Assembly: GCF_018446385.1 (NCBI RefSeq)
Contig: NC_055988.1
Span: 167,076,337-167,140,336 of the forward strand
Reading direction: 5' to 3'
From: Zingiber officinale
Lineage: Eukaryota; Streptophyta; Magnoliopsida; Zingiberales; Zingiberaceae
DNA length: 64,000 nt
Shown: piece by piece, positions 1 through 64,000 of the stretch
Position numbering within the stretch: position 1 is the first letter of the stretch
Layout: every line of letters starts with the position of its first letter
Made by a program: the position numbers and the translations under genes
The notes under the pieces: model-generated
What the model saw: only the letters and a program-made list of their open reading frames with translations
The model's database searches: none
What the model was told of the DNA's origin: nothing

Positions 1-57
1 GCAAATGAATTAATCGCGAGCGCTATCACCCCCCTCTAGCGCTTTACGATCCTACAA

Positions 58-70
58 TTGGTATTAGAGT
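58..70 (+). other. Decayed tRNA-iMet primer-binding site
   Basis: TTGGTATTAGAGT lies two bases after the LTR end CCTACA. It differs from the plant copia primer site TGGTATCAGAGC by two C-to-T changes, the usual decay of methylated cytosines. Confidence 0.7.
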
Positions 71-326
71 GGGGTCGTTTCGAATTAGTGAAACCGTCAT
101 TCAAATAATTTTTTCCCGTGGTGTTAATTATTTTGTTTTATTTAATCGGAGTTGGTATAATTGCCTTACCCTGATCATTTTATCGCAATTGAAAATTCAT
201 TTTTCTCAAAGCTGGTGCAACACTACTCGAACTCGCTTATTTAAAATTATTATCCTGCACTACTAATCCAAGACCAAGTCTTGGAACAAGTTTTCTCATT
301 TTTTTTTTGTCGTGCTAGATTTTTAA

Positions 327-1985
327 ATGGCCTACCAAGAGAGATATAGAACTACATGCCCTCCCCTCTTCACTGGTGAAGAATTTTGTTACTAGAAGAG
401 TCGAATGGAATATCACCTCAAGACGTAAGTCGAGATGTGGATAATCATCCAAACGGGATTTGCTTATCCCACCGAAGATGGAATTCTCGTCCGGTGCAAC
501 AAATGGGATGCACCAATGAGAAAAAGAATCGAAGCCGACGCAAAGGCTACCTAGACTCTACAATGCAAGCTAACAAAAGAGGAGCTGGACCGAGTCGGCC
601 CGTTCTCAAGCGCCAAAGATCTGTGGGAAAAGTTAATCGAGTGCACGAAGGGACTTCCGACATGAAGGTAAGCAAACGTGATTTAATTTTAAATAAACTG
701 TATAACATAAAAATGCAGGAAGGTGAGTCGGCAAGCCAACTCCACACACGGATTCAGGATCTGCTGAACGACCTTCATGCAATCAGTCAGAAGGTGGAAA
801 ACTTCAACATCATCATGTATGCACTCAATGCATTTTCCGAGGAATACCTTTGTGGGCATCAATGATAGATGCTTACAAAGTATCCAAGGACCTTTCTTTA
901 ATTATACTAGACGAGTTTTTTTTTTTCTAAATTTGAACTTCATGAACAAACTAATACTACTCGGATCGAGAAAGGTATTGCTTTGATTGCAGGAACAAGA
1001 AAAATACAGGAATCAAAAGAAAAGCGCAGAACTGAACCTGAATCTGAAGATGAACCGGACTCAGAAGACAACGATGACAAGATTACAGTCGAACTCATCA
1101 ACCTTGTACGAAAACTCTACAAAAAGAAGAAAGGATTCACCAAGAAAGACATCAAGAAAGTGATTCAGTCCAAGACGGTGTAATCAAGTCCAAAAGTGAA
1201 GTACGAAGTAACCTGCTACGGCTGCAACAAAAAGGTACACATCAAAGCCAACTATCCAAACTAAAAGGAAATGAATAAGCAAAAGGAAGAAGAAAGCATT
1301 GCAGGCGACATGGGATGAGTCTTCTTTAGAAGACTCTAACGAAGAGCTCGAACAGACGAGTTTCCTTGCCCTTACGGCTCGGGGACAAGTCGACGAATCA
1401 TAAACTGAGAGCAAGTCGGACACAGAATCTAAGAGAAGCCATGTATCTGTATCCATTTCTGAAGGGCCAAACCTCACTGTAAGAATTTCTCAGATAGATA
1501 AATTACATAACTTAGTTAACTATCTCATGCGTAAGTTAGCCAAATTCAACATTCGAGTCAAGTCACTCCAAAAGGAGGTAACAATCCTTGAGGAGACTAA
1601 CCTAAGTCCTTTGACTGAGCCAGTTCAAAATGGAAGTTCAACCCAAATCCAACAACTTGAGGAAGAAAATTTCAATTTGAAAACTCAAGTTAAAGAACTT
1701 AAGGACACGTTGGAATGGTTCACCTTGTGTTTCAAGAATCTTGATCTGATTCTTGTAAAACAAAGAGTCGTTTACAATCAATCCGGATTTGGATTTAAGG
1801 CTAAAAAAAATACAGATCTTACTTATCACTTGTAAATAAAACAAATATAAAATTAGTCCAAGCATGGGTCCCCAAGTCAAACTTGATTAATCAAGTTGCA
1901 CTTGGTCAATATTGGGTCCCCAAAGATCAAATCCACTACCTTGATAGACCCTATCGAGGCTATGATCCAGGGGAAGCCGATAGAT
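327..1985 (+). pseudogene. Degenerate copia gag (UBN2-type) with zinc knuckle remnant
   Basis: Starts at ATG 327 (reads MAYQERYRTTCPPLFTGEEF, then a stop replacing a Trp). Across shifting frames it continues through the gag core (LTKEEL/DRVGPFSSAKDLWEKLIE, LNKLYNIKMQEGESASQLHT). Then come an acidic/basic linker and a zinc-knuckle relic near 1212-1262 (CYGCNKKVHIKANYPN, last Cys lost). A coiled-coil stretch follows (1527-1730), then a tail with two WVPK motifs (about 1860-1985). At least three frameshifts and several stops make it non-functional. Every segment aligns in order with the better preserved gag at 9579-16707 on the other strand. Confidence 0.8.
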
Positions 1986-1989
1986 AGAT

Positions 1990-4110
1990 TTGTTTGATGC
2001 TTGCTTTACTGCTTTCACTATACATGCTTAGACTACGGTAGATAAGGACCTAGACTTGATTCACACTTAACTAGTTAGACCAAGGAGTTTCAGAAAGGAA
2101 ATTAAATATTTAATTTTTTTGAAAGACTTTGTCTAGAAGTGGTGGATAATCTCATACTCAAGAAGGTCTAGTGCCTCGCCATAGTCTGGAAGCCAATCAT
2201 TGAAATAAATATTTAATTGACTAATTGTAAAATCTTAGTCTAACTCAATTGTAAATCAATCCTTAAATTGTAATCTAATTGAAGATAACATTAACCATCT
2301 CACAAAATCCTATAAGGTTCCCTGATTGATAATTTAGAAGAAGAGTGAGATGGATCTAGATTTAAAATATTAAGTAGTTAACCAAACCCAAATTAAGTAA
2401 AATTAATTCAATTAAGTTAACTTAATTAATTTCAAAATATTATTTATAAAATCATAATTAATTTCAAAATCTTACTTAATTTCATAAATTAATTTCAAAA
2501 TCGTAATTAATCTCAAAATTATTTTTAAAATCATAATGAATTTCAAAAATCTTAATTATTTGATTATTAATTTTCAAATCATAATTAAATTTCAAATTAT
2601 TAATTCTTAGATTTTCAAAATCTTAATTATTTTTAGAAGATAATTAATTTTTAAAACATAATTAATATGTAAGCTTATTAATTTTCAATATGTTTTCAAA
2701 ATCTGTAAATTTTAATTATATTTTAAAATTATAAATTTAAACTTATGTTCTAAAAATTCAAAATTTAAATTTATTCCAAAATTTGAAATTCAAACTCATT
2801 GAAAATTCAAAAATCTCAATTTCAATATTTTTGAATATTGATAAAATTAAAATAAACTTAACTCCGTCTCATACAAACTCATAAGTTTTACATGTTTGAT
2901 AACTTAGAAAGGGTGAGACAGAAAATTAGAAAAATAGATAATTTCTTTTATCTTATACATGCTTGGAGTCTAGGATCCTCAAAATATTTTTAAGGCATTA
3001 ATCAAGGGGGAGTGAAGGGAGTCCAGTTAAGTTAATTTTTTATTTTGAAAAGTTAAAGTATTCTTTTTTAAACTTTTCTTTTTGCTCTTTGAAAAGTTAA
3101 AGTTTTTTTTAAAAAGGAAATTTAGTTTTCCTATTTAACTATTTTTTAAAAATAATCCTTAAATATTTTATTTTAAAAAAAGTAAGATAAAATATTTTTG
3201 TATCTAGAAAAATATTTTTTTTTTAGAAAAAATTGAGTACTTAACTAAGCTTCTTATCAAAATCTTTTTTAAGCTAAGTACTTAGTTAAGTTTTTTATAA
3301 TTTTTTTTAACTAAGTATTTAATTAAGCTTTTTATGAAAATCCTTTTTAATCTAAGTACTTAACTGAGCTTTTATCAACATCTTTTTAAAGCTAAGTACT
3401 TAACTAAGTTTTGATCAAATTTTTTAAAACTAAGATTTTATCAAAATCTTTTTTAAGTTAAGTACTTAACTAAGCTTTTTATCAATTTTTTTAAAAAGCT
3501 AAGTACTTAAGTAAGTTTTTATAAAGCTAAGTATTTGATAAAGTTTCTTTTTAAAAAAATTCATCTTCTTAACTAAATATTTTTTACAAGAAATTCTTTT
3601 TAAAGTTAAATGTTTTATCAAAATCTTTTTCAAACCTAACTGTTTATCAAAATTCTATTAAAGCTAAGTTTTTCTCTAACTCTTTTTCAAAAGCAATTAT
3701 TTTCAAATTTTAAGTTCAGCTAAGTTTTTTATTTTCAAAGCATTTCTAATTTAGCTAGGTGTTTTTCAAAGCAATTATTTTCAAAAGCTAAGTTTTTTTT
3801 TAAAAAAGCTAAGTCATTTTCAACCTTTAAAAATTAGCTAAGTTTCTTTTTGCTACCTTTCAGGGGAAGCTTAAAGTTAAACATAGTAAATTTTTTAGTA
3901 TTTTTATATATTAAACAAACTTTCTCTCTACTTATTTATTTTTAATTTATGTCAAAGGAAGAGAGAAGTTAAAAGTTAAGAGTTAAACATAATTTTTGTA
4001 AAAGGAGAGCATAAGGAAGTTTTTTTTACAAATTATTATATTTATGCTCATGCTAAAATTCCTTTAATTATCATTATGTTTTACTTAATTTCGAACATGA
4101 TTGTCATAAT
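1990..4110. repeat. AT-rich non-coding interior with degenerate tandem repeats
   Basis: No coding potential. Bases 2390-2860 repeat AATTAATTTCAAAATC-like units, related to the 33-bp minisatellite at 8400-9140 on the other strand. Bases 3230-3860 hold roughly 45-bp degenerate units built on CTAAGTACTTAAC and ATCAAAATCTTTTTTAAG. The text near 2280-2340 (fragments of TCAATCAGGGAATCCTA in reverse) matches 9141-9200, which ties this interior to the neighbouring element. Confidence 0.6.
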
Positions 4111-4125
4111 CAAGAAAGGGGAGAT

Positions 4126-4498
4126 TGTTGGTACAGGAAGCACCAAACGATCGAACCTGTATTTTGATTATGTCAAAGGGTCCAAAGTTAAGTTCTCTTG
4201 TAATTTAACAAGGTTGATTGAGCTTGCAGGAAAAGTCCTAAGTGTACTTAGGCAAAAGTCCTAGTGGTTCTAGGCAGGTGGAAAACCCTAGGGGGTGGTA
4301 ACCCTAGGTCCTAGGGGGTGATAACCCTAGGTGATGAAAAGTTCTATCTACAGTTAGGCAGGTGAAAAACCCTAGGGGGTGGTAACTATAGGTCATAGAG
4401 GAAGGTAACCCTAGGCGGAAAGTCTTAGCGGGTCGAGTGCTTCGGGCAAAATCTTAGAGTCGAGGACTCTAGGTTGAAATTGTGGCGGTTTGGTAAAG
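4126..4498 (+). repeat. Truncated 3' LTR with hairpin-rich start
   Basis: Begins TGTTGGTACAGGAAGC directly after the polypurine tract. Bases 4229-4430 contain repeated dyads (CCTAAGTGTACTTAGG, CCTAGTGGTTCTAGG) and CCCTAGG-flanked units repeated several times. Palindrome-rich LTRs are known in Sireviruses. The expected LTR end (the 1-56 type) is absent, so the right part was lost before or by the later insertion at 4522. Confidence 0.65.
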
Positions 4499-4516
4499 AT
4501 CATGAGTTTAAAAGTA

Positions 4517-4521
4517 TATAG
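4517..4521. repeat. Target-site duplication TATAG, left copy
   Basis: TATAG directly before the LTR; the matching copy is at 18012-18016. It fixes the element ends. Confidence 0.85.
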
Positions 4522-5612
4522 TGTAGGACCGTTAGATTCGATAGAGGGGGGGTGAATATCGATTCGAAAAAGACGAGTATAAACACAGCGGAAAAATAAA
4601 ATAGACACAGTTGTTTTACTTCGTTCGGAGCCTGTGACGACTCCTACTCGAAGGCCCGTGGTCCTTGACCACTTTCGTTGGGCAATCACTAGCAATTCGA
4701 AATAATGATTACAAAAGAACCGTACAGTGAATGCTAATGAAAACTAAAAACAAAATACCGACAAGAAGGGAAAAGAATGGAGCGTAGTGTCGGAGCTTTG
4801 TTGGCGTCGCACTGAACGTTGAGCAGCAAGACCAGCAGTAGAAGAATTCTCAGCTTGATTGATTGATCCTGAAGCTCCTGTCTGGGGCTTCTTTTATATG
4901 TTGTTCCAGGCGCATGGATCCCTTCCGGGCGCCTGGAATGTGACGTAGCTGCACAAACCATGATGCTCCACGTGGCGACGACTCGGCTGGATAGAATTCG
5001 CCTTCCGGGCGCCCGGATCCCCTCCGGGCGCCCGGACCACCTTGTTCCAGAAACCTCCTTTTTCCTGCAAAACAAAGTTAGTCCGAGGCAAATGTATATC
5101 CTGTAACACAGATTGTCAGCACAGTTAAAGTTCAACAGATAAATAAAAAGAGTATGACTTAGATTCCGTCTTTCCGAGACCGGAATCTAGTCACGATCTC
5201 GACTTAGACATCCGAAATGGATCTAAGCCGGATCGACGCCTAATGTCCCCTTCCCGGGAACGCGTCCTCACAGTCACTCCCCTCCAGTGACTTACCTCAC
5301 TTACCTGCCAGACGTCCGGTCAGCCCGTCGACCCGTCTGGACTTCTCGCCAAGCGTCCGGTCAGCCCGTCGACCCGCTTGGACTTCTCGCCAGCTATCCG
5401 GTCAGCCCGTCGACCTAGCTGGACTTCTCGCCAAGCGTCCGGTCAGCCCGTCGACCCGCTTGGACTTCTCGCCAGCTATCCGGTCAGCCCGTCGACCTAG
5501 CTGGACTTCTCCTGCACACTCGATCAAAGTGTCAGACAACAACAAGACTAACTTAACCTATTTGTCATTCATCAAAACCTAGGTTAAATCGTTAGTGCTA
5601 GCCGCACCAAAA
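4522..5612 (-). repeat. 3' LTR (1091 bp) of the minus-strand element
   Basis: On the plus strand it runs from TGTAGGACCG to CCGCACCAAAA. It is nearly identical to 16935-18011, with a 14-bp extra piece near 5282-5296. A minus-strand TATA box (ATATAAAAG) lies at 4891-4899. Two CCGGGCGCCCGG palindromes sit upstream of it at 5005-5016 and 5024-5035. An array of five 41-bp hairpins occupies 5308-5504. Confidence 0.9.
5308..5504 (-). repeat. Five tandem 41-bp hairpin units, left LTR
   Basis: Units start at 5308, 5349, 5390, 5431 and 5472. Each has a 7-bp arm, an invariant 19-nt loop TCCGGTCAGCCCGTCGACC and the exact reverse complement of the arm. Arm pairs are CCAGACG/CGTCTGG, CCAAGCG/CGCTTGG, CCAGCTA/TAGCTGG, then the last two again. 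The loop itself can pair GGTC with GACC. Confidence 0.9.
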
Positions 5613-5626
5613 ATCTCCCCCTTTTT

Positions 5627-6856
5627 GATGGAATGACAACCTGGTTAAGTTAGTGAAAGCATATGCAAGAAACAACATGCATTTGTGTGGTTTTAAAGTT
5701 AGTTTGTGTTTTCAAATTGGTTTAGCTAACTTAACCACCTAACCCTCCTCCCCCTTTGGCATTCATCAAAAAAATGAACAAAGGTAAATAATCATAGTGA
5801 AGAGTTACTGTAACAGGTAATCAAATTTTGAAAGATATCTAAGTTTGGTTCAAAATTTGAAAGATAAAAGTGTAATTTTTAACACCAAGTAAAAAAATAG
5901 TCAAGTTGACTTGGGGGAGACAGGTTGAGTTTTGAAAAGGTTAATCAAGTTTAACTCTCAAGTGTGTGGAAATTTTCAAAATAGGTTTTTCAAATTTACT
6001 TTTTATGTTTAAGTAACATCTACTTTTCAAATAGGTAAATTTTTCAACTTCGATTTTTCAAAACAAAGCAAAAATTAAATATTTTTTTAAGAAATAAAAT
6101 TTTTGCCAAAATTAATTTTTAAGGCTGATTTGATAAAGGCTAAATTTGGAAATAGTTAATTTTTCAAATCAGGTTTGAAAATTGGGTGGGATTAAACTTT
6201 CACATTTTTTAAATACTTAGTTAAGTTTAAATTTTGTAAATCAATGTTCAAACATAGGTTAGGTTTTAAAAGGCATTTGTCAAACACACAAAATTTGAGT
6301 TAATTCTCCCCCTGAACTTGATATTTAACTTTAACCAGCTGTCTACCCAATTAGGTACTAACTAGCTATCAGAAGATAGTAGCTTTCACATGGTTAGTCA
6401 GATTAAGTTGATTACAAGCAGTCAGTTTTTTTTGACTTGACTGATTAACTTTAATCTGATTAATATCTGAGTTGTATTTAACGTCCAGACTTATGTTGAT
6501 GCACTGAAATAAGCATCTTAAGTCCAGACAGTTGGCCTATGCATCTCACCCCTTTCTATGTTTGTCAAACACACGCAAGGTAAACCTAGGGTGTTGGTGA
6601 GATGCTCAAAAACTAGTCCTATGGGTACATGCTTTCTAAGGATTCAAAACTAGTCTAAGGCAAAAACTGTTTTTGAAAATCTAAAAATGGAAAGTTTGAA
6701 AACAAAATAGTTTTAACTTATAAGTTGAAAAACTAGTTTTTAGAAAAATTATAGTCTACCGAGATAGAGCATAATCAATGTAGGTCTGAAATATCACTAG
6801 ATAAATCCAAAATATTTTACAAGTAGTGTAGCTACAGAAGTAGGTCATCACTAAAG
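5627..6856. other. AT-rich non-coding interior between accessory ORF and 3' LTR
   Basis: No reading frame of note on either strand. Contains scattered CAAATTTT and TTTTCAAA words and the text CTCCCCCTGAACTTG near 6307, an old polypurine-like tract on the minus strand. Nothing else was recognised. Confidence 0.4.
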
Positions 6857-8112
6857 CTACTGAGATGATGAAGGGGGTGGTCCAGATCCCAAGGATCGAA
6901 GAAGTGCCATCAGCTCAGTGTGTCGGGTGTCTCCGGCAGCTCGTAACTCGGCAACCTCTCGCCGTATGTCCCGATGAAAATCCGAGTTCTCCTGCTGGAG
7001 ACTCGCCATAGCTCTCTCTAGTCCGGTCATACAGTCGGCTAGAGTGCGGGGAGCGTGTCGTGGTGCTCGAGCTGGGGGTGGTGGTGGAGCCGGTGCGGCT
7101 TCCTCTGGAAATAGTGCGAGCATGAACTCGTCCACCTGTGCGTCTGGTGCTGTGCCCCCCTCCGCCAAGACATAGTCCCGTCATCTCTATCTATATGGAT
7201 GCCGGTTAGGGAAAAGTTCCGAGCGGCTATAACATCGAACTCGGTCATATGGGCAACGTCTCCCCTAGTGACATCAATGTGCAACGAGGACATATAGGCT
7301 GTCAGAATGTGACCAAATGGCATATGGACTCGACTGTCAGTCACAAATCCAGCTGAATAGATGATGGTGGAGAAGATATGTAGGCTGATGTCAATGTCTA
7401 ACCTATGAATCAGGGCATACAGTAAGAACGAATGGAATGGGCGCATCACAGCGATGTCCCGAGTAGTCAGTGGTAAGATGCAAAGGACTACAACCCTATA
7501 AAGAGCGTAGTCCTGGACTCGAAGTTCTACTGACCTAAACTGTGTCACAGTGGGATCTCTCTCTCCTCCGAAAAAATACGAATAAATCGTATCGAGAGTA
7601 ATATGTGAGTAGGGATCTTCGAACGGTAGATCTCTCGGAGAATAGCACAAAAAGGAGCAAGTAGATGGACGCAACTCTAAAAACTCTCGGATAGTCGTAG
7701 GGGAAAATACGATATCAGTGCCTGCTGCCCTAGTGGTATAGGTGAAATCGTCTACTTTTACTAGGTTATTGCAAAATTCGGCACACAGACTTATGTTTAT
7801 TGGACTGGTACATTCGACAAGGTTCGTTAAGTTATAGTGGCCTATAACCTCTAAAGCAGAGGGACATGACCTTAGAAAGAACGATCTATCTATGCAGGTA
7901 GTCCTAATGGCCTTATAAATGGTGGATTCAAACTTAATCCTAAGTTCGTCTGTGGGAAACCTAGGGTCTGTACTAGTATTGGAGGGTCCAGCACCAGTAT
8001 TTGTTCGTTTCCTACTGTATATAAATAAAAGAATATTCTAAGAAAAAAATTGAGAAGACAAATTCTAATAAGATTTTAGAGAGGGGAAGTATTTTATTTA
8101 ACGAGGAGCCAT
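6857..8112 (-). pseudogene. Accessory ORF, putative plant transposon protein (PF20167-like), one frameshift
   Basis: Starting from ATG 8112-8110 the minus strand reads MAPR. An apparent 87-bp intron (8015-8101) follows, then an open frame from 8014 to about 7160 (RKRTNTGAGPSN..., FCNNLVKVDDFTYTTRAAG, REFLELRP). The pattern resembles the 'putative plant transposon protein' domain found in accessory ORFs of plant LTR elements. At a run of six C (7155-7160) the frame shifts. It then continues in a second frame to a stop at 6857, with a Pro/Ala-rich linker and a C-terminal coiled-coil-like segment (LERAMASLQQENSDFHRDIR). The ancestral splice donor is mutated (TT instead of GT at 8101-8100). Its function is unknown. 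Its position downstream of gag is where some Sireviruses carry env-like genes, but I see no signal peptide or membrane anchor. Confidence 0.65.
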
Positions 8113-8252
8113 CGAAAAATATAGATTTGACGACTTCAGCGTCTTCACCGCAAGAAAATTTTGATTTTAGAGTACTTTCGCACTGAGGTTCAAAGTGAAC
8201 CTTGGCAAAAGTGAGAATTTGTGGGGCAAAGGTTGGGGGCGCCTGCTGCCCC

Positions 8253-8299
8253 TTATTTATAGGGGACTCCGGGCGCCCGGATCACTTCCGGGCGCCCGG
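8253..8299 (-). promoter_or_regulatory. Probable internal promoter of the accessory ORF
   Basis: On the minus strand a TATA box (CTATAAATAA, 8262-8253) lies about 140 bp ahead of ATG 8112. Directly upstream are two perfect CCGGGCGCCCGG palindromes (8269-8280, 8288-8299) and a partial third (near 8309). The LTR has the same combination, TATA plus these palindromes. Confidence 0.55.
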
Positions 8300-8399
8300 G
8301 GTTGCTAGGGCGGGGCGCCCGGAACCCGGAGGGGAATACCAGGGGCTCCCGCCCCTGGTTTTTGACTTCTTTTTTTTTTTTTTTTTTTTTTTGAAATTA

Positions 8400-9140
8400 G
8401 GTTTGAAGTTAAGTTTTGAGTTTGAATAAAATTTTGAAATTAAGTTTAAAATTAAACTTTTGAAATTAATTTTTAAGTTTAAAATTTTGAAATAAATTTT
8501 TAAGTTTTAAAATTTTAAAATTAATTTTTAAGTTTAAAATTAAAATTTTGAAATTAATTTTTAAGTTTAAAATTTAAATTTTGAAATTAATTTTTTTTTG
8601 GTTTAAAATTAAAATTTTGAAATTAATTTTTAAGTTTAAAATTAAAATTTTGAAATTAATTTTTAAGTTTTAAAATTAAAATTTTGAAAATAATTTTTAA
8701 GTTTAAAATTAAAATTTTGAAGATAATTTTTAAGTTTAAAATTAAAATTTTGAAGATAATTTTTAAGTTTAAAATTAAAATTTTGAAAATAATTTTTAAG
8801 TTTAAAATTAAAATTTTGAAAATAATTTTTAAGTTTAAAATTAAGATTTTGAAAATAATTTTTAAGTTTAAAATTAAGATTTTGAAGATAATTTTTAAGT
8901 TTAAAATTAAAATTTTGAAAATAATTTTTAAGTTTAAAATTAGAATTTTGAAAATAATTTTTAAGTTTAAAATTAAGATTTTGAAGATAATTTTTAAGTT
9001 TAAAATTAAAATTTTGAAGATAATTTTTAAGTTTAAAATTAAAATTTTGAAAATAATTTTTAAGTTTAAAATTAAAATTTTGAAAATGATTTTTAAGTTT
9101 AAAATTAATTTAAGTTTAAAATTTTAAAATTAATTTTTAA
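8400..9140. repeat. 33-bp AT-rich minisatellite
   Basis: About 22 near-identical units of the type TTTTGAAAATAATTTTTAAG followed by TTTAAAATTAAAA. The period of 33 is divisible by three, so one frame stays open (8684-9127) as an 11-residue Ile/Lys/Phe repeat. That frame is a by-product, not a gene. A 20-base T run (about 8371-8391) precedes it. Confidence 0.9.
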
Positions 9141-9578
9141 GCCTTATTCATCTCACTCGATCTATATTATCAATCAGGGAATCCTATGATTTTGTGAGAT
9201 GAAATTGGTTTGATTACAGAGTTTTGGTTTAACTTGTGTTAGATTCAGACTTAGCTTTGGTTTCCACAAATAGGCATTCTTCGGATAAACTTCTAAGCTT
9301 GGTGAGTCACAAGGACATCATTAGAAGTAACCAACCTTTCGAGGTTTTCCGAATAGTCCTATCCACGGAACTTAGTACTAAATCTTGGTCTAACTGGTTA
9401 GGATTCGTTTAAGGGTAGCTTCGGTCAGTTCCACTTGGCCAAATGCACCAGATCGAAACCATATCTTTCTAGACATGCGATGCCCAAGTTTCCCTAACGT
9501 ACTATCATCCAAAAATTTCACCAATACCATGATTCAAGTTAAACTTGGTCTCTAATTCTAATTGCCCTGCCGGGTTTG
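9141..9578. other. Non-coding spacer between gag and the minisatellite
   Basis: No usable frame. Its sequence is shared, in inverse orientation, with the stretch after gag in the 1-4521 element (for example around 1990-2340), so it is a family feature rather than decayed pol. Confidence 0.5.
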
Positions 9579-11307
9579 TTAGTTTTGGGTTACCCTGTCG
9601 GGTAAGTTAGTTTTGGAGGTGCCACCTCCCCCTGAATTATTGGCCATTAATTTAAGTTTTGATTTTAGGCTTGTGTCGATTCTTTTATAGTTATAGTTAA
9701 CTTGGTGATAATTTTGTTGTTTTTTAAACTGTTTAGATTTTGAATTTGATTTAGGTTTGTATTTTGGATTTTGGTTTGGTTTATTTAATTTTATATAATG
9801 TATTTTTTCTTTAGGTATATAATATTGATTAAGTCCTACTTGCGTGGTTAGACACGCTTTCGGAACCCAAGCTAGATTGGTTGACTTGTATTGGGTTATT
9901 AATGATTTGAAGGTTTTATTTGAATTCGACTTATATCCTAGTCCGGTTTTATTATAACATGCTTTTTGATTATTTAGGATTAAGTCTAAATTTTTTGATC
10001 TTGTTGTGAATTTTTCTAACATCTCCTTTAAATTGTTTATTTCATTTTTAATGATAAATTCTCCTCCTCAAGTGTTAGATCTTGAGTTGGATTTGAATTT
10101 TTTAATTGTTCCTTGAGGTTTTGATTTTCCTCAAGAAGTAATTTGTTTTCATTTTCTACTTTGGTTAATTTACTATTTAAACAAGAAATGATTCTAAAAA
10201 ACTTTTTGTTTAAATTAAAATATACCTCATTCGAGCCTTCGGAAACGAGTACGGACTCGTGGCTTGTTTCAGGTTCAGACCCGTCTTCATCTTCCGACTC
10301 ATTTTCAATTTCGGCTTCGCGGGCCATCAGTGCGAGGTGGCTCTGATGTTTCTGCTCTTCTTCCTCTGATTCGTCCGAGGAGTCGTCCCACGTTGCTTTG
10401 AGTGCTTTCTTTTTTGTTGGCTTTGGTTTGTCGAACTTTAGTTTTGGGCATTCGTTCTTGTAATGTCCCTTTTTGTTGCAGCCGTAGCAAGTCACGTTCT
10501 TTTGTTCTGAGGGAGAGCTGGTCTTTTGAAGATCCTTTTTGCTGAAGCTCCTCTTTCTCCTGGTGAACATTTTTCTTACCAAGTTCATCAGGTGTTCTTC
10601 GTTTTCGGAGTCTTGGTCAGATTCTTCTTCAAATTCAGGCTTGCTTTTCTTTTCTTTGGAGGACCCTGCAAATAGAGCTATACCTTTCTCAGCTCCAGCA
10701 TTAGTTTGTTCGTGTAATTCTAATTCACAGAAAAGCTCATCTAATTTTAAGTTAGAAAGATCCTTAGAAATTTTGTAGGCATCCACTATTGATGCCCACA
10801 AACTATTACGTGGAAAGACGTTTAATGCGTACCTTATTAAGTCTCTGTTCTCCATCTGGTGGCCTATCGCATGGAGCCCGTTGAGGATGTCCTTGATCCT
10901 CGCGTGTAGTTGATTCGCCATTTCACCTTCCTGCATTTTTATATTAAAAATTTTATTTAAGAGAAGGTCTCGTTTTGTTACCTTGGCGTCGCTCGTTCCC
11001 TCGTGCAGCTCGATCAACTTGTCCCATAGCTCTTTAGCGTTTTTGTGTGGACCGACTCTGTTCAGTTCTTCTCTTGTCAATCCGCATTGTAGAGTGTTGA
11101 TCGCCTTATTTTCTGTTGATGCTTTTTTCTTGAGATCTGCTGTCCAGTCTTCAGGATCCACTAGATTCCCGGCGTTGTCCACTGAAATTTTGTAGGGTCT
11201 CGTGATGCTCATCCACTAGTCGAAGTCTGTTTTGAGGTAGACCTTCATGCGCTTCTTCCAGTAAGGGAAGTCGTCCCCGTTGAAGAGTGGAGGTCGCACT
11301 GTGCTGA

Positions 11308-11310
11308 ATC
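11308..11310. repeat. Target-site duplication AAT of the CACTA element
   Basis: AAT precedes CACTACAAC at 11311 and follows GTTGTAGTG at 16688-16690. Removing the element and one AAT restores the gag reading frame across the junction. Confidence 0.9.
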
Positions 11311-11324
11311 ACTACAACAAAATC

Positions 11325-11530
11325 GCTCATAGACATCAGTGGAACAACATCGGTTTTAGGCTAAAACCGAAGTCTTTGAGTATTTTACACCGGTTTTTCT
11401 AAAAACCGGTGTCTATGAGCGCAGATTTTAGCTCATAGACATCGGTTTTTTAGGCGATGTCTATGAGCGCCCTTTTTTTGGTTAATAGATACCGATTTTA
11501 ACATCTGTTTTTAAAATCCGATGTTAATAA
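11325..11530. repeat. CACTA subterminal repeats, left
   Basis: Includes a perfect 14-bp inverted repeat, GCTCATAGACATCG (11430-11443) and its complement (11454-11467), plus several ACCGGTTTTT and CGGTTTTTAG words. Same motifs at the right end. Confidence 0.75.
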
Positions 11531-11660
11531 ACCCCTTCTTAAATAATTTAATTTTTTCACCTGCTAAAATTTACAAGACTTCACAAAATTCCCTCCAAAC
11601 CTAAACCAATATCGTGCCCCTTCTCTCAACATAAACCTAAACCTAAACCTAAACCTCAGC

Positions 11661-11783
11661 CTCATCTCCCTCTTCCCCTTCCGCCGTCTCGCCCTCGGAT
11701 ATCTCGCCGTCGCCGTCCCCTTCGTCTGCAAGTCCTGGTACCGCGCCTCCCTCGACCCTAGCTGCTGGCGCCGCCTCAACTTT
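11661..11783 (+). pseudogene. Captured F-box protein exon fragment
   Basis: Frame starting at 11661 reads SLISLFPFRRLALGYLAVAV, then PFVCKSWYRASLDPSCWRRL, then NF. This matches the second half of a plant F-box (the PFVCKSW..ASLDP..WRRL pattern) of the F-box/LRR type. F-box proteins recruit substrates to SCF ubiquitin ligases. The start of the F-box is missing and its place is taken by an AAACCT repeat (about 11630-11655). There is no visible LRR part downstream. Fragment only; the identification rests on motif reading. Confidence 0.6.
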
Positions 11784-12604
11784 TGCTCCCTCGATTTCTC
11801 GCCGTCGCCGTTCATTTCCTCGTCACATCTCCCTGCCCGATTCCGCCGACCCTTCTCTTCTTTCCATTTTTCCCGAGTCGACAGAGCCACTCGTCGCGCC
11901 ATTTCGCTGCCTAGCTGAGCTTCGCAGGCGGCGCCACGGCTGACGGGGCACAACGCGAGGACGAGTGGAGGCGAGACGAAGAAGAAAGAGGCAAGTGTAT
12001 CTACCTGTGATAACTCGAAATCCATGAGGTATAGTGGGGTGGAAAACCTATAGAAAGTGAGGATTTGGTATGGATTTCGACTGGTTTTCTTCTGGTAAAG
12101 GCTTTGATTGTTCTTCCTGGAGATGTTTTGATTTACTTCTTTTGTAGACGCTTTCGATATGTTTTCCGCTTTTGTGGATGTGTTTGGTTGGTTTTTCTTT
12201 GTATTCGTTTCGGGTTGGATTCTTCTCGGTGGGATGTGTTCTTGTTGGAGGTTTCGGTTGAAGGTTACTGCTTGGTTTGCGTATGTTACCCAAAATTGTT
12301 TGACAGTGATTTCTGATGTGTTCACAGTAGGTTTTCCTAGAGATTTTGGCTGGTGTTCGATGATTTGAGGTTGAGTTGTGTTGTGTTTTCCATGATGAAC
12401 AAGTTGTAGAGAGTTGCACGTTACCTGTTTGTTAGAATGGGTCACAGAGAGGTCAGAAGTGATTCGAGCTTTCCTTGAAGTTTTGGTTCCTAATTGGAGG
12501 GTTTCGGAATGATTTAGAGTCGAATTTGTGTCTTCGTGAGAAGTTGATTTGAAATCTTTGGGTAATTTCCACTCAATGAATTTTCCCCTGCAGCATCGTT
12601 TACG

Positions 12605-12736
12605 GATTTCTTTTGATTTGGTTTCTGGTTTAGCTCACTTAGAATGTGATAGCAGATCAGGAAAATTAATGATTTCTTTTGATTTGGTTTCTGGTTTAGC
12701 TCACTTAGAATGTGATAGCAGATCAGGAAAATTAAT
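12605..12736. repeat. 66-bp perfect tandem duplication
   Basis: Two copies (12605-12670, 12671-12736) beginning GATTTCTTTTGATTTGG. They lie just before the NPH3-like exon inside the CACTA element. Confidence 0.9.
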
Positions 12737-12749
12737 GATGCATTGTCAG

Positions 12750-12831
12750 GACTGGTGGGTGGAAGACCTTTCTGTGCTAAAAATTGATCTTTATCAACGA
12801 GTTATCGCTGCAATGAGGAGAGCTGGTGGCT
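12750..12831 (+). pseudogene. Captured NPH3-domain exon fragment
   Basis: After an acceptor-like TTGTCAG the frame reads DWWVEDLSVLKIDLYQRVIA, then AMRRAGGY. A donor-like GTATAT follows. WWVEDL...IDLYQRVI.AM is the hallmark start of the NPH3 domain in BTB/POZ-NPH3 proteins, which act in phototropin and auxin signalling with CUL3. Only this single exon piece is present; no BTB domain is seen. Confidence 0.65.
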
Positions 12832-13120
12832 ACGTATATTCTTGATGTTTATTTGTTCCCATTCTATAACCTTGATCCTATGTTTATTGCACCTATATTT
12901 CAGCTGTTCTCTCTCCCTATCTGAACCTGTTCAATGAAAGTATGTGATAGGTTAATTGTTTACTGAGAGTACAACTCAAGTTGCATTTCTTGTCACCTTC
13001 TTTTCTTGATATTCACTATTGTGGAAAATGGATTTTCAATTTTGTGCAGTATGCATCTGACTTACTAAAAAAAACAATGACAATGATAATGTTTATTGTC
13101 GATACTTTTAACTCCATCAG

Positions 13121-13662
13121 GCAGTAGTTGTGAGCATTGACCCTCGGAGAGTCTTTGTCGGGAGCCCTGATGATGTTGAATTTAAGACCATTAAGGTTTC
13201 TTCCCCAGGTACTATATAATTATAATTTAGCCTTTCTTGCTTCTTTTAGCTCCACAAATTATTGCTTTTCTCATTATATGTTTCTTTCCACTTCTCTATG
13301 ATTACATTTCTTCTTCCATGATAACTTCAGGCCCCTCAAGTGAAGAGTAGGCATGGTATCAGTGCACAGTAAGCTTTTCATTATTTATGCACATTATTTT
13401 CCCTAGTCATGTATTTTGTCACTAATTTCTTCAAACTAGTCTGGATGCTTCAACCCAAACTCGTAACTATAAATTGGATTACTTTGTGTTAACCTCAGAT
13501 GAACAAACAAGGTCTTCAAATCTTTCTCTTGTCTGATTTGACCTTTTCTTGTGCAGGTCAATGGTGGACGTGAGGTTCGGCCTATTGGAGCTTTTGAACT
13601 TGCAAAAGCTGTCCAAGAACTTGGAGCTGGAGAAATACTATTAAACTGCATAGACTGTGATG
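13121..13662 (+). pseudogene. HISN4: Captured HISN4 (imidazole glycerol phosphate synthase) fragment, three exons
   Basis: Three exons in correct phase with canonical introns: 13121-13208 (AVVVSIDPRRVFVGSPDDVE...), 13331-13368 (GPSSEE, stop, AWYQCT) and 13557-13662 ([20 protein letters not shown], then [16 protein letters not shown]). This matches the cyclase (HisF) half of plant HISN4, which makes imidazole glycerol phosphate in chloroplast histidine synthesis. An in-frame TAG in the second exon replaces the expected residue before AWYQC, so the fragment is broken. The rest of the enzyme, including the glutaminase half, is absent. Confidence 0.85.
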
Positions 13663-13926
13663 GTAATTTTTCTTGGAGTTTGCAAAAGTGTTCTATTTGT
13701 CCATCCCTGAAGCCTTGTCCCTTTGAAGCCTAATGTCTAGCAATGGGTTCATCAAGGCCTCATATAATGTCATTGTGCATAAGAGAGATGCAAGTTCTTC
13801 TACAGTGTATTTCGATACCTTGCTCAGATACACTAGTTTTGAATAGCATATATAAATTTATGAAGAAATAGTGAAGCAAAATTTGTATAAGCTAAATAGC
13901 CTTACCGCGACATCTACATGTGTCAG

Positions 13927-14072
13927 GATGGGGAACTAATGAGAAGACACTGATCAACATTTTAGCGCATAGAAATGCCACCCAAAGAAAGCAGATTCAG
14001 TTGGCTTACGAGGAATTGTACAACGAGAGTCTCACCAAAAAGCTCGAATCAGAACTGAAAGGAAACTTTGAG
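13927..14072 (+). pseudogene. Captured annexin exon
   Basis: Between an acceptor (TGTCAG) and a donor (GAG|GTGGTT) a 146-nt exon reads GWGTNEKTLINILAHRNATQ and ends in LESELKGNFE. This is the first annexin repeat of plant annexins, with the GxGT-type calcium loop. The reading frame is intact, but only this exon is present. It lies about 260 bp after the HISN4 piece, joined by unrelated sequence. Confidence 0.85.
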
Positions 14073-16360
14073 GTGGTTATTTTTCTCAACCTTTATTGTC
14101 CAATGAATGTTTTTATCTGTAGGGGCAACATCATTTGCAGAAGCTAATATTAATTATTTGAAAAATTTATAAATGTGAAGAGATCGACATGAACTTAGAT
14201 ATGACTTGAACCAATACTATGAATGTAAGTACATAATTAATGGTAGATTGATAGGACTTGTGGCTTGTTATGCGTGATATGCTTATGTACACTATCACAT
14301 TGTAGCGGTGTATCTGATTATGTTTGATTCTTCAGAAAGCTGTATACCGCTGGAAACATCCACACTTCCAATCAAAACTTGACACTCTTAATTTGATAGC
14401 ATGTAAACGTTTACAAAAAGCATTAGATGTTTTGTTTCACAAGAGTGAAAACTAGTTGCTTCTACTTAATATGTACATGGTTTATGCATATGGCTTAGGT
14501 GAAAAGGAGAAAAGAACCCACACAAATTGGGACGAATTTAGCTCTGACATAGCATGTACAGTAGCTTAGGGATGACCTTAAGCAATTCACACAACATAAA
14601 ACACATGAATTAAACAACCCATATTAATTGACCTACATCCCATTAAAGAAAATTTATATGTTGACTTAAGCAATCCTTATGCAACCATTAATGAGTGTAG
14701 CATTCTCTCATTTCATAAGCTTATATGGTTGCTTTATTTGCCTAAAATAAGTTACAAACCGGATGCTATGCTTTTGTTACAAACCAGATACTAGTTGGAG
14801 ACTAAATGATTGCCTAAGAAGAAAGGAATTAGAGATTAGGAGCTGCAGTGAGTAGAGTGGCTGGATAAGCTATCTTAAATGGTAACCTTAGGATTAAAGT
14901 ATTGATTACATTTTTAACCTGCTCAACTTCCTCTAAATATCTAACACATTGATACTCGAATTTAACCTAACCTATTAAGATAAATGGGTAATCAAACTTA
15001 AAGGGTACCCATTACCATATTTAGCTATACCAATGAATTTCAAGTTCAACTAGAAGTAAGAGTGAGTGTCAATATGCCTGTGGGTACCTCAAGAATAGGG
15101 AACTCTTTGTTTTTATGATTTAACCCCTCTTCATTATTTTACTCACATCTTTTGTTTTTACCTATATTCATGTTTTTCATTAATCAGATAGAGACCCCTA
15201 ACTACATTATTTAGGCTACAAGCTCGACCTCTACCACATGGCTATAGGGAGGAAATGATCATGTTGATCGCTAATCTTATCCCTAGCCGATCATTAAACA
15301 TTAAATGTGTGGGAATTTACTAGAATCTACTCCTACATGAAGCAAATGAATAAAAACTACAAGTAAAGTTTACCTACCCTGTTATGACTTCAGAAGAATA
15401 TGCTGAATTTTCCATGTATGCTGGCCTTTAATATAGAGGGCTACAAGAGGATTATATCTTAGGTCAAGACACTCCAAATCCATCATAAACCAAAGGGAAA
15501 ATAGTTTCTACTTACTAGAGGATTTAATGGACCCAAAAGGAAGCTCTAACTTGCTGTTTTGGGTGCTGAACTAAGGAGGCAGCTACCTTCTTGCCGCATT
15601 CCTTGCTGCTGTGGTTGGTAGCAGAAATCACAGAAAATAGGGGGCTTAGTGCAGGATATTCAGGATACCAAGATGGCATCAGAGGTAGTACAATAAATAG
15701 TATATCTCTTCATCAGAGGTAGCTTTGTTCTTCTATGCTTCACTAGATTTGTTGTGTAGTCATATTTCTTTGTTCAACCATTATCATGCCTAGTAAGTTG
15801 TTGTATGATGCTGTCGGTTCTTATCAATCTGTACACTTGAATTAGAAGGAGCAAATTATCTATGTTATATTCTAAGCAGCATATACTAAGTGTCATCTAT
15901 GAAAGTTTTAGATTCTATGTTATATTCGTTATCTTGCACAGCAGCCTTTAAAAACTCAGTATTCTATTTTATTTGATACATGTACACATTTGTTTTAGTT
16001 ATTTGACATATGGTGGATTTATGTGTTTTTACAGTTTACAAATCTCAAGTACTCCAGAGTTGAAATTGATGAAGTGCGGTTCGAGTGGGCTGAATGCATG
16101 CTAGATTACATTTGAAGTGCGGTTCTACCTTGATGTGTTAAAAGAATGTTCTACCTTGATTTTGATATTTATTAGCTAGCTTTTGATGTAAAAAGAATGT
16201 TTGGGTATTTTATGGATATTGTTGTAAGAAGATTATTTATATAATTTGTGAATATTTGTGTATTTTATGGATATTATTGAATGAAGAATATTTGTACAAT
16301 TTGTGAATATTTGTGTATTTTTTTTTGTTATTGTCGGTTTTAAAATCAAATCTGTGCTGT
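14073..16360. other. CACTA interior without recognisable genes
   Basis: Intron-like AT-rich sequence on both strands. A small open stretch at 16036-16117 after a TTTTACAG acceptor reads KYSRVEIDEVRFEWAECMLD; its source was not recognised. No transposase motif was found. Confidence 0.4.
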
Positions 16361-16920
16361 TAGAAAAAATATATATTACATCGGTTTTCCACCGATGTAA
16401 AACCGGTGTTATAAAGTAATATTACATCGGTCATTTACCGCTGCCAAAACTGGTGTTATTAACATACAATATTACATCGGTTTTACACCGTGTATGAAAC
16501 GGTGTCGTTAAGTGATACTACACCGGTTAATAACCGATTCGAAAACCGGTGTCGTTAAGTGATACTACACCGGTTTTAACCCGATGTCTAAAATAGCAGA
16601 CTTTTAACATCGGCTTCATAGACATCGGTCGAAAATCAAATAGACACCGGTGGAAAATCGATGTCTATGAGCAATTTTGTTGTAGTGAATCCTTCTTGTT
16701 GGGACATTCTGTGCACAGGTAAATAACCAAAAAAAATCCAAGACTTGGTCTTGGATTAGTAGTGCGGGAAGAGAAAAATAGAAAGGAATCTAGATTCGTG
16801 TTGCACTAATTTAAATTGATTAGAGAAATATTAAGTTAACGAAACAACAGTTTTAAAGTTAATTTAAAAAAAATTCACCCCCTGTCTGATTGGTGGTTGC
16901 ACCAAATCAGAGCGGTACCT

Positions 16921-16932
16921 GCTCTGATACCA
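16921..16932 (-). other. tRNA-iMet primer-binding site
   Basis: Minus strand TGGTATCAGAGC, a perfect match to the plant copia primer site, two bases inside the 5' LTR. Confidence 0.95.
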
Positions 16933-16934
16933 CT

Positions 16935-18011
16935 TGTAGGACCGTTAGATTCGATAGAGGGGGGGTGAATATCGATTCAAAAAAGACGAGTATAAACGCA
17001 GCGGAAAAATAAAATAGACACAGTTGTTTTACTTCGTTCGGAGCCTGTGACGACTCCTACTCGAAGGCCCGTGGTCCTTGACCACTTTCGTTGGGCAATC
17101 ACTAGCAATTCGAAATAATGATTACAAAAGAACCGTACAGTGAATGCTAATGAAAACTAAAAACAAAATACCGACAAGAAGGGAAAAGAATGGAGCGTAG
17201 TGTTGGAGCTTTGTTGGCGTCGCACTGAACGTTGAGCAGCAAGACCAGCAGTAGAAGAATTCTCAGCTTGATTGATTGATCCAGAAGCTCCTGTCTGGGG
17301 CTTCTTTTATATGCTGTTCCAGGCGCCTGGATCCCTTCCGGGCGCCTGGAATGTGACGTAGCTGCACAAACCATGATGCTCCACGTGGCGACGACTCGGC
17401 TGGATAGAATTCGCCTTCCGGGCGCCCGGATCCCCTCCGGGCGCCCGGACCACCTTGTTTCAGAAAACTCCCTTTTCCTGCAAAACAAAGTTAGTCCGAG
17501 GCAAATATGTATCCTGTAAAACAGATTGTTAGCACAGTTAAAGTTCAACAGATGGATAAAAAGAGTATGACTTAGATTCCGTCTTTCCGAGACCGGAATC
17601 TAGTCACGATCTCGACTTAGACATCCGAAATGGATCTAAGCCGGATCGACGCCTAATGTTCCCTTCCCGGGAACGCGTCCTCGCAGTCACTCCCCTCACT
17701 TACCTGCCAGACGTCCGGTCAGCCCGTCGACCCGTCTGGACTTCTCGCCAAGCGTCCGGTCAGCCCGTCGACCCGCTTGGACTTCTCGCCAGCTATCCGG
17801 TCAGCCCGTCGACCTAGCTGGACTTCTCGCCAAGCGTCCGGTCAGCCCGTCGACCCGCTTGGACTTCTCGCCAGCTATCCGGTCAGCCCGTCGACCTAGC
17901 TGGACTTCTCCTGCACACTTGATCAAAGTGTCAGACAACAACAAGACTAACTTAACCTATTTGTCATTCATCAAAATCTAGGTTAAATCGTTAGTGCTAG
18001 CCGCACCAACA
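16935..18011 (-). repeat. 5' LTR (1077 bp) of the minus-strand element
   Basis: Partner of 4522-5612. It starts (minus) TGTTGGTGCGGC and ends CGGTCCTACA. Carries the GC palindromes at 17418-17429 and 17437-17448 and the five-unit hairpin array at 17707-17903. The following 18012-18016 TATAG is the TSD. Confidence 0.9.
17707..17903 (-). repeat. Five tandem 41-bp hairpin units, right LTR
   Basis: Same order of stems as in the left LTR (CCAGACG, CCAAGCG, CCAGCTA, CCAAGCG, CCAGCTA) with the same invariant loop. No unit has a mismatch between its two arms. Confidence 0.9.
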
Positions 18012-18720
18012 TATAGGATATCTCCATTTGCATGAGACCTTTTGGGAAGAGCCCAAGAGCAAAGTCATGAGGGCCTAGGTACAAAGTGAATAATATAATG
18101 TCATTGTAGAGATATGTGAACATCCTTTAGGTACAACACGACCAATATACCAAGTACATTTCTACTACCTTTGAGCATCACTTTACTGCTTTCGAGCATC
18201 ATTATAACGGCCTAAGCGGTAAGTAAATAATGCTTTCGAGCCACTAATAACAATAAATGTGTCAAATATATTTTTATTACCTCCAGACATCAATCCATTA
18301 CCTCCAAGCATTAATTTTACTGTTTACGAGCATCATTATAAATATTTAAGTTTTTATTGTTAAACATCATATTACCAATTAATATGCTCCATATAAAAGT
18401 CTAAAAAATTTCACTCTGGTTATATTTATCTCTCATTGATTCTTTTTGGTTATGGGACATTACATGCTTAAAGGTATTGGTGTCACATATTTTATAAAGC
18501 TTTTACAAAACATAACAATTTAGTCATATTCATTCTAAATTTATAAAAGCATAAATCTATTAGTATTTATAACTCAATCAGGTAAAACAGGTATCTCCTA
18601 AATTATGTAAAGACCTTAATATTTATATTGTCAGCCAAGGCATTTTTCACAAAACACTTTCCGAGCAGTAAAAATGAATAAGCACTAGGAGTGGTATACC
18701 AATAGCGGTAGTTAATCAAG
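18012..18720. other. Flanking repeat-like sequence at the insertion site
   Basis: Joined across the insertion, ...CATGAGTTTAAAAGTATATAG + GATATCTCCATTTGCATGAG... and GCCCAAGAGCAAAGTCATGAGGG resemble text common in small plant LTR/TRIM-type repeats. Identity not established. The rest is AT-rich with repeats of TTTCGAGCATCATTATAA-like words (18180-18340). Confidence 0.35.
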
Positions 18721-18799
18721 GGTATAATATACCTCTCACACTTAATCAGATTTCATTTGACTTCGCTCTTCAGTTTATCTTGAAAAAGGGATATCTGAT

Positions 18800-20510
18800 G
18801 GTAACTGATCCTGTCGGGAAGCTGAGAAGACGGATCTGCCGGTGTGACGTGTCTGGAAGGTTGACTGTATCCCCATGACCCGGTGGTGAGCTGTCATCTG
18901 CGTTGACCTAGTCGTCAGAAGTCCTCCGGTTGACCGCATCCTCGCTTGAGTGGGTTCGCATTTTTTCGGTTGTCTGATCGGCATCTTCTCGATTGCGCGC
19001 TCGACTCGGTCGCTCGTCTTTTTACCTGATCAGCATTATCTTCGGTGCCTGGAGCACACTATTACTCGTCGCTCGCCCGATACTACTTGAGTTACTTGCT
19101 CAGGCATCGCCACGGCTACTCGGTTGACGTGTAGAGATTATGTGATTCTGATTTCACGTTCGGTAGCGATTCTATATTGGGTTTGGTCTAGTCAGTCAGA
19201 CTTGCGCCTCCTTCGATTAGACTTGAAGGGGAGGCTTGTGATCCGGATATAGTTTAGGGCATGAGAGGAATTAAGGAGAGGGAAGGGGGCATTTTCATCC
19301 TTTCATGGGTTAAGGCCTTTAGGGTTTTAGTGCTTAAAGCACTGTTCACATAGGGGGGGGGGGGGTTCATGCTTTTTCCGCCGCCAGCCAAGGAGGTTTT
19401 TCTCCCTCTCGGGCCGTTTGCCGGCGCCGACGAAGCCGCCGACTCTCCCCTCCTCCTCTCTTATACCTCCTTTCCTCTTCTCCTCAGTGTCGCCACCAGG
19501 GGGAGGGGTGCTTTGTCAGGAGCCGCCTCTAGGAACAGTGGGGGAAAGGGGGATTCGCTGGTCTTGGTCCGCCGCCAGAAGACTCGATGAAGGAAGCTCC
19601 GTCGCACTTCGCTACTCACCGACGTCTATGGTCGTTCTTCTTCTTTACTTCTCCTCGACGCCATCTCCTCCCCTCCTCATGATTCTCTCCGCCTCCAACA
19701 CGTCCAGTAGAGGACACTACTTGCGCTGCCTCCGCTGTCGGCCACGCTCGTTCCTCGTCGACGCTGATGCCACGGAGGGAGATCGCTGCCATCTCCAGCG
19801 GGTGTCGCCGTCGGCAGCCACCGCTGCCGCCTCTTCCGACAGCCCTACAGTTGACTCCGGCGTCTCAACAGTTGGCTCCGACGGCTGTACATTTGTTGTC
19901 TCCACCACCTTTGGCATAAATCCGACCCACCGCGGTGTTTCCGGACATCTGTGGTGTTTTCCGGCCATCGAGCCGTGATGTTCTGCTCTTTGTATTACTA
20001 CTATGATTGTGAGATGTTTTACTAGCCAGCCTATAAGCCGTCAGTGTGTGTTGTATATCGACCTGCGAGCCGAGGACATATTTTGGCTTACATGTTACCT
20101 TGTGGATACATGCTACATCGGATTCCACGTCGTTGCTCCTAGACTCGGCTCCTCAGTTGACTCACATCCACCTACCCTGCACAGTCGAGAGGGCCAGATC
20201 CGCATCGCGACCAACTCACCGATCCATCCGAGGGCGCCCTACGTCATCATATTCACATTACATTTATTTCACTATTTCACTATTATTCGGTTGCTCATAT
20301 ATTTGTGGGATCGCCTCGAGCACCGGGTACCAGAGACCAGGGTAACCCGGTCGATGGCTGCAGACATTATTGACTGGAGGACTTCTGACGACTAGATCAA
20401 CGCGGAGGACAACTCACCACCGGGTCATGGGGATGCGGTCAACCTTCCAGACACGTCACACCGGCAGGTCCGTCTTCTCAGCTTCCCGACAGGATCAGTA
20501 ACCAAGTTTT
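18800..20510. repeat. Long inverted arms (~145 bp) around gypsy LTR debris
   Basis: Bases about 18805-18948 (CTGATCCTGTCGGGAAGCTG... onwards) are the near-perfect reverse complement of about 20368-20510. At 18740-18795 and 20548-20590 a different motif (TTAATCAGA...GACTTCGCTC...CATCTGATGG) recurs in direct orientation; it resembles a gypsy polypurine tract and LTR start. At 19225-19250 another polypurine tract (GACTTGAAGGGGAGGC) precedes TGTGATCCGGATATAG, an LTR start related to the 24968-30316 element. No intact gene; 19346-19362 is a G run. Confidence 0.6.
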
Positions 20511-20689
20511 TTCTCCAAGAATATTATCTTGGAACATATATTTAATCAGACTTCGCTCTACAGTCTGACTTGAAGGAGGGGCATCTGATGGTGGCCAAGT
20601 TTAGCCCAAGTAATATAGTAAGGTTCTCCTGGGTAATATAAATAGGTTACGCCCTATGGGCCGATTAAATATTGTTGGGCAATACAATC

Positions 20690-21180
20690 AAGGTTCCGCC
20701 AAGAAATAATACTAAGTTCCGCATAATAACATCCTCAAGGTTTTGCCATGCAATAATACTTAGTTCTGTAGAGTAACATCCTCAAAGTTCCGCTGAGCAA
20801 TAATACTTAATTCCATAGAATAACATCCTCAAGATTCCACCAAGCAATAATACTTAGTTCTACAAAATAACATCCTCAAGGTTCCGCCGAGCAATAATAC
20901 CAAGTTCCATAGAGCAACATCATGAAGGTCCACCAAGCAATATCATCAAAGCTTTGTAGAGCAATGTTATTGAGTTTGTTATAGAGCAATACGCAGAGCA
21001 ATGATAGGGAGGTTTTTATACGGCAATAATATTGAAGGTCAGTAGGGCAATTACATTAAAATCTTCAGAGTAACGTTATTAGGGTCTGTCAAACAATAAC
21101 ACTAATTTTCACAAGAACAACATTATGGAGGTCCACCAAGTAATAACATTAGAGTTTGCAAAGCAATGTTATTAAGCGAA
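20690..21180. repeat. ~47-bp degenerate tandem repeats
   Basis: Units contain CAATAATACTTAGTTC and AACATCCTCAAGGTTC. Anchors at about 20704, 20750, 20798, 20845 and 20892, then increasing decay. Likely part of an LTR. Confidence 0.75.
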
Positions 21181-21291
21181 TCTTTTGTCATGAAGCTTCT
21201 GATTATCAACAAGCGGTGATTAGTGGATGGAGAGGTGTCAGAGATGGTTTCCTTGATTCCTTTTTTATACTACATAACAACCAAATACTAA

Positions 21292-22434
21292 GGTGGTGTT
21301 TGGTTCTCTCCTAGGAATCTGAATAGGAATATGTATCATAGTATTATGGAATGGGAATGAATATGAGCTTGAATATCATTCTTTAAAATAATGTTTGGTT
21401 AGTTGAATATTTTCAATCGGAATGAACCTAAATTTTCTTTTTTACCCTTAGAGAAAAATAAGAGAAAAAATTAGAAGGAAGGAAAAGTTGAATGTGAGAG
21501 AAACATATGATGAGAGAGAATGTATGATTAGAGAGAAAGTGTGATGGAAAAAATGAAGAGAGGGAAAGTATGATGAGAGAAAGTGAGGAGAGAGTGCATG
21601 ATAGGAGAGATTAAGAAAAGAAAAGGTATGATGAGAGAGAAAGTGTGCTGAGAGAGAAAGAGTGATGGAAAAATGAAGAGAGAGAAAATATAATGAAAGA
21701 AAATGAAAGAGTGAGGAGAGAGAAAGTATGATGAGAGAGACAGTGGGTTGAGAGAGAAAGAGTGATGGGAAAAATGAAGAAAGAGAAAGTGTGATAAGAA
21801 AAATGAGAGATTGAGGAGAGAGAAAGCATGTTGAGAGAAAATGAGGAGAGAGACTGTGATGGGAGAGAATGAAGAGAGAAAAAGTATAATGAGGGGAGAT
21901 TGATAAGAGAGATTGAGAAGAGAGAAAGTATGATGAAAAATGAGGAGAGAGTGTGTAATGGGAGAGAAAGTGTGATGGAAGAGAATGAAGAGAGAGAAAT
22001 GAGGAGAGAGAGTGTGTGATAAGAGAGAATATAGAGAGAAAATGATAGAGAATGTGTGATGAGAGAGTGTGTGATGGGAGAGAATATAGAGAGAAAATGA
22101 TAGAGAATGTGTGATGAGAGAGCATGAGGAGAGAGAAAGTATGTTGAGAGAGAAAGTGAGATGATAGAATAAGGAGAAAGAAAATATGATGAGAGAGAAA
22201 AAGGAGACAGAGTGTGAAATGAAAGAAAAATTAAATAAATATACTAAGGATATTTTTATCCAAAACTTAATTCACATTCCTATTCCATCAAAACCCAAGG
22301 GAGGGGATGAGTTTCATCCATACCCAAGTTTTTGGATTTCATTCCAAAATCTTGATTTCATTCCCAGCAACTAAATACAAGATTTAGGAATGAATCCATT
22401 CCCTCATTCCCAAACCCTTAAACCAAACGCCACA
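21292..22434. mobile_element. PIF/Harbinger-like MITE with a purine-rich core
   Basis: Left end GGTGGTGTTTGGTTC and right end (complement) TGTGGCGTTTGGTTT agree at 12 of the first 14 bases. TAA flanks both sides (21289-21291, 22435-22437). Ends also share GGAATGAATCCATTCC-type inner sequence. No transposase. From about 21460 to 22230 the plus strand is almost only A and G with T, built from GAGAGAGAAAGTRTGATG units of variable length. Confidence 0.6.
21470..22230. repeat. Strand-asymmetric GA-rich repeat tract
   Basis: About 760 bp with very little C on the plus strand. Recurrent GATGAGAGAGAAAGTGTGATGG units. The long open frame on the minus strand is a Ser/Leu/Phe repeat caused by composition. 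Confidence 0.85.
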
Positions 22435-22437
22435 TAA

Positions 22438-22818
22438 TATTGTATTTCGGTACATGAACAAATCAATTAATAAAAATCAAACACTTAAATTGCAATATCT
22501 TGTAATTGATGTTTTGCTTGTTGTCCAGCGGACGATTAGGATGAATCACCATTTCTAATTAACGAACCAAATCTCTCTCTTATTTTGAATATTCTTCTCT
22601 TTAAAGGACAAATTTTTTCTCTCGTCCTCCTTTTCAACACTTGGACGATATAAATAAGTGGTAAGTGGACAATTTTCTTAACGTACACTTGCCAACAACT
22701 GCAGTGTACTTGTTGCTACAGTTATATTCCACTAATGAGAAATCCATTTGTGAAAAATGACGAAATAGGTACCACCGAACATGAGAAAAAAAATCCATTT
22801 GTAATGACGCTCATGAAG
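22438..22818. other. Intergenic, nothing recognised
   Basis: AT-rich unique-looking sequence without frames or repeats. Confidence 0.4.
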
Positions 22819-22823
22819 GTCTT

Positions 22824-24607
22824 TGTTGGAATATGTCTGATACGTGTGTTTTAACATATATATTTTGTAAAATATATATAGTGAAAATAAAAATATGATA
22901 ATAAAATAATTTTATTATAATACACACCACGTGTATAAGGATACAATTCATGTAAATATAATCATAAAATAAAAATTTTAAAATAATAATTATTCTAAGT
23001 ATATCTTACATATGATGCGTAGGGAAAAGATATTAACTTTAGTGATGCCCACAAATCTCGTCACTATTTGTATCCATGCTGAGATCTTCAAGACAACTTT
23101 GGTGAGCAACAAGGGTTGTCTCCGATTGGTACTAGCCAAGTGTGAAGGCGATGCGATCCAAGAGAAGGAAGAAGAAACGAAAGCTTGATGATGAAGAATT
23201 TCTTCCTCTTGACATGAGGTGGGCGGCGACAGAGAGAAGAGGAAAGAGAGATACTAGTTTCTATAAAAACCTAAACTAATGAATAATGAATTGATTAATT
23301 ATTCTCTCCACCATATATATATGAGTTAGATTAAAAAGTCCAAATCCTGTCCAAAATTTCTTAACTAAAATTTAGCCCATTAACGTCTTGATTTGGCTCA
23401 TAACTAAACTAATTTAGTTCATGACTAAACCAAATAAGGTCTAACTCTTCCCTAAGAGATGTGGCTCATTCGCACTTCTGTTTTGACAAAATATTTTCTA
23501 TATTTGCCCTTTTATTGATCCAACCAAAAATTTTATCTCTTGATCTGAAAATCAAATTCTCAAATTTGTTTTACGTCTTTTAGATACTCATAGTACGTGT
23601 GATGCAATAGATTTCTAATTTATCTTGATCATCCATAATTAACTATTTAATTATGGATCGATCATGAGTGACACCTAGTAGTACATCATGATCCTCAATT
23701 AATCAAAAAATCACAATTGATTCCAAAACTAGTTCTAAACCTTCAGCCGCTACAATGAACCGTGTCTTATTTCTTTCACTCATCTTATACCCACTTGATT
23801 CAGAATATGATTTATGTCTATCCTCATTAATGTAACTACGTCACACCTAGTCCAGGTAATACTTCTATTTCTTATAGATTCAAATTACTCCTACATGTAT
23901 CTAAGAGTCTCATGCTCTTAATATGTGATGTTTTACAAATATTTTGAGTAATAATCCTGACAAGTGGTTATAAGGTATACATCTCCTTACACGAAGCAGT
24001 GAATTCTCTGTAAGTTATCCAAATACCTTCGAACACTTTAACTTATACTCAATCATCTCGGGTTCACATCTCTAATTGCTTTACTTAAAATGTCAAAGTA
24101 TACTTTATGATCAAAGCGACTTGAATACCTTAAGTAGAAAGAAACTTGCACTCGAGCTGCAATAAGTACTTCACAGACATATTCATCTATGTTGAGAATC
24201 ATATGAAATCTTACAGCAAATCACTCCAATGAACTAGTTACCATAATCAATATTCACGTTTAACTCTCAACATCTCAATGTCTCTAGCTAGTGAGTAACA
24301 ACTGCTTGGTTAGAATAAGTAATATAACCCGTGCTAGTCTCATAGAATTGATGATATCTTAATGTATCAATTCATTAACTAGGGAATATTTCAATACTTT
24401 CATAATTACACATGTAGAGACTCTCACTAGTTGTGATCACATCACAAGTTCTCTCATACTATGAGTCGTATTACAGACATTCAGTAAATGAGTTTAAGAT
24501 CATTCAAACACATAAGTAAAGTGCACTCAAATAGTGAATTTATATTTATCGAAATAAATAGTACAAATCATAAGATGATTGTCTTAGGATACCTCTCAAA
24601 CATAACA
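22824..24607 (-). repeat. Solo LTR (~1.78 kb), copia-like, minus orientation
   Basis: Plus strand runs TGTTGGAATATG to CATAACA, so the minus strand starts TGTTATG and ends CCAACA. Flanks GTCTT (22819-22823) and ATCTT (24608-24612) match at four of five. A minus-strand TATA-like ATATATATGG lies near 23310-23322. There is no coding and no second LTR, which fits LTR-LTR recombination. Confidence 0.55.
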
Positions 24608-24612
24608 ATCTT

Positions 24613-24967
24613 AGTGACTACGTAGATGAAGATTTGTAGTATAATGGAGTAGTAACAAGTCGTAGTGCATAAAGGTCTCAAGGTGAGACAAAGTGTGAAT
24701 AGCAATGTTAAAATGACCTAAACATTGATGTAGCTTGGTGAACCTAGTCGGATTGTTGCCCTCTTCTCCGTACCCATGCAGTTTGACACCTTCTAAGGAT
24801 CCCACTAGGCTCGTAAAGTTATAGTGTTTGAAAACTACCATGTTTATTATGCGATAGTGTTCCAAATGTTATATTAACTTAGGAAGCTATGGAACTCAAG
24901 ATGTTATAGTGCCCATAATGCTACATTAATTGAGTAGCTATAGTGCTCGAGGAGTTACAATACTCGG
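24613..24967. other. Older repeat interrupted by the gypsy insertion (left part)
   Basis: Contains GCTATAGTGCTCGAGG and GATGTTATAGTGCCC-type words that recur after the insertion (30320-30350, GATGCTATAATGTG). The 24968-30316 element therefore split one repeat, probably an LTR. Confidence 0.4.
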
Positions 24968-25852
24968 TGATCCTGCCCGAGCTGTGAGTCGATGAAAGCT
25001 GGGGACATGGCGCTCTCTGCTGGCTCCGCGTAGACGTCGGGATGAGGTGGACCTCCGGCGAACCTGCAACAAAGTCGGACCGGGAAGGGGCTCCCGGCGA
25101 CGACCCTCCGACGCTCAAGTCAGGCGAGAAGAAAGCTGAAGCAAAATAAGGAGAACTGTAGCTACAGTATCGTTCATTGCATACCTCCGTCGAAGTCTTG
25201 GGGTCCTTATATAGGCCCCCGGGGAGGCGCGTGCACGCTCATTGGTGCGTGCGCGCTTCCCCAAATATACCTCAAAATGGATGTGTCAGAAAAGCACGTC
25301 TGACGTCATACTGCAACTGTTCGAGCATATCTCTGACATGACAGTGGAAACTTCCACTGTACGATTCTCTATCTGGTCCGACCGCCGACCATGTTGTCTG
25401 TCGGTGGCACATGTCTCGAGAAGGATATCTTTGGCCGACCCCTTTGTACTCTTCTGCACCTTCTGTCTTTTACCAAGCCGAGCGGGAGAGATGCTCGGCC
25501 ATACTAGTCGGGTCGAGCGGGACCGCGCCTTGGCCATACTAGTCGTTCGGGGGACGCAGGTGGGGCCGAGCGAGTGGGTCGCTCGGTCATATGCTCGGAT
25601 GAATAGCGTATATGTTGGCCTACGGCCTAGCTGAGCGGCCGCTCGACCCAATCAGCTGTCGTATGTGGATTCCTGAGCGTCGAAAACTTGACCCTTAGCC
25701 GAGTTATCTCCTTGCTGATATGGCATTCTACTGCGGACGATCGGCAAGGTGGCTTCCCGCTCGGCTCACCTTTTACGTTGATCATCTCGACCTCAACCTC
25801 CACGTGTCATTAACCTCTGTCCATACGGGACCCCTCCTCTTCTACCGGATCA
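24968..25852 (-). repeat. 3' LTR of the gypsy element (885 bp)
   Basis: Starts (plus) TGATCCTGCCCGAGC, ends CTACCGGATCA. Minus-strand TATA (TATATAAGG) near 25206-25214. Closely similar to 29450-30316. Confidence 0.85.
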
Positions 25853-26519
25853 CGTGCCTCCCCCTCAAGTCTAGTCGAAGGAGGCTACAAGTCCGACTGA
25901 CTAGACTATCGGCCTGGCGACATGACGGTCGTTCCGTATCTGATGAGAATGTCGCTTGGCATGGAACTCACTGACACTTGGAGAGTTCGACTTGTCGGTG
26001 GTTGTCTTGCCGACCCAACGTCGGTCAACGCTGATGTCCTCCGAGTTTCCTCGAAATTCATGTAAATCCTTGCCATTAAGGCCGAGCACGTGTCCTCGCC
26101 TACGTAATGGGGGTCATTAAATGCGCCCAATGGGGTGATGCAACGTGGGCAGGCGGCTGTCATCGCCTGCTCGATCTATCAGGCTCGATGTGACCCCTGA
26201 CACTTTGAATTCAACAGGCGGATGCGCTCCTCGGATCCCGTGCCCTGGATCGGGCGGTCCCTGCAGCTCGAGCCCAACATTTATAAGGCCGCCTCCTCTC
26301 CTTCCGTCGCTTCCACTTTATCGCGCCCGTGTTCTTTGATGATTCTTGCTCTATTCTTCGGCGAACCACTTCTCCACATTCCGGCCATTAGTTCTCTTCT
26401 CCAGCAATCCTTTTCTCTGTAATAACTCTTTGCCCGCTCCTTTTTTGTTTTTTTCGTGCTTTTCTTCGTATTCCGGTGGTGTCTGCGCTCCGTAGGCACG
26501 GTCTTGCTCACTGCCTCCA

Positions 26520-26747
26520 TTGCCTTCTGCTTTCCCTTTGCTTCACACTCCGGTCGTAATGGCTAGTTCTTCTGCCCCCTCTCCCGGTCTTTGGTATCAA
26601 ACCATGGAGAGTAGGTTTGATTCGGGAGATACCTTCAAACTAATCAACACCTATGACATCCCCTCTGACCATAAACTCGTTTTGGCCAAGTCGTCCGACC
26701 GACCACATAAACCCATCGGCCCGAAGACCGTCGAGCGGCGACGTTAA
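26520..26747 (+). pseudogene. Antisense ORF fragment, N-terminus of a 'gypsy-type putative transposase'
   Basis: On the strand opposite to gag. ATG at 26520 or 26559 (MASSSAPSPGLWYQTMESRF), then YDIPSDHKLVLAKSSDRPHK. This resembles the start of accessory proteins annotated in plants as putative gypsy-type transposase. A TATA-like ATTTATAAGG (26278-26287) lies about 240-280 bp upstream, so it may have its own promoter. The frame runs straight into the 64-bp tandem repeats and stops at 26747, so the C-terminus is lost. Confidence 0.5.
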
Positions 26748-27060
26748 ACTCTAGAGTCGGACTGACGACTATAAACCCCCCGGCCCGAAGACCGTCGAGC
26801 GGCGACGTTAAACTCTAGATTCGGACCGGCGACTATAAACCCCCCAGCCCGAAGACCGTCGAGCGGCGACGTTAAACTCTAGAGTCGGACCGGCGACTAT
26901 AAACCCCCCGGCCCGAAGACCGTCGAGCGGTGACGTTAAACTCTAGGGTCGAAGCGGCGACCATAAATATCCCGCTCGGAAGACCGTCGATTAGCGACGT
27001 TAAATCCCAGAGTCGGACCGACGACTATAAGCCCCCGGTCCAGAATTCGTGGGGCGGCGA
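26718..27060. repeat. 64-bp tandem repeats, about five copies
   Basis: Units start at 26718, 26782, 26846, 26910 and 26974 with GGCCCGAAGACCGTCGAGCG and GACTATAAACCCC. The last copies diverge. Confidence 0.9.
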
Positions 27061-27349
27061 TTGAAAACATGACTTGTAGATTGCCAAATGACAATTAGGG
27101 GTCCAGCCTTGGCATCACAAAAGCCCAAGGAAACTGACGGAGGTGATCTAGCAATCGACTACCGAACAGTAACGTGAATATCGTGAGTCATGGGCTCACG
27201 AGCCACGCGGTCCAAACGCGCACAATGATTTGACAAGAAAACAAAGGCATAGGAAGATTCATTCAACAAAACTAGCCGAATGACGATTACAAAAGGGTTA
27301 TATAGGCCGTACGGCCAACATACATCCAAGACTTCACTCTAAATAATGA

Positions 27350-28040
27350 AAAATCTCGTCCGGAATCGTGGTCAGAAGGTCGGCATGGTCGCGAACGGGA
27401 ATAGTAAAGTCTTCAGGTAGCCGGCCCTTTTTCTTCAGATAGTCAGCCGTTGCGGTGATAGCTAGCTCGAACGCGTGGACGAGCCGAGCGCAGGCCTTCT
27501 CTACAAACTTCTCCGAGCGGATTAATTCTGTTGCATGACAGCGACTCGGCTCGGTTCGACATCCTGATATTCTTTGAAGGCAGCGCGAGGGGCATCCAAC
27601 GCCTCTTGAAGTGTCTTCAAGTCAGTCTGAAAGGCGGCTACCTCCGTCAAACGACCATTCTTCTTAGCAGCAAGCAAGTTGGTCAACTCGTTGACTTTGA
27701 CCTCAAGAGCCCGGGCTGCCGCATTCTTTGCCTCCAGGTCTGTGATGGCCTGATTCTTCCTGTTGTTGGCCAATGTGATCTTCTTGTCATATGTTTTGAC
27801 CTGGGTCTCGAGCCGATCCACCATGGTCTGCAAGCCCGAGGATCTTTGCCGCTCGGCCTCTAGCAGCTTATTAGCCTTGTCCAGGTCGGCCTTCAGCTCG
27901 ACATAAGAAGGGCCTTGAGAAGGAGCCCCACTGGAAACCTTGAGCTTTTTGAATTCCTCCTCGAGGAAAGCTAATCGGTGGTAGACCGCTATACTCTCCA
28001 CCCAATGCTGCGATTCGGTTAAAACGTAAAGAATAGTCAA
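27350..28040 (-). pseudogene. Coiled-coil ORF of the gypsy element, frameshifted
   Basis: Starts at 28040 and reads a long heptad-rich protein (LAFLEEEFKKLKVSSGAPSQ, ADLDKANKLLEAERQRSSGL, LETQVKTYDKKITLANNRKN) to a stop at 27522. Another frame continues the same protein (RSEKFVEKACARLVHAFELA, LPEDFTIPVRDHADLLTTIP) to about 27350. It resembles the C-terminal half of the plant 'putative gypsy-type transposase' proteins. It lies on the gag strand, whereas the N-terminal-like piece (26520-26747) is on the other strand. Function unknown. Confidence 0.6.
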
Positions 28041-28222
28041 TACTGAGCGGAGGATAAAAAGAAAAGGCTTCTAAGAGTTACCCCGGTAGTTTGTTGTAGA
28101 TAGTTGTTGCCGAGCAGCCCAGGTGGCATCACGCCCACACGCGCTCGAGCGTCCTCCCAGACTTTTGCGAGGGGCCCCCGAATTGTTATCAAGTATTCGG
28201 GGCTCGACGGCTGGTTAGCCTT

Positions 28223-29404
28223 CTACAAATATTCCTCTGTCGGCAGGTGGAGCAGAGCCTTGATAGTCCTGTGCCGGCCCGGAGTGGACTGAGCGGACAC
28301 GGAAGGAACAGAAGTTTGTCTGACCGGCTTAGAGCGAATGAGAGAGCGCTTGATTATCTGCCGAGCTGGAGGGAGCGAGCTAAGAGGCTGAGCAGCGACG
28401 GGGTCGGAAGGCCAGTCTCCTTGAGATAGGGTCAGGTCGGACGACAGCGCTTCCACAGACGCTGGAGCAAGAGGAGAGTCGCCCATCTGTTCGAGCACGT
28501 GAATGATAGAGGCGTATTCATTGGCTTTATGCAGCATATGGTCGTAGCTGCGAGGCGGCTTTCTGATGAGCGAGCGGAAGAAATCGCCGTCCACAAGCCC
28601 TTGTGTGAACGCATTCATCATGGTCTCCGAGGTGACTGTCGGGATATCAATGGTCACCTGGTTGAAGCGCTGGATGTAGGCTCGGAGCGTCTCCCTCGGG
28701 CCTTGTTTTATGGCGAATAAGCTGACGCTGATCTTCTGATAGCGCTTGCTGCTCGCGAAATGATGAAGGAAAGTCGTGTGGAATTCTTTGAAGCTTGTGA
28801 TCGATCCGTCCGGCAGCCTTCGGAACCATCGTTGCGCCGATCCCGAAAGGGTGGTGAGAAATACCCGACACTTTACACCATCTGTATATTGATGTAAAGT
28901 GGTCGTGTTGTCGAACTTACCCAGATGGTCATCTAGGTCGGTGGTCTCGTTATATTCTCCGATCGTCGGGGGCGTGTAGTGCCTTGGCAGTGAATCCTGA
29001 AGAATGGCCTTGGAAAACTGCCGATTGATCTGCTCGGGGGATGACTCATCCCGAGGCGCCTTCCCCTTCATAGCATCCCGTGCGGGCGCTTCATCTGATG
29101 ACCCTTGATTGGCCTGTGCCAGCTTGGACGGAGTCTGGAATAATGCCCGATGAAACGGAATAGGGGCGGGCGGCGCATTCCCTAGAGTGCCGGTCTGACC
29201 TTTATTCTGCGCCCATGTGGAGTATTGCTCCGGTCGGTCTTCCTCCGCCGCTCGGCCACCTGACGCCGAAGTTGCCTGTTGTGCTAACCGCTCGGCTAGC
29301 GCGTTCTGTTGTTGCTCCACGATTTTTGCCGCTCTTGCCTCAATAAGGGCGTCGAGCTCCTCCTGAGAGAGTGTCACGGTGTGTGGTCGTCCAGCTCCTT
29401 CCAT
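28223..29404 (-). CDS. Ty3/gypsy gag (Retrotrans_gag domain)
   Basis: Intact 393-codon frame. The N-terminal region is a helical Glu/Ala/Gln-rich segment (LSQEELDALIEARAAKIVEQ). The Retrotrans_gag core spans about residues 150-290 (YNETTDLDDHLGKFDNTTTL, CRVFLTTLSGSAQRWFRRLP, SFKEFHTTFLHHFASSKRYQ, LRAYIQRFNQVTIDIP). It ends PTEEYL without a CCHC zinc knuckle or protease, shorter than autonomous gag-pol. Gag packages element RNA. Start chosen at the first ATG after the primer site. The clean frame suggests recent activity in trans. Confidence 0.85.
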   Translation of the reverse strand: MEGAGRPHTVTLSQEELDALIEARAAKIVEQQQNALAERLAQQATSASGGRAAEEDRPEQYSTWAQNKGQTGTLGNAPPAPIPFHRALFQTPSKLAQANQGSSDEAPARDAMKGKAPRDESSPEQINRQFSKAILQDSLPRHYTPPTIGEYNETTDLDDHLGKFDNTTTLHQYTDGVKCRVFLTTLSGSAQRWFRRLPDGSITSFKEFHTTFLHHFASSKRYQKISVSLFAIKQGPRETLRAYIQRFNQVTIDIPTVTSETMMNAFTQGLVDGDFFRSLIRKPPRSYDHMLHKANEYASIIHVLEQMGDSPLAPASVEALSSDLTLSQGDWPSDPVAAQPLSSLPPARQIIKRSLIRSKPVRQTSVPSVSAQSTPGRHRTIKALLHLPTEEYL

Positions 29405-29428
29405 CTTCTTTGCTCAGATTCAGGTGCG

Positions 29429-29447
29429 TTCCCACAAACGACGCCAA
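29429..29447 (-). other. Gypsy primer-binding site region
   Basis: Minus strand TTGGCGTCGTTTGTGGGAA, the familiar plant gypsy primer-site text (usually TGGCGCCGTYTGTGGGAA), two bases inside the 5' LTR. Confidence 0.75.
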
Positions 29448-29449
29448 TT

Positions 29450-30316
29450 TGATCATGTCCGAGCTATGAGAAGATGAAAGCTGGGGGCGTGGCGCTCTCT
29501 GCTGGCTCCGCGTAGACGCCGGGATGAGGTGGACCTCCGGCGAACCTGCAACAAAGTCGAGCTGGGAAGGGGTTTCCTGCGACGACCCTCCGACGCTTAA
29601 GTTAGGCGAGAAGAAAGCTAAAGCAAAATAAGGAGAACTGTAGCTACAGTATCATTCATTGCATACCTCCGTCGAAGTCTGGGAGTTCTTATATAGGTCC
29701 TCGGGGAGGCGCGTGCGCGCTTCCCCAAACATACCTCAAAATAGATGTGTCAGAAAAGCACGCCTGACGCCATACCGCAACCGTCCGAGCATATCTCTGA
29801 CATGACAGTGGAAACTTCCACCGTACGATTCTCTGTCTAGTTCGGCCGTCGACCATGCTGTCTGTCGGCAGCACATGTCTCGAGAAGGATATCTTTGGTC
29901 GTCCCCTTTGTACTCTTCTGCACCTTCTGTCTTTTACCAGGTCGAGCGAGAGAGATGCTCGGCCATACTAGTCGGGCCGAGCGGGACCGCGCCTTGGCCA
30001 TACTGGTCGTTCGGGGGACACAGGCGGGGCCGAGCGAGTGGGTCGCTCGGTCATATGCTCGGATGAATAGCGTCTATGTTGGCCTACGACCTAGCTGAGC
30101 GGTCGCTCAGCCCAATCAGCTGTCGTATGTGGATTCCTGAGTGTCGGAAACTTGGCCCTTAGCCGAGTTATCTCCTTGCCGATCTGGCATTCTGCCACGG
30201 ACGATCGGCAAGGTGGCTTCCCGCTCGGCTCACCTTTTACGTTGATCATCTCGACCTCGACCTCCACGTGTCATTAACCTCTGTCCATACGGGACCCCTC
30301 CTCTGCTACCGGATCA
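29450..30316 (-). repeat. 5' LTR of the gypsy element (867 bp)
   Basis: Pair of 24968-25852. Differs by scattered substitutions and one indel near 29710. Ends CTACCGGATCA on the plus strand before CTCGA. Confidence 0.85.
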
Positions 30317-30321
30317 CTCGA

Positions 30322-31013
30322 GATGCTATAATGTGTGGGATGCTATAATATTTGGGAGCACAACCCATTCGAGTTCAGGAATGGACCACATAGATGCATC
30401 ATGTTAACAGCCCCTCTTCTACATTCCAACTCGGGTTGACACTCGCTAAGGGTCATGTTAGCCCTTGACCTCTCCATCTCACTCAATTGCAGCTACTCGA
30501 TCATTTGACGATTTCAAGTCATATACTACATCCATGCCGAGCGAACCTTCTTCAACCTTAACCTCCGCCACTCCCTAAACAGGTGCATTACCCACCCTAG
30601 CGAACAACCTAATCTGAAGGCGACATCTAGCTAATGATCTGACTATGTCAGAGGTATGCCCCAACTGTTGTCACTTTTGTGCCCTACCTTCCTTCGTGTG
30701 GTCAGTCAACAAGAGACATTTCACTTGTGCGATCGCCTACGTGGCTTGCCTAGGGCTCACATGGCAACATACATGGATATTCCTTTTCATCGGTTATAAA
30801 AAGCTTGGCAATGATATGTGAATGTATGATTTTCTTCTCTCACATGGAGGCTACTCTTCTTCTTCGAGGTCTCTCAATCTCTTACGCACGTGCACGAGCT
30901 TCATTCTTAGCTCAGCGCTGACTTGTCGGTTAAAGAGGTCACATAAGCAACGCTAGTCCCCACTAACGCATTTTGACTCGCAAGACATTGGGAGCAAACT
31001 AGTGGGAGAGTGG
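30322..31013. other. Repeat remnant, right part
   Basis: Continues the repeat split at 24967. TATA-like GGTTATAAAAAGC near 30798. Ends GCAAACTAGTGGGAGAGTGG, polypurine-like, just before the next LTR remnant. Confidence 0.35.
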
Positions 31014-31260
31014 ATGCTCCTGCTATTAGGAAATAATTATTATAAGTAAATAGTTATTTATTTCCTAGTTATTAGGGAATAATTATTATTAGAAAATAAT
31101 AATTTATTTCCTAGTTATTAGAGAATAATTATTATTAGAAAATACTTATTGTTTTCCTAATTTATGTGTTTTTCTATTTTCACTTGTAATGATATTTATA
31201 TATATCATATGTTATCATTAATAATATGTGTGAATTCTATCGTCAATATGGTATCAGAGC
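31014..31260 (+). repeat. Short copia LTR remnant followed by an iMet primer site
   Basis: AT-rich block with three TTATTTCCTAGTTATTAG-like repeats ending ATCGTCA at 31245, then a perfect TGGTATCAGAGC at 31249-31260. The inferred LTR start is TGCTCCTGC near 31020. Downstream 31.26-32.0 kb is T-rich and lacks a recognisable gag. Confidence 0.55.
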
Positions 31261-33120
31261 GATAAGCTTAACAACAATCTTTTTTTTTTTCTTTTTCTCC
31301 TCTCTTCCGCGTTTCCTTTTCTCACGGTTAAAAAACAAACTTTAACTTTCTTCTTCTTTCTCTGCCACTAACACCAACGGGATTCGCCGCTGTTGCGTCT
31401 TTTATACTGTTCACCTGTTGCTGCGGCCAAAGGAGGCGTCACCGTCCAAAGGCAGCCCACCATCGACCTTATCGTAGTCAAAAAAAAAAAATTCTTGTTG
31501 TCCCTCCGCTGTCGACGTTCTTGTATTACCAGCCCCCCTTTCCCTACAAATTTAGCGACTCCACCGCTTCCTTCGCTTTCTCCTTCACGGGTTCAAGTCC
31601 ATCCTGTGACACCTCCTTCATCGGTGTCGCCTTTTCTCGGGCTTCTGTTCGGTCGCTTTTATGATCTTTTTAGCTTTCTTAGAATCTTCTTTCTCCCCTA
31701 TTTTCCTTTCTTATGTTTTTTTTCCTAAAAAAAAAATTCTCTTTTCTGACTTCCTCTTTTTCACTGTATAATAATTTTGTTTTCTTCTTTCAAAAGGTCC
31801 AGGTTCAATTCCTCCTCTTTTCTCTTTCTCTTCTTATTTTTTCTCATATCAAGAGCAATATTATTATCTTTTTTCTTAAGTTTAAAGATATCAAATTTCA
31901 TCCTTCTCTTCCTTCTCTCCTTTGTTTGTTTGTTTTTTTTAAGCAGCATCCGCATTATAGCGGTCTTTCCTTCATGAATATTATTTTAGCCATCTTTTGA
32001 TAGACCAAATAGCAAGTTTTTTTTTTTCAAGTTTTATTCAATAGCAGATTTTTTACTACATCTGCTCCAGCATATGCAGCCACAAAATGCAAGAAAAAAA
32101 AAAGGAAGGATAGAAAAAGTCGAATGGATGAAGAAGAACATCATCAAACACGACTATGGATGCAACTCACATGCTGTTGTCAAAAGACTCTACTCGATTG
32201 AATCGAATGCAAAGAGTCATCCTTGGGCTAGATACAACACGAACTCGGTTGGCTTGTTTCAAATGTCAAAGAGTCAACAATACATTTATTTAAAAAGAAA
32301 TAAACAACCCATAAAAATTATTTTTGGACAAAAATTAATACATCAATTTATTTACTAAATTTGTGACTAAATCATTTTTTCGATTTCTCGTTTTCTTTTC
32401 ATTTGAAGGAAGGTTCCTTCGGATAAATTCTACGTATTTTTGGATAAATAACAAATTTAAAATACCTCATTAAATATCTATTTTACTTAGTTTAATTAGA
32501 AGCAATTCAAAGGCATAAATGGATGCTAAATTTAGGCGGATATTTATATATATAATCAATATATATGTGTTGTAGAAAACGGCTCCTTTAATTTCATTCC
32601 AATTTGATTATATATTTTTTTCTCACGTCATGATAAATGTCCATGTTATCAAAATCAATTTATTCTCTTTAGATTTACTCTTTAATAATCTATTTATTCC
32701 AAAAAAAATGGACGAAGAACAGAAAAGGAAATTAGACGAGAATTAAAATAATTTCCCTTTTAAATTTATTTATGGTCAATTTTAATCCCTTTGTCGTCGT
32801 TCAAATGAATTTTTTTATTATTTTTATAATTTTTCAGGTGTTGTTTGGTTTGACCACGAGTCGCGGCGGCTTTGGTAGCTAGAACTTGACACGGCAAGTA
32901 ATACGCCGGTTCGTTTTTCAATCGCGTAGAAATAACTCTGCGACCGCGACCTTCCTTACTCCCTTTCCAAAACAGTAGCACCGCCCTGGACTATTGTCGA
33001 CCGCGCCGAAGCCCAAATATGCGGTCGCGGACCCGTAGTGGGACCCCTGTATAACCAAATAAGATGCGAGTGTTTGGAAAGGTAAAGTATAGAGGTGTGT
33101 ATGTAGTTTCCTCGTCTATT
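31261..33120. other. Intergenic, T-rich then unique
   Basis: 31270-32050 is rich in T and CT runs. From 32050 to 33120 nothing recognisable on either strand, apart from GC-rich promoter-like sequence from about 32870 onwards. Confidence 0.4.
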
Positions 33121-33153
33121 TTGATTTTCCCGTGCTCGGCCCCTCTCCTCGCT

Positions 33154-33163
33154 CTATAATATC
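33154..33163 (+). promoter_or_regulatory. TATA box of the DUF789 gene
   Basis: CTATAATAT follows a GC-rich stretch and lies about 30 bases ahead of a pyrimidine-rich leader with a (CTT)n run at 33188-33215. Confidence 0.6.
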
Positions 33164-33189
33164 CCCTCTCACCCTCCCACCTACTCGCT

Positions 33190-33349
33190 TCTTCTTCTTC
33201 TTCTTCTTCTTCTTCGACAATTGGAATCGATCGGTGGCGATCTCTAAGAACAGTGACATCTTTGCTTCTTCATCTCAATCTCGCTAACGATCTCTCGATC
33301 TCTTAATCGCGCATCGGAAGAACAACATCGGAGGAGCGTGCGCTTCGAG
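33190..33349 (+). other. Predicted 5' UTR exon of the DUF789 gene
   Basis: CT-rich leader ending CTTCGAG|GTACTG at 33349/33350. The first intron would run to the acceptor TTGTGTTCAG ending at 34878. Typical of plant genes with a leader intron. Confidence 0.6.
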
Positions 33350-34887
33350 GTACTGTTCTCACTCTTTCATCCGTCTCCGTTTCGGATTCCCGCGGTCCCC
33401 TGCGAAATTTCAGCCCGCACGTTTCCTTTCTGTGGTTCGAGGATTCCAATCGGTGCTCCTCTTAGTAATGTGCCTTTTCATTGGTTTCCTCTCATGTTTC
33501 CACGATCGGAGATGGTTTTGCTCGCGTGCTTTGCTCGCTGCGCTTTGTGATCGCCGTGTAGTTGTTCGTGGATGTTGTCTCCGGTCTTTGTGTGTGATTA
33601 TTATGACGCTACAGTGCGTGTCGGCTTACTCCGTCTGGTGGTGATTTGGTGCATCTGTCTTGATTTTGTGGATTGTCTTTACTGCGATATTGGGGGAAGG
33701 TTGGGACTTGCAGTTGAGGATATCTTTTTGAGTCTGATGTCTCTTCTCCAGATTGGATTGAAGTTTCGATACAAAATGAGATCTTTTTTTTTTACTCTCT
33801 CCGCCTAATCTTCTTGGTCGGATAAGTATATATGTCAAAATTTGGGAAGATGAGAGGTACTTGAATTCAGCTTAGAAGGTGTGCGTTTCTTCTGCAGTTG
33901 ATTTTGATCATAAGTATACTCAGTTTATGAAAATTTAGGATTCCATGGTGTAGATAAGCATCCTTCTTCCAAAGGCCTTGTTTAAATTGAAAAATTCCGG
34001 TTCGTGGATCCAGCTAACTATCTATTGATGGACCTATTTCATCTAGAACAATGCGATAGACTAGAGGGCTTGCGGACTTGATTTTCAGGGATGCCCATTT
34101 TGGAACTTACACATATTGCTTCTCATGATTTGACTTAGTGGAGGATAACTCCTTATTTCATACTACATTGTTTATTACTCATTAAAATCCGTCTTAAATC
34201 TTTCCATTTTTGTATTTGTGATTACATATTGGTCTCCCTGCAATTATTATCTACGATACCTTTATACTCCCTTATATGCTGAACCTTAGAGCTCATCCAA
34301 TTTGTGTGGGTACTTCTTGTCCAGTCATTTGGTTTTATTACATCAGTTTTGGAACAATTGGATCTCCACATAAGTTATGCATTTCTCTTAACTATTTTTA
34401 GCTGGTGGAGTGATCATATTCAATCATCTCAACACTTTAGCTTCACTCGTAGATATTGGAGGAATATATATCAAGAATTATTAATGAATTAACATTCAGC
34501 TACACAACCAGTGAGATATAAGATTTCATAGGTGGAATTTTGCAGAAGAAAGATAAGAAATGTTTTATTATTTTCACTTGCTGGGGATTGGAGACATTTT
34601 TCTTCAGTACCTTGCACAGACCTGTACCATCATGTCTATTCTTGATATGAATGAAACTTTTGTGTGCTTCTTGTTATTTTTCAATAGAAAAAATATTAGG
34701 ATTGTGACTTGACATGAATATTCATGTATATATGATTCTGACGAATACTTACCTAAGTATGTGGAGTGCTTAAAAAAACATAACAAGTTTCCCGTATTCC
34801 TTTTTCTTTAAAATATCTGCTACTGATTGTCCATGTGATTGGTCTATATGAATTCATATGTTTACTTTTTGTGTTCAGTCCTAGGCA

Positions 34888-37800
34888 ATGCCATATAAAC
34901 ATCGGAGGAGATATAGTACCATTGAAAAGATTGCATATGGGAGAAACGATTCGCTCTTGCTCCAGGACCTTCAACCACCTGAACTTGACCCAGGAAGTCC
35001 TAAACTAATGTACTCTTCTTTCTGGTCATTTATTCATTATCAGCTTAGCAACTGTTGACAAATTGTCGTTATTTTCCATTTGTGTTTAAATCCCTTTTTT
35101 ACTACTTGTACTTGCTAATTTTAGGTTTTTTTTGTCATAGTAAAACTGTTCTTTTCCTTTAGGATGATATTTTGGGTGCTAGGTGAATACTGATATGCCA
35201 CCCGTGTCTGTCCAAAGTTGAATCCTCGATGAAAAATCTCAAAGTTGTGTTAGGTCATGACAGCTAGTAATAGAAGTCTAGAAACCTATGGGCATGGATC
35301 CTATAGCTAACCTCAAATAGTTGAGACTAACATGAATTCAGGATGATGGAAGAAGTGGAGACGGCGATGATGGCACATTCTGTTGCCTAGAAAAAGCAGC
35401 TAAACAGAATTCGGATGGGTTTTATATTTGGCATCTATGTTTTGTTTAAATGTACTTGAAGTGTGTACCTTATAGGTATTAACATTAGATTTTGTGCTGG
35501 TTTTAATACATAAATATTAGAGTTGATCTGTTTTTTTCCTAGTATATTTGTTCTCTCCTTTCTACTTATCTCTACTCCTCTCTCACTATTTCTCCTAGTT
35601 TCTTTTTCTATTGCTGTCTGCTTTTCCCTTATCTACTATCGTTCTCCACTCCAACACATTCTACATTAGTTAGACAATGCCTACTAAACTGACACTATAA
35701 ACTATTGTGCATGTAGCATGTTGTCGCGTCCTGTGCATATGTAGCATGCAAGGAAACAATATGTACGCCAATATTAAGAAACTATTCAGCATTGATCGTA
35801 TCCATAAAAGTAAAATTTTAAAAAGTATTGACCAATTTATTAGAAATAATTCACTTCTAGCTAATGGATTACCTAAACGTTCATCACTGAAAACAAAGTA
35901 GTGTTCATTTAAGAGAGAGCAACTAATTGAATAGGCTAGAGAGAGCAATTAATTTCCATATACAACAATCAAGGAGGATAGAGAGAGATTAATTTCCATG
36001 TAAAAAAACTACACAAACTTTTCACATTGTTTATTGCAACTCTTCCATCTCCCTTTGCTTCACATCCAGTTTAATTATAGCTTCACTGAACTCTGTGTAA
36101 GTGAGCCAATTGAGGTGATTTGGACTAATGGACCAGGAAAGCAAGGTGGCAAAGATCTCAAAAGCTCACAATTAGAGTGCCTCTTAACAATGTCCAACCT
36201 CTGTTGCCATGGCACCCATTTCGATTGACAATTTCTTTGTGTATCAGTAGTATCATAAAGCAAAAAATGTGGTACCGCCACACTTAAAGAAGACAAGAAC
36301 CAACTTCTAAATGTTAGTGTAATGTTTCTTCCGCATACGAAAAACAATGAACCTTTTTTACCCCACTCAACTTTTATTCATTTTCTTGTGTTCATACCAT
36401 GAACAACTGTGGAAGGTCAAAAGCCTATCAACTCTTTGAATTCACACCTTCATCTTTCTCAATGATCAAGAGAGTCCAAGAACTCTAAGGCAAGGAGGAA
36501 TCTTTCCTTTGTGAGTTGGGGAATTCCACCTCCTGATTGGTGAGGGCTTTGGTCTGATATGGAGCCCTTCCTATGACAATATAACCTTTAAGACACCCCA
36601 CAATATTCTGAATCATCACGATAAGAACATCATTTGCAGGAGGCTAAAACACTTTGTACACTTCTGTCACTGCTTTTTGGCCTCTTCAATTTCACCATGT
36701 TTCCTATGACCATTGAACGCCACTTTTTCAATGTTATCTACGAGGACAGTGTTTGAGGAGATAGAGTTGAAGAAAGAGAGGTGGATACACGAAAGATGTA
36801 GTGGTATGTAAAAATCTACTTTAAAATTGCTCTATCCAATAAAAATGGCACATTTATATATTTTGTTGATGAATTAAAGATTGTCTTAATATGACAATTT
36901 AAACATGCATGCATTTGTCATACACTCAATTCCATCGACTTGTCATTAAATATTCCTCTTTTGGTCTCCCGCTGAGTGTTATTTATGAGGATAGTGTTGG
37001 AGAGAGTCGAAGAAAGAGAGGTGGATACAATGAAAGATGTAGTAACATGTAAAAGCCTACTTTAAAAGTGCTCTATCCAATAAAAATGACATGTTTATTT
37101 ATTTTCTTGATGAATTAAAGATTATTTTAATATGACAAGTATACATGGATGCATTTGCTATGCCCTGAGTCCATCTGACTTAACATTAAATATTCCTCTG
37201 TGAGTCTTTCATCAAGTCGTTTTTTCTCACTTTCCTTATGGCTGGGAATGCTTGCATATTCAACATGATTCCCACCGCAAAGTTCTTCTATCACCTTCTC
37301 CCATCAGCAAAGCACATCAAGACATTCTTCACTAGGCACTCTGTCTAGTCTAAGCCTTCAAGGCACATCAAGGCATTCTTTACCAAGCACTTCATCCAGC
37401 CTAAGTCTAGCAAAAGTCTCATTCCGTGAATGGTGGTGGAGACAAAGCTGTGGAAGGAGACACAAATGGTTCCTTTAAAATTTCTCCATGTATCTATAGC
37501 AAAAGGAATATATGTTTTAATAATTAACATGCATCACACTACTATGCACTATTTTCAAGAATTTTTATAATATTAAATATTGACATTGTACATATAGAGC
37601 TTGAATTTTCAATTGCACATAGTGCAAGTTCTAACTAAAGTTACTACGGATTATTAATGATAGGACATCACTTATAACACATTAAAGGATAAAATTAATT
37701 TAGCTAACTGAAAATAGTTTGGGACAAATAAGATTTGGTGAGACGATGATGACTATATAATTATAAAATAATAATATGAAAATGTAATAAAGGGCGCTCG

Positions 37801-40098
37801 ATGCACGAAGCTCCTGCTGATGTGGGTCCCAAGGAATGATTGAACCACATTAGGTATATTTTACGCAGCCTAATCTTGCATTGCAAGAGGATGTTTTCGC
37901 GACTCGAACCAATGATCACAAGGTCACACGACAACAACTTTACCATTGCGCTAAGGATCCCCTTCAATAATATGAAAATGTAATAAGTTTATAAAATTCA
38001 AAAACTTCTTCTCCCTTTAATTGGGATAGTGCCTTAGTCGTCAAAGTTTTTTCAATTAAGTTTCATGTCAAGTTCGATCAGGGGTGACTTACAATATCAT
38101 TTTAGGCCATTGGAAAATTAATTACACTAAAAATCAATTAACCTACAGAGTAAAATTCCTTTACACTTATAGAATGATTTATAGCCAACGAATTCTTTCC
38201 TTCCTTCCTTTTTAAATCTTACTCTCATTAAGTGAAAGAGAGTTTTGACGCAACAGTAAAGTTGCTACCGTGTGACAAAGATGTCACGAATTCGAGTCTC
38301 GTAAACAACCTCTTGCAAAGTAGGGTAAAGCTGTGTACCCTTCCTCAGGACTCCGCATTGGTCAGAGCTTTGTACGGTCTGCCTTTTTTTTTTACTCTAT
38401 TCATTAAATCCAACATTAGCTAGACTAGTCATTTTATTTATGATTTGTTATCTCGAAAGAATATGTAATGTGATATCCACATGAGGGTGTATGTGACAAT
38501 GCAAAGCTTTCAATATTCATATGTAGGAAAGTACCCGATTTTATATACATAGGGGTCGATACTCGATACAACATAGGACGTTTAATCATGGATCCTATGC
38601 TTTGGGGAAAATCGATTCTTCTACTTCACGGAGATAAAAGGGGCCAATTGAGGAGCCTTTAATAGTCATCTATTAATATATAATAAACCCATCTCATATA
38701 AGAACGTGACATTGTTCCCACAACTTGCAACTAATAACCAAAGATGATAAAAAAAATCATCAAAAATTTTGATTTTGTTCATGCTCAAATCTTCCTACTA
38801 TAATTGTTCTTGAGCCAAGAACCACGTCTCCAAATCTTAACCAAAATGAAAGTGCTTGAGAAACAAAAAAATCTTCTTTTATGACAGAAGTTCTAGAAAC
38901 TTGATGGGATTGTAGGGAATTTCATCGCATCCACATGGTGGTATATGTTTGGTTTTTTCAACAAATCAAAATTGACCAAGCATGAATCAGCTATCATTTT
39001 AACAAATTTCAAACGAATTTGTTTATTTGTCTCAAAAACTTAAAGTGTTGGTGACTACTTAAGCCCTAGCATACAAAGGCGATAACAAAGGACTTTAAGC
39101 TGGACCTCAAAGCTTGACAACTGCTAGCAAAGGAGATGGAGTTGCTTGACCACAATGTTGATAAGAGTTGGGAAGATTGATGAGTAGTGATGAAGACAAA
39201 CAAAATCTATTAAGTGAATCCATAATAATATTAGTAATAACTCAATATAAAATAATAATATTAAGGATGACTTATTATAGATATAAACTAAATAAGGGAT
39301 CATGCTATAATTATTAAAAATATTTTAATGATTAGATGATAGACTATTATATTGTTAATAATGATAATATATGAGTATATACTAATAAGATAGTACAAAT
39401 AGTTATTCAGTGTTACAACATACGATAGTTATATTTATTAGGTAACAACTAAATGCAAGTAATTGTTTCAAATTATCAAATACTATTTTTATTCATTGGT
39501 CTTTTATATAACATGCCAAAATTGGTGTGCTCATGAAGATTCCTAAAGCTTATAGGATTACTGTGATCTGTTCTTGATATACATGGAGGATGCATACAGC
39601 GTTATCTTTTTGACAGACGGGTATTTTTTGGAAGTGAGTTATTGTTGTTTAATAATTGTTACTCTATGCTAGGTGATTAATCTATGATACAGCTCAGGGA
39701 TAACTATCTCATGTAGAGGTAAAAATGATTCCTGGTAAGAATCAAAAACTTACAAAGAGGAGAAATTTTTATTAAACCCTTGAATGCTTTATATGAGGGA
39801 TTGAGAACCCCTTTTAAGACTATTTTTTGTAAGTTTGAGTTAAATTTTTGTTCTATTTTATAATACCTTGGAAACACAATATAACATCAATGAGGCGCCT
39901 TGAAGTGATTGTCCTTCTTTATTGTTTTTAGTGATTGAGTGGATATAAGTAATGGGGCTTGGGGGTTTGTTATTGTGATGAAGGAGAGGTTGGATGACAT
40001 TTGAGTATCGAATCAAGATTTTGCCCTGATAGAGCTGTAAATGAGCTGCACATTTGTGAACAAGTTCTGTGTTTTGTAAAAGTTCGTTTATATTCATT

Positions 40099-40132
<34 letters not shown>

Positions 40133-43100
40133 AAAGGCTTGAATACTCGTGAATTCGATTTGTTAATGTTCATGAACAAAGGTCGTGAACAATATATGAA
40201 GGAACTTTTTTTTATTAAATCAAACAGAGTGGGGATCAAGAACCCCTTTTACAAAACAAAGGAAAGACATTCTAAGGTTAGATTCAATTTTATCTATTTT
40301 ATAATGGTCAGTAAAATATGATAATAACATTAAAAAAATTGTAACTCAATAAAGTTGAACTTTCTAATTTAAAACTGGCAATTTAAACATTATTTTCCCC
40401 TAATTTTATAACACAACTAATTATCTATCTTCTTCATTTATCCTTTTTGTATTGCTACTGTTGTTTGCTACATTACTTCTGCAATGATATATTTTGGTCT
40501 AGCAGACTAGTCATTTGGTCAACAGGTGCAATATTCGCATTGAGTTTGCTCGAACACTAGAAGTGACTGCCTAGTTATTGTGAATGTATTGTCATATGTT
40601 TCAAATCTTGAACACTGCTTACCATGTTGAGCAATTTGAAGTTGGTTTATCTTAGTGGATTGGATCTATTCTTTCTGTTTTGGCTAAATAAGCTTTTAAA
40701 AATCTGTGCTGGACTGTGCTAATTGTAATTTTGCATTTTTCTTTCTATTTTGATACTTTAACCTTACTTTTATTTGTCAGTTATCTTATGTCTATACTTT
40801 CTGTTTTGGCTAAGTACATTTTCAACAGTTTGTGTTGGACTGTGCTAATTCTAATTTTTGCTTTTTCCATCCTATTTTCACACTATAACTATCTTTTATT
40901 TGTCAGGTTTCGTCCAATCACTGTCATCTTTGTTGATAATGATGCACTGGCGAATGCGTCATATTTGCCATCTAATATGGTTAGTCCTGATACATCATCT
41001 CCGAGACTTTTTTTGATTAACCTAGATACAGACTTCCGAATGTCCAGTTCATCTGGCAGTGGTAGTGAGGCAAGTAGTTCAGGACAAGGCAAGAAAAATT
41101 TGTCCAGTTCTGTCTCAAGTACCTCAGGTAATGCTTCCCCCATCTCTGATAACACAAATGTAGTTAGTTCAGATTTTTTGGTTGGTCTCTTTCCAAAGGA
41201 GGAGAATAAAGCTAAAAGAAAATCAAGAAAGAAAGACCAGAAGAAGAGGAAGCAACGTAAACGAGTTACATCTACAAAGGATCCCAACAAGTCAGTTGTT
41301 CAATGCAATGCAAAGATGCCTATGACCTCTGCTTTTGAGACATCTGCCCCCAGTTCACTTTGCTCTTCAGACAAACATCTCCCAGATAGTAATTTGTCAG
41401 ATGAGGTAGCCGTTAGTTTGTTGGACAAGGATGATAGTGCAAATACTAATAAGTTTGTTGACTGTCCAAATTCACTCTTGTCTACATCATTCAGTGATGA
41501 GATCGATGATTTTGAAACAGTACCATCTTCTGAAAGATCTAGTGATGATTTACACTGGACCACTACCACTTGGCTTCATTCATCTGGCAATTTTAAAAAT
41601 GAAGAAGCATTACCATTTTCTTTTGATGGGGGGAATGGAGGAGAGAACTGCAAAGAAAACAATATCTGTGATGGAAATTCTCCCATGGACAAGACGAACA
41701 ATGACATGAGTGAGAACACTAGTGATGATACTGTAATAGAGTTACCAGTTAAGGATGAAACTGGACCAAGCTCTTCAGAAGTACCAAAGGATCCTCATAG
41801 CTATGCTGCATGTTTTTCAAATAATGTCCTTGATGCTTACTGCGGTACTGGAAGAGCAGATTACATCATCCAGGATGACAGCAGCAATGGTTTCCATGTT
41901 GTTATTTCTGGAAAGAGAAGAAGAAGGGCTAGAAGAAGGATGAATAATGGAGCTTTGAATGGAGAAAATATGCCCATTAATGCAAATATACATAGTAACA
42001 TGGAGAAAGATTACAATTACTCCATTTGGCCAAAGCTCCAAAAATTTGGAGAGGAATGTTCTAAACCTAACAGGGTCAAAGTTTCATCTTCACACATCAA
42101 GCTTGCAATGAAGGATGACAAGATGAAATCAGAAGATAGGAAATTTATTGAGCCAAAGAAAAAACAAAGTGGAATAACCCCGTGTTCAGGTGGAAATTCC
42201 AAAATAGAGGCAAGCCTAGTAGCCTCTAGAGAATCCAAGGCTAGTGTAACTATCACTAAATCTACAGTTGGAAACTCTGTTACTGGTGTTATGTGTGAAT
42301 CTAACCCAATTGCCAAACAAGCAGAGCATAATGATTGGAATGTAACTTGCACTGCTAAAACTGATGTGCCGAATGGTATTCAGCAAAGAGAAGGTTTGCA
42401 GAATCCACCACCCGTACAACTTAATATCCAAAGTAAAACTGGATCAAAATCACCTGGCAATGAGGTATCTGGAAGATGTGTTTCTAAGCTGACTGATAAT
42501 GAACTGGAGAAGAGAGTTCCTGTTCCCACAGAGGAATTTTTTTGTCACAATAAACTTAGCTATATTCCAACCACAACAAATCAGCTTGGTCAGGGGAAGA
42601 TTGAAACTATTTCTGTAAGTGATACCAAAATGAACTCTGAGGACACAGTAGGTTCCATTGTAGGTAATGAAGGTCAAGAACTCATAAAGCCTTGTTTTGG
42701 AAGTTACAAAGAATCAAACAATTTGAACAGCATTAGTACCTCAACACAGAATAGAATTCCTGTTGTGACAAGAACTTCAGCAGATATTAACAAGATAATG
42801 ATAGCTCTTAATGATGTATGCAAACAGCAAAGAGTAGTGGAATATGCTCAATTGATGATTGGCTATCCAATTGCTGATTTTGAGAAATTTCTTTTTTCTG
42901 CCTCTCCAATTATTAGACAAACAGAAGGCCAGAATATCTCCTTGAAGAACATTTGGAAATGGTATGAAGAACCTGGTTGCTTTGGGTTGGAAGTGAGTGG
43001 ACAAGAATTTTGCGATTCAAGAAGGCTGCCCAATGGGTATTTGGACTTCACTGCCTATTTTGTGCCATATCTCTCTGCTGTACAACTATTTGGGATGTCT

Positions 43101-45379
43101 GTTAGTAGCAGAAATTGCAATCTGAATTCTCAGGTGGATCAGACAGATAAATCTTCAAAATCTTTGGGTTCTCACTCCACTTTAACATTGATGCTGCAAA
43201 ACTCTTGCAAGAGTGCAGATGTATGCTTGTCAGACTTCTCTTCTGAGGGAGATTTATCTGATAAAAACACTCCTGTTAATCAGGCAGATCTCATTTTTGA
43301 GTACTTTGAATCTGACCTACCCCCTAGGCGCCCACCATTATTTGACAAGTGAGTCATGTTTCTCTTTATTTATACTTCAGCTGATCTCTCTTGTTAAGGA
43401 ATTGCTGCCTTTTGAAAAATTCCTGCAAATGTTACTCTTTTCTAAAATATGCCTGAAAAAATATGTAGTTTCCCAGCATCATGTTTTGAAGGGCATTTAA
43501 ACTTTCTCTAGGCTCATGTGTAGACGTGACTTTTATATACATATGAGATGAATGACAGTTATTTTAAGAGCATAATGTTCTGTAGATGGTATGCGACAGG
43601 ATATACGGAGTGCATGTACCATACAAGTTTTTATACTATTTCAAGATAACTAACTACCAATTCATTTTAATTTTAGATCATCTAAGTTTCCTTTTGGCCT
43701 GTTTTTGTAATTGATCAATAGTTGTTTCATGTAAACTGAAAAAATGTTCTTTGGTAGCAAAATCCAACAATTTAAAAATGTAGGGATCTCATGAGAGAGA
43801 AAATCCTTAAAAGAATGATGACCATGAGCAATGTGCAGCTCCATGAAGTTAGACTGCTCAACAGCACATACACATTATTAGGCAACAAAGGTGGATATGT
43901 ATGTAGTTCTTACCGAATAGTATCAGTTATATTGTCGAATAATTATGTCTTCTCATTCCTATTCTTCATCGTTTTAAGTCTTAGATATGTTTATATGTTT
44001 GAAAAGGAGAAATGGGAGAAAGAAGACATTCACCTAAGATATATAAAAAAGTAGAAACAGCTCATACATAGCAAGGAGGATGGAGGCTAGAAAAACAAGC
44101 AAAAATACCTGCCCAATGAGAACTAAGGAGTTTATATGTGCCTGTAGTTCAATACTAGAAGATATTACAGTACTAAGATGTGTGTTAGAATTTTTAAGCC
44201 TTAGAGGAGGTAACCTGTGGAAGGGGAGCCTTGGCGCAACGGTAAAGTTGTTGCCATGTGACCAAAAGGTCACGGGTTCGAATCCTAGAAACAACCTCTT
44301 GCAAAAAGCAGGATAAGACTGTGTACAATGGATCCTTCCCCGGGACCCCGCATGGCGGGAGCTTCGTGCACCGGGCTGTCTTTTTTTTTTTTATTTTAGA
44401 GGAGGTAACCTGTGCATTGTAAATCAATAAGCATTGGATAGATTGGTTTATTTAACACAAATTACTCTTTATACTTGATAAGAATAAGGGTAGGCTTTGT
44501 TAACAGAAAGAACATCAAAGCACAAGTTGATGGGGGGAAGAGTGTGAATTAATGGAAGCAAACTATAACCTATGGTCAAACATAAAGCATGTCCAAATCG
44601 TTGGTTCCCTCATTTTACTCTTGCATTGTATGTTCTAGAGTTGGCGGTTCTTTTCTGATATTCCTCTTTTCCTCAATACAGGACCAATGAACTAATGGCT
44701 GGTGATACAGCTTCTGATGGATGTATATTTGGAAATCCATCAGTTTTGGAATCTATTGAACTGCAAGATCTTCATCCTGCATCTTGGTCTGTCCAAGTCA
44801 ATATTGTTTTCTTCTACATTTCATTTGAGGTTCTGTTTAGTACAGATAGATATTCAGATATTTCTTTTTCGTCTTCGTTTATTTTCCTTTTAGGTATTGT
44901 GTTGCATGGTATCCCATATATCGTATACCTATTGGTCGTCTTCGTGCCGCCTTTCTGACTTATCATTCTCTGGGAAATTTCACTCGTCGTGGTAATCCAG
45001 CAGATTCTCCTGGTGCTTGTGACACTCTGGTTTCTCCAGTTGTTGGTCTCCAGTCATACAACGATATGGTACATCTTCTCTATGTTCATACTTTGATCCT
45101 TAAGAAACAAAATTTTACGGGTGATGATATTTCGATAAGTTGTTTGTTTGGAAAAGATAAACTGTGTTTGCGTTGCAGGGCGAGAATTGGTTTCGACCAA
45201 GGAACATGGGTTCAAATGTTCCCTGTACCAATCCCAATACTTCAGAGCTGGTAAAAGAGAGGTTGAGGGCGCTGAGGCAAACCGCAGCTGCAATGTCAGG
45301 CACTATAGTTTCAAAGGGTGACTCTCGCTCTGTGAATCGGCATCGAGACTATGAATTCTTCGTATCGCGGAGCAGATAG
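34888..45379 (+). CDS. DUF789-family protein (PF05623), five coding exons, 1014 aa
   Basis: Coding exons 34888-35009, 40907-43348, 44682-44786, 44894-45068 and 45179-45379 join in phase at GT-AG sites. The start MPYKHRRRYSTIEKIAYGRN is followed by an acidic/Ser-rich, disordered region with basic blocks (KRKSRKKDQKKRKQRKR; GKRRRRARRR), likely nuclear signals. The C-terminal ~300 residues are the DUF789 domain (ADFEKFLFSASPII; IFEYFESDLPPRRPPLFDK; DLHPASWYCVAWYPIYRIPI; TYHSLGN). Its biochemical role is unknown. The 5.9-kb second coding-side intron (35010-40906) holds two SINEs and other repeats; the next intron holds a third SINE. An exon inside that long intron cannot be excluded, but the AT|G junction reads cleanly. 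Confidence 0.85.
36741..37200. repeat. Diverged ~240-bp tandem duplication in the intron
   Basis: GTGGATACACGAAAGATGTAG at 36781 recurs at 37021, and similarity extends over about 220 bp including TGATGAATTAAAGATT. Old, about 15-20 percent diverged by eye. Confidence 0.75.
37791..37965 (-). mobile_element. Au-type tRNA-derived SINE with perfect 21-bp TSD
   Basis: Minus strand starts GGGGATCCTTAGCGCAATGG (A box region), has box B GGTTCGAGTCG, the AACATCCTCTTGCA block, and ends CGAGCGCCCTTTATT. An exact 21-bp duplication flanks it at 37770-37790 and 37966-37986. Non-coding; Pol III origin; needs LINE enzymes in trans. Confidence 0.9.
38234..38393 (+). mobile_element. Older Au-type SINE
   Basis: TTTTGACGCAACAGTAAAG, box B-like AATTCGAGTCTCG, AACAACCTCTTGCAAAG and GGTCTGCC followed by T9. 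Imperfect flanking repeats (ACTCTCATTAA against ACTCTATTCATTAA) mark it as older than the neighbouring SINE. Confidence 0.75.
39990..40250. repeat. Dispersed repeat with (TA)n core
   Basis: GAGCTGCACATTTGTGAACA, TTCGTTTATATTCATTCA, a (TA) run at about 40102-40126, then complementary text (CTCGTGAATTCG, GTTCATGAACAAAG). Fold-back-like; related wording recurs at 49150-49570. Confidence 0.4.
44220..44395 (+). mobile_element. Au-type SINE, full length, 19-bp TSD
   Basis: Starts AAGGGGAGCCTTGGCGCAAC, box B GGTTCGAATCC at 44275-44285, AACAACCTCTTGCAAAAAGC, GGGACCCCGCATGGCGGGAG, CACCGGGCTGTC and a T tail. The 19-bp duplication starting TTAGAGGAGGTAACC is exact at 44201-44219 and 44396-44414. It lies in the intron between the 40907-43348 and 44682-44786 exons. 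Confidence 0.95.
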
Positions 45380-46250
45380 ATTGCTGAGATGTTTTCTTTT
45401 CCCCCATAATTTTGCAATATTACCTGAAATGCTAATTACAATTGTCCATCTTAGAGTCAAGACTGCAACTAGAACAAGGCGAGAACAATTCTCACATTAA
45501 CGTTTTTTTTCCCTTCAATTTTCAACTCTTGAAATAAGATTCAGACTTGCAGACATAAGCTCTCATTTCAACTGGTTTGAGCCTTGTTTCTCGACGAGTC
45601 ATGTTATTACAATTAAGATATGTTTTTTTAATTTTTATGATAATGAAAATAATAGATGTGTCACCAACCCAGATCTTGGCAAGAGTTTCATCCCTTTTTT
45701 TGGAAATAATGAACGTCTTTCTTATTTATAGTATATCTAACTATACTACGTTCCTTGTAGCATCAAGGATAACAATTAAATTGTTGGAGCAATAACAATT
45801 AAATTTTTATCTCACAATTAAATTTTTATAGACCCTGCTAGACTTTATTTCCTATTATATTTTTATTTTTATTTTTATTTATATTTAATTTAATTTAATA
45901 TTATTTTATTATTACTAACTTATATTTATTTGGGTCATAGTATATAATTTAAATATTAATCTTCATAAAGATAGAGAGTATAGTATAATAACTCTTTTTA
46001 TTTAGTTATATTAGGTGTTATAATGTATATTTTAATTTTGATAAAAAATAATTAGAATATGCTTTTATTTAATTATAATAGATTATTTTGTTTATTTTTT
46101 AGTAAAAAACTAGTTATAATATAGATGTATTAGTTTAATTAAAATAAGTGCTACAGATAGTTTGATAAATAAATAAATATATTTGACGTTGATTCAAATT
46201 AATTCCCTCTGCGCTTTATTCATATTGACGACGTTGGACATACCGTTGAC
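45380..46250. other. 3' UTR and AT-rich intergenic
   Basis: Immediately downstream is the presumed 3' UTR of the DUF789 gene. From about 45780 extreme AT content with no features. Confidence 0.4.
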
Positions 46251-46449
46251 CAATTTTGACTAGCCACCATTCCCCGCGGCACGTGTGCGCAAGAGCTAGC
46301 GCATCACCGGCGCACGAGCCGGGTGGTAGGCCAAAAGCAGGTAATGGTGCGTCTGCCAACCAATATCCGACCGACGCTTGCCACTCTCTCGCTTAGAAGA
46401 CCGACACGCGCCTGTCTTCCCGGTTGGAGCTCGCACGTGCGGCCGTAGC

Positions 46450-48144
46450 ACTTCTCATTAATCCCCTGTCTCTCGCTTTCTCTCTCGCTGATTTGTTTTC
46501 CTTCTTCTCTCTCTGCTTTCTCCTTCGCCACTTCGCTATCGAATCACAGAGATGCCGATCGGTCTCTCGCCGTCGACCTCGTCGTCTCCTCGATCCATAA
46601 TCGGCCTGCGTTCCTACTTTCCCCCCTCAGATTTGTAGATCGTATGCATCTGGCGGAAGCTCCTAGTCGACTACTTCATTGGCTTCTTTTGGCGGCTTGC
46701 ATTTGAAGGTATTTATCTAATCCTGTGCTTATCCATTGATCTCCCCTTCTTTGATGGAGCAGATCGATCCCTCGTACTTATCTTCTCGTTTCCTGTCTCA
46801 TGGAAGAACAGAAAACAGAACTGATCTACTCGAATCTGATGCATCCGGAAAAGAGAAAGCACAATCGCTCAGGTCAGTTCATATCCCAATTCCATTTCCA
46901 GTTTCTAGAGAAGAAAACTTTTTATTTAGGTTAATTCGGTCCAGTCAATGTTTCTTAGTTCTTTCAGGTTATCCATATCTAAATCATTTCTAGTTCCTAG
47001 AGAAGAAATTTCTCTTCATTGCTAGTTTTCTGGATTTTTTTTGTTCTAATTAATCAGATCTCACTACTACTGCATGATCGTTTTTTTTAAAAAAAAACAT
47101 TGTTTGATTCTGAATCTGGAAATCTGTGCAGTAATTGGCTTAATTTAAAAAGTTATGTGGCTGTTGAATTAACAATCAGAGTGGCTTGCACTGTACCTAG
47201 ATTAATTAGTGTAATTCAGTTGCATATGAATCAGTGTGTCTCTGACACCTTTGAAAAACAAGTTTCATTTGTTTTGTTTCCTGATGAAATTTCAGATTTT
47301 CAGGTGAACAATTTTAGTATTTTCGACAGTACTTGTCATTGAAAATTTGCAGCCCCACCATTGTCTGCGTGTGCTTGCTGTTTGCAATCCCACTTTAGAA
47401 TGCATATTTTGAATTGCAGTATTCTGCTTAAAGGAAAATTAATAATAGTAAAGACTTATCCCATAAGCTAAGGTCGTTACACAGATCTTTCCAAATTATT
47501 GACCTCTTTTTCTTATTATGTTTTCATTTATGTTATTCCACGTTATTGTTCATACCATTTTGAACGCCTTTTAAATGTTTTTTAGTTTTGGCTTTCTTTT
47601 TAATGTTCTTATTCTTTTTATCAATGTCTATCTTGGTATATCTTCATATTCACTTCAACATTCTCATTTGTTGTTGGTGTAATCGAGTCATAATTAACTT
47701 TCAACATCATATATAACATAACTGATCTAATTCGTAATTAGTAATATTTTGAACATAGAGAGCGAAAATGCTAATCCAAAGATGTATTTCTGATAAGTCA
47801 AGAATATACATATTTTTTTAAAAGAGAAAAAATGTTGTATCTCTACTAGTGAATATACATGCATCATGAAGAAAGTGTACCATTTTGCCTTATATTTGCA
47901 ATTTTATTTTTCCTTTTTTTATTTTAATCTACACAGCACTACTTTGTTTTAAATTTACTTCTTTGCATTTTCCAACAATGACTAGTTGAGGATGATGTGA
48001 TAAAGTAATATTCTTGATCTGGCATGCAAGAAGTGAGGGAAGCTTTCGTTTTCCTTGTTTTTGCAGTACAACACAGTTCTTCCACTATCGGCGGCACGTC
48101 TCGGCCTGCAGAGCACAAACTGCATGGAGGCATCTGCAGTGAAG
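46450..48144 (+). other. Possible spliced transcription unit of unknown or non-coding nature
   Basis: A GC/CT-rich promoter-leader (46280-46560) is followed by exon-like pieces: to 46709 (TTGAAG|GTATTT), 46764-46871 (GAGCAG| ... CTCAG|GTCAGT) and 48067-48144 (TTTGCAG| ... GTGAAG|GTACAG). The first two ATGs (46551, 46643) open frames of fewer than 30 codons. A spliced frame from about 46754 would give only about 65 residues (MEQIDPSYLSSRFLSHGRTE...). No family was recognised. It could be a long non-coding RNA, a gene relic, or a gene whose main exons I missed. Confidence 0.35.
47500..47760 (-). mobile_element. RTE LINE fragment, 3' part
   Basis: Minus strand reads VMLY... and QQMRMLK-I-RYTKIDIDKK pieces that match the end of RTE reverse transcriptase ORFs (the MLRWM motif). 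Same region as 57230-57660. Confidence 0.5.
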
Positions 48145-48149
48145 GTACA

Positions 48150-49140
48150 GTACCTTTAGGTATGATGCAAACGCGGACTCTGAGCTTCCAACTTTAATTT
48201 GTCTTAATTGCATTCTTAAATTCTTAATTAATTATTAGCTGCATAGATTAATTGCAAATGAACTGTGGAGGCTGCATAACGAAATCGCTAATTAGTATGG
48301 GAAATAAAGTTTGGTTGGCAATCGAAATTGGAGCAACTGAAATATTAGTTCGCTAATTTGTGTTGACACATAGGGAAAAAAAATCTAAATACTCTGACTA
48401 ACATTATGAAATTATTGGGATTTATTTTTCCATAAAGAGAGCAAGGATAAAATTATTATTGTGTGATGTTGTAATCATGAATTTAAATCCTGAAAATAAT
48501 TATTTTCCATATAAGATAAATAATGGATGGTGCAAGCCTTTTTCGAGTAAATCTCAATGTCCAAAATTTACCCAGTCAGAATTTAAATATAAGTCTTTTA
48601 TTATTACATGCAATTTTAATTAATACATCTCAATCAAAAAATGAATGTTAAGAGTTTCATTCTGATATTCTGATTATTTAGCATTGTCTTTTATGAAATT
48701 ACCATATTAACGAAACTAGATGGGATTATTTTTTTACTTTCCACGAAGAGAGCAACTCACTTTAAGGTCTATTTAATTTGTCAATATATTTCTATTACAT
48801 AAATCAACCTATCAGTACCAACGGTTAGTCATTAAAAATCAGTACACGTAATTAAATTATAGTACTGATTTTTAAATATTAATATCACATTAATTATTGC
48901 TGCATGTAATCATTTTAAGAGAGAATTTTATTTTAATTTAATTAGAAAGAGGAAAAAATATTGAATGTAGATGAGAGAGATTAAAAAAATAAATTTTGAT
49001 CTTTTTAGATTGTTCACGTCAAATGTCACCGGCTTATTCAAAGATGTGTAGGGTAATATTCTTGTATGTGTTTATATATATATATTTAGTATACATTTCT
49101 TTTTTCCCCACGCTTCTTGCAAAACATCTAAAAGGTTGAT
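48150..49140. other. Intergenic, nothing recognised
   Basis: AT-rich, no frames of note; short (TA)n at 49074-49084. Confidence 0.4.
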
Positions 49141-49149
49141 GATAGAGGT

Positions 49150-49570
49150 GTAAACGAGCTAAGCCACTCGCAAGTTATTTGGGTCTCGGTTCGAAAAAAA
49201 AAATTGTTCGAGTTTGTTCGATTAAATTAATCAGCCGAGCTTGAGCTTGTTTTCGAGTTCGAAAATCTTATCAAACCGAGCCCGAGCTTAATAATACTTG
49301 GTTCGTGAGTTCGTAAACATATTTGTTAAGAACCTCATTTATCTTATATATATAATAAATATAATAATGTGCTATTAATTATTATATCTAATTATCTTAA
49401 TGAGTTTGAACTAGCTCGTTTAATTTTTAAACGAGTTTTTTTCTAAACAATCTCAAGCTATTTAATTTTATTACGAACTAAACTCGAGTTGAAAATTTTA
49501 AATTTAAATTAAACTTGAGCCAACCTCAAGCTTAGGGATAATGAATTGAACTCGAGTTCTAACTTTTTAC
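49150..49570. repeat. Dispersed GAGCTTGAGCT-type repeat
   Basis: GTGTAAACGAGCTAAGCC, CGAGCTTGAGCTTG, AACCGAGCCCGAGC and complementary stretches (GAGTTGAAAATTTT, AACTCGAGTTC). Resembles a widespread fold-back plant repeat; family unknown. Confidence 0.4.
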
Positions 49571-49724
49571 TGTTCTTCTAATTGATTGTCAACTATATTT
49601 TTAGAAATTCTTTTATTTAATTTTAATGATCTGTCAACCATTTGATAGTATACTTAATGTTGAAGAACAGATTAAAAAAATTAGCCCCTAAGTTATGGTG
49701 TAATAAATTTAGTATAATTAAATT

Positions 49725-49826
49725 CCTAGAAATCAGCCTCTTGTGAAAAAACGTAGGCAATAGATCCTTTTCCTGGCAATAGATTTAGATGACGGAGTTT
49801 CGTATATCTAGCTGTCGTTTTTTCTA
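49725..49826 (+). mobile_element. 5'-truncated Au-type SINE
   Basis: Only the 3' half remains (CAGCCTCTTGTGAAAAAACG, TAGATCCTTTTCCTGG, ACGGAGTTTCGT, CTGTCGTTTTTT). The exact 14-bp duplication AGTATAATTAAATT flanks it (49711-49724, 49827-49840). Confidence 0.7.
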
Positions 49827-50239
49827 AGTATAATTAAATTAAAAATTATGTATAATAACATAAAAATATATTTATTATAAAGTATAAAAATATATAAAAA
49901 ATATACTAAATATTGATTTTCATGCCGAAGTCAATGGAATGGTCCGCATTTAATTTTAAAAAATGAAAATAGCGATGATAATGCCGATGTATAATAATGT
50001 GATTCACTACCACTCGTTCGATCTAAAATTAATGGGCAAGATCGCGGGCGCCCACGGACCAGCCATTTCCTTAGACCTTAGGAACCGTCGCCTAGGAACA
50101 AACTCGGCGACACATGTCAGTCGTCCATTCAAGCAGCGCGCTCTGAGTATAAAGAATTAGAAACTGAACCCCTGCACGAGGCACGAAGCGGTTCGGAAAC
50201 CTGAATCGAACTGCTTCGGTTCGCGTTCCCTTCAGGTTC

Positions 50240-50247
50240 TATTTAAA
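50240..50247 (+). promoter_or_regulatory. TATA box of MIR396
   Basis: TATTTAAA about 45 bp before a CT-rich start region and 230 bp ahead of the hairpin. Confidence 0.6.
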
Positions 50248-50312
50248 CCAGGCTTGGACCGGCTTTTTATTTAGCTTTGTCATCACTTTTCCTCTACCCT
50301 CTCCCCTCTCCC

Positions 50313-50317
<5 letters not shown>

Positions 50318-50347
<30 letters not shown>
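50318..50347. repeat. (CT)n microsatellite in the MIR396 leader
   Basis: About 15 perfect CT repeats inside a longer pyrimidine tract (50280-50360). Confidence 0.9.
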
Positions 50348-50351
<4 letters not shown>

Positions 50352-50465
50352 TTCCATGCCCATCTCTTTCTTGTTGAATTCTTGCAATTTTCTAGGGTTT
50401 GATGTGCACTTGGGCTTGGAGAAAACTGGGGTTGGATAATTGAGATGATTTTGTGATAAGATTGT

Positions 50466-50634
50466 GGGCATGCTCTCCACAGGCTTTCTTGAACTGTGAA
50501 CTCTCCCCTTTCACTATCGATCTCGTCTTCTCAGAGAGAATTCTTACACTGAATTGGACTCTCAGAAGGACGGAAAAGACTGAGGAAGGTTAACTGCCGT
50601 TGATAGTTCAAGAAAGCCCGTGGAAACCATGCCA
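50466..50634 (+). ncRNA. MIR396: MIR396 precursor hairpin (miR396e-type)
   Basis: The 5' arm holds the 21-nt mature sequence at 50476-50496 (TCCACAGGCTTTC...GAACTG). Its GG after CACA is the miR396d/e form known from grasses. The 3' arm at 50606-50626 (GTTCAAGAAAGCCCGTGG...) pairs with it over almost all positions with one A-C mismatch, leaving the typical star. Outer stem GGCATG pairs with CATGCC (50629-50634). The loop is about 110 nt. miR396 guides cleavage of GROWTH-REGULATING FACTOR mRNAs and so limits cell proliferation. It is transcribed by Pol II; a TATA box lies at 50240. Not protein-coding. Confidence 0.93.
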
Positions 50635-50639
50635 GATCT

Positions 50640-50718
50640 TAATTAATATGGTTTCTGATAGATTTGGATCCAGATTTATGATTTCATGCCGTTCAATTTC
50701 CTTGAAGGTTTCTCTGTG

Positions 50719-50755
<37 letters not shown>

Positions 50756-53098
50756 TGTGTGTGAATTTTTACTCTACTTTTATGCAAATTTGGCGAGAAT
50801 TGTTTTGTAGCAATCGGCATTATATCTCAATTATATCACTGAATTCTAGCGATGGAGTTTGACTTTAGTCTTTTTTGCAAATTTGGTGAGAATTCTCTTG
50901 CAGTAATTGGCATATATCTCTCAATTATGCAACTGCAAGTTGTGAATTCACTGAATTTTTTTACTTTTAGTATTTGTTTCCTCATCTAGATCTTGCAAAA
51001 GAGGTTTAATTTCATTTGATGAAGTTTTTTTTTTCCGTTTGTAAATTATAATTGCATGATTCACGGTTCCTTATCTTTTTCCAGTCACCTATTTTGTGTG
51101 AATTGCAAGTCATGAATTCACTGAATTCTAGTGTAAGAAGTTGTTGTAGATCTTTTGAAATCAGTATCTCATTTAATATTGTTGAAGAATTGTTTATTAT
51201 TGCATGATTCAGCTTGCTTTTCATGCTTCAATTCACTGAATTCTAGTGTTAGAAGTTGTAGATCTTTCAAAAGAGGTCTCATTTAATTTTAATAAAGAAT
51301 TGTTTTATTATTGCATGATTCAACTTGCTTTTCATGGTTCAATTCATCCTTCAATAAATTCACTGAATTATCACAAACTATTCTTAATGTCCATTATCAT
51401 CTCTTAAATTACCATTAATTATTACACTTCCAAGAACAGTTACCACTGTCCTCAATGAACAAACTGTTAGACCGACAACTTAGCTTCTCAAAAAGGTTGG
51501 ATTCACATAGTTGAAAAAGGTAGGAATAATCACTAAAGCACAAGCTTCTAAATGAAGAAGGTCGATCGATAGAGGAGGGTGCATTAGTGTCATAATACAC
51601 ACACAAAGGCAGTGAAAGGTGAGAGAGAGGTAAAGAAGGTGGAATGTGGGGAAAAGAGGAAGACAATCATGTGAGCCCTGTGCGAGGAGAGGACAATTAT
51701 GCTATGGCTCACTGGCAAGAGGATTAAAAAGCCTTAGGACCTGGCAGTTTTTCTACCTTCACCCATCCATCCAGTAGTTTAACTAATGCTCGCCTTGCCT
51801 GCTAATTTCCTTCCTTCAAACCTTTGATTATTCCTTGCCTAAGTTGGTCCGCTTCGATTCGGTTGATTCGATTAACAAGCAGTGATTGAATTGTATTCAG
51901 TGGTGATCGATGGTGAAGTTAAGTTGGGGGTTGCATGAGATTTGGTGGCAAGGGACCAGTGATGGGTGCAAACCTGTCATCACATTGTTCCAGCTCAGCG
52001 TGCAATAGATGCGCAGGCACAAGAGGACACACCAACTCCCACCTTGCTTGTGGGAGCGCATCTTGGTGCCTTTGTGCTACACCATTGTGGTCTTTGTAGA
52101 CAGGGGAATAGCTTTTTAGTTATTAAATTATGAATGGGATATTATTTTGACAATTTTTGAAAGTTAGAGGTTTTTTTTTTTTTTTTTGATTTTCTGCCCT
52201 TATTAATTGGCTGTCACAATCCGATTTTTTTTTTTTTTTTTTTTTGATAATCTAGGTGTCTCGATTTTGCCTGATTAATTTTGAATATAAACGGGCATTC
52301 TTTAGTAGTTCGCCTATAAATTTGAATCCTTTTAGCGCTTGCTTTGCCACTCTACCACACTTGTGAAACTCTTAAATTTTATATATAACTAAAGGTACCG
52401 GTTTTGAGTTGGCTTTTGATGGTACCGGTTTGGTTCATATAAATAATTGCGGTAGCTGTGTAAGGGAGTAGTTGGAACAAGAATAAATTTTGTGCGGTAT
52501 CGTGATTCTGTTGAGAATTTTCTCATCAGGCCCATTTGCCAGTTGGCTCTCTCGTGCAACTGCCACAGTGATTTTATCGGCTTATTCATTCATCAACATT
52601 GTCTTTCAGTAGGAGAATTTGTACTAATTTACTGTGCTGTCGATATTATTTATCTTTAATATATATGTTCTAAGACCGATCATTTACTTGTCACATTGTT
52701 TTCCCCTCTCGAGGAAAAGTTAACGCGTATAATTAATTTTATTTATTTCACTTGTGAATATGATTAGCAATTACTAAATAATCCTTTAAATGTTTGATGA
52801 TAACTTAGGGTTTGTGTTAATAGTCTCCATGGGATGTCCAATTGATAGAATAGATTTATATTGTATGTTAATAGTCCCAACAAGATACCCAATTGGTAGA
52901 ATAGATTCATATTGTGTGTTAATAGTTTTCACGGAGTACCAATTAATTAGAGGATGATAGATTTATTATAATGAGATAGACATTAATTTTCAATGGGCAT
53001 GTCATTGGGAAAAAAATTTCTTACACCCTTAACCACTTGTCTAGATCTCTATTATTTTAAATTGATAAAGACTTTCTTACACCCTTAACCACTTGTCT
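50640..53098. other. MIR396 3' flank and intergenic sequence
   Basis: (TA)n at 50720-50751. Repeated GAATTCACTGAATTCTAGTG wording at 50820-51250. Two T runs near 52165 and 52220. CTTACACCCTTAACCACTTG is repeated at 53020 and 53077. No gene seen. Confidence 0.45.
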
Positions 53099-53430
53099 AG
53101 ATCTCCATTATTTTAAATTGAGAAAGACTATGAGAACACAATCATATTTTACTAGAGTATAAGTATTCATTAAGTCAATAAGCTGTCTTTATAGGACCGT
53201 AAATAAACAATCAAATTTTGTTCAAAATTCTAAACAATCAAATTTTGTTCAAAATTCATATACAAGATCTCCATTATTTTAAATTGAGAAAGACTATGAG
53301 AACACAATCATATTTTACTAGAGTATAAGTATTCATTAAGTCAATAAGCTGTCTTTATAGGACCGTAAATAAACAATCAAATTTTGTTCAAAATTCTAAA
53401 CAATCAAATTTTGTTCAAAATTCATATACA
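53099..53430. repeat. Perfect 166-bp tandem duplication
   Basis: Copies 53099-53264 and 53265-53430 start AGATCTCCATTATTTTAAAT and appear identical. Each contains an inner doubled CAATCAAATTTTGTTCAAAA. Confidence 0.9.
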
Positions 53431-54043
53431 AACTGTTGAATTGGATGTTCAAACTTAGTTTAGGTTTTTCTTTTCAAATTTAAACTTAATTTGATTTAAT
53501 TAAATATTATCAGAGTTCTTAGGTAAAATTTTTATATTTTAAAACTAAATTAATGAAACTTCTTTATTTATTATTTCTTAGTTTAATTAAAATGTTAGGA
53601 TTTATTAATACTCATAAATATTTTATTACATATATATTCACAAACATTAATAAACTCATGTATTCAAATTTTATCTATTTAATATATTAAATAAATATAA
53701 ACAAACTTTTAGTGCCTCTATCACAAATTGCCGTGAAAAGTCAATAAAAAAAAAAGTAAGTACTGTACGAAGGATTAAGCGTGCCCAAGAATTATTGATT
53801 AAAAAAATATTACACACTGAAAATGGCCGCAGATGTGACTCTGATCTATCAAGTATTTACAGTTGATGGAAACGGGAAAATTGTACGGTTTTACTTTGCA
53901 CTCTCCTCAGTAACTACAAACCTGCAAGATACGGAAACAACAGTGTGCAAATATTTAGATCTGCTAGGTGAATCACAAAATAAAAAAGAAACAACATCAT
54001 TATTAAGTTTTATCCTACTAATGAAGTTGAGATTTTTGTAAGA

Positions 54044-54049
<6 letters not shown>

Positions 54050-54074
<25 letters not shown>

Positions 54075-55795
54075 TATTTATATTTAAATAAATTTTATTT
54101 TATATTATTATTGTTAATTAATTTTTTTTTTGATAATATGTATATTTATCATAATTTTACATCACCTAACTAGAATATTTATCAATAGTCTAAGTACATA
54201 TCCGTGTCTTCTTAAACATATTTTTTGAATTTTTTTTTTTAATAAATGTAACTTTCTAAATACTTAAAAATCTCAGTTTCAAATAACTCGTCATCTCTTA
54301 TCTAACTTAAGACCTTTCACTTATATTATTTCTAATCAAATTTTAATTTAGTATTTACTCTTTCACACGTTTCATCTACCAAATCAATATCTATAAATAA
54401 TATACACCACAGTATTGTGCGACCATAATTAGTGTAAAAAGATAGGAACTTAAAATTAATCTTGATGTAATCCTATCATTATTGAAAATGCTTCAATTAA
54501 TTAATCTGAAGTTTTCACTTTAGTCATTATATCCTCATACATATCCTTAATTTTTAACACCCCTCTTTTCTATAATTTTCCATATAATTTTTTGGGGACT
54601 CTATCATTAACTTTTCTAAGTAAATGAATATCATATGTATATCTTATTTTTACTCCGTATATTTTTCAATTTATTGTCTTATTAGATGTATAATTTCTAT
54701 TATCAACCTTGCAAGTATGAACCTAAATTGATTTTTTGTCACTGTGTTCTCTTTCCTTAATCTTTTTTCTATTATTATTCTCAAAATTTCATGGCATGAC
54801 ATTAGATTAATACCTGTTGCATAGTTTATACGTTTCATTTATTTTTATATAAGAAAATTAAAATATTAACCCATCATTGGCCAAGTATTTTTTTCGTTTT
54901 CAATATCATATTAAATAATTTTGTCAATCATTCAATATATTATTTCTATAAGCATTTCTATATCTCTATCGAAATATCATTTGATCCAACGACTTTTTCA
55001 TTATGCATCTCATTTAAAGCTTGTTCTACTTTTAAAATTTGAATTCTATAATAAAAATTTAAATTTCTATACTCATTTGATCTATTTAAATTATTTAAGT
55101 TAAGTTGATCACTTAAACCTTCATCAAAAAGTTGATTGAAATACTTTTTCTATCACTCTTTTATTTTTTTCACCATTTACTAGTACTCAATTATATTTAT
55201 TTTTAATATATTTTATTTAGATAAGATCTCTTATCTTTCTTTTTTTTACTTTAACTATTATATAAATATAAATGTCTCTTTTCATCTTTTTTTTTTATAT
55301 CCAATTTTTTATATAACCGTTAAAAAATTTTATTCTTTGCTTCATTCACTACTTTCTTAACTTTTTTATTGACTATTCCATATTTTTTTTTAGTTTTTCT
55401 CTTCTTATAAGCTGTTTATTTTTCTTTCACTTTGCCTTGTACTTTCTTATTCCACCGTTAATATTCCTTATTTGGTGGTGCATATCCTAACGAATACACT
55501 CTTAGTTACTATTTTCAACTTTGATATCATCTTATCTCATATCGTATTAGAATTACTGTATATTTAATATAATGTTTGCGCTCCTACCTTCTCCTTAAAT
55601 ATGTTTTGTTTTATCTTTTAACTTTTGTTACTTAATGTTAAGAGGCATGTATATTTTCCTTCTTCAACAATATACACTCTATTTCTTGTTTTACTTTCGC
55701 ATCTACTATCTTCATTGATTTACCAGTGAGGGTTTTTATTTTCCATATATTAGACTTAGTTTTTTATAATATTTGTTTTATCCAATCGATGGTGT
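54050..55795 (-). mobile_element. Degenerate RTE-type LINE (reverse transcriptase region)
   Basis: The minus strand, read across many stops, gives ordered RTE landmarks: WNKKVQGKVKEK and VNKKVKKVVNEAKNK near 55260-55480; EVEQALNEMHNEKVVGSNDI near 54990; LTKLFNMIL; NDRVPKKLYGKL and GLHQD (RT core) near 54440-54640; then the post-RT region to about 54080. The endonuclease is largely gone. AT mutation pressure has erased the frame. It shares its 3' portion with 57230-57660 and 47500-47760. Confidence 0.75.
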
Positions 55796-55801
55796 GAGAA
55801 C

Positions 55802-56740
55802 TGTTAATACCCCGAGATAATTTTGATGTGATCAACTAAGTTAAATTAGGTCCTATTATATTTTGATGCCCTAAGTGTGCAGGAACTTAGAAGCACAAGA
55901 AATTGAATGAAAGATGCAGCTAGCAAGAAAAACGGGACGTGAAAGAGTCGACGAACTCGGTGCATCCAAGGGACGAGGTGCTATGGAAGAGTACGCTAAC
56001 GAACGAGAAGAAGACGCATGGTGTTTCCGAAGGACAAGAAGTAGGAGCGGAAAATTGCTCAAGAAGGTCGAAAAATGGGTTCAGATGAGCCCTATTTCGG
56101 ATAGTCAGAATCACCCAAGTAAGCGGAGACAGAGCAGAATACCCGGACCTAAGCGAGCGGAGCCGGAGCGAGAGTCCGAACCAAAAAGTCAACAGGGAGG
56201 TTGACTTCGATCCGGACACCCCCGAGCGCCTCGCCCAACAAGGGCCTGATCGACACCATCCGCGCGCTCAGAACCCTTCCGGGCGCCCGGATTGAAAAGT
56301 TTATCAAAACGCGATGTGTCGTGATCCGTTGCAACAGGGATACAATTTTATCCCCTCCAAGCACCTAGAACCCTTCCAGGCGTCCCGATCAAGACTATAA
56401 ATACAACTCTGATCCCAAAAACTAAATAACACTGAAAAATACAGAGAAAATGACTTGTAAAACGACTTCTATTCTTGTTCTACTACTTTAGTAAGCTGTC
56501 AACGGTGTAAAGAGGTTACTCCGCCCAAAGAAGACTTGAGTGAATTTCATTTGTCTAGGATTAGCAATCCTCTTATTGCAAACCTAATAAATCCTCTTGT
56601 CTCTGTTTTTTAATTTATGCATTTACGTTTTATTATTACAATAAAAGTGTGTTCTTAATTTAGTTTAATACATCGAGAAAGGTTGATTTTGATTTTCAAG
56701 GCAACTCACCCGTCTTTTACCGGTTGCCAGAAGACCAACA
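55802..56740 (+). repeat. Solo LTR (939 bp) with perfect TSD AGAAC
   Basis: Runs TGTTAATACCCCGAG to AAGACCAACA. AGAAC is on both sides (55797-55801 and 56741-56745). TATA box ACTATAAATAC at 56393-56403; a perfect CCGGGCGCCCGG palindrome at 56279-56290 upstream of it. No internal region, so LTR recombination removed the element. Confidence 0.85.
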
Positions 56741-56745
56741 AGAAC

Positions 56746-57229
56746 TCTTACTTATTTAACACAATATCCAAATTATGAATACCCGTATTCATGGACTCGA
56801 TCAAATAATGGTAGGTTAATTAGCTGTGTTTGAAGACTCAACATTTCTATCATTGTCATGTACCCAACCCCACTCATTGAAGCAAAAGTGAAATTGTCAT
56901 CTTCGAGCATCCGCATCGCTGTTAATACTTCTACATTAATATCTACATGGATATACTGTGAATATACTGTAGCATTAACGCGTTCAAGGAATTGAACGCG
57001 TTAAATGTTTACAGATTGAAAAAAGTATGTATATATATAATAATATATTGCTATTAACGCATCATGTGTTAATAGCGTTGTAGATGCTCTTGGTCCCTTT
57101 CGACCCCACACTTTTTGAAAGGGAGTAAATCACAGTATGGAAGAGGGGGCATTGGTTCTAGCACAATGACCCAATGACATACTGGGTAGCATATCATGGA
57201 ATCTGAGATTGATTATTTAGATCCTCCTG
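56746..57229. other. Intergenic, nothing recognised
   Basis: Unique-looking; a near-palindromic AACGCGTTCAAGGAATTGAACGCGTT-type dyad lies at 56976-57002. Confidence 0.4.
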
Positions 57230-57660
57230 GCACTCTATCTTCTATTATATTATTATTTATATTTAAATAAATTTTATTCTATTTTATCATTTCTAATTAA
57301 ATCTTCTTTAGTTTTTTCACTTCTTCATTTAATATGTATATTTATTATAATTTTAATTTTTCACTTCTTCATTTAATATGTATATTTATTATAATTTTAT
57401 ATTACCCGATCAAAATATTTATTGATAATCTAAATATATATCGATATCATTTTAAACATCTATTTTATTTTTTACCCATCCATTCATCCTCGTATGTCTT
57501 CATATCCACTTTAATATTCTTATCTTTATGATTCTCATTCTACTAATGTGTTCAAGTCATAATCTAACATTCAATTTCATATAACATAACAAATTTAATT
57601 GTCATTTTATAAAATTTTCCTTTAAATGTTAGTGATATCTTACAATTATAGAGAACACCT
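57230..57660 (-). mobile_element. RTE LINE fragment, 3' end
   Basis: Minus strand VMLYEIEC, RMRIIKIRILKWI and KNKIDV pieces correspond to the C-terminal part of an RTE ORF. A 41-bp-like inner duplication (TTTTTCACTTCTTCATTTAA) occurs at 57312 and 57358. Confidence 0.6.
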
Positions 57661-57821
57661 ATGCTCTCTTCATTTCTTGAATAAAAAAGATTGCGAGTTG
57701 GATTAAATTACCGCCATGAGAATATTCTATGAATGGACATGGCTTTTACTAAGTAAAATTTAATAAACTTGTAAATCTACTTGATACAGCAAGATAGATT
57801 GCCTGAGTTACCTTTGCAGTA

Positions 57822-60800
57822 TCATGGATTGAAGAAGCCCGAACCTCCCACATTGATAGCAATCAGCACCGCAATGCTGGTCGCCACAGCAAGCCATACC
57901 AATGTTGAATCTACGAAACCAATAACTTTCGATGATACAACAAAAAGTTGAAATTCAACAAATGGAATCAGGAGAGCACAAGGGAGTAGGTAGTACCTTT
58001 AGAATTACCCGGTGCCCTATTAGCATCGAGAGTCGATCCTTGAGTGATAGGATTGCGTGCTTTTGGTATCGGAGATTCTAGGGAAGCAGACGACTCTGTA
58101 GCTTTTGAAGTAGCTGTTTCAGATGAGACTATACCCAGAAACTCCTCGCTGACAAGTAAAGCTGCTAGCACATCCATGAAGGACTCTCTTTCTCCCCCAC
58201 TAGGATAACCACCAAACGTTTGTCCATACACCTCAGCTGCCTGTTCAAACTCCGAGCTCTCATCGTCCGATGCATCACCGTCGGTGAGTGTCTTCTCTAT
58301 TGCATCTTCTTCATCTTCTACGTAGGCTTTGTACGTGAGGCGTAGCAGCAACTCCCCGGATAGTTGCTTCCTGAAAAAATTCCACCCACCTCGTAAAGCT
58401 ACGACCCTATCAGTTGGCACTGTGTCCTGGAGGGAGCCAAGCTCGACCTGCTTATCAACAAATATCATAAATGTTAGAAAGCGGGCCTAAGATTGATGTT
58501 CCGGCAACCTAAAACCAAACCAAGAACAGAATCTGATAGGGCCTAAGAACCGATCGAATACTATCTATAGTCTTACTTCTCCAGTGCCAATGGCGAAGTC
58601 TGTGAAACCAATAGAGTCCTTCACTTGGATATATAATTTCTGTTTCCTTGGGTCTGCTACTAGGAGATGAAAATCCTGTTGACATGCCAACGTAATCATC
58701 AGTCAATGATCCAATGGCTGTATACTACATCGGTTGCTAAATTAGCGAGTTGGAATCAATGGATTACCTGATTCCATATAGGTTCTCCAGGAGCGCCTAT
58801 GACTGTTGTCTGACTATTCTTCTTACTTCGAATTTCTTGATCACCGAGATTTAAAACAACAAATGGATCGGTTTTCCCTGTCCATCCAAAGAAACATACA
58901 TTAAGACTTAAATGCCTCCAACTGCAAAAATTCTTGTATAACCATAAAACTACGATACAGGACGGACGTAAGTATCTAAAACTTATGCATATACTTCATC
59001 CTTGACAATCAATAAAAAAGAAATACCCCGAATAGCAAACTTCAGTTAAAGAACGTAAGATAATTACAAAAAAAGGGGGTAAATGGCTGAATACCGAATA
59101 TAACATAAGCAAGTTTCCGAGCATCAACTAAGGTCACTGATAGCTCCCCCACAAAATCCTTATTTCCTTCTTGAATATCTTCTGTTTTAAAATTGACTGG
59201 AACAGGCACAAGTGCTGTTCCCTTCTGGAAATCAAGAACAATCTTCTTTGGACGCACAAAAAGCCGAGGCAGATCTTCAGTTAACAATTTTGTGAGAAAG
59301 CTAGTCATGAATGAACGTAATTTAGAATTCTAGAGAATGTTATTGTCTATTGAAGCAAGATAAAGTTTACAAAAAAAAAAAAAACTCATGCAAGGAAGCA
59401 AAAAGTACAAACAGTTGATTAAACATCGTGAGGTCAGAGGAGAAAAGAAATGATTTACACCACATGAATGACACACACAAAGGAAGACTTGCAACATCAT
59501 CGCCTATCGAAAATTATGAAGCACAATTCAGATAGTAATCAATTCGAAATTGACAATAGTACTATATCGGCACCCTCCAATTTTCCAAATGAAACATTCC
59601 ACATATCATGAAGGATGGATGTCAAAACAGCATCATCATATGTTCTATTCCCATCCCATTAGCTAACCTCACTACCTCACCCATTCGTGAGCACTAATCA
59701 CTTTCCCTTGCAATAACTGCACAGTAAGCGCAGCTTATCAACCAACAAAGTGTAGCTAACATGAACATGAAATTTCTGCTCAAGTATTTAACGATAAGTA
59801 TAAAGAAAGGAGTATCCGACATGGGCATGGCTCCAAGTATGGCCAACACAAACTCCCCTAAATAATTTTAGATCACTCTGCTTCCATCATTGTTTTTCAG
59901 ATAGCCACGGAATCCAAAGGCGAAAAATAATCAATAGATATAGTACAGTATGTTGATCTATGGTTGTAATAAAATTATATATTAGTGCAAAGACAATGCA
60001 GAGTATGCCATGAATAGCTCAAGAGATTAAACAAAGCATTAGTTGCAAACCAAGCAAGTCAAATAAACAGAGGGAATTTACTTGACTAGGCTCTATAATC
60101 TATATTAGCGAACAATTTTGTTAATATACGTGCATGAAAATACTTTAATGCAATATGGAAATGAAGGTTGGATATGCTCACAGTGAGAGTACAGGAATTG
60201 CTGGAGGAGGATCAGCAAGTACATACATAAAAAAAATAGAGATACGTTAGGAAGCAGAAAAGGCATCATCTAATATTCAGGCCACATCGGTATCGATGTA
60301 GAAGGGAAATAGTTAAGCAGTACCAAATACATAACTGGCTTTGTAGGATGTAAACACTGCGACTAACATGTATATTATGATTGTTTTTTAGGATAGATCT
60401 TTGTCTATGTATGAGCAAATATCACATGAAGATAGTATGACACAAGACCTTTATTGTGACAAAGCCTAAACAAAAACCATCACTTCTTCAAAATATCATG
60501 TCAGTTGTTCTGTGCAATGGACTATTAGACTTCCCTTTAACAAGCTGAGTAGTACAGACTTATGCATTTAAATGTATACTTTATTACCGTGCATGAATAA
60601 CAAAATATGAAGACATGCTAACATTGTGGTTCCCTGCATCATAAAAACAGTAGATAGAAATAACAATGCAATCCAGTAGAAGCAGAACTGCTAGTGTCAT
60701 GAAGAGATTAGGAAAATTCAGTAAACTGAAAAGGATACAAACCCATGAGATTGAACAGACGGAATGGGGACAGCTCAAACTTGATCTTCGGAAGGGAAAC

Positions 60801-62181
60801 AAATGCCCATGATACAGCTCCTATCCATGGTTCAGTTGGTATTAATCTTAGCTTAACCCAAAGCTCTCCATCAATATCAAAATCTCGAATGCCGACAGGT
60901 ACAACAATGGGAATGATCCCAAACTTTAATGTCAAAGACAACAACATCCTAGCACCACCTGTATAACGAAGTCCAATCTGATACCTGAATTTGGAAGAGA
61001 TATCTATTCTCAGTAAGAAGATTCAGTAAAAGAAAGTCCTTTGATACGACACAGATTTAATATAAATGCTGATCTTTTTTATGAAAAACATTGTCTTATG
61101 GGACGAGGATACAAGTTATGGCACATGTCAGAATCAAAATTGGTAAGAAAATGTAAGATTTTGCTCCTCTTTTTTTTTCACTTTTCCATCCCTACTCTCT
61201 CATGTTCATAAATGCCAATCATTAAAACCATTTAACAATATTCTAGAACAAGTTTTCAGACTTCAGGTCCATGCAATGTAATGTAACAGTAGTAGAGGTT
61301 TTGCTTCAGTCTACATGCAATGTAACAGTATGACAATTGTATCAAATTGACTTGTTAAATTCTCTAGCACGATTTTGTGTAGTACATATGATAAGGAAAG
61401 CTTACTGCAAATCATTCACACGTCGGGAAGTTCGCCTCTCGACGTTCCTCACAGACAGTGGTTCATCACCAAGTGAGAACTGCTTGATTTCGACTCTCTG
61501 CACATAGCTAGGCTTCTTAAGATTATCTATAACTGGCTGAAGCAGTCCGATGATCCAATTCTCGATCCCAGACCTATAAACCTTCCACAACTTCACTAAA
61601 ACCATGTTCACCCATTCCACCGACTCTTTCCTCTGAAGGTCTTTCTCAAAAAACATAGAGAAGCTGGTCGGAACCTGAGGCCAGGTGCCATTTTCGACAT
61701 CTCGTTGCGTCTTCTTCTTCCTCGAGGTCCAAACCTTGTCGAAGGCAACACCGACAAAGAAAAAGAACACAAAGAAACCGATGATGTTCCTGTTGATTGG
61801 GGGAGTAGGGATGGGATGAAGCACTCCCAGCTGCGTCCTCAACTTACCCACCAAGGGGTCTTCTTCGTAGCTGGCGAAGCCGGAGGCCAACTGCATCGAT
61901 CGCGATGGATCCGATTCCCCGTCGGCCAGCCCATTCTCCAGCTGCCTCGAAACCAAGGTCTTATGAGCCTTGGAAGTCCTCTTGGTGGAGTTCAAGAAAT
62001 CGACGTTCAATCTAGGGTTACTGTTCTCAGCGGAGGCAATGACCGCGCCGCATCTCCATCTCCGGGTACTCAGTCGGAGACGATGGAGTCCCTGGATCCC
62101 GTCGCCTGACCTACAAGGTAAGAGAAGCCCGGTGCCGAAGCAAATCTGCGGAAGGACCAAAAAATCCTGCGGCGGAGACAT
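57822..62181 (-). CDS. NTMC2T5: NTMC2T5-type SMP and C2 domain protein, nine exons, 663 aa
   Basis: Minus-strand exons: 62181-61406, 60984-60743, microexon 60200-60182, 59300-59095, 58877-58768, 58675-58577, 58447-57997, 57910-57822. All joins keep phase at GT-AG sites. Residues 1-60 look like a plastid-type transit peptide. A membrane segment follows near 130-150 (NIIGFFVFFFFVGVAFDKVW), then an SMP lipid-transfer domain about 165-415 (GLRYTGGARMLLSLTLKFGI, LLTEDLPRLFVRPKKIVLDF). One C2 domain spans about 440-560 (DARKLAYVIFGKTDPFVVLN, KDSIGFTDFAIGTGE). An acidic linker and a C-terminal hydrophobic stretch (WLAVATSIAVLIAINVGGSG) end it. The Arabidopsis NTMC2T5 proteins are chloroplast-associated tricalbin relatives; a lipid-exchange role at membrane contacts is inferred. 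Confidence 0.88.
60182..60200 (-). other. 19-nt microexon of NTMC2T5
   Basis: Minus CAATTCCTGTACTCTCACT between acceptor CTCCAG and donor GTGAGC. It supplies AIPVLSL, bridging LFNLM in the exon before and FLTKLL in the exon after, with both phases correct. Skipping it would leave the SMP domain out of frame or short. Confidence 0.8.
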
Positions 62182-62701
62182 TCCAAGGGGGACGGGAGCT
62201 ACACCCGATCCGATTCACGTCGGAGGAAGAGAGAGACATAGATACCGGCACGAGTCGTCGGCGCGGACCATCCAAAAGCGTCGGCAGAGGAGGAGTCCTC
62301 GCCGGCGGTGGAGATCGAGCGGCGGCAGATATGGCGATGGATTAGGCGGCGAGGAGGAACGAAATGCGTGGGGGCGCGCGATTGGACGCCTCGTGGATCA
62401 TGCGGACTGGGGCAGCTCTTTTTCTAGAGCAGACTGGCCGGCTCAGATCCGGTTCAGCCATACGGCTTGACCGGTTCAGTTCGGTTTCTGATCTCCTCGG
62501 CCCGGTTCGACGAGTGGTTAAATTATGCGAGCCAACTTGTGGTTCAATTTTTGACAGGGTTTATTTCGGTTCCGTGCATTAGCAACGATCCGGGTCGATT
62601 CCGGTCCACGTCGCTGATTGACGTGGACTCAATTGGCGGTATGGCCGACCGAGGTCGGTACTCGGTAGTGCACCGCTGCTTCGTGCTACTAGTAAATATT
62701 A

Positions 62702-63192
62702 AGATCGTGTTTGATAGGAGTGTTATAATATAATCTAGATTATATTATAAGATTGATTAATTTATTTGATTTTATTTTTAATTATAATGTAATATAATTT
62801 GGATTATAAAATATAATGAAGTTTTATAATCTGGATTATAAAATAAATATATTATAATACGATTACATTACAAGGTCATCGTTTAATAAAAATTTAAATG
62901 TCAAATATACTCTTAATCTGTTCGGCAGCGACCGCAAACTCCAACAAAGATGTAGCACCCACCGGTAGAGGTCGTAGGATATTTTTATCATTTTATAATA
63001 ATACAAATTACATTCCTTATAAAAAATAATGGACACCAAACAAAAGAATGTAATCATAATCAAATATTACATACATTACATTATCAAACGTAGTATACAT
63101 TACATTATCAAACGTAGTAATGTAATTAGGATTACATTACAAATTTGATTACATTACAACCTCAATTACATTACACTCAACCAAACGTAGCC
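62702..63192. mobile_element. MITE-like element, AT-rich
   Basis: Left end GATCGTGTTTGATAGGAGTG and right end complement GGCTACGTTTGGTTGAGTG are similar. The interior repeats AATGTAATTA / TAATCCAAATTATATT-type dyads. TTA-like flanks. No coding. Confidence 0.5.
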
Positions 63193-63195
63193 TTA

Positions 63196-64000
63196 TATAT
63201 TTTGAATTCTTTTATTCAATTATATATATAATTTTTAAAATATGTCATATATTTATATATGAGAAAATTGGCACGAAATGACAGGGTTTTTTGTGATCGA
63301 ATTTGGATACAAGTTTCTTAAAAAGATGGAGGGCAAAAGAAAAGAAACAATCTTCCCTTTCTTTTTCCCCTAGAATCATGAATCTCAAGAGCCATCGCAC
63401 AAGGCCCCATCTCCTAGTGGGTCCATTTGTTTATTTCTAAATAAAGTTTTTATATTTTTTTATAGTATTAACGGACAATCTGTGAAAAAAATTTAATTAA
63501 AAATGATCTAGTTATAAATTACAAATTGTATTAAGGACATTTTCTTCCTCCACCGTCTTTTATTTCCCTAAACGACTAAACCTAATTTGTCGTCTTTTGC
63601 TCTTTGAACCTTTCGACCACACCGACGTCGATGTTGAAGGCTTGACAGGCTTTATTGGGTGCACATAACGTGCCGATCACGCGAAGTCAGGAACCCTAGT
63701 GATCTTGAGCGCCATCATCACAAATTCATAGTCACTTCTGGGCTTCGTGGCCACTATCGCAGCATCAAGTTAGCGTATCAGGTTTCTATTTCTACTTATG
63801 CATCTATTGTTTTGCTTAAATATATTTAGTTGGATTATATTTTCCATTGATTGCTGGTTCAACATCAAATTAAAGTATTTTTTTTCTCTAAAATCTGTAG
63901 TTTTTGGATTTCTAGTAATTAAGATTGGTAATTAAAGGATAGACATTGTACCATTATAGGGAAAATGAACAAGGATAGAATATCCATGAATATGTGATTT
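63196..64000. other. Intergenic to window end
   Basis: AT-rich; 63600-63780 is less AT-rich and could be the leader exon of a gene to the right (donor-like CAG|GTTTCT near 63780), but no frame supports this. Confidence 0.3.

Follow-up and report, generated by a model that had tools for sequence, protein, structure and literature searches.

What keeps the two arms of a short palindrome matched when their sequence differs from one repeat unit to the next and the middle between them stays the same? The question is raised by a tandem array of such units in both long terminal repeats (LTRs) of a retrotransposon in ginger (Zingiber officinale), found in a 64,000-nucleotide stretch of the genome (hereafter the window). 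An earlier note on this DNA took the matching of the arms as the covariation signature of a selected fold, in RNA or in cruciform DNA, and named a gag packaging signal among its possible roles.

Sirevirus Features of the Host Element

Judged by its sequence, the element is a high-copy copia retrotransposon of Sirevirus type on the minus strand, and the affinity to Sireviruses that the earlier note had suggested is borne out by the LTRs, the primer-site junction, the polypurine tract (PPT) and the palindromes. Its features, in coordinates of the window, are as follows.

4522..5612, minus strand: 3′ LTR, whose terminal CA (plus strand) reads AA
16935..18011, minus strand: 5′ LTR; the 5-bp target duplication TATAG stands at 4517-4521 and 18012-18016
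16921..16934, minus strand: Sirevirus-type junction AGTGG and primer site TATCAGAGC, by comparison with passages of PMC2829016
5615..5622, minus strand: PPT AGGGGGAG, with more minus-strand copies at 5748 and 6306
17305..17311, minus strand: TATA box (TATAAAA) in the 5′ LTR, separated by 7 nt from the palindromic repeat before it
4904..5036, minus strand: two pairs of promoter-proximal palindromes, TCCGGGCGCCCGGA and variants of it, located between the array and the TATA box
8254..8322, minus strand: the same palindromic repeats as in the LTR, 7 nt, then TATAAATA, upstream of the env-like frame
10037..11212, minus strand: copia gag (PF14223, E=1.6e-15), with a CCHC knuckle seen in the frame
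7039..8037, minus strand: env-like frame, with a weak match to PF20167 (E=0.055, below the cut-off)

Set against the Sirevirus description in the relevant passages of PMC2829016, the element agrees except at two points. The signature CA/A(T or G)TGG followed by TATCAGAGC is present as CA AGTGG TATCAGAGC at 16936-16921; the PPT octamer AGGGGGAG, of which Sireviruses have several copies in the linker, occurs seven times in the window, counting both strands, against 1.0 expected; and a polyC-rich signal, ATTCACCCCCCCTCTA, lies 20 nt from the LTR end (about 21 bp in Sireviruses). Palindromic CGG-CCG repeats, also a Sirevirus feature, number 11 in the window when up to two mismatches are allowed, seven of them in the two LTRs and three at 8269-8322, and the pattern of a repeat followed by a TATA box (allowed gap 3-14) gave 14 matches in 14 of the 139 array loci fetched from the genome, all with a gap of 7. 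The first point of disagreement is the attachment site after the terminal PPT, which reads AT/TT at the 3′ LTR where Sireviruses have AT/TG; the 5′ LTR retains TG. The second concerns the inverted repeat at the PPT/3′ LTR junction, which is present as in Sireviruses (24-nt arms at 5547-5570 and 5631-5654, 88% complementary) but has its arm 8 nt away from the PPT instead of bordering it.

The gag frame is without the N-terminal part present in its relatives P0001 and P0002, and its best match among named plant gag proteins is from Curcuma longa, followed by Zingiber officinale; the SIRE lineage is prevalent in Amomum, of the same family as ginger, according to a passage of PMC11066291. Two relatives of the ginger gag, P0002 and P0004 (66% and 64% identity), are filed as Salmonella enterica and are probably plant DNA in short contigs of Salmonella enterica assemblies. 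No pol-like frame was recognised by eye among 26 open reading frames of at least 70 residues, four frames having been run on Pfam; the place expected for pol (8440-9579) holds an AT-rich 33-bp tandem repeat of about 20 copies (8440-9108). With gag and the env-like frame alone, the element looks non-autonomous. A palindrome pair and TATA box precede the env-like frame (8254-8322) as they do in the LTR (17305-17349), on the minus strand and with the same 7-nt gap, and this arrangement supports a putative internal env promoter, of which there was no conclusive identification in Sireviruses according to the passage of PMC2829016 that deals with it. A second Sirevirus-like gag piece, on the plus strand and with 71% DNA identity to the element's gag, lies in the region of 555-993 and 4271-4415, where CCTAGG palindromes have arms altered one side at a time; the element may thus be nested in an older relative.

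Anatomy of the Array

Each LTR carries five 41-bp units.

5307..5511, minus strand: palindromic array of the 3′ LTR, with arm types 1-2-3-2-3 along the plus strand
17706..17910, minus strand: twin array of the 5′ LTR, identical to the first at 205/205 bp
5315..5333, minus strand: first copy of the constant 19-nt middle, with inner stem GGTC/GACC; further copies start at 5356, 5397, 5438 and 5479

Unit length and spacing, constant 19-mer and all three pairs of arms agree with the first description, the array being slightly longer than had been thought. The 19-mer has 10 exact occurrences in the window against 0 expected from 100 shuffles. Its 7-nt flanking arms are perfectly complementary and come in three pairs, CCAGACG/CGTCTGG (type 1), CCAAGCG/CGCTTGG (type 2) and CCAGCTA/TAGCTGG (type 3). 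Across the three distinct window units, standard pairs fill 33 of 33 pair cells, and sliding the partner by 1-3 columns leaves just 12-42%. The differences among the types are confined to columns 5-8 and 28-31, so that every variable column falls in an arm (P ~3e-5 under random placement). That "ten of ten" units are matched, as the earlier note put it, holds in that all of them pair, but they reduce to three distinct sequences in the order 1-2-3-2-3 in two identical arrays, and we reject the reading of ten independent units because the three types were copied into both. The 19-nt loop is invariant as claimed but is no plain loop: each unit has a 7-bp stem, a TCC bulge, the inner 4-bp stem GGTC/GACC and an 8-nt loop, and on both strands is predicted to fold into a single bulged hairpin of 11 bp, at about -16 kcal/mol.

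Outside the arrays the two LTRs differ by 19 substitutions, one 14-base gap and, judged by eye, another base at the end of the LTR. The stretch 5295-5520 shows no difference from 17694-17919, against about 2% elsewhere; by a rough estimate the chance of this is about 2%. Another GC-rich tandem array in the window, at 26693-27036, has a 64-bp unit in 5.4 copies. Read in the sense direction, the palindromic array occupies nt 102 to 306 of the LTR, leaving about 410 nt between its end and the TATA box. Because gag lies on the minus strand, the array is in U3 and the strand read in the earlier note is the antisense strand.

Folding of the Two Strands

The sense strand of 5290-5520 folds no better than its shuffles (z -0.34), and the antisense strand of the same stretch does so clearly (z -4.15); in four 82-nt windows over 5300-5504 the values were -0.98 to -1.49 for sense and -2.75 to -3.75 for antisense. 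The fold with all five hairpins lies above the predicted minimum on both strands, by 9.5 kcal/mol on the sense strand (-76.5 vs -86.0) and by 4.7 kcal/mol on the antisense strand (-80.5 vs -85.2). In the antisense model the one unit whose stem is not duplicated in the array folds into a hairpin of its own at a probability of 0.99, and the four units that have a twin do so at about 0.5; this advantage of the unique stem is absent from the sense model (0.43 vs 0.26-0.55). No Rfam match was obtained at E up to 1 in 4400-5800.

The changes in the arms allow a separate comparison of the strands, as a single arm transition gives a wobble pair on one of the strands but not on the other. Of the 111 single transitions scored, 63 were compatible with antisense pairing and 48 with sense pairing (p=0.18), and without one kind present in 18 copies the counts were 45 and 48. 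There is no strand bias, and no sign that pairing in the sense RNA is the thing kept. The genomic RNA of an LTR retrotransposon should contain U3 at its 3′ end alone. This, together with a sense strand that is no better than shuffles, argues against the gag packaging signal, which we reject.

Unit Types across the Ginger Genome

The 3.09-Gb assembly holds 41,825 copies of the exact 19-nt middle (20,812 + 21,013) and none of its reversed control; 35,300 occurrences have the form CCA-N4-middle-N4-TGG, and exact copies of types 2 and 3 number 9,283 and 12,220. For closer comparison 139 array loci were fetched, 39 from the start of contig C1 (the first 100 exact middles listed) and 100 from the first 100 places listed by a search for rare units (contigs C1-C15), the 100 units that triggered this second choice being dropped. 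Every sampled locus has at least one exact middle by selection, and units were restricted to those with at most four changes in the middle and good outer anchors, a filter under which two loci (L120 and L121) gave none and 137 yielded units. LTR sequence was found on the array's two sides in 133 and 136 of the 139 loci.

The sample comprises 584 units, 379 with 7/7 arm pairs in 11 matched types and 205 unmatched in 122 combinations. Four main matched types make up 363 units (148, 92, 73 and 50); the fourth, CCAGACA/TGTCTGG, is missing from the arrays of the window. The unmatched combination CTAAGCG/CGCTTGG, with 18 of the 584, is commoner than every matched minor type. The types have set places along the plus strand of the array, exact type 1 opening the array in 72 of 73 cases and type 4 closing it in 50 of 50. 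With units assigned to their nearest type and eight units omitted, the commonest order is 1-3-2-3-4 (43 of 137 loci), that of the window coming second with 10. Chimeric units number 3 among the 442 with a recognised type on both sides, eight one-step neighbours and the units with an unrecognised side being excluded from this count. Unequal crossing-over within the middle makes chimeric units, and recombination in an 82-bp register avoids them anyway.

Searches beyond ginger gave little. An exact 16-mer search of viral contigs returned 83 stretches (80 listed, one match each), which we set aside as probable chance matches; longer patterns had no match in viral or other genome contigs, the gag searches none in viral contigs, and a protein search with the frame through the array none at all.

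Paired and One-Sided Changes in the Arms

By the shortest path, five paired steps and no unpaired one link the four main types (one from 1 to 4, two from 1 to 2, two from 4 to 3), so that the perfect compensation of arm differences between unit types, as originally claimed, survives the genome-wide count. Four of these steps consist of two transitions and one is a double transversion, from A-T to C-G. Transitions at both of two partner columns cannot but restore a pair, and pairing there is therefore no evidence in itself; double CpG decay in symmetric arms can explain some of the paired transitions (e.g., type 1 to type 4) but not the A-T to C-G step. Between types, then, 5 changes are paired and 0 unpaired; the kinds of change within types are 7 paired and 54 single. 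Fisher's test of this contrast gives p=8.9e-5, under the reservation that the between-type row was entered by hand, that abundance decided the choice of types and that the kinds lack strict independence.

Within types the arms change much as the middle does. In the sampled units the rate of change per site is 0.044 in the arms, measured against whichever of five matched types is nearest, and 0.043 in the middle. Intact arms are found in 0.627 of units, and the frequency of exact middles predicts 0.626. Divided by age, arms and middle are not exactly parallel: arrays whose middles carry more than one change each have 0.070 changes per site in the arms and 0.102 in the middle, and those with intact middles 0.029 in the arms against 0 in the middle by definition. 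A single change is carried by 134 sampled units, in a count whose per-position rates cover units with at most two arm changes. Among units with at most three arm changes, double changes at partner columns number 17 against 8.1 expected, and those at non-partner columns 39 against 30.6, a borderline excess (p=0.06) in which 8 of the 17 are of one kind. With four reference types instead of five the counts are 30 against 9.6 and 55 against 41.3, and much of this excess consists of the matched minor type CCAAACG/CGTTTGG and its relatives. Two kinds of arm were counted by eye: among the matches listed, 1 of 100 units with a transversion in left column 5 is matched (155 in all), and 26 of 100 with the left arm CCAAACG (448 in all).

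The two LTRs of single elements bear on what happens at insertion. Thirteen pairs, chosen by distance, were compared, three of them poor (L112/113, L126/127 and L189/190). Seven pairs align with at least 95% identity along more than 540 bp, and in these every arm difference from one LTR to the other is one-sided. Of the 13 pairs, six (L093/094, L109/110, L189/190, L191/192, L212/213 and L220/221), four of which came from the search that selected mismatched units and share a trigger of the kind CCATACA or CCACGCG, have mismatched arms that are common to both LTRs. Being present in both, these one-sided arms are older than the insertion; mismatched units can therefore be copied, and one round of copying does not strictly require symmetry. 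In L103/L104, an old pair that aligns poorly (91%), a matched arm change is confined to one LTR.

Because the matched steps lie between types and decay within types is one-sided, the covariation of the arms is genuine but ancestral, present between types and hardly within them. The selected fold of the earlier note, and covariation still going on among the copies, find no support here. The two findings that the note itself had named as speaking against a fold are largely what we see: arms mutate independently, to judge from the 205 unmatched units and the scarcity of matched ones among those with a transversion, and whole-unit copying from about four types gave rise to the units.

Discussion

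Palindromic repeats are already known from Sireviruses, and it is the set of matched arm types around one core that appears to be new in the ginger array. The repeats closest to it are the RM boxes of Sireviruses, which, in the passages of PMC2829016 describing them, are likewise palindromic, of CGG-CCG type, CpG-rich and present in many copies; they lie on the upstream side of the TATA box in the LTR, and others precede the env-like gene, as in the ginger element. The ginger array differs from these in its long 41-bp tandem unit, bulged stem, split core and several matched arm types, and also in its position, as the plain palindromes lie downstream of it and it starts some 100 nt from the LTR edge rather than at 200-400. 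The palindromes of maize Sireviruses (Bousios 2016, via passages of PMC10760457 and PMC5311732) are similarly clustered, able to fold and highly variable in sequence, and are a hotspot of small RNAs in maize; their motif, CACCGGACNNNGTCCGGTG, is unlike that of ginger, and compensated arm types go unmentioned in those passages. A single core flanked by several matched pairs of arms was not described in the Sirevirus and palindrome literature that we searched, in which the maize work of 2016 is represented by papers citing it. That literature had no paper on Sirevirus together with Zingiber, and some on Zingiber with SIRE, LTR retrotransposons and Copia; the papers found on compensatory hairpins or palindromes in LTR retrotransposons include none on Sireviruses by title, and a search on covariation in tandem and inverted repeats of retrotransposon LTRs gave none. 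The novelty seen in the earlier note is accordingly narrower than it appeared, since Sirevirus LTR palindromes, their folding and their targeting by small RNAs are in print in the passages cited (PMC2829016; PMC10760457), whereas the matched arm types are undescribed there.

The matching could have arisen as a by-product of copying. A hairpin snapping back during replication or reverse transcription would let one arm template the other and give paired changes without function, and template switching of this sort has been proposed for multi-base compensatory changes in rRNA stems, which also show several paired changes around a constant loop (PMC8794818, in the part on these hairpins). Variable columns limited to four adjacent pairs, the difference of types 2 and 3 at four neighbouring pairs, the matched change in one LTR of L103/L104 and the upward lean of paired doubles are all consistent with it. 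The lean is borderline, however, and, unlike the rRNA case, ginger has no clear excess of paired changes within unit types; with mismatched arms inherited uncorrected by both LTRs of an element, we reject correction in situ as a strong force and think template switching an unlikely origin of the types. That the arms are palindromic by chance, with no cause beyond duplication, is hardly credible: copying of four types does account for most sampled units, and transitions at partner columns, as in four of the five steps, always restore a pair, but the double transversion, the confinement of variable columns to the arms and the failure of the slid controls all stand against it.

A hairpin selected as a single strand, in RNA or cDNA, with fixed bulge and loop and serving, for example, as a substrate for small-RNA production or for an element protein, is similarly doubtful. 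The bulged hairpin of each unit and the better-than-shuffled antisense strand point in its direction, as does the excess of small RNAs at palindrome clusters of maize Sireviruses (PMC10760457, in the passage concerned); the unexceptional sense strand, the five-hairpin folds lying above the minimum on both strands, the lack of strand asymmetry among G-U-compatible changes and the failure to match Rfam over the region searched point away from it.

We somewhat favour the view that the array makes up the distal, palindromic portion of a control region in U3, acting in cis at the level of DNA through its dyad symmetry, with types that are ancestral. This preference comes from the position in U3, the CpG-rich palindromic neighbourhood, the likeness of the middle to Sirevirus boxes and the absence of strand bias; the middle carries half-sites of published Sirevirus repeats (CGGTCAGACCG, CGGTCTGACCG and CGGTCGACCG), split by a longer spacer. 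Regulation by the array would be putative and would operate mainly through double-stranded DNA, as CpG-rich dyad-symmetric boxes. Under DNA-level regulation, an early array would have diverged into four types, each unit keeping its dyad symmetry, and the family would then have spread with the types copied as whole units, so that matched arms today would be an inheritance from that early stage and inserted copies would decay one side at a time. The weak point is that a protein site explains the fixed middle but not the matched and variable arms, which points towards a fold. A bolder, and in our estimate rather improbable, model is that the units are orthogonal hairpins with a constant core and differing stems at fixed places, which would avoid mispairing and form a multivalent platform on a single strand (cDNA or RNA).

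A conspicuous covariation in one window thus shrinks, on counting the genome, to four old types followed by copying and one-sided decay. With arms matched between types and mismatched within them, the ginger family offers tens of thousands of copies in which to ask whether DNA symmetry, a fold or template switching lies behind the matching.
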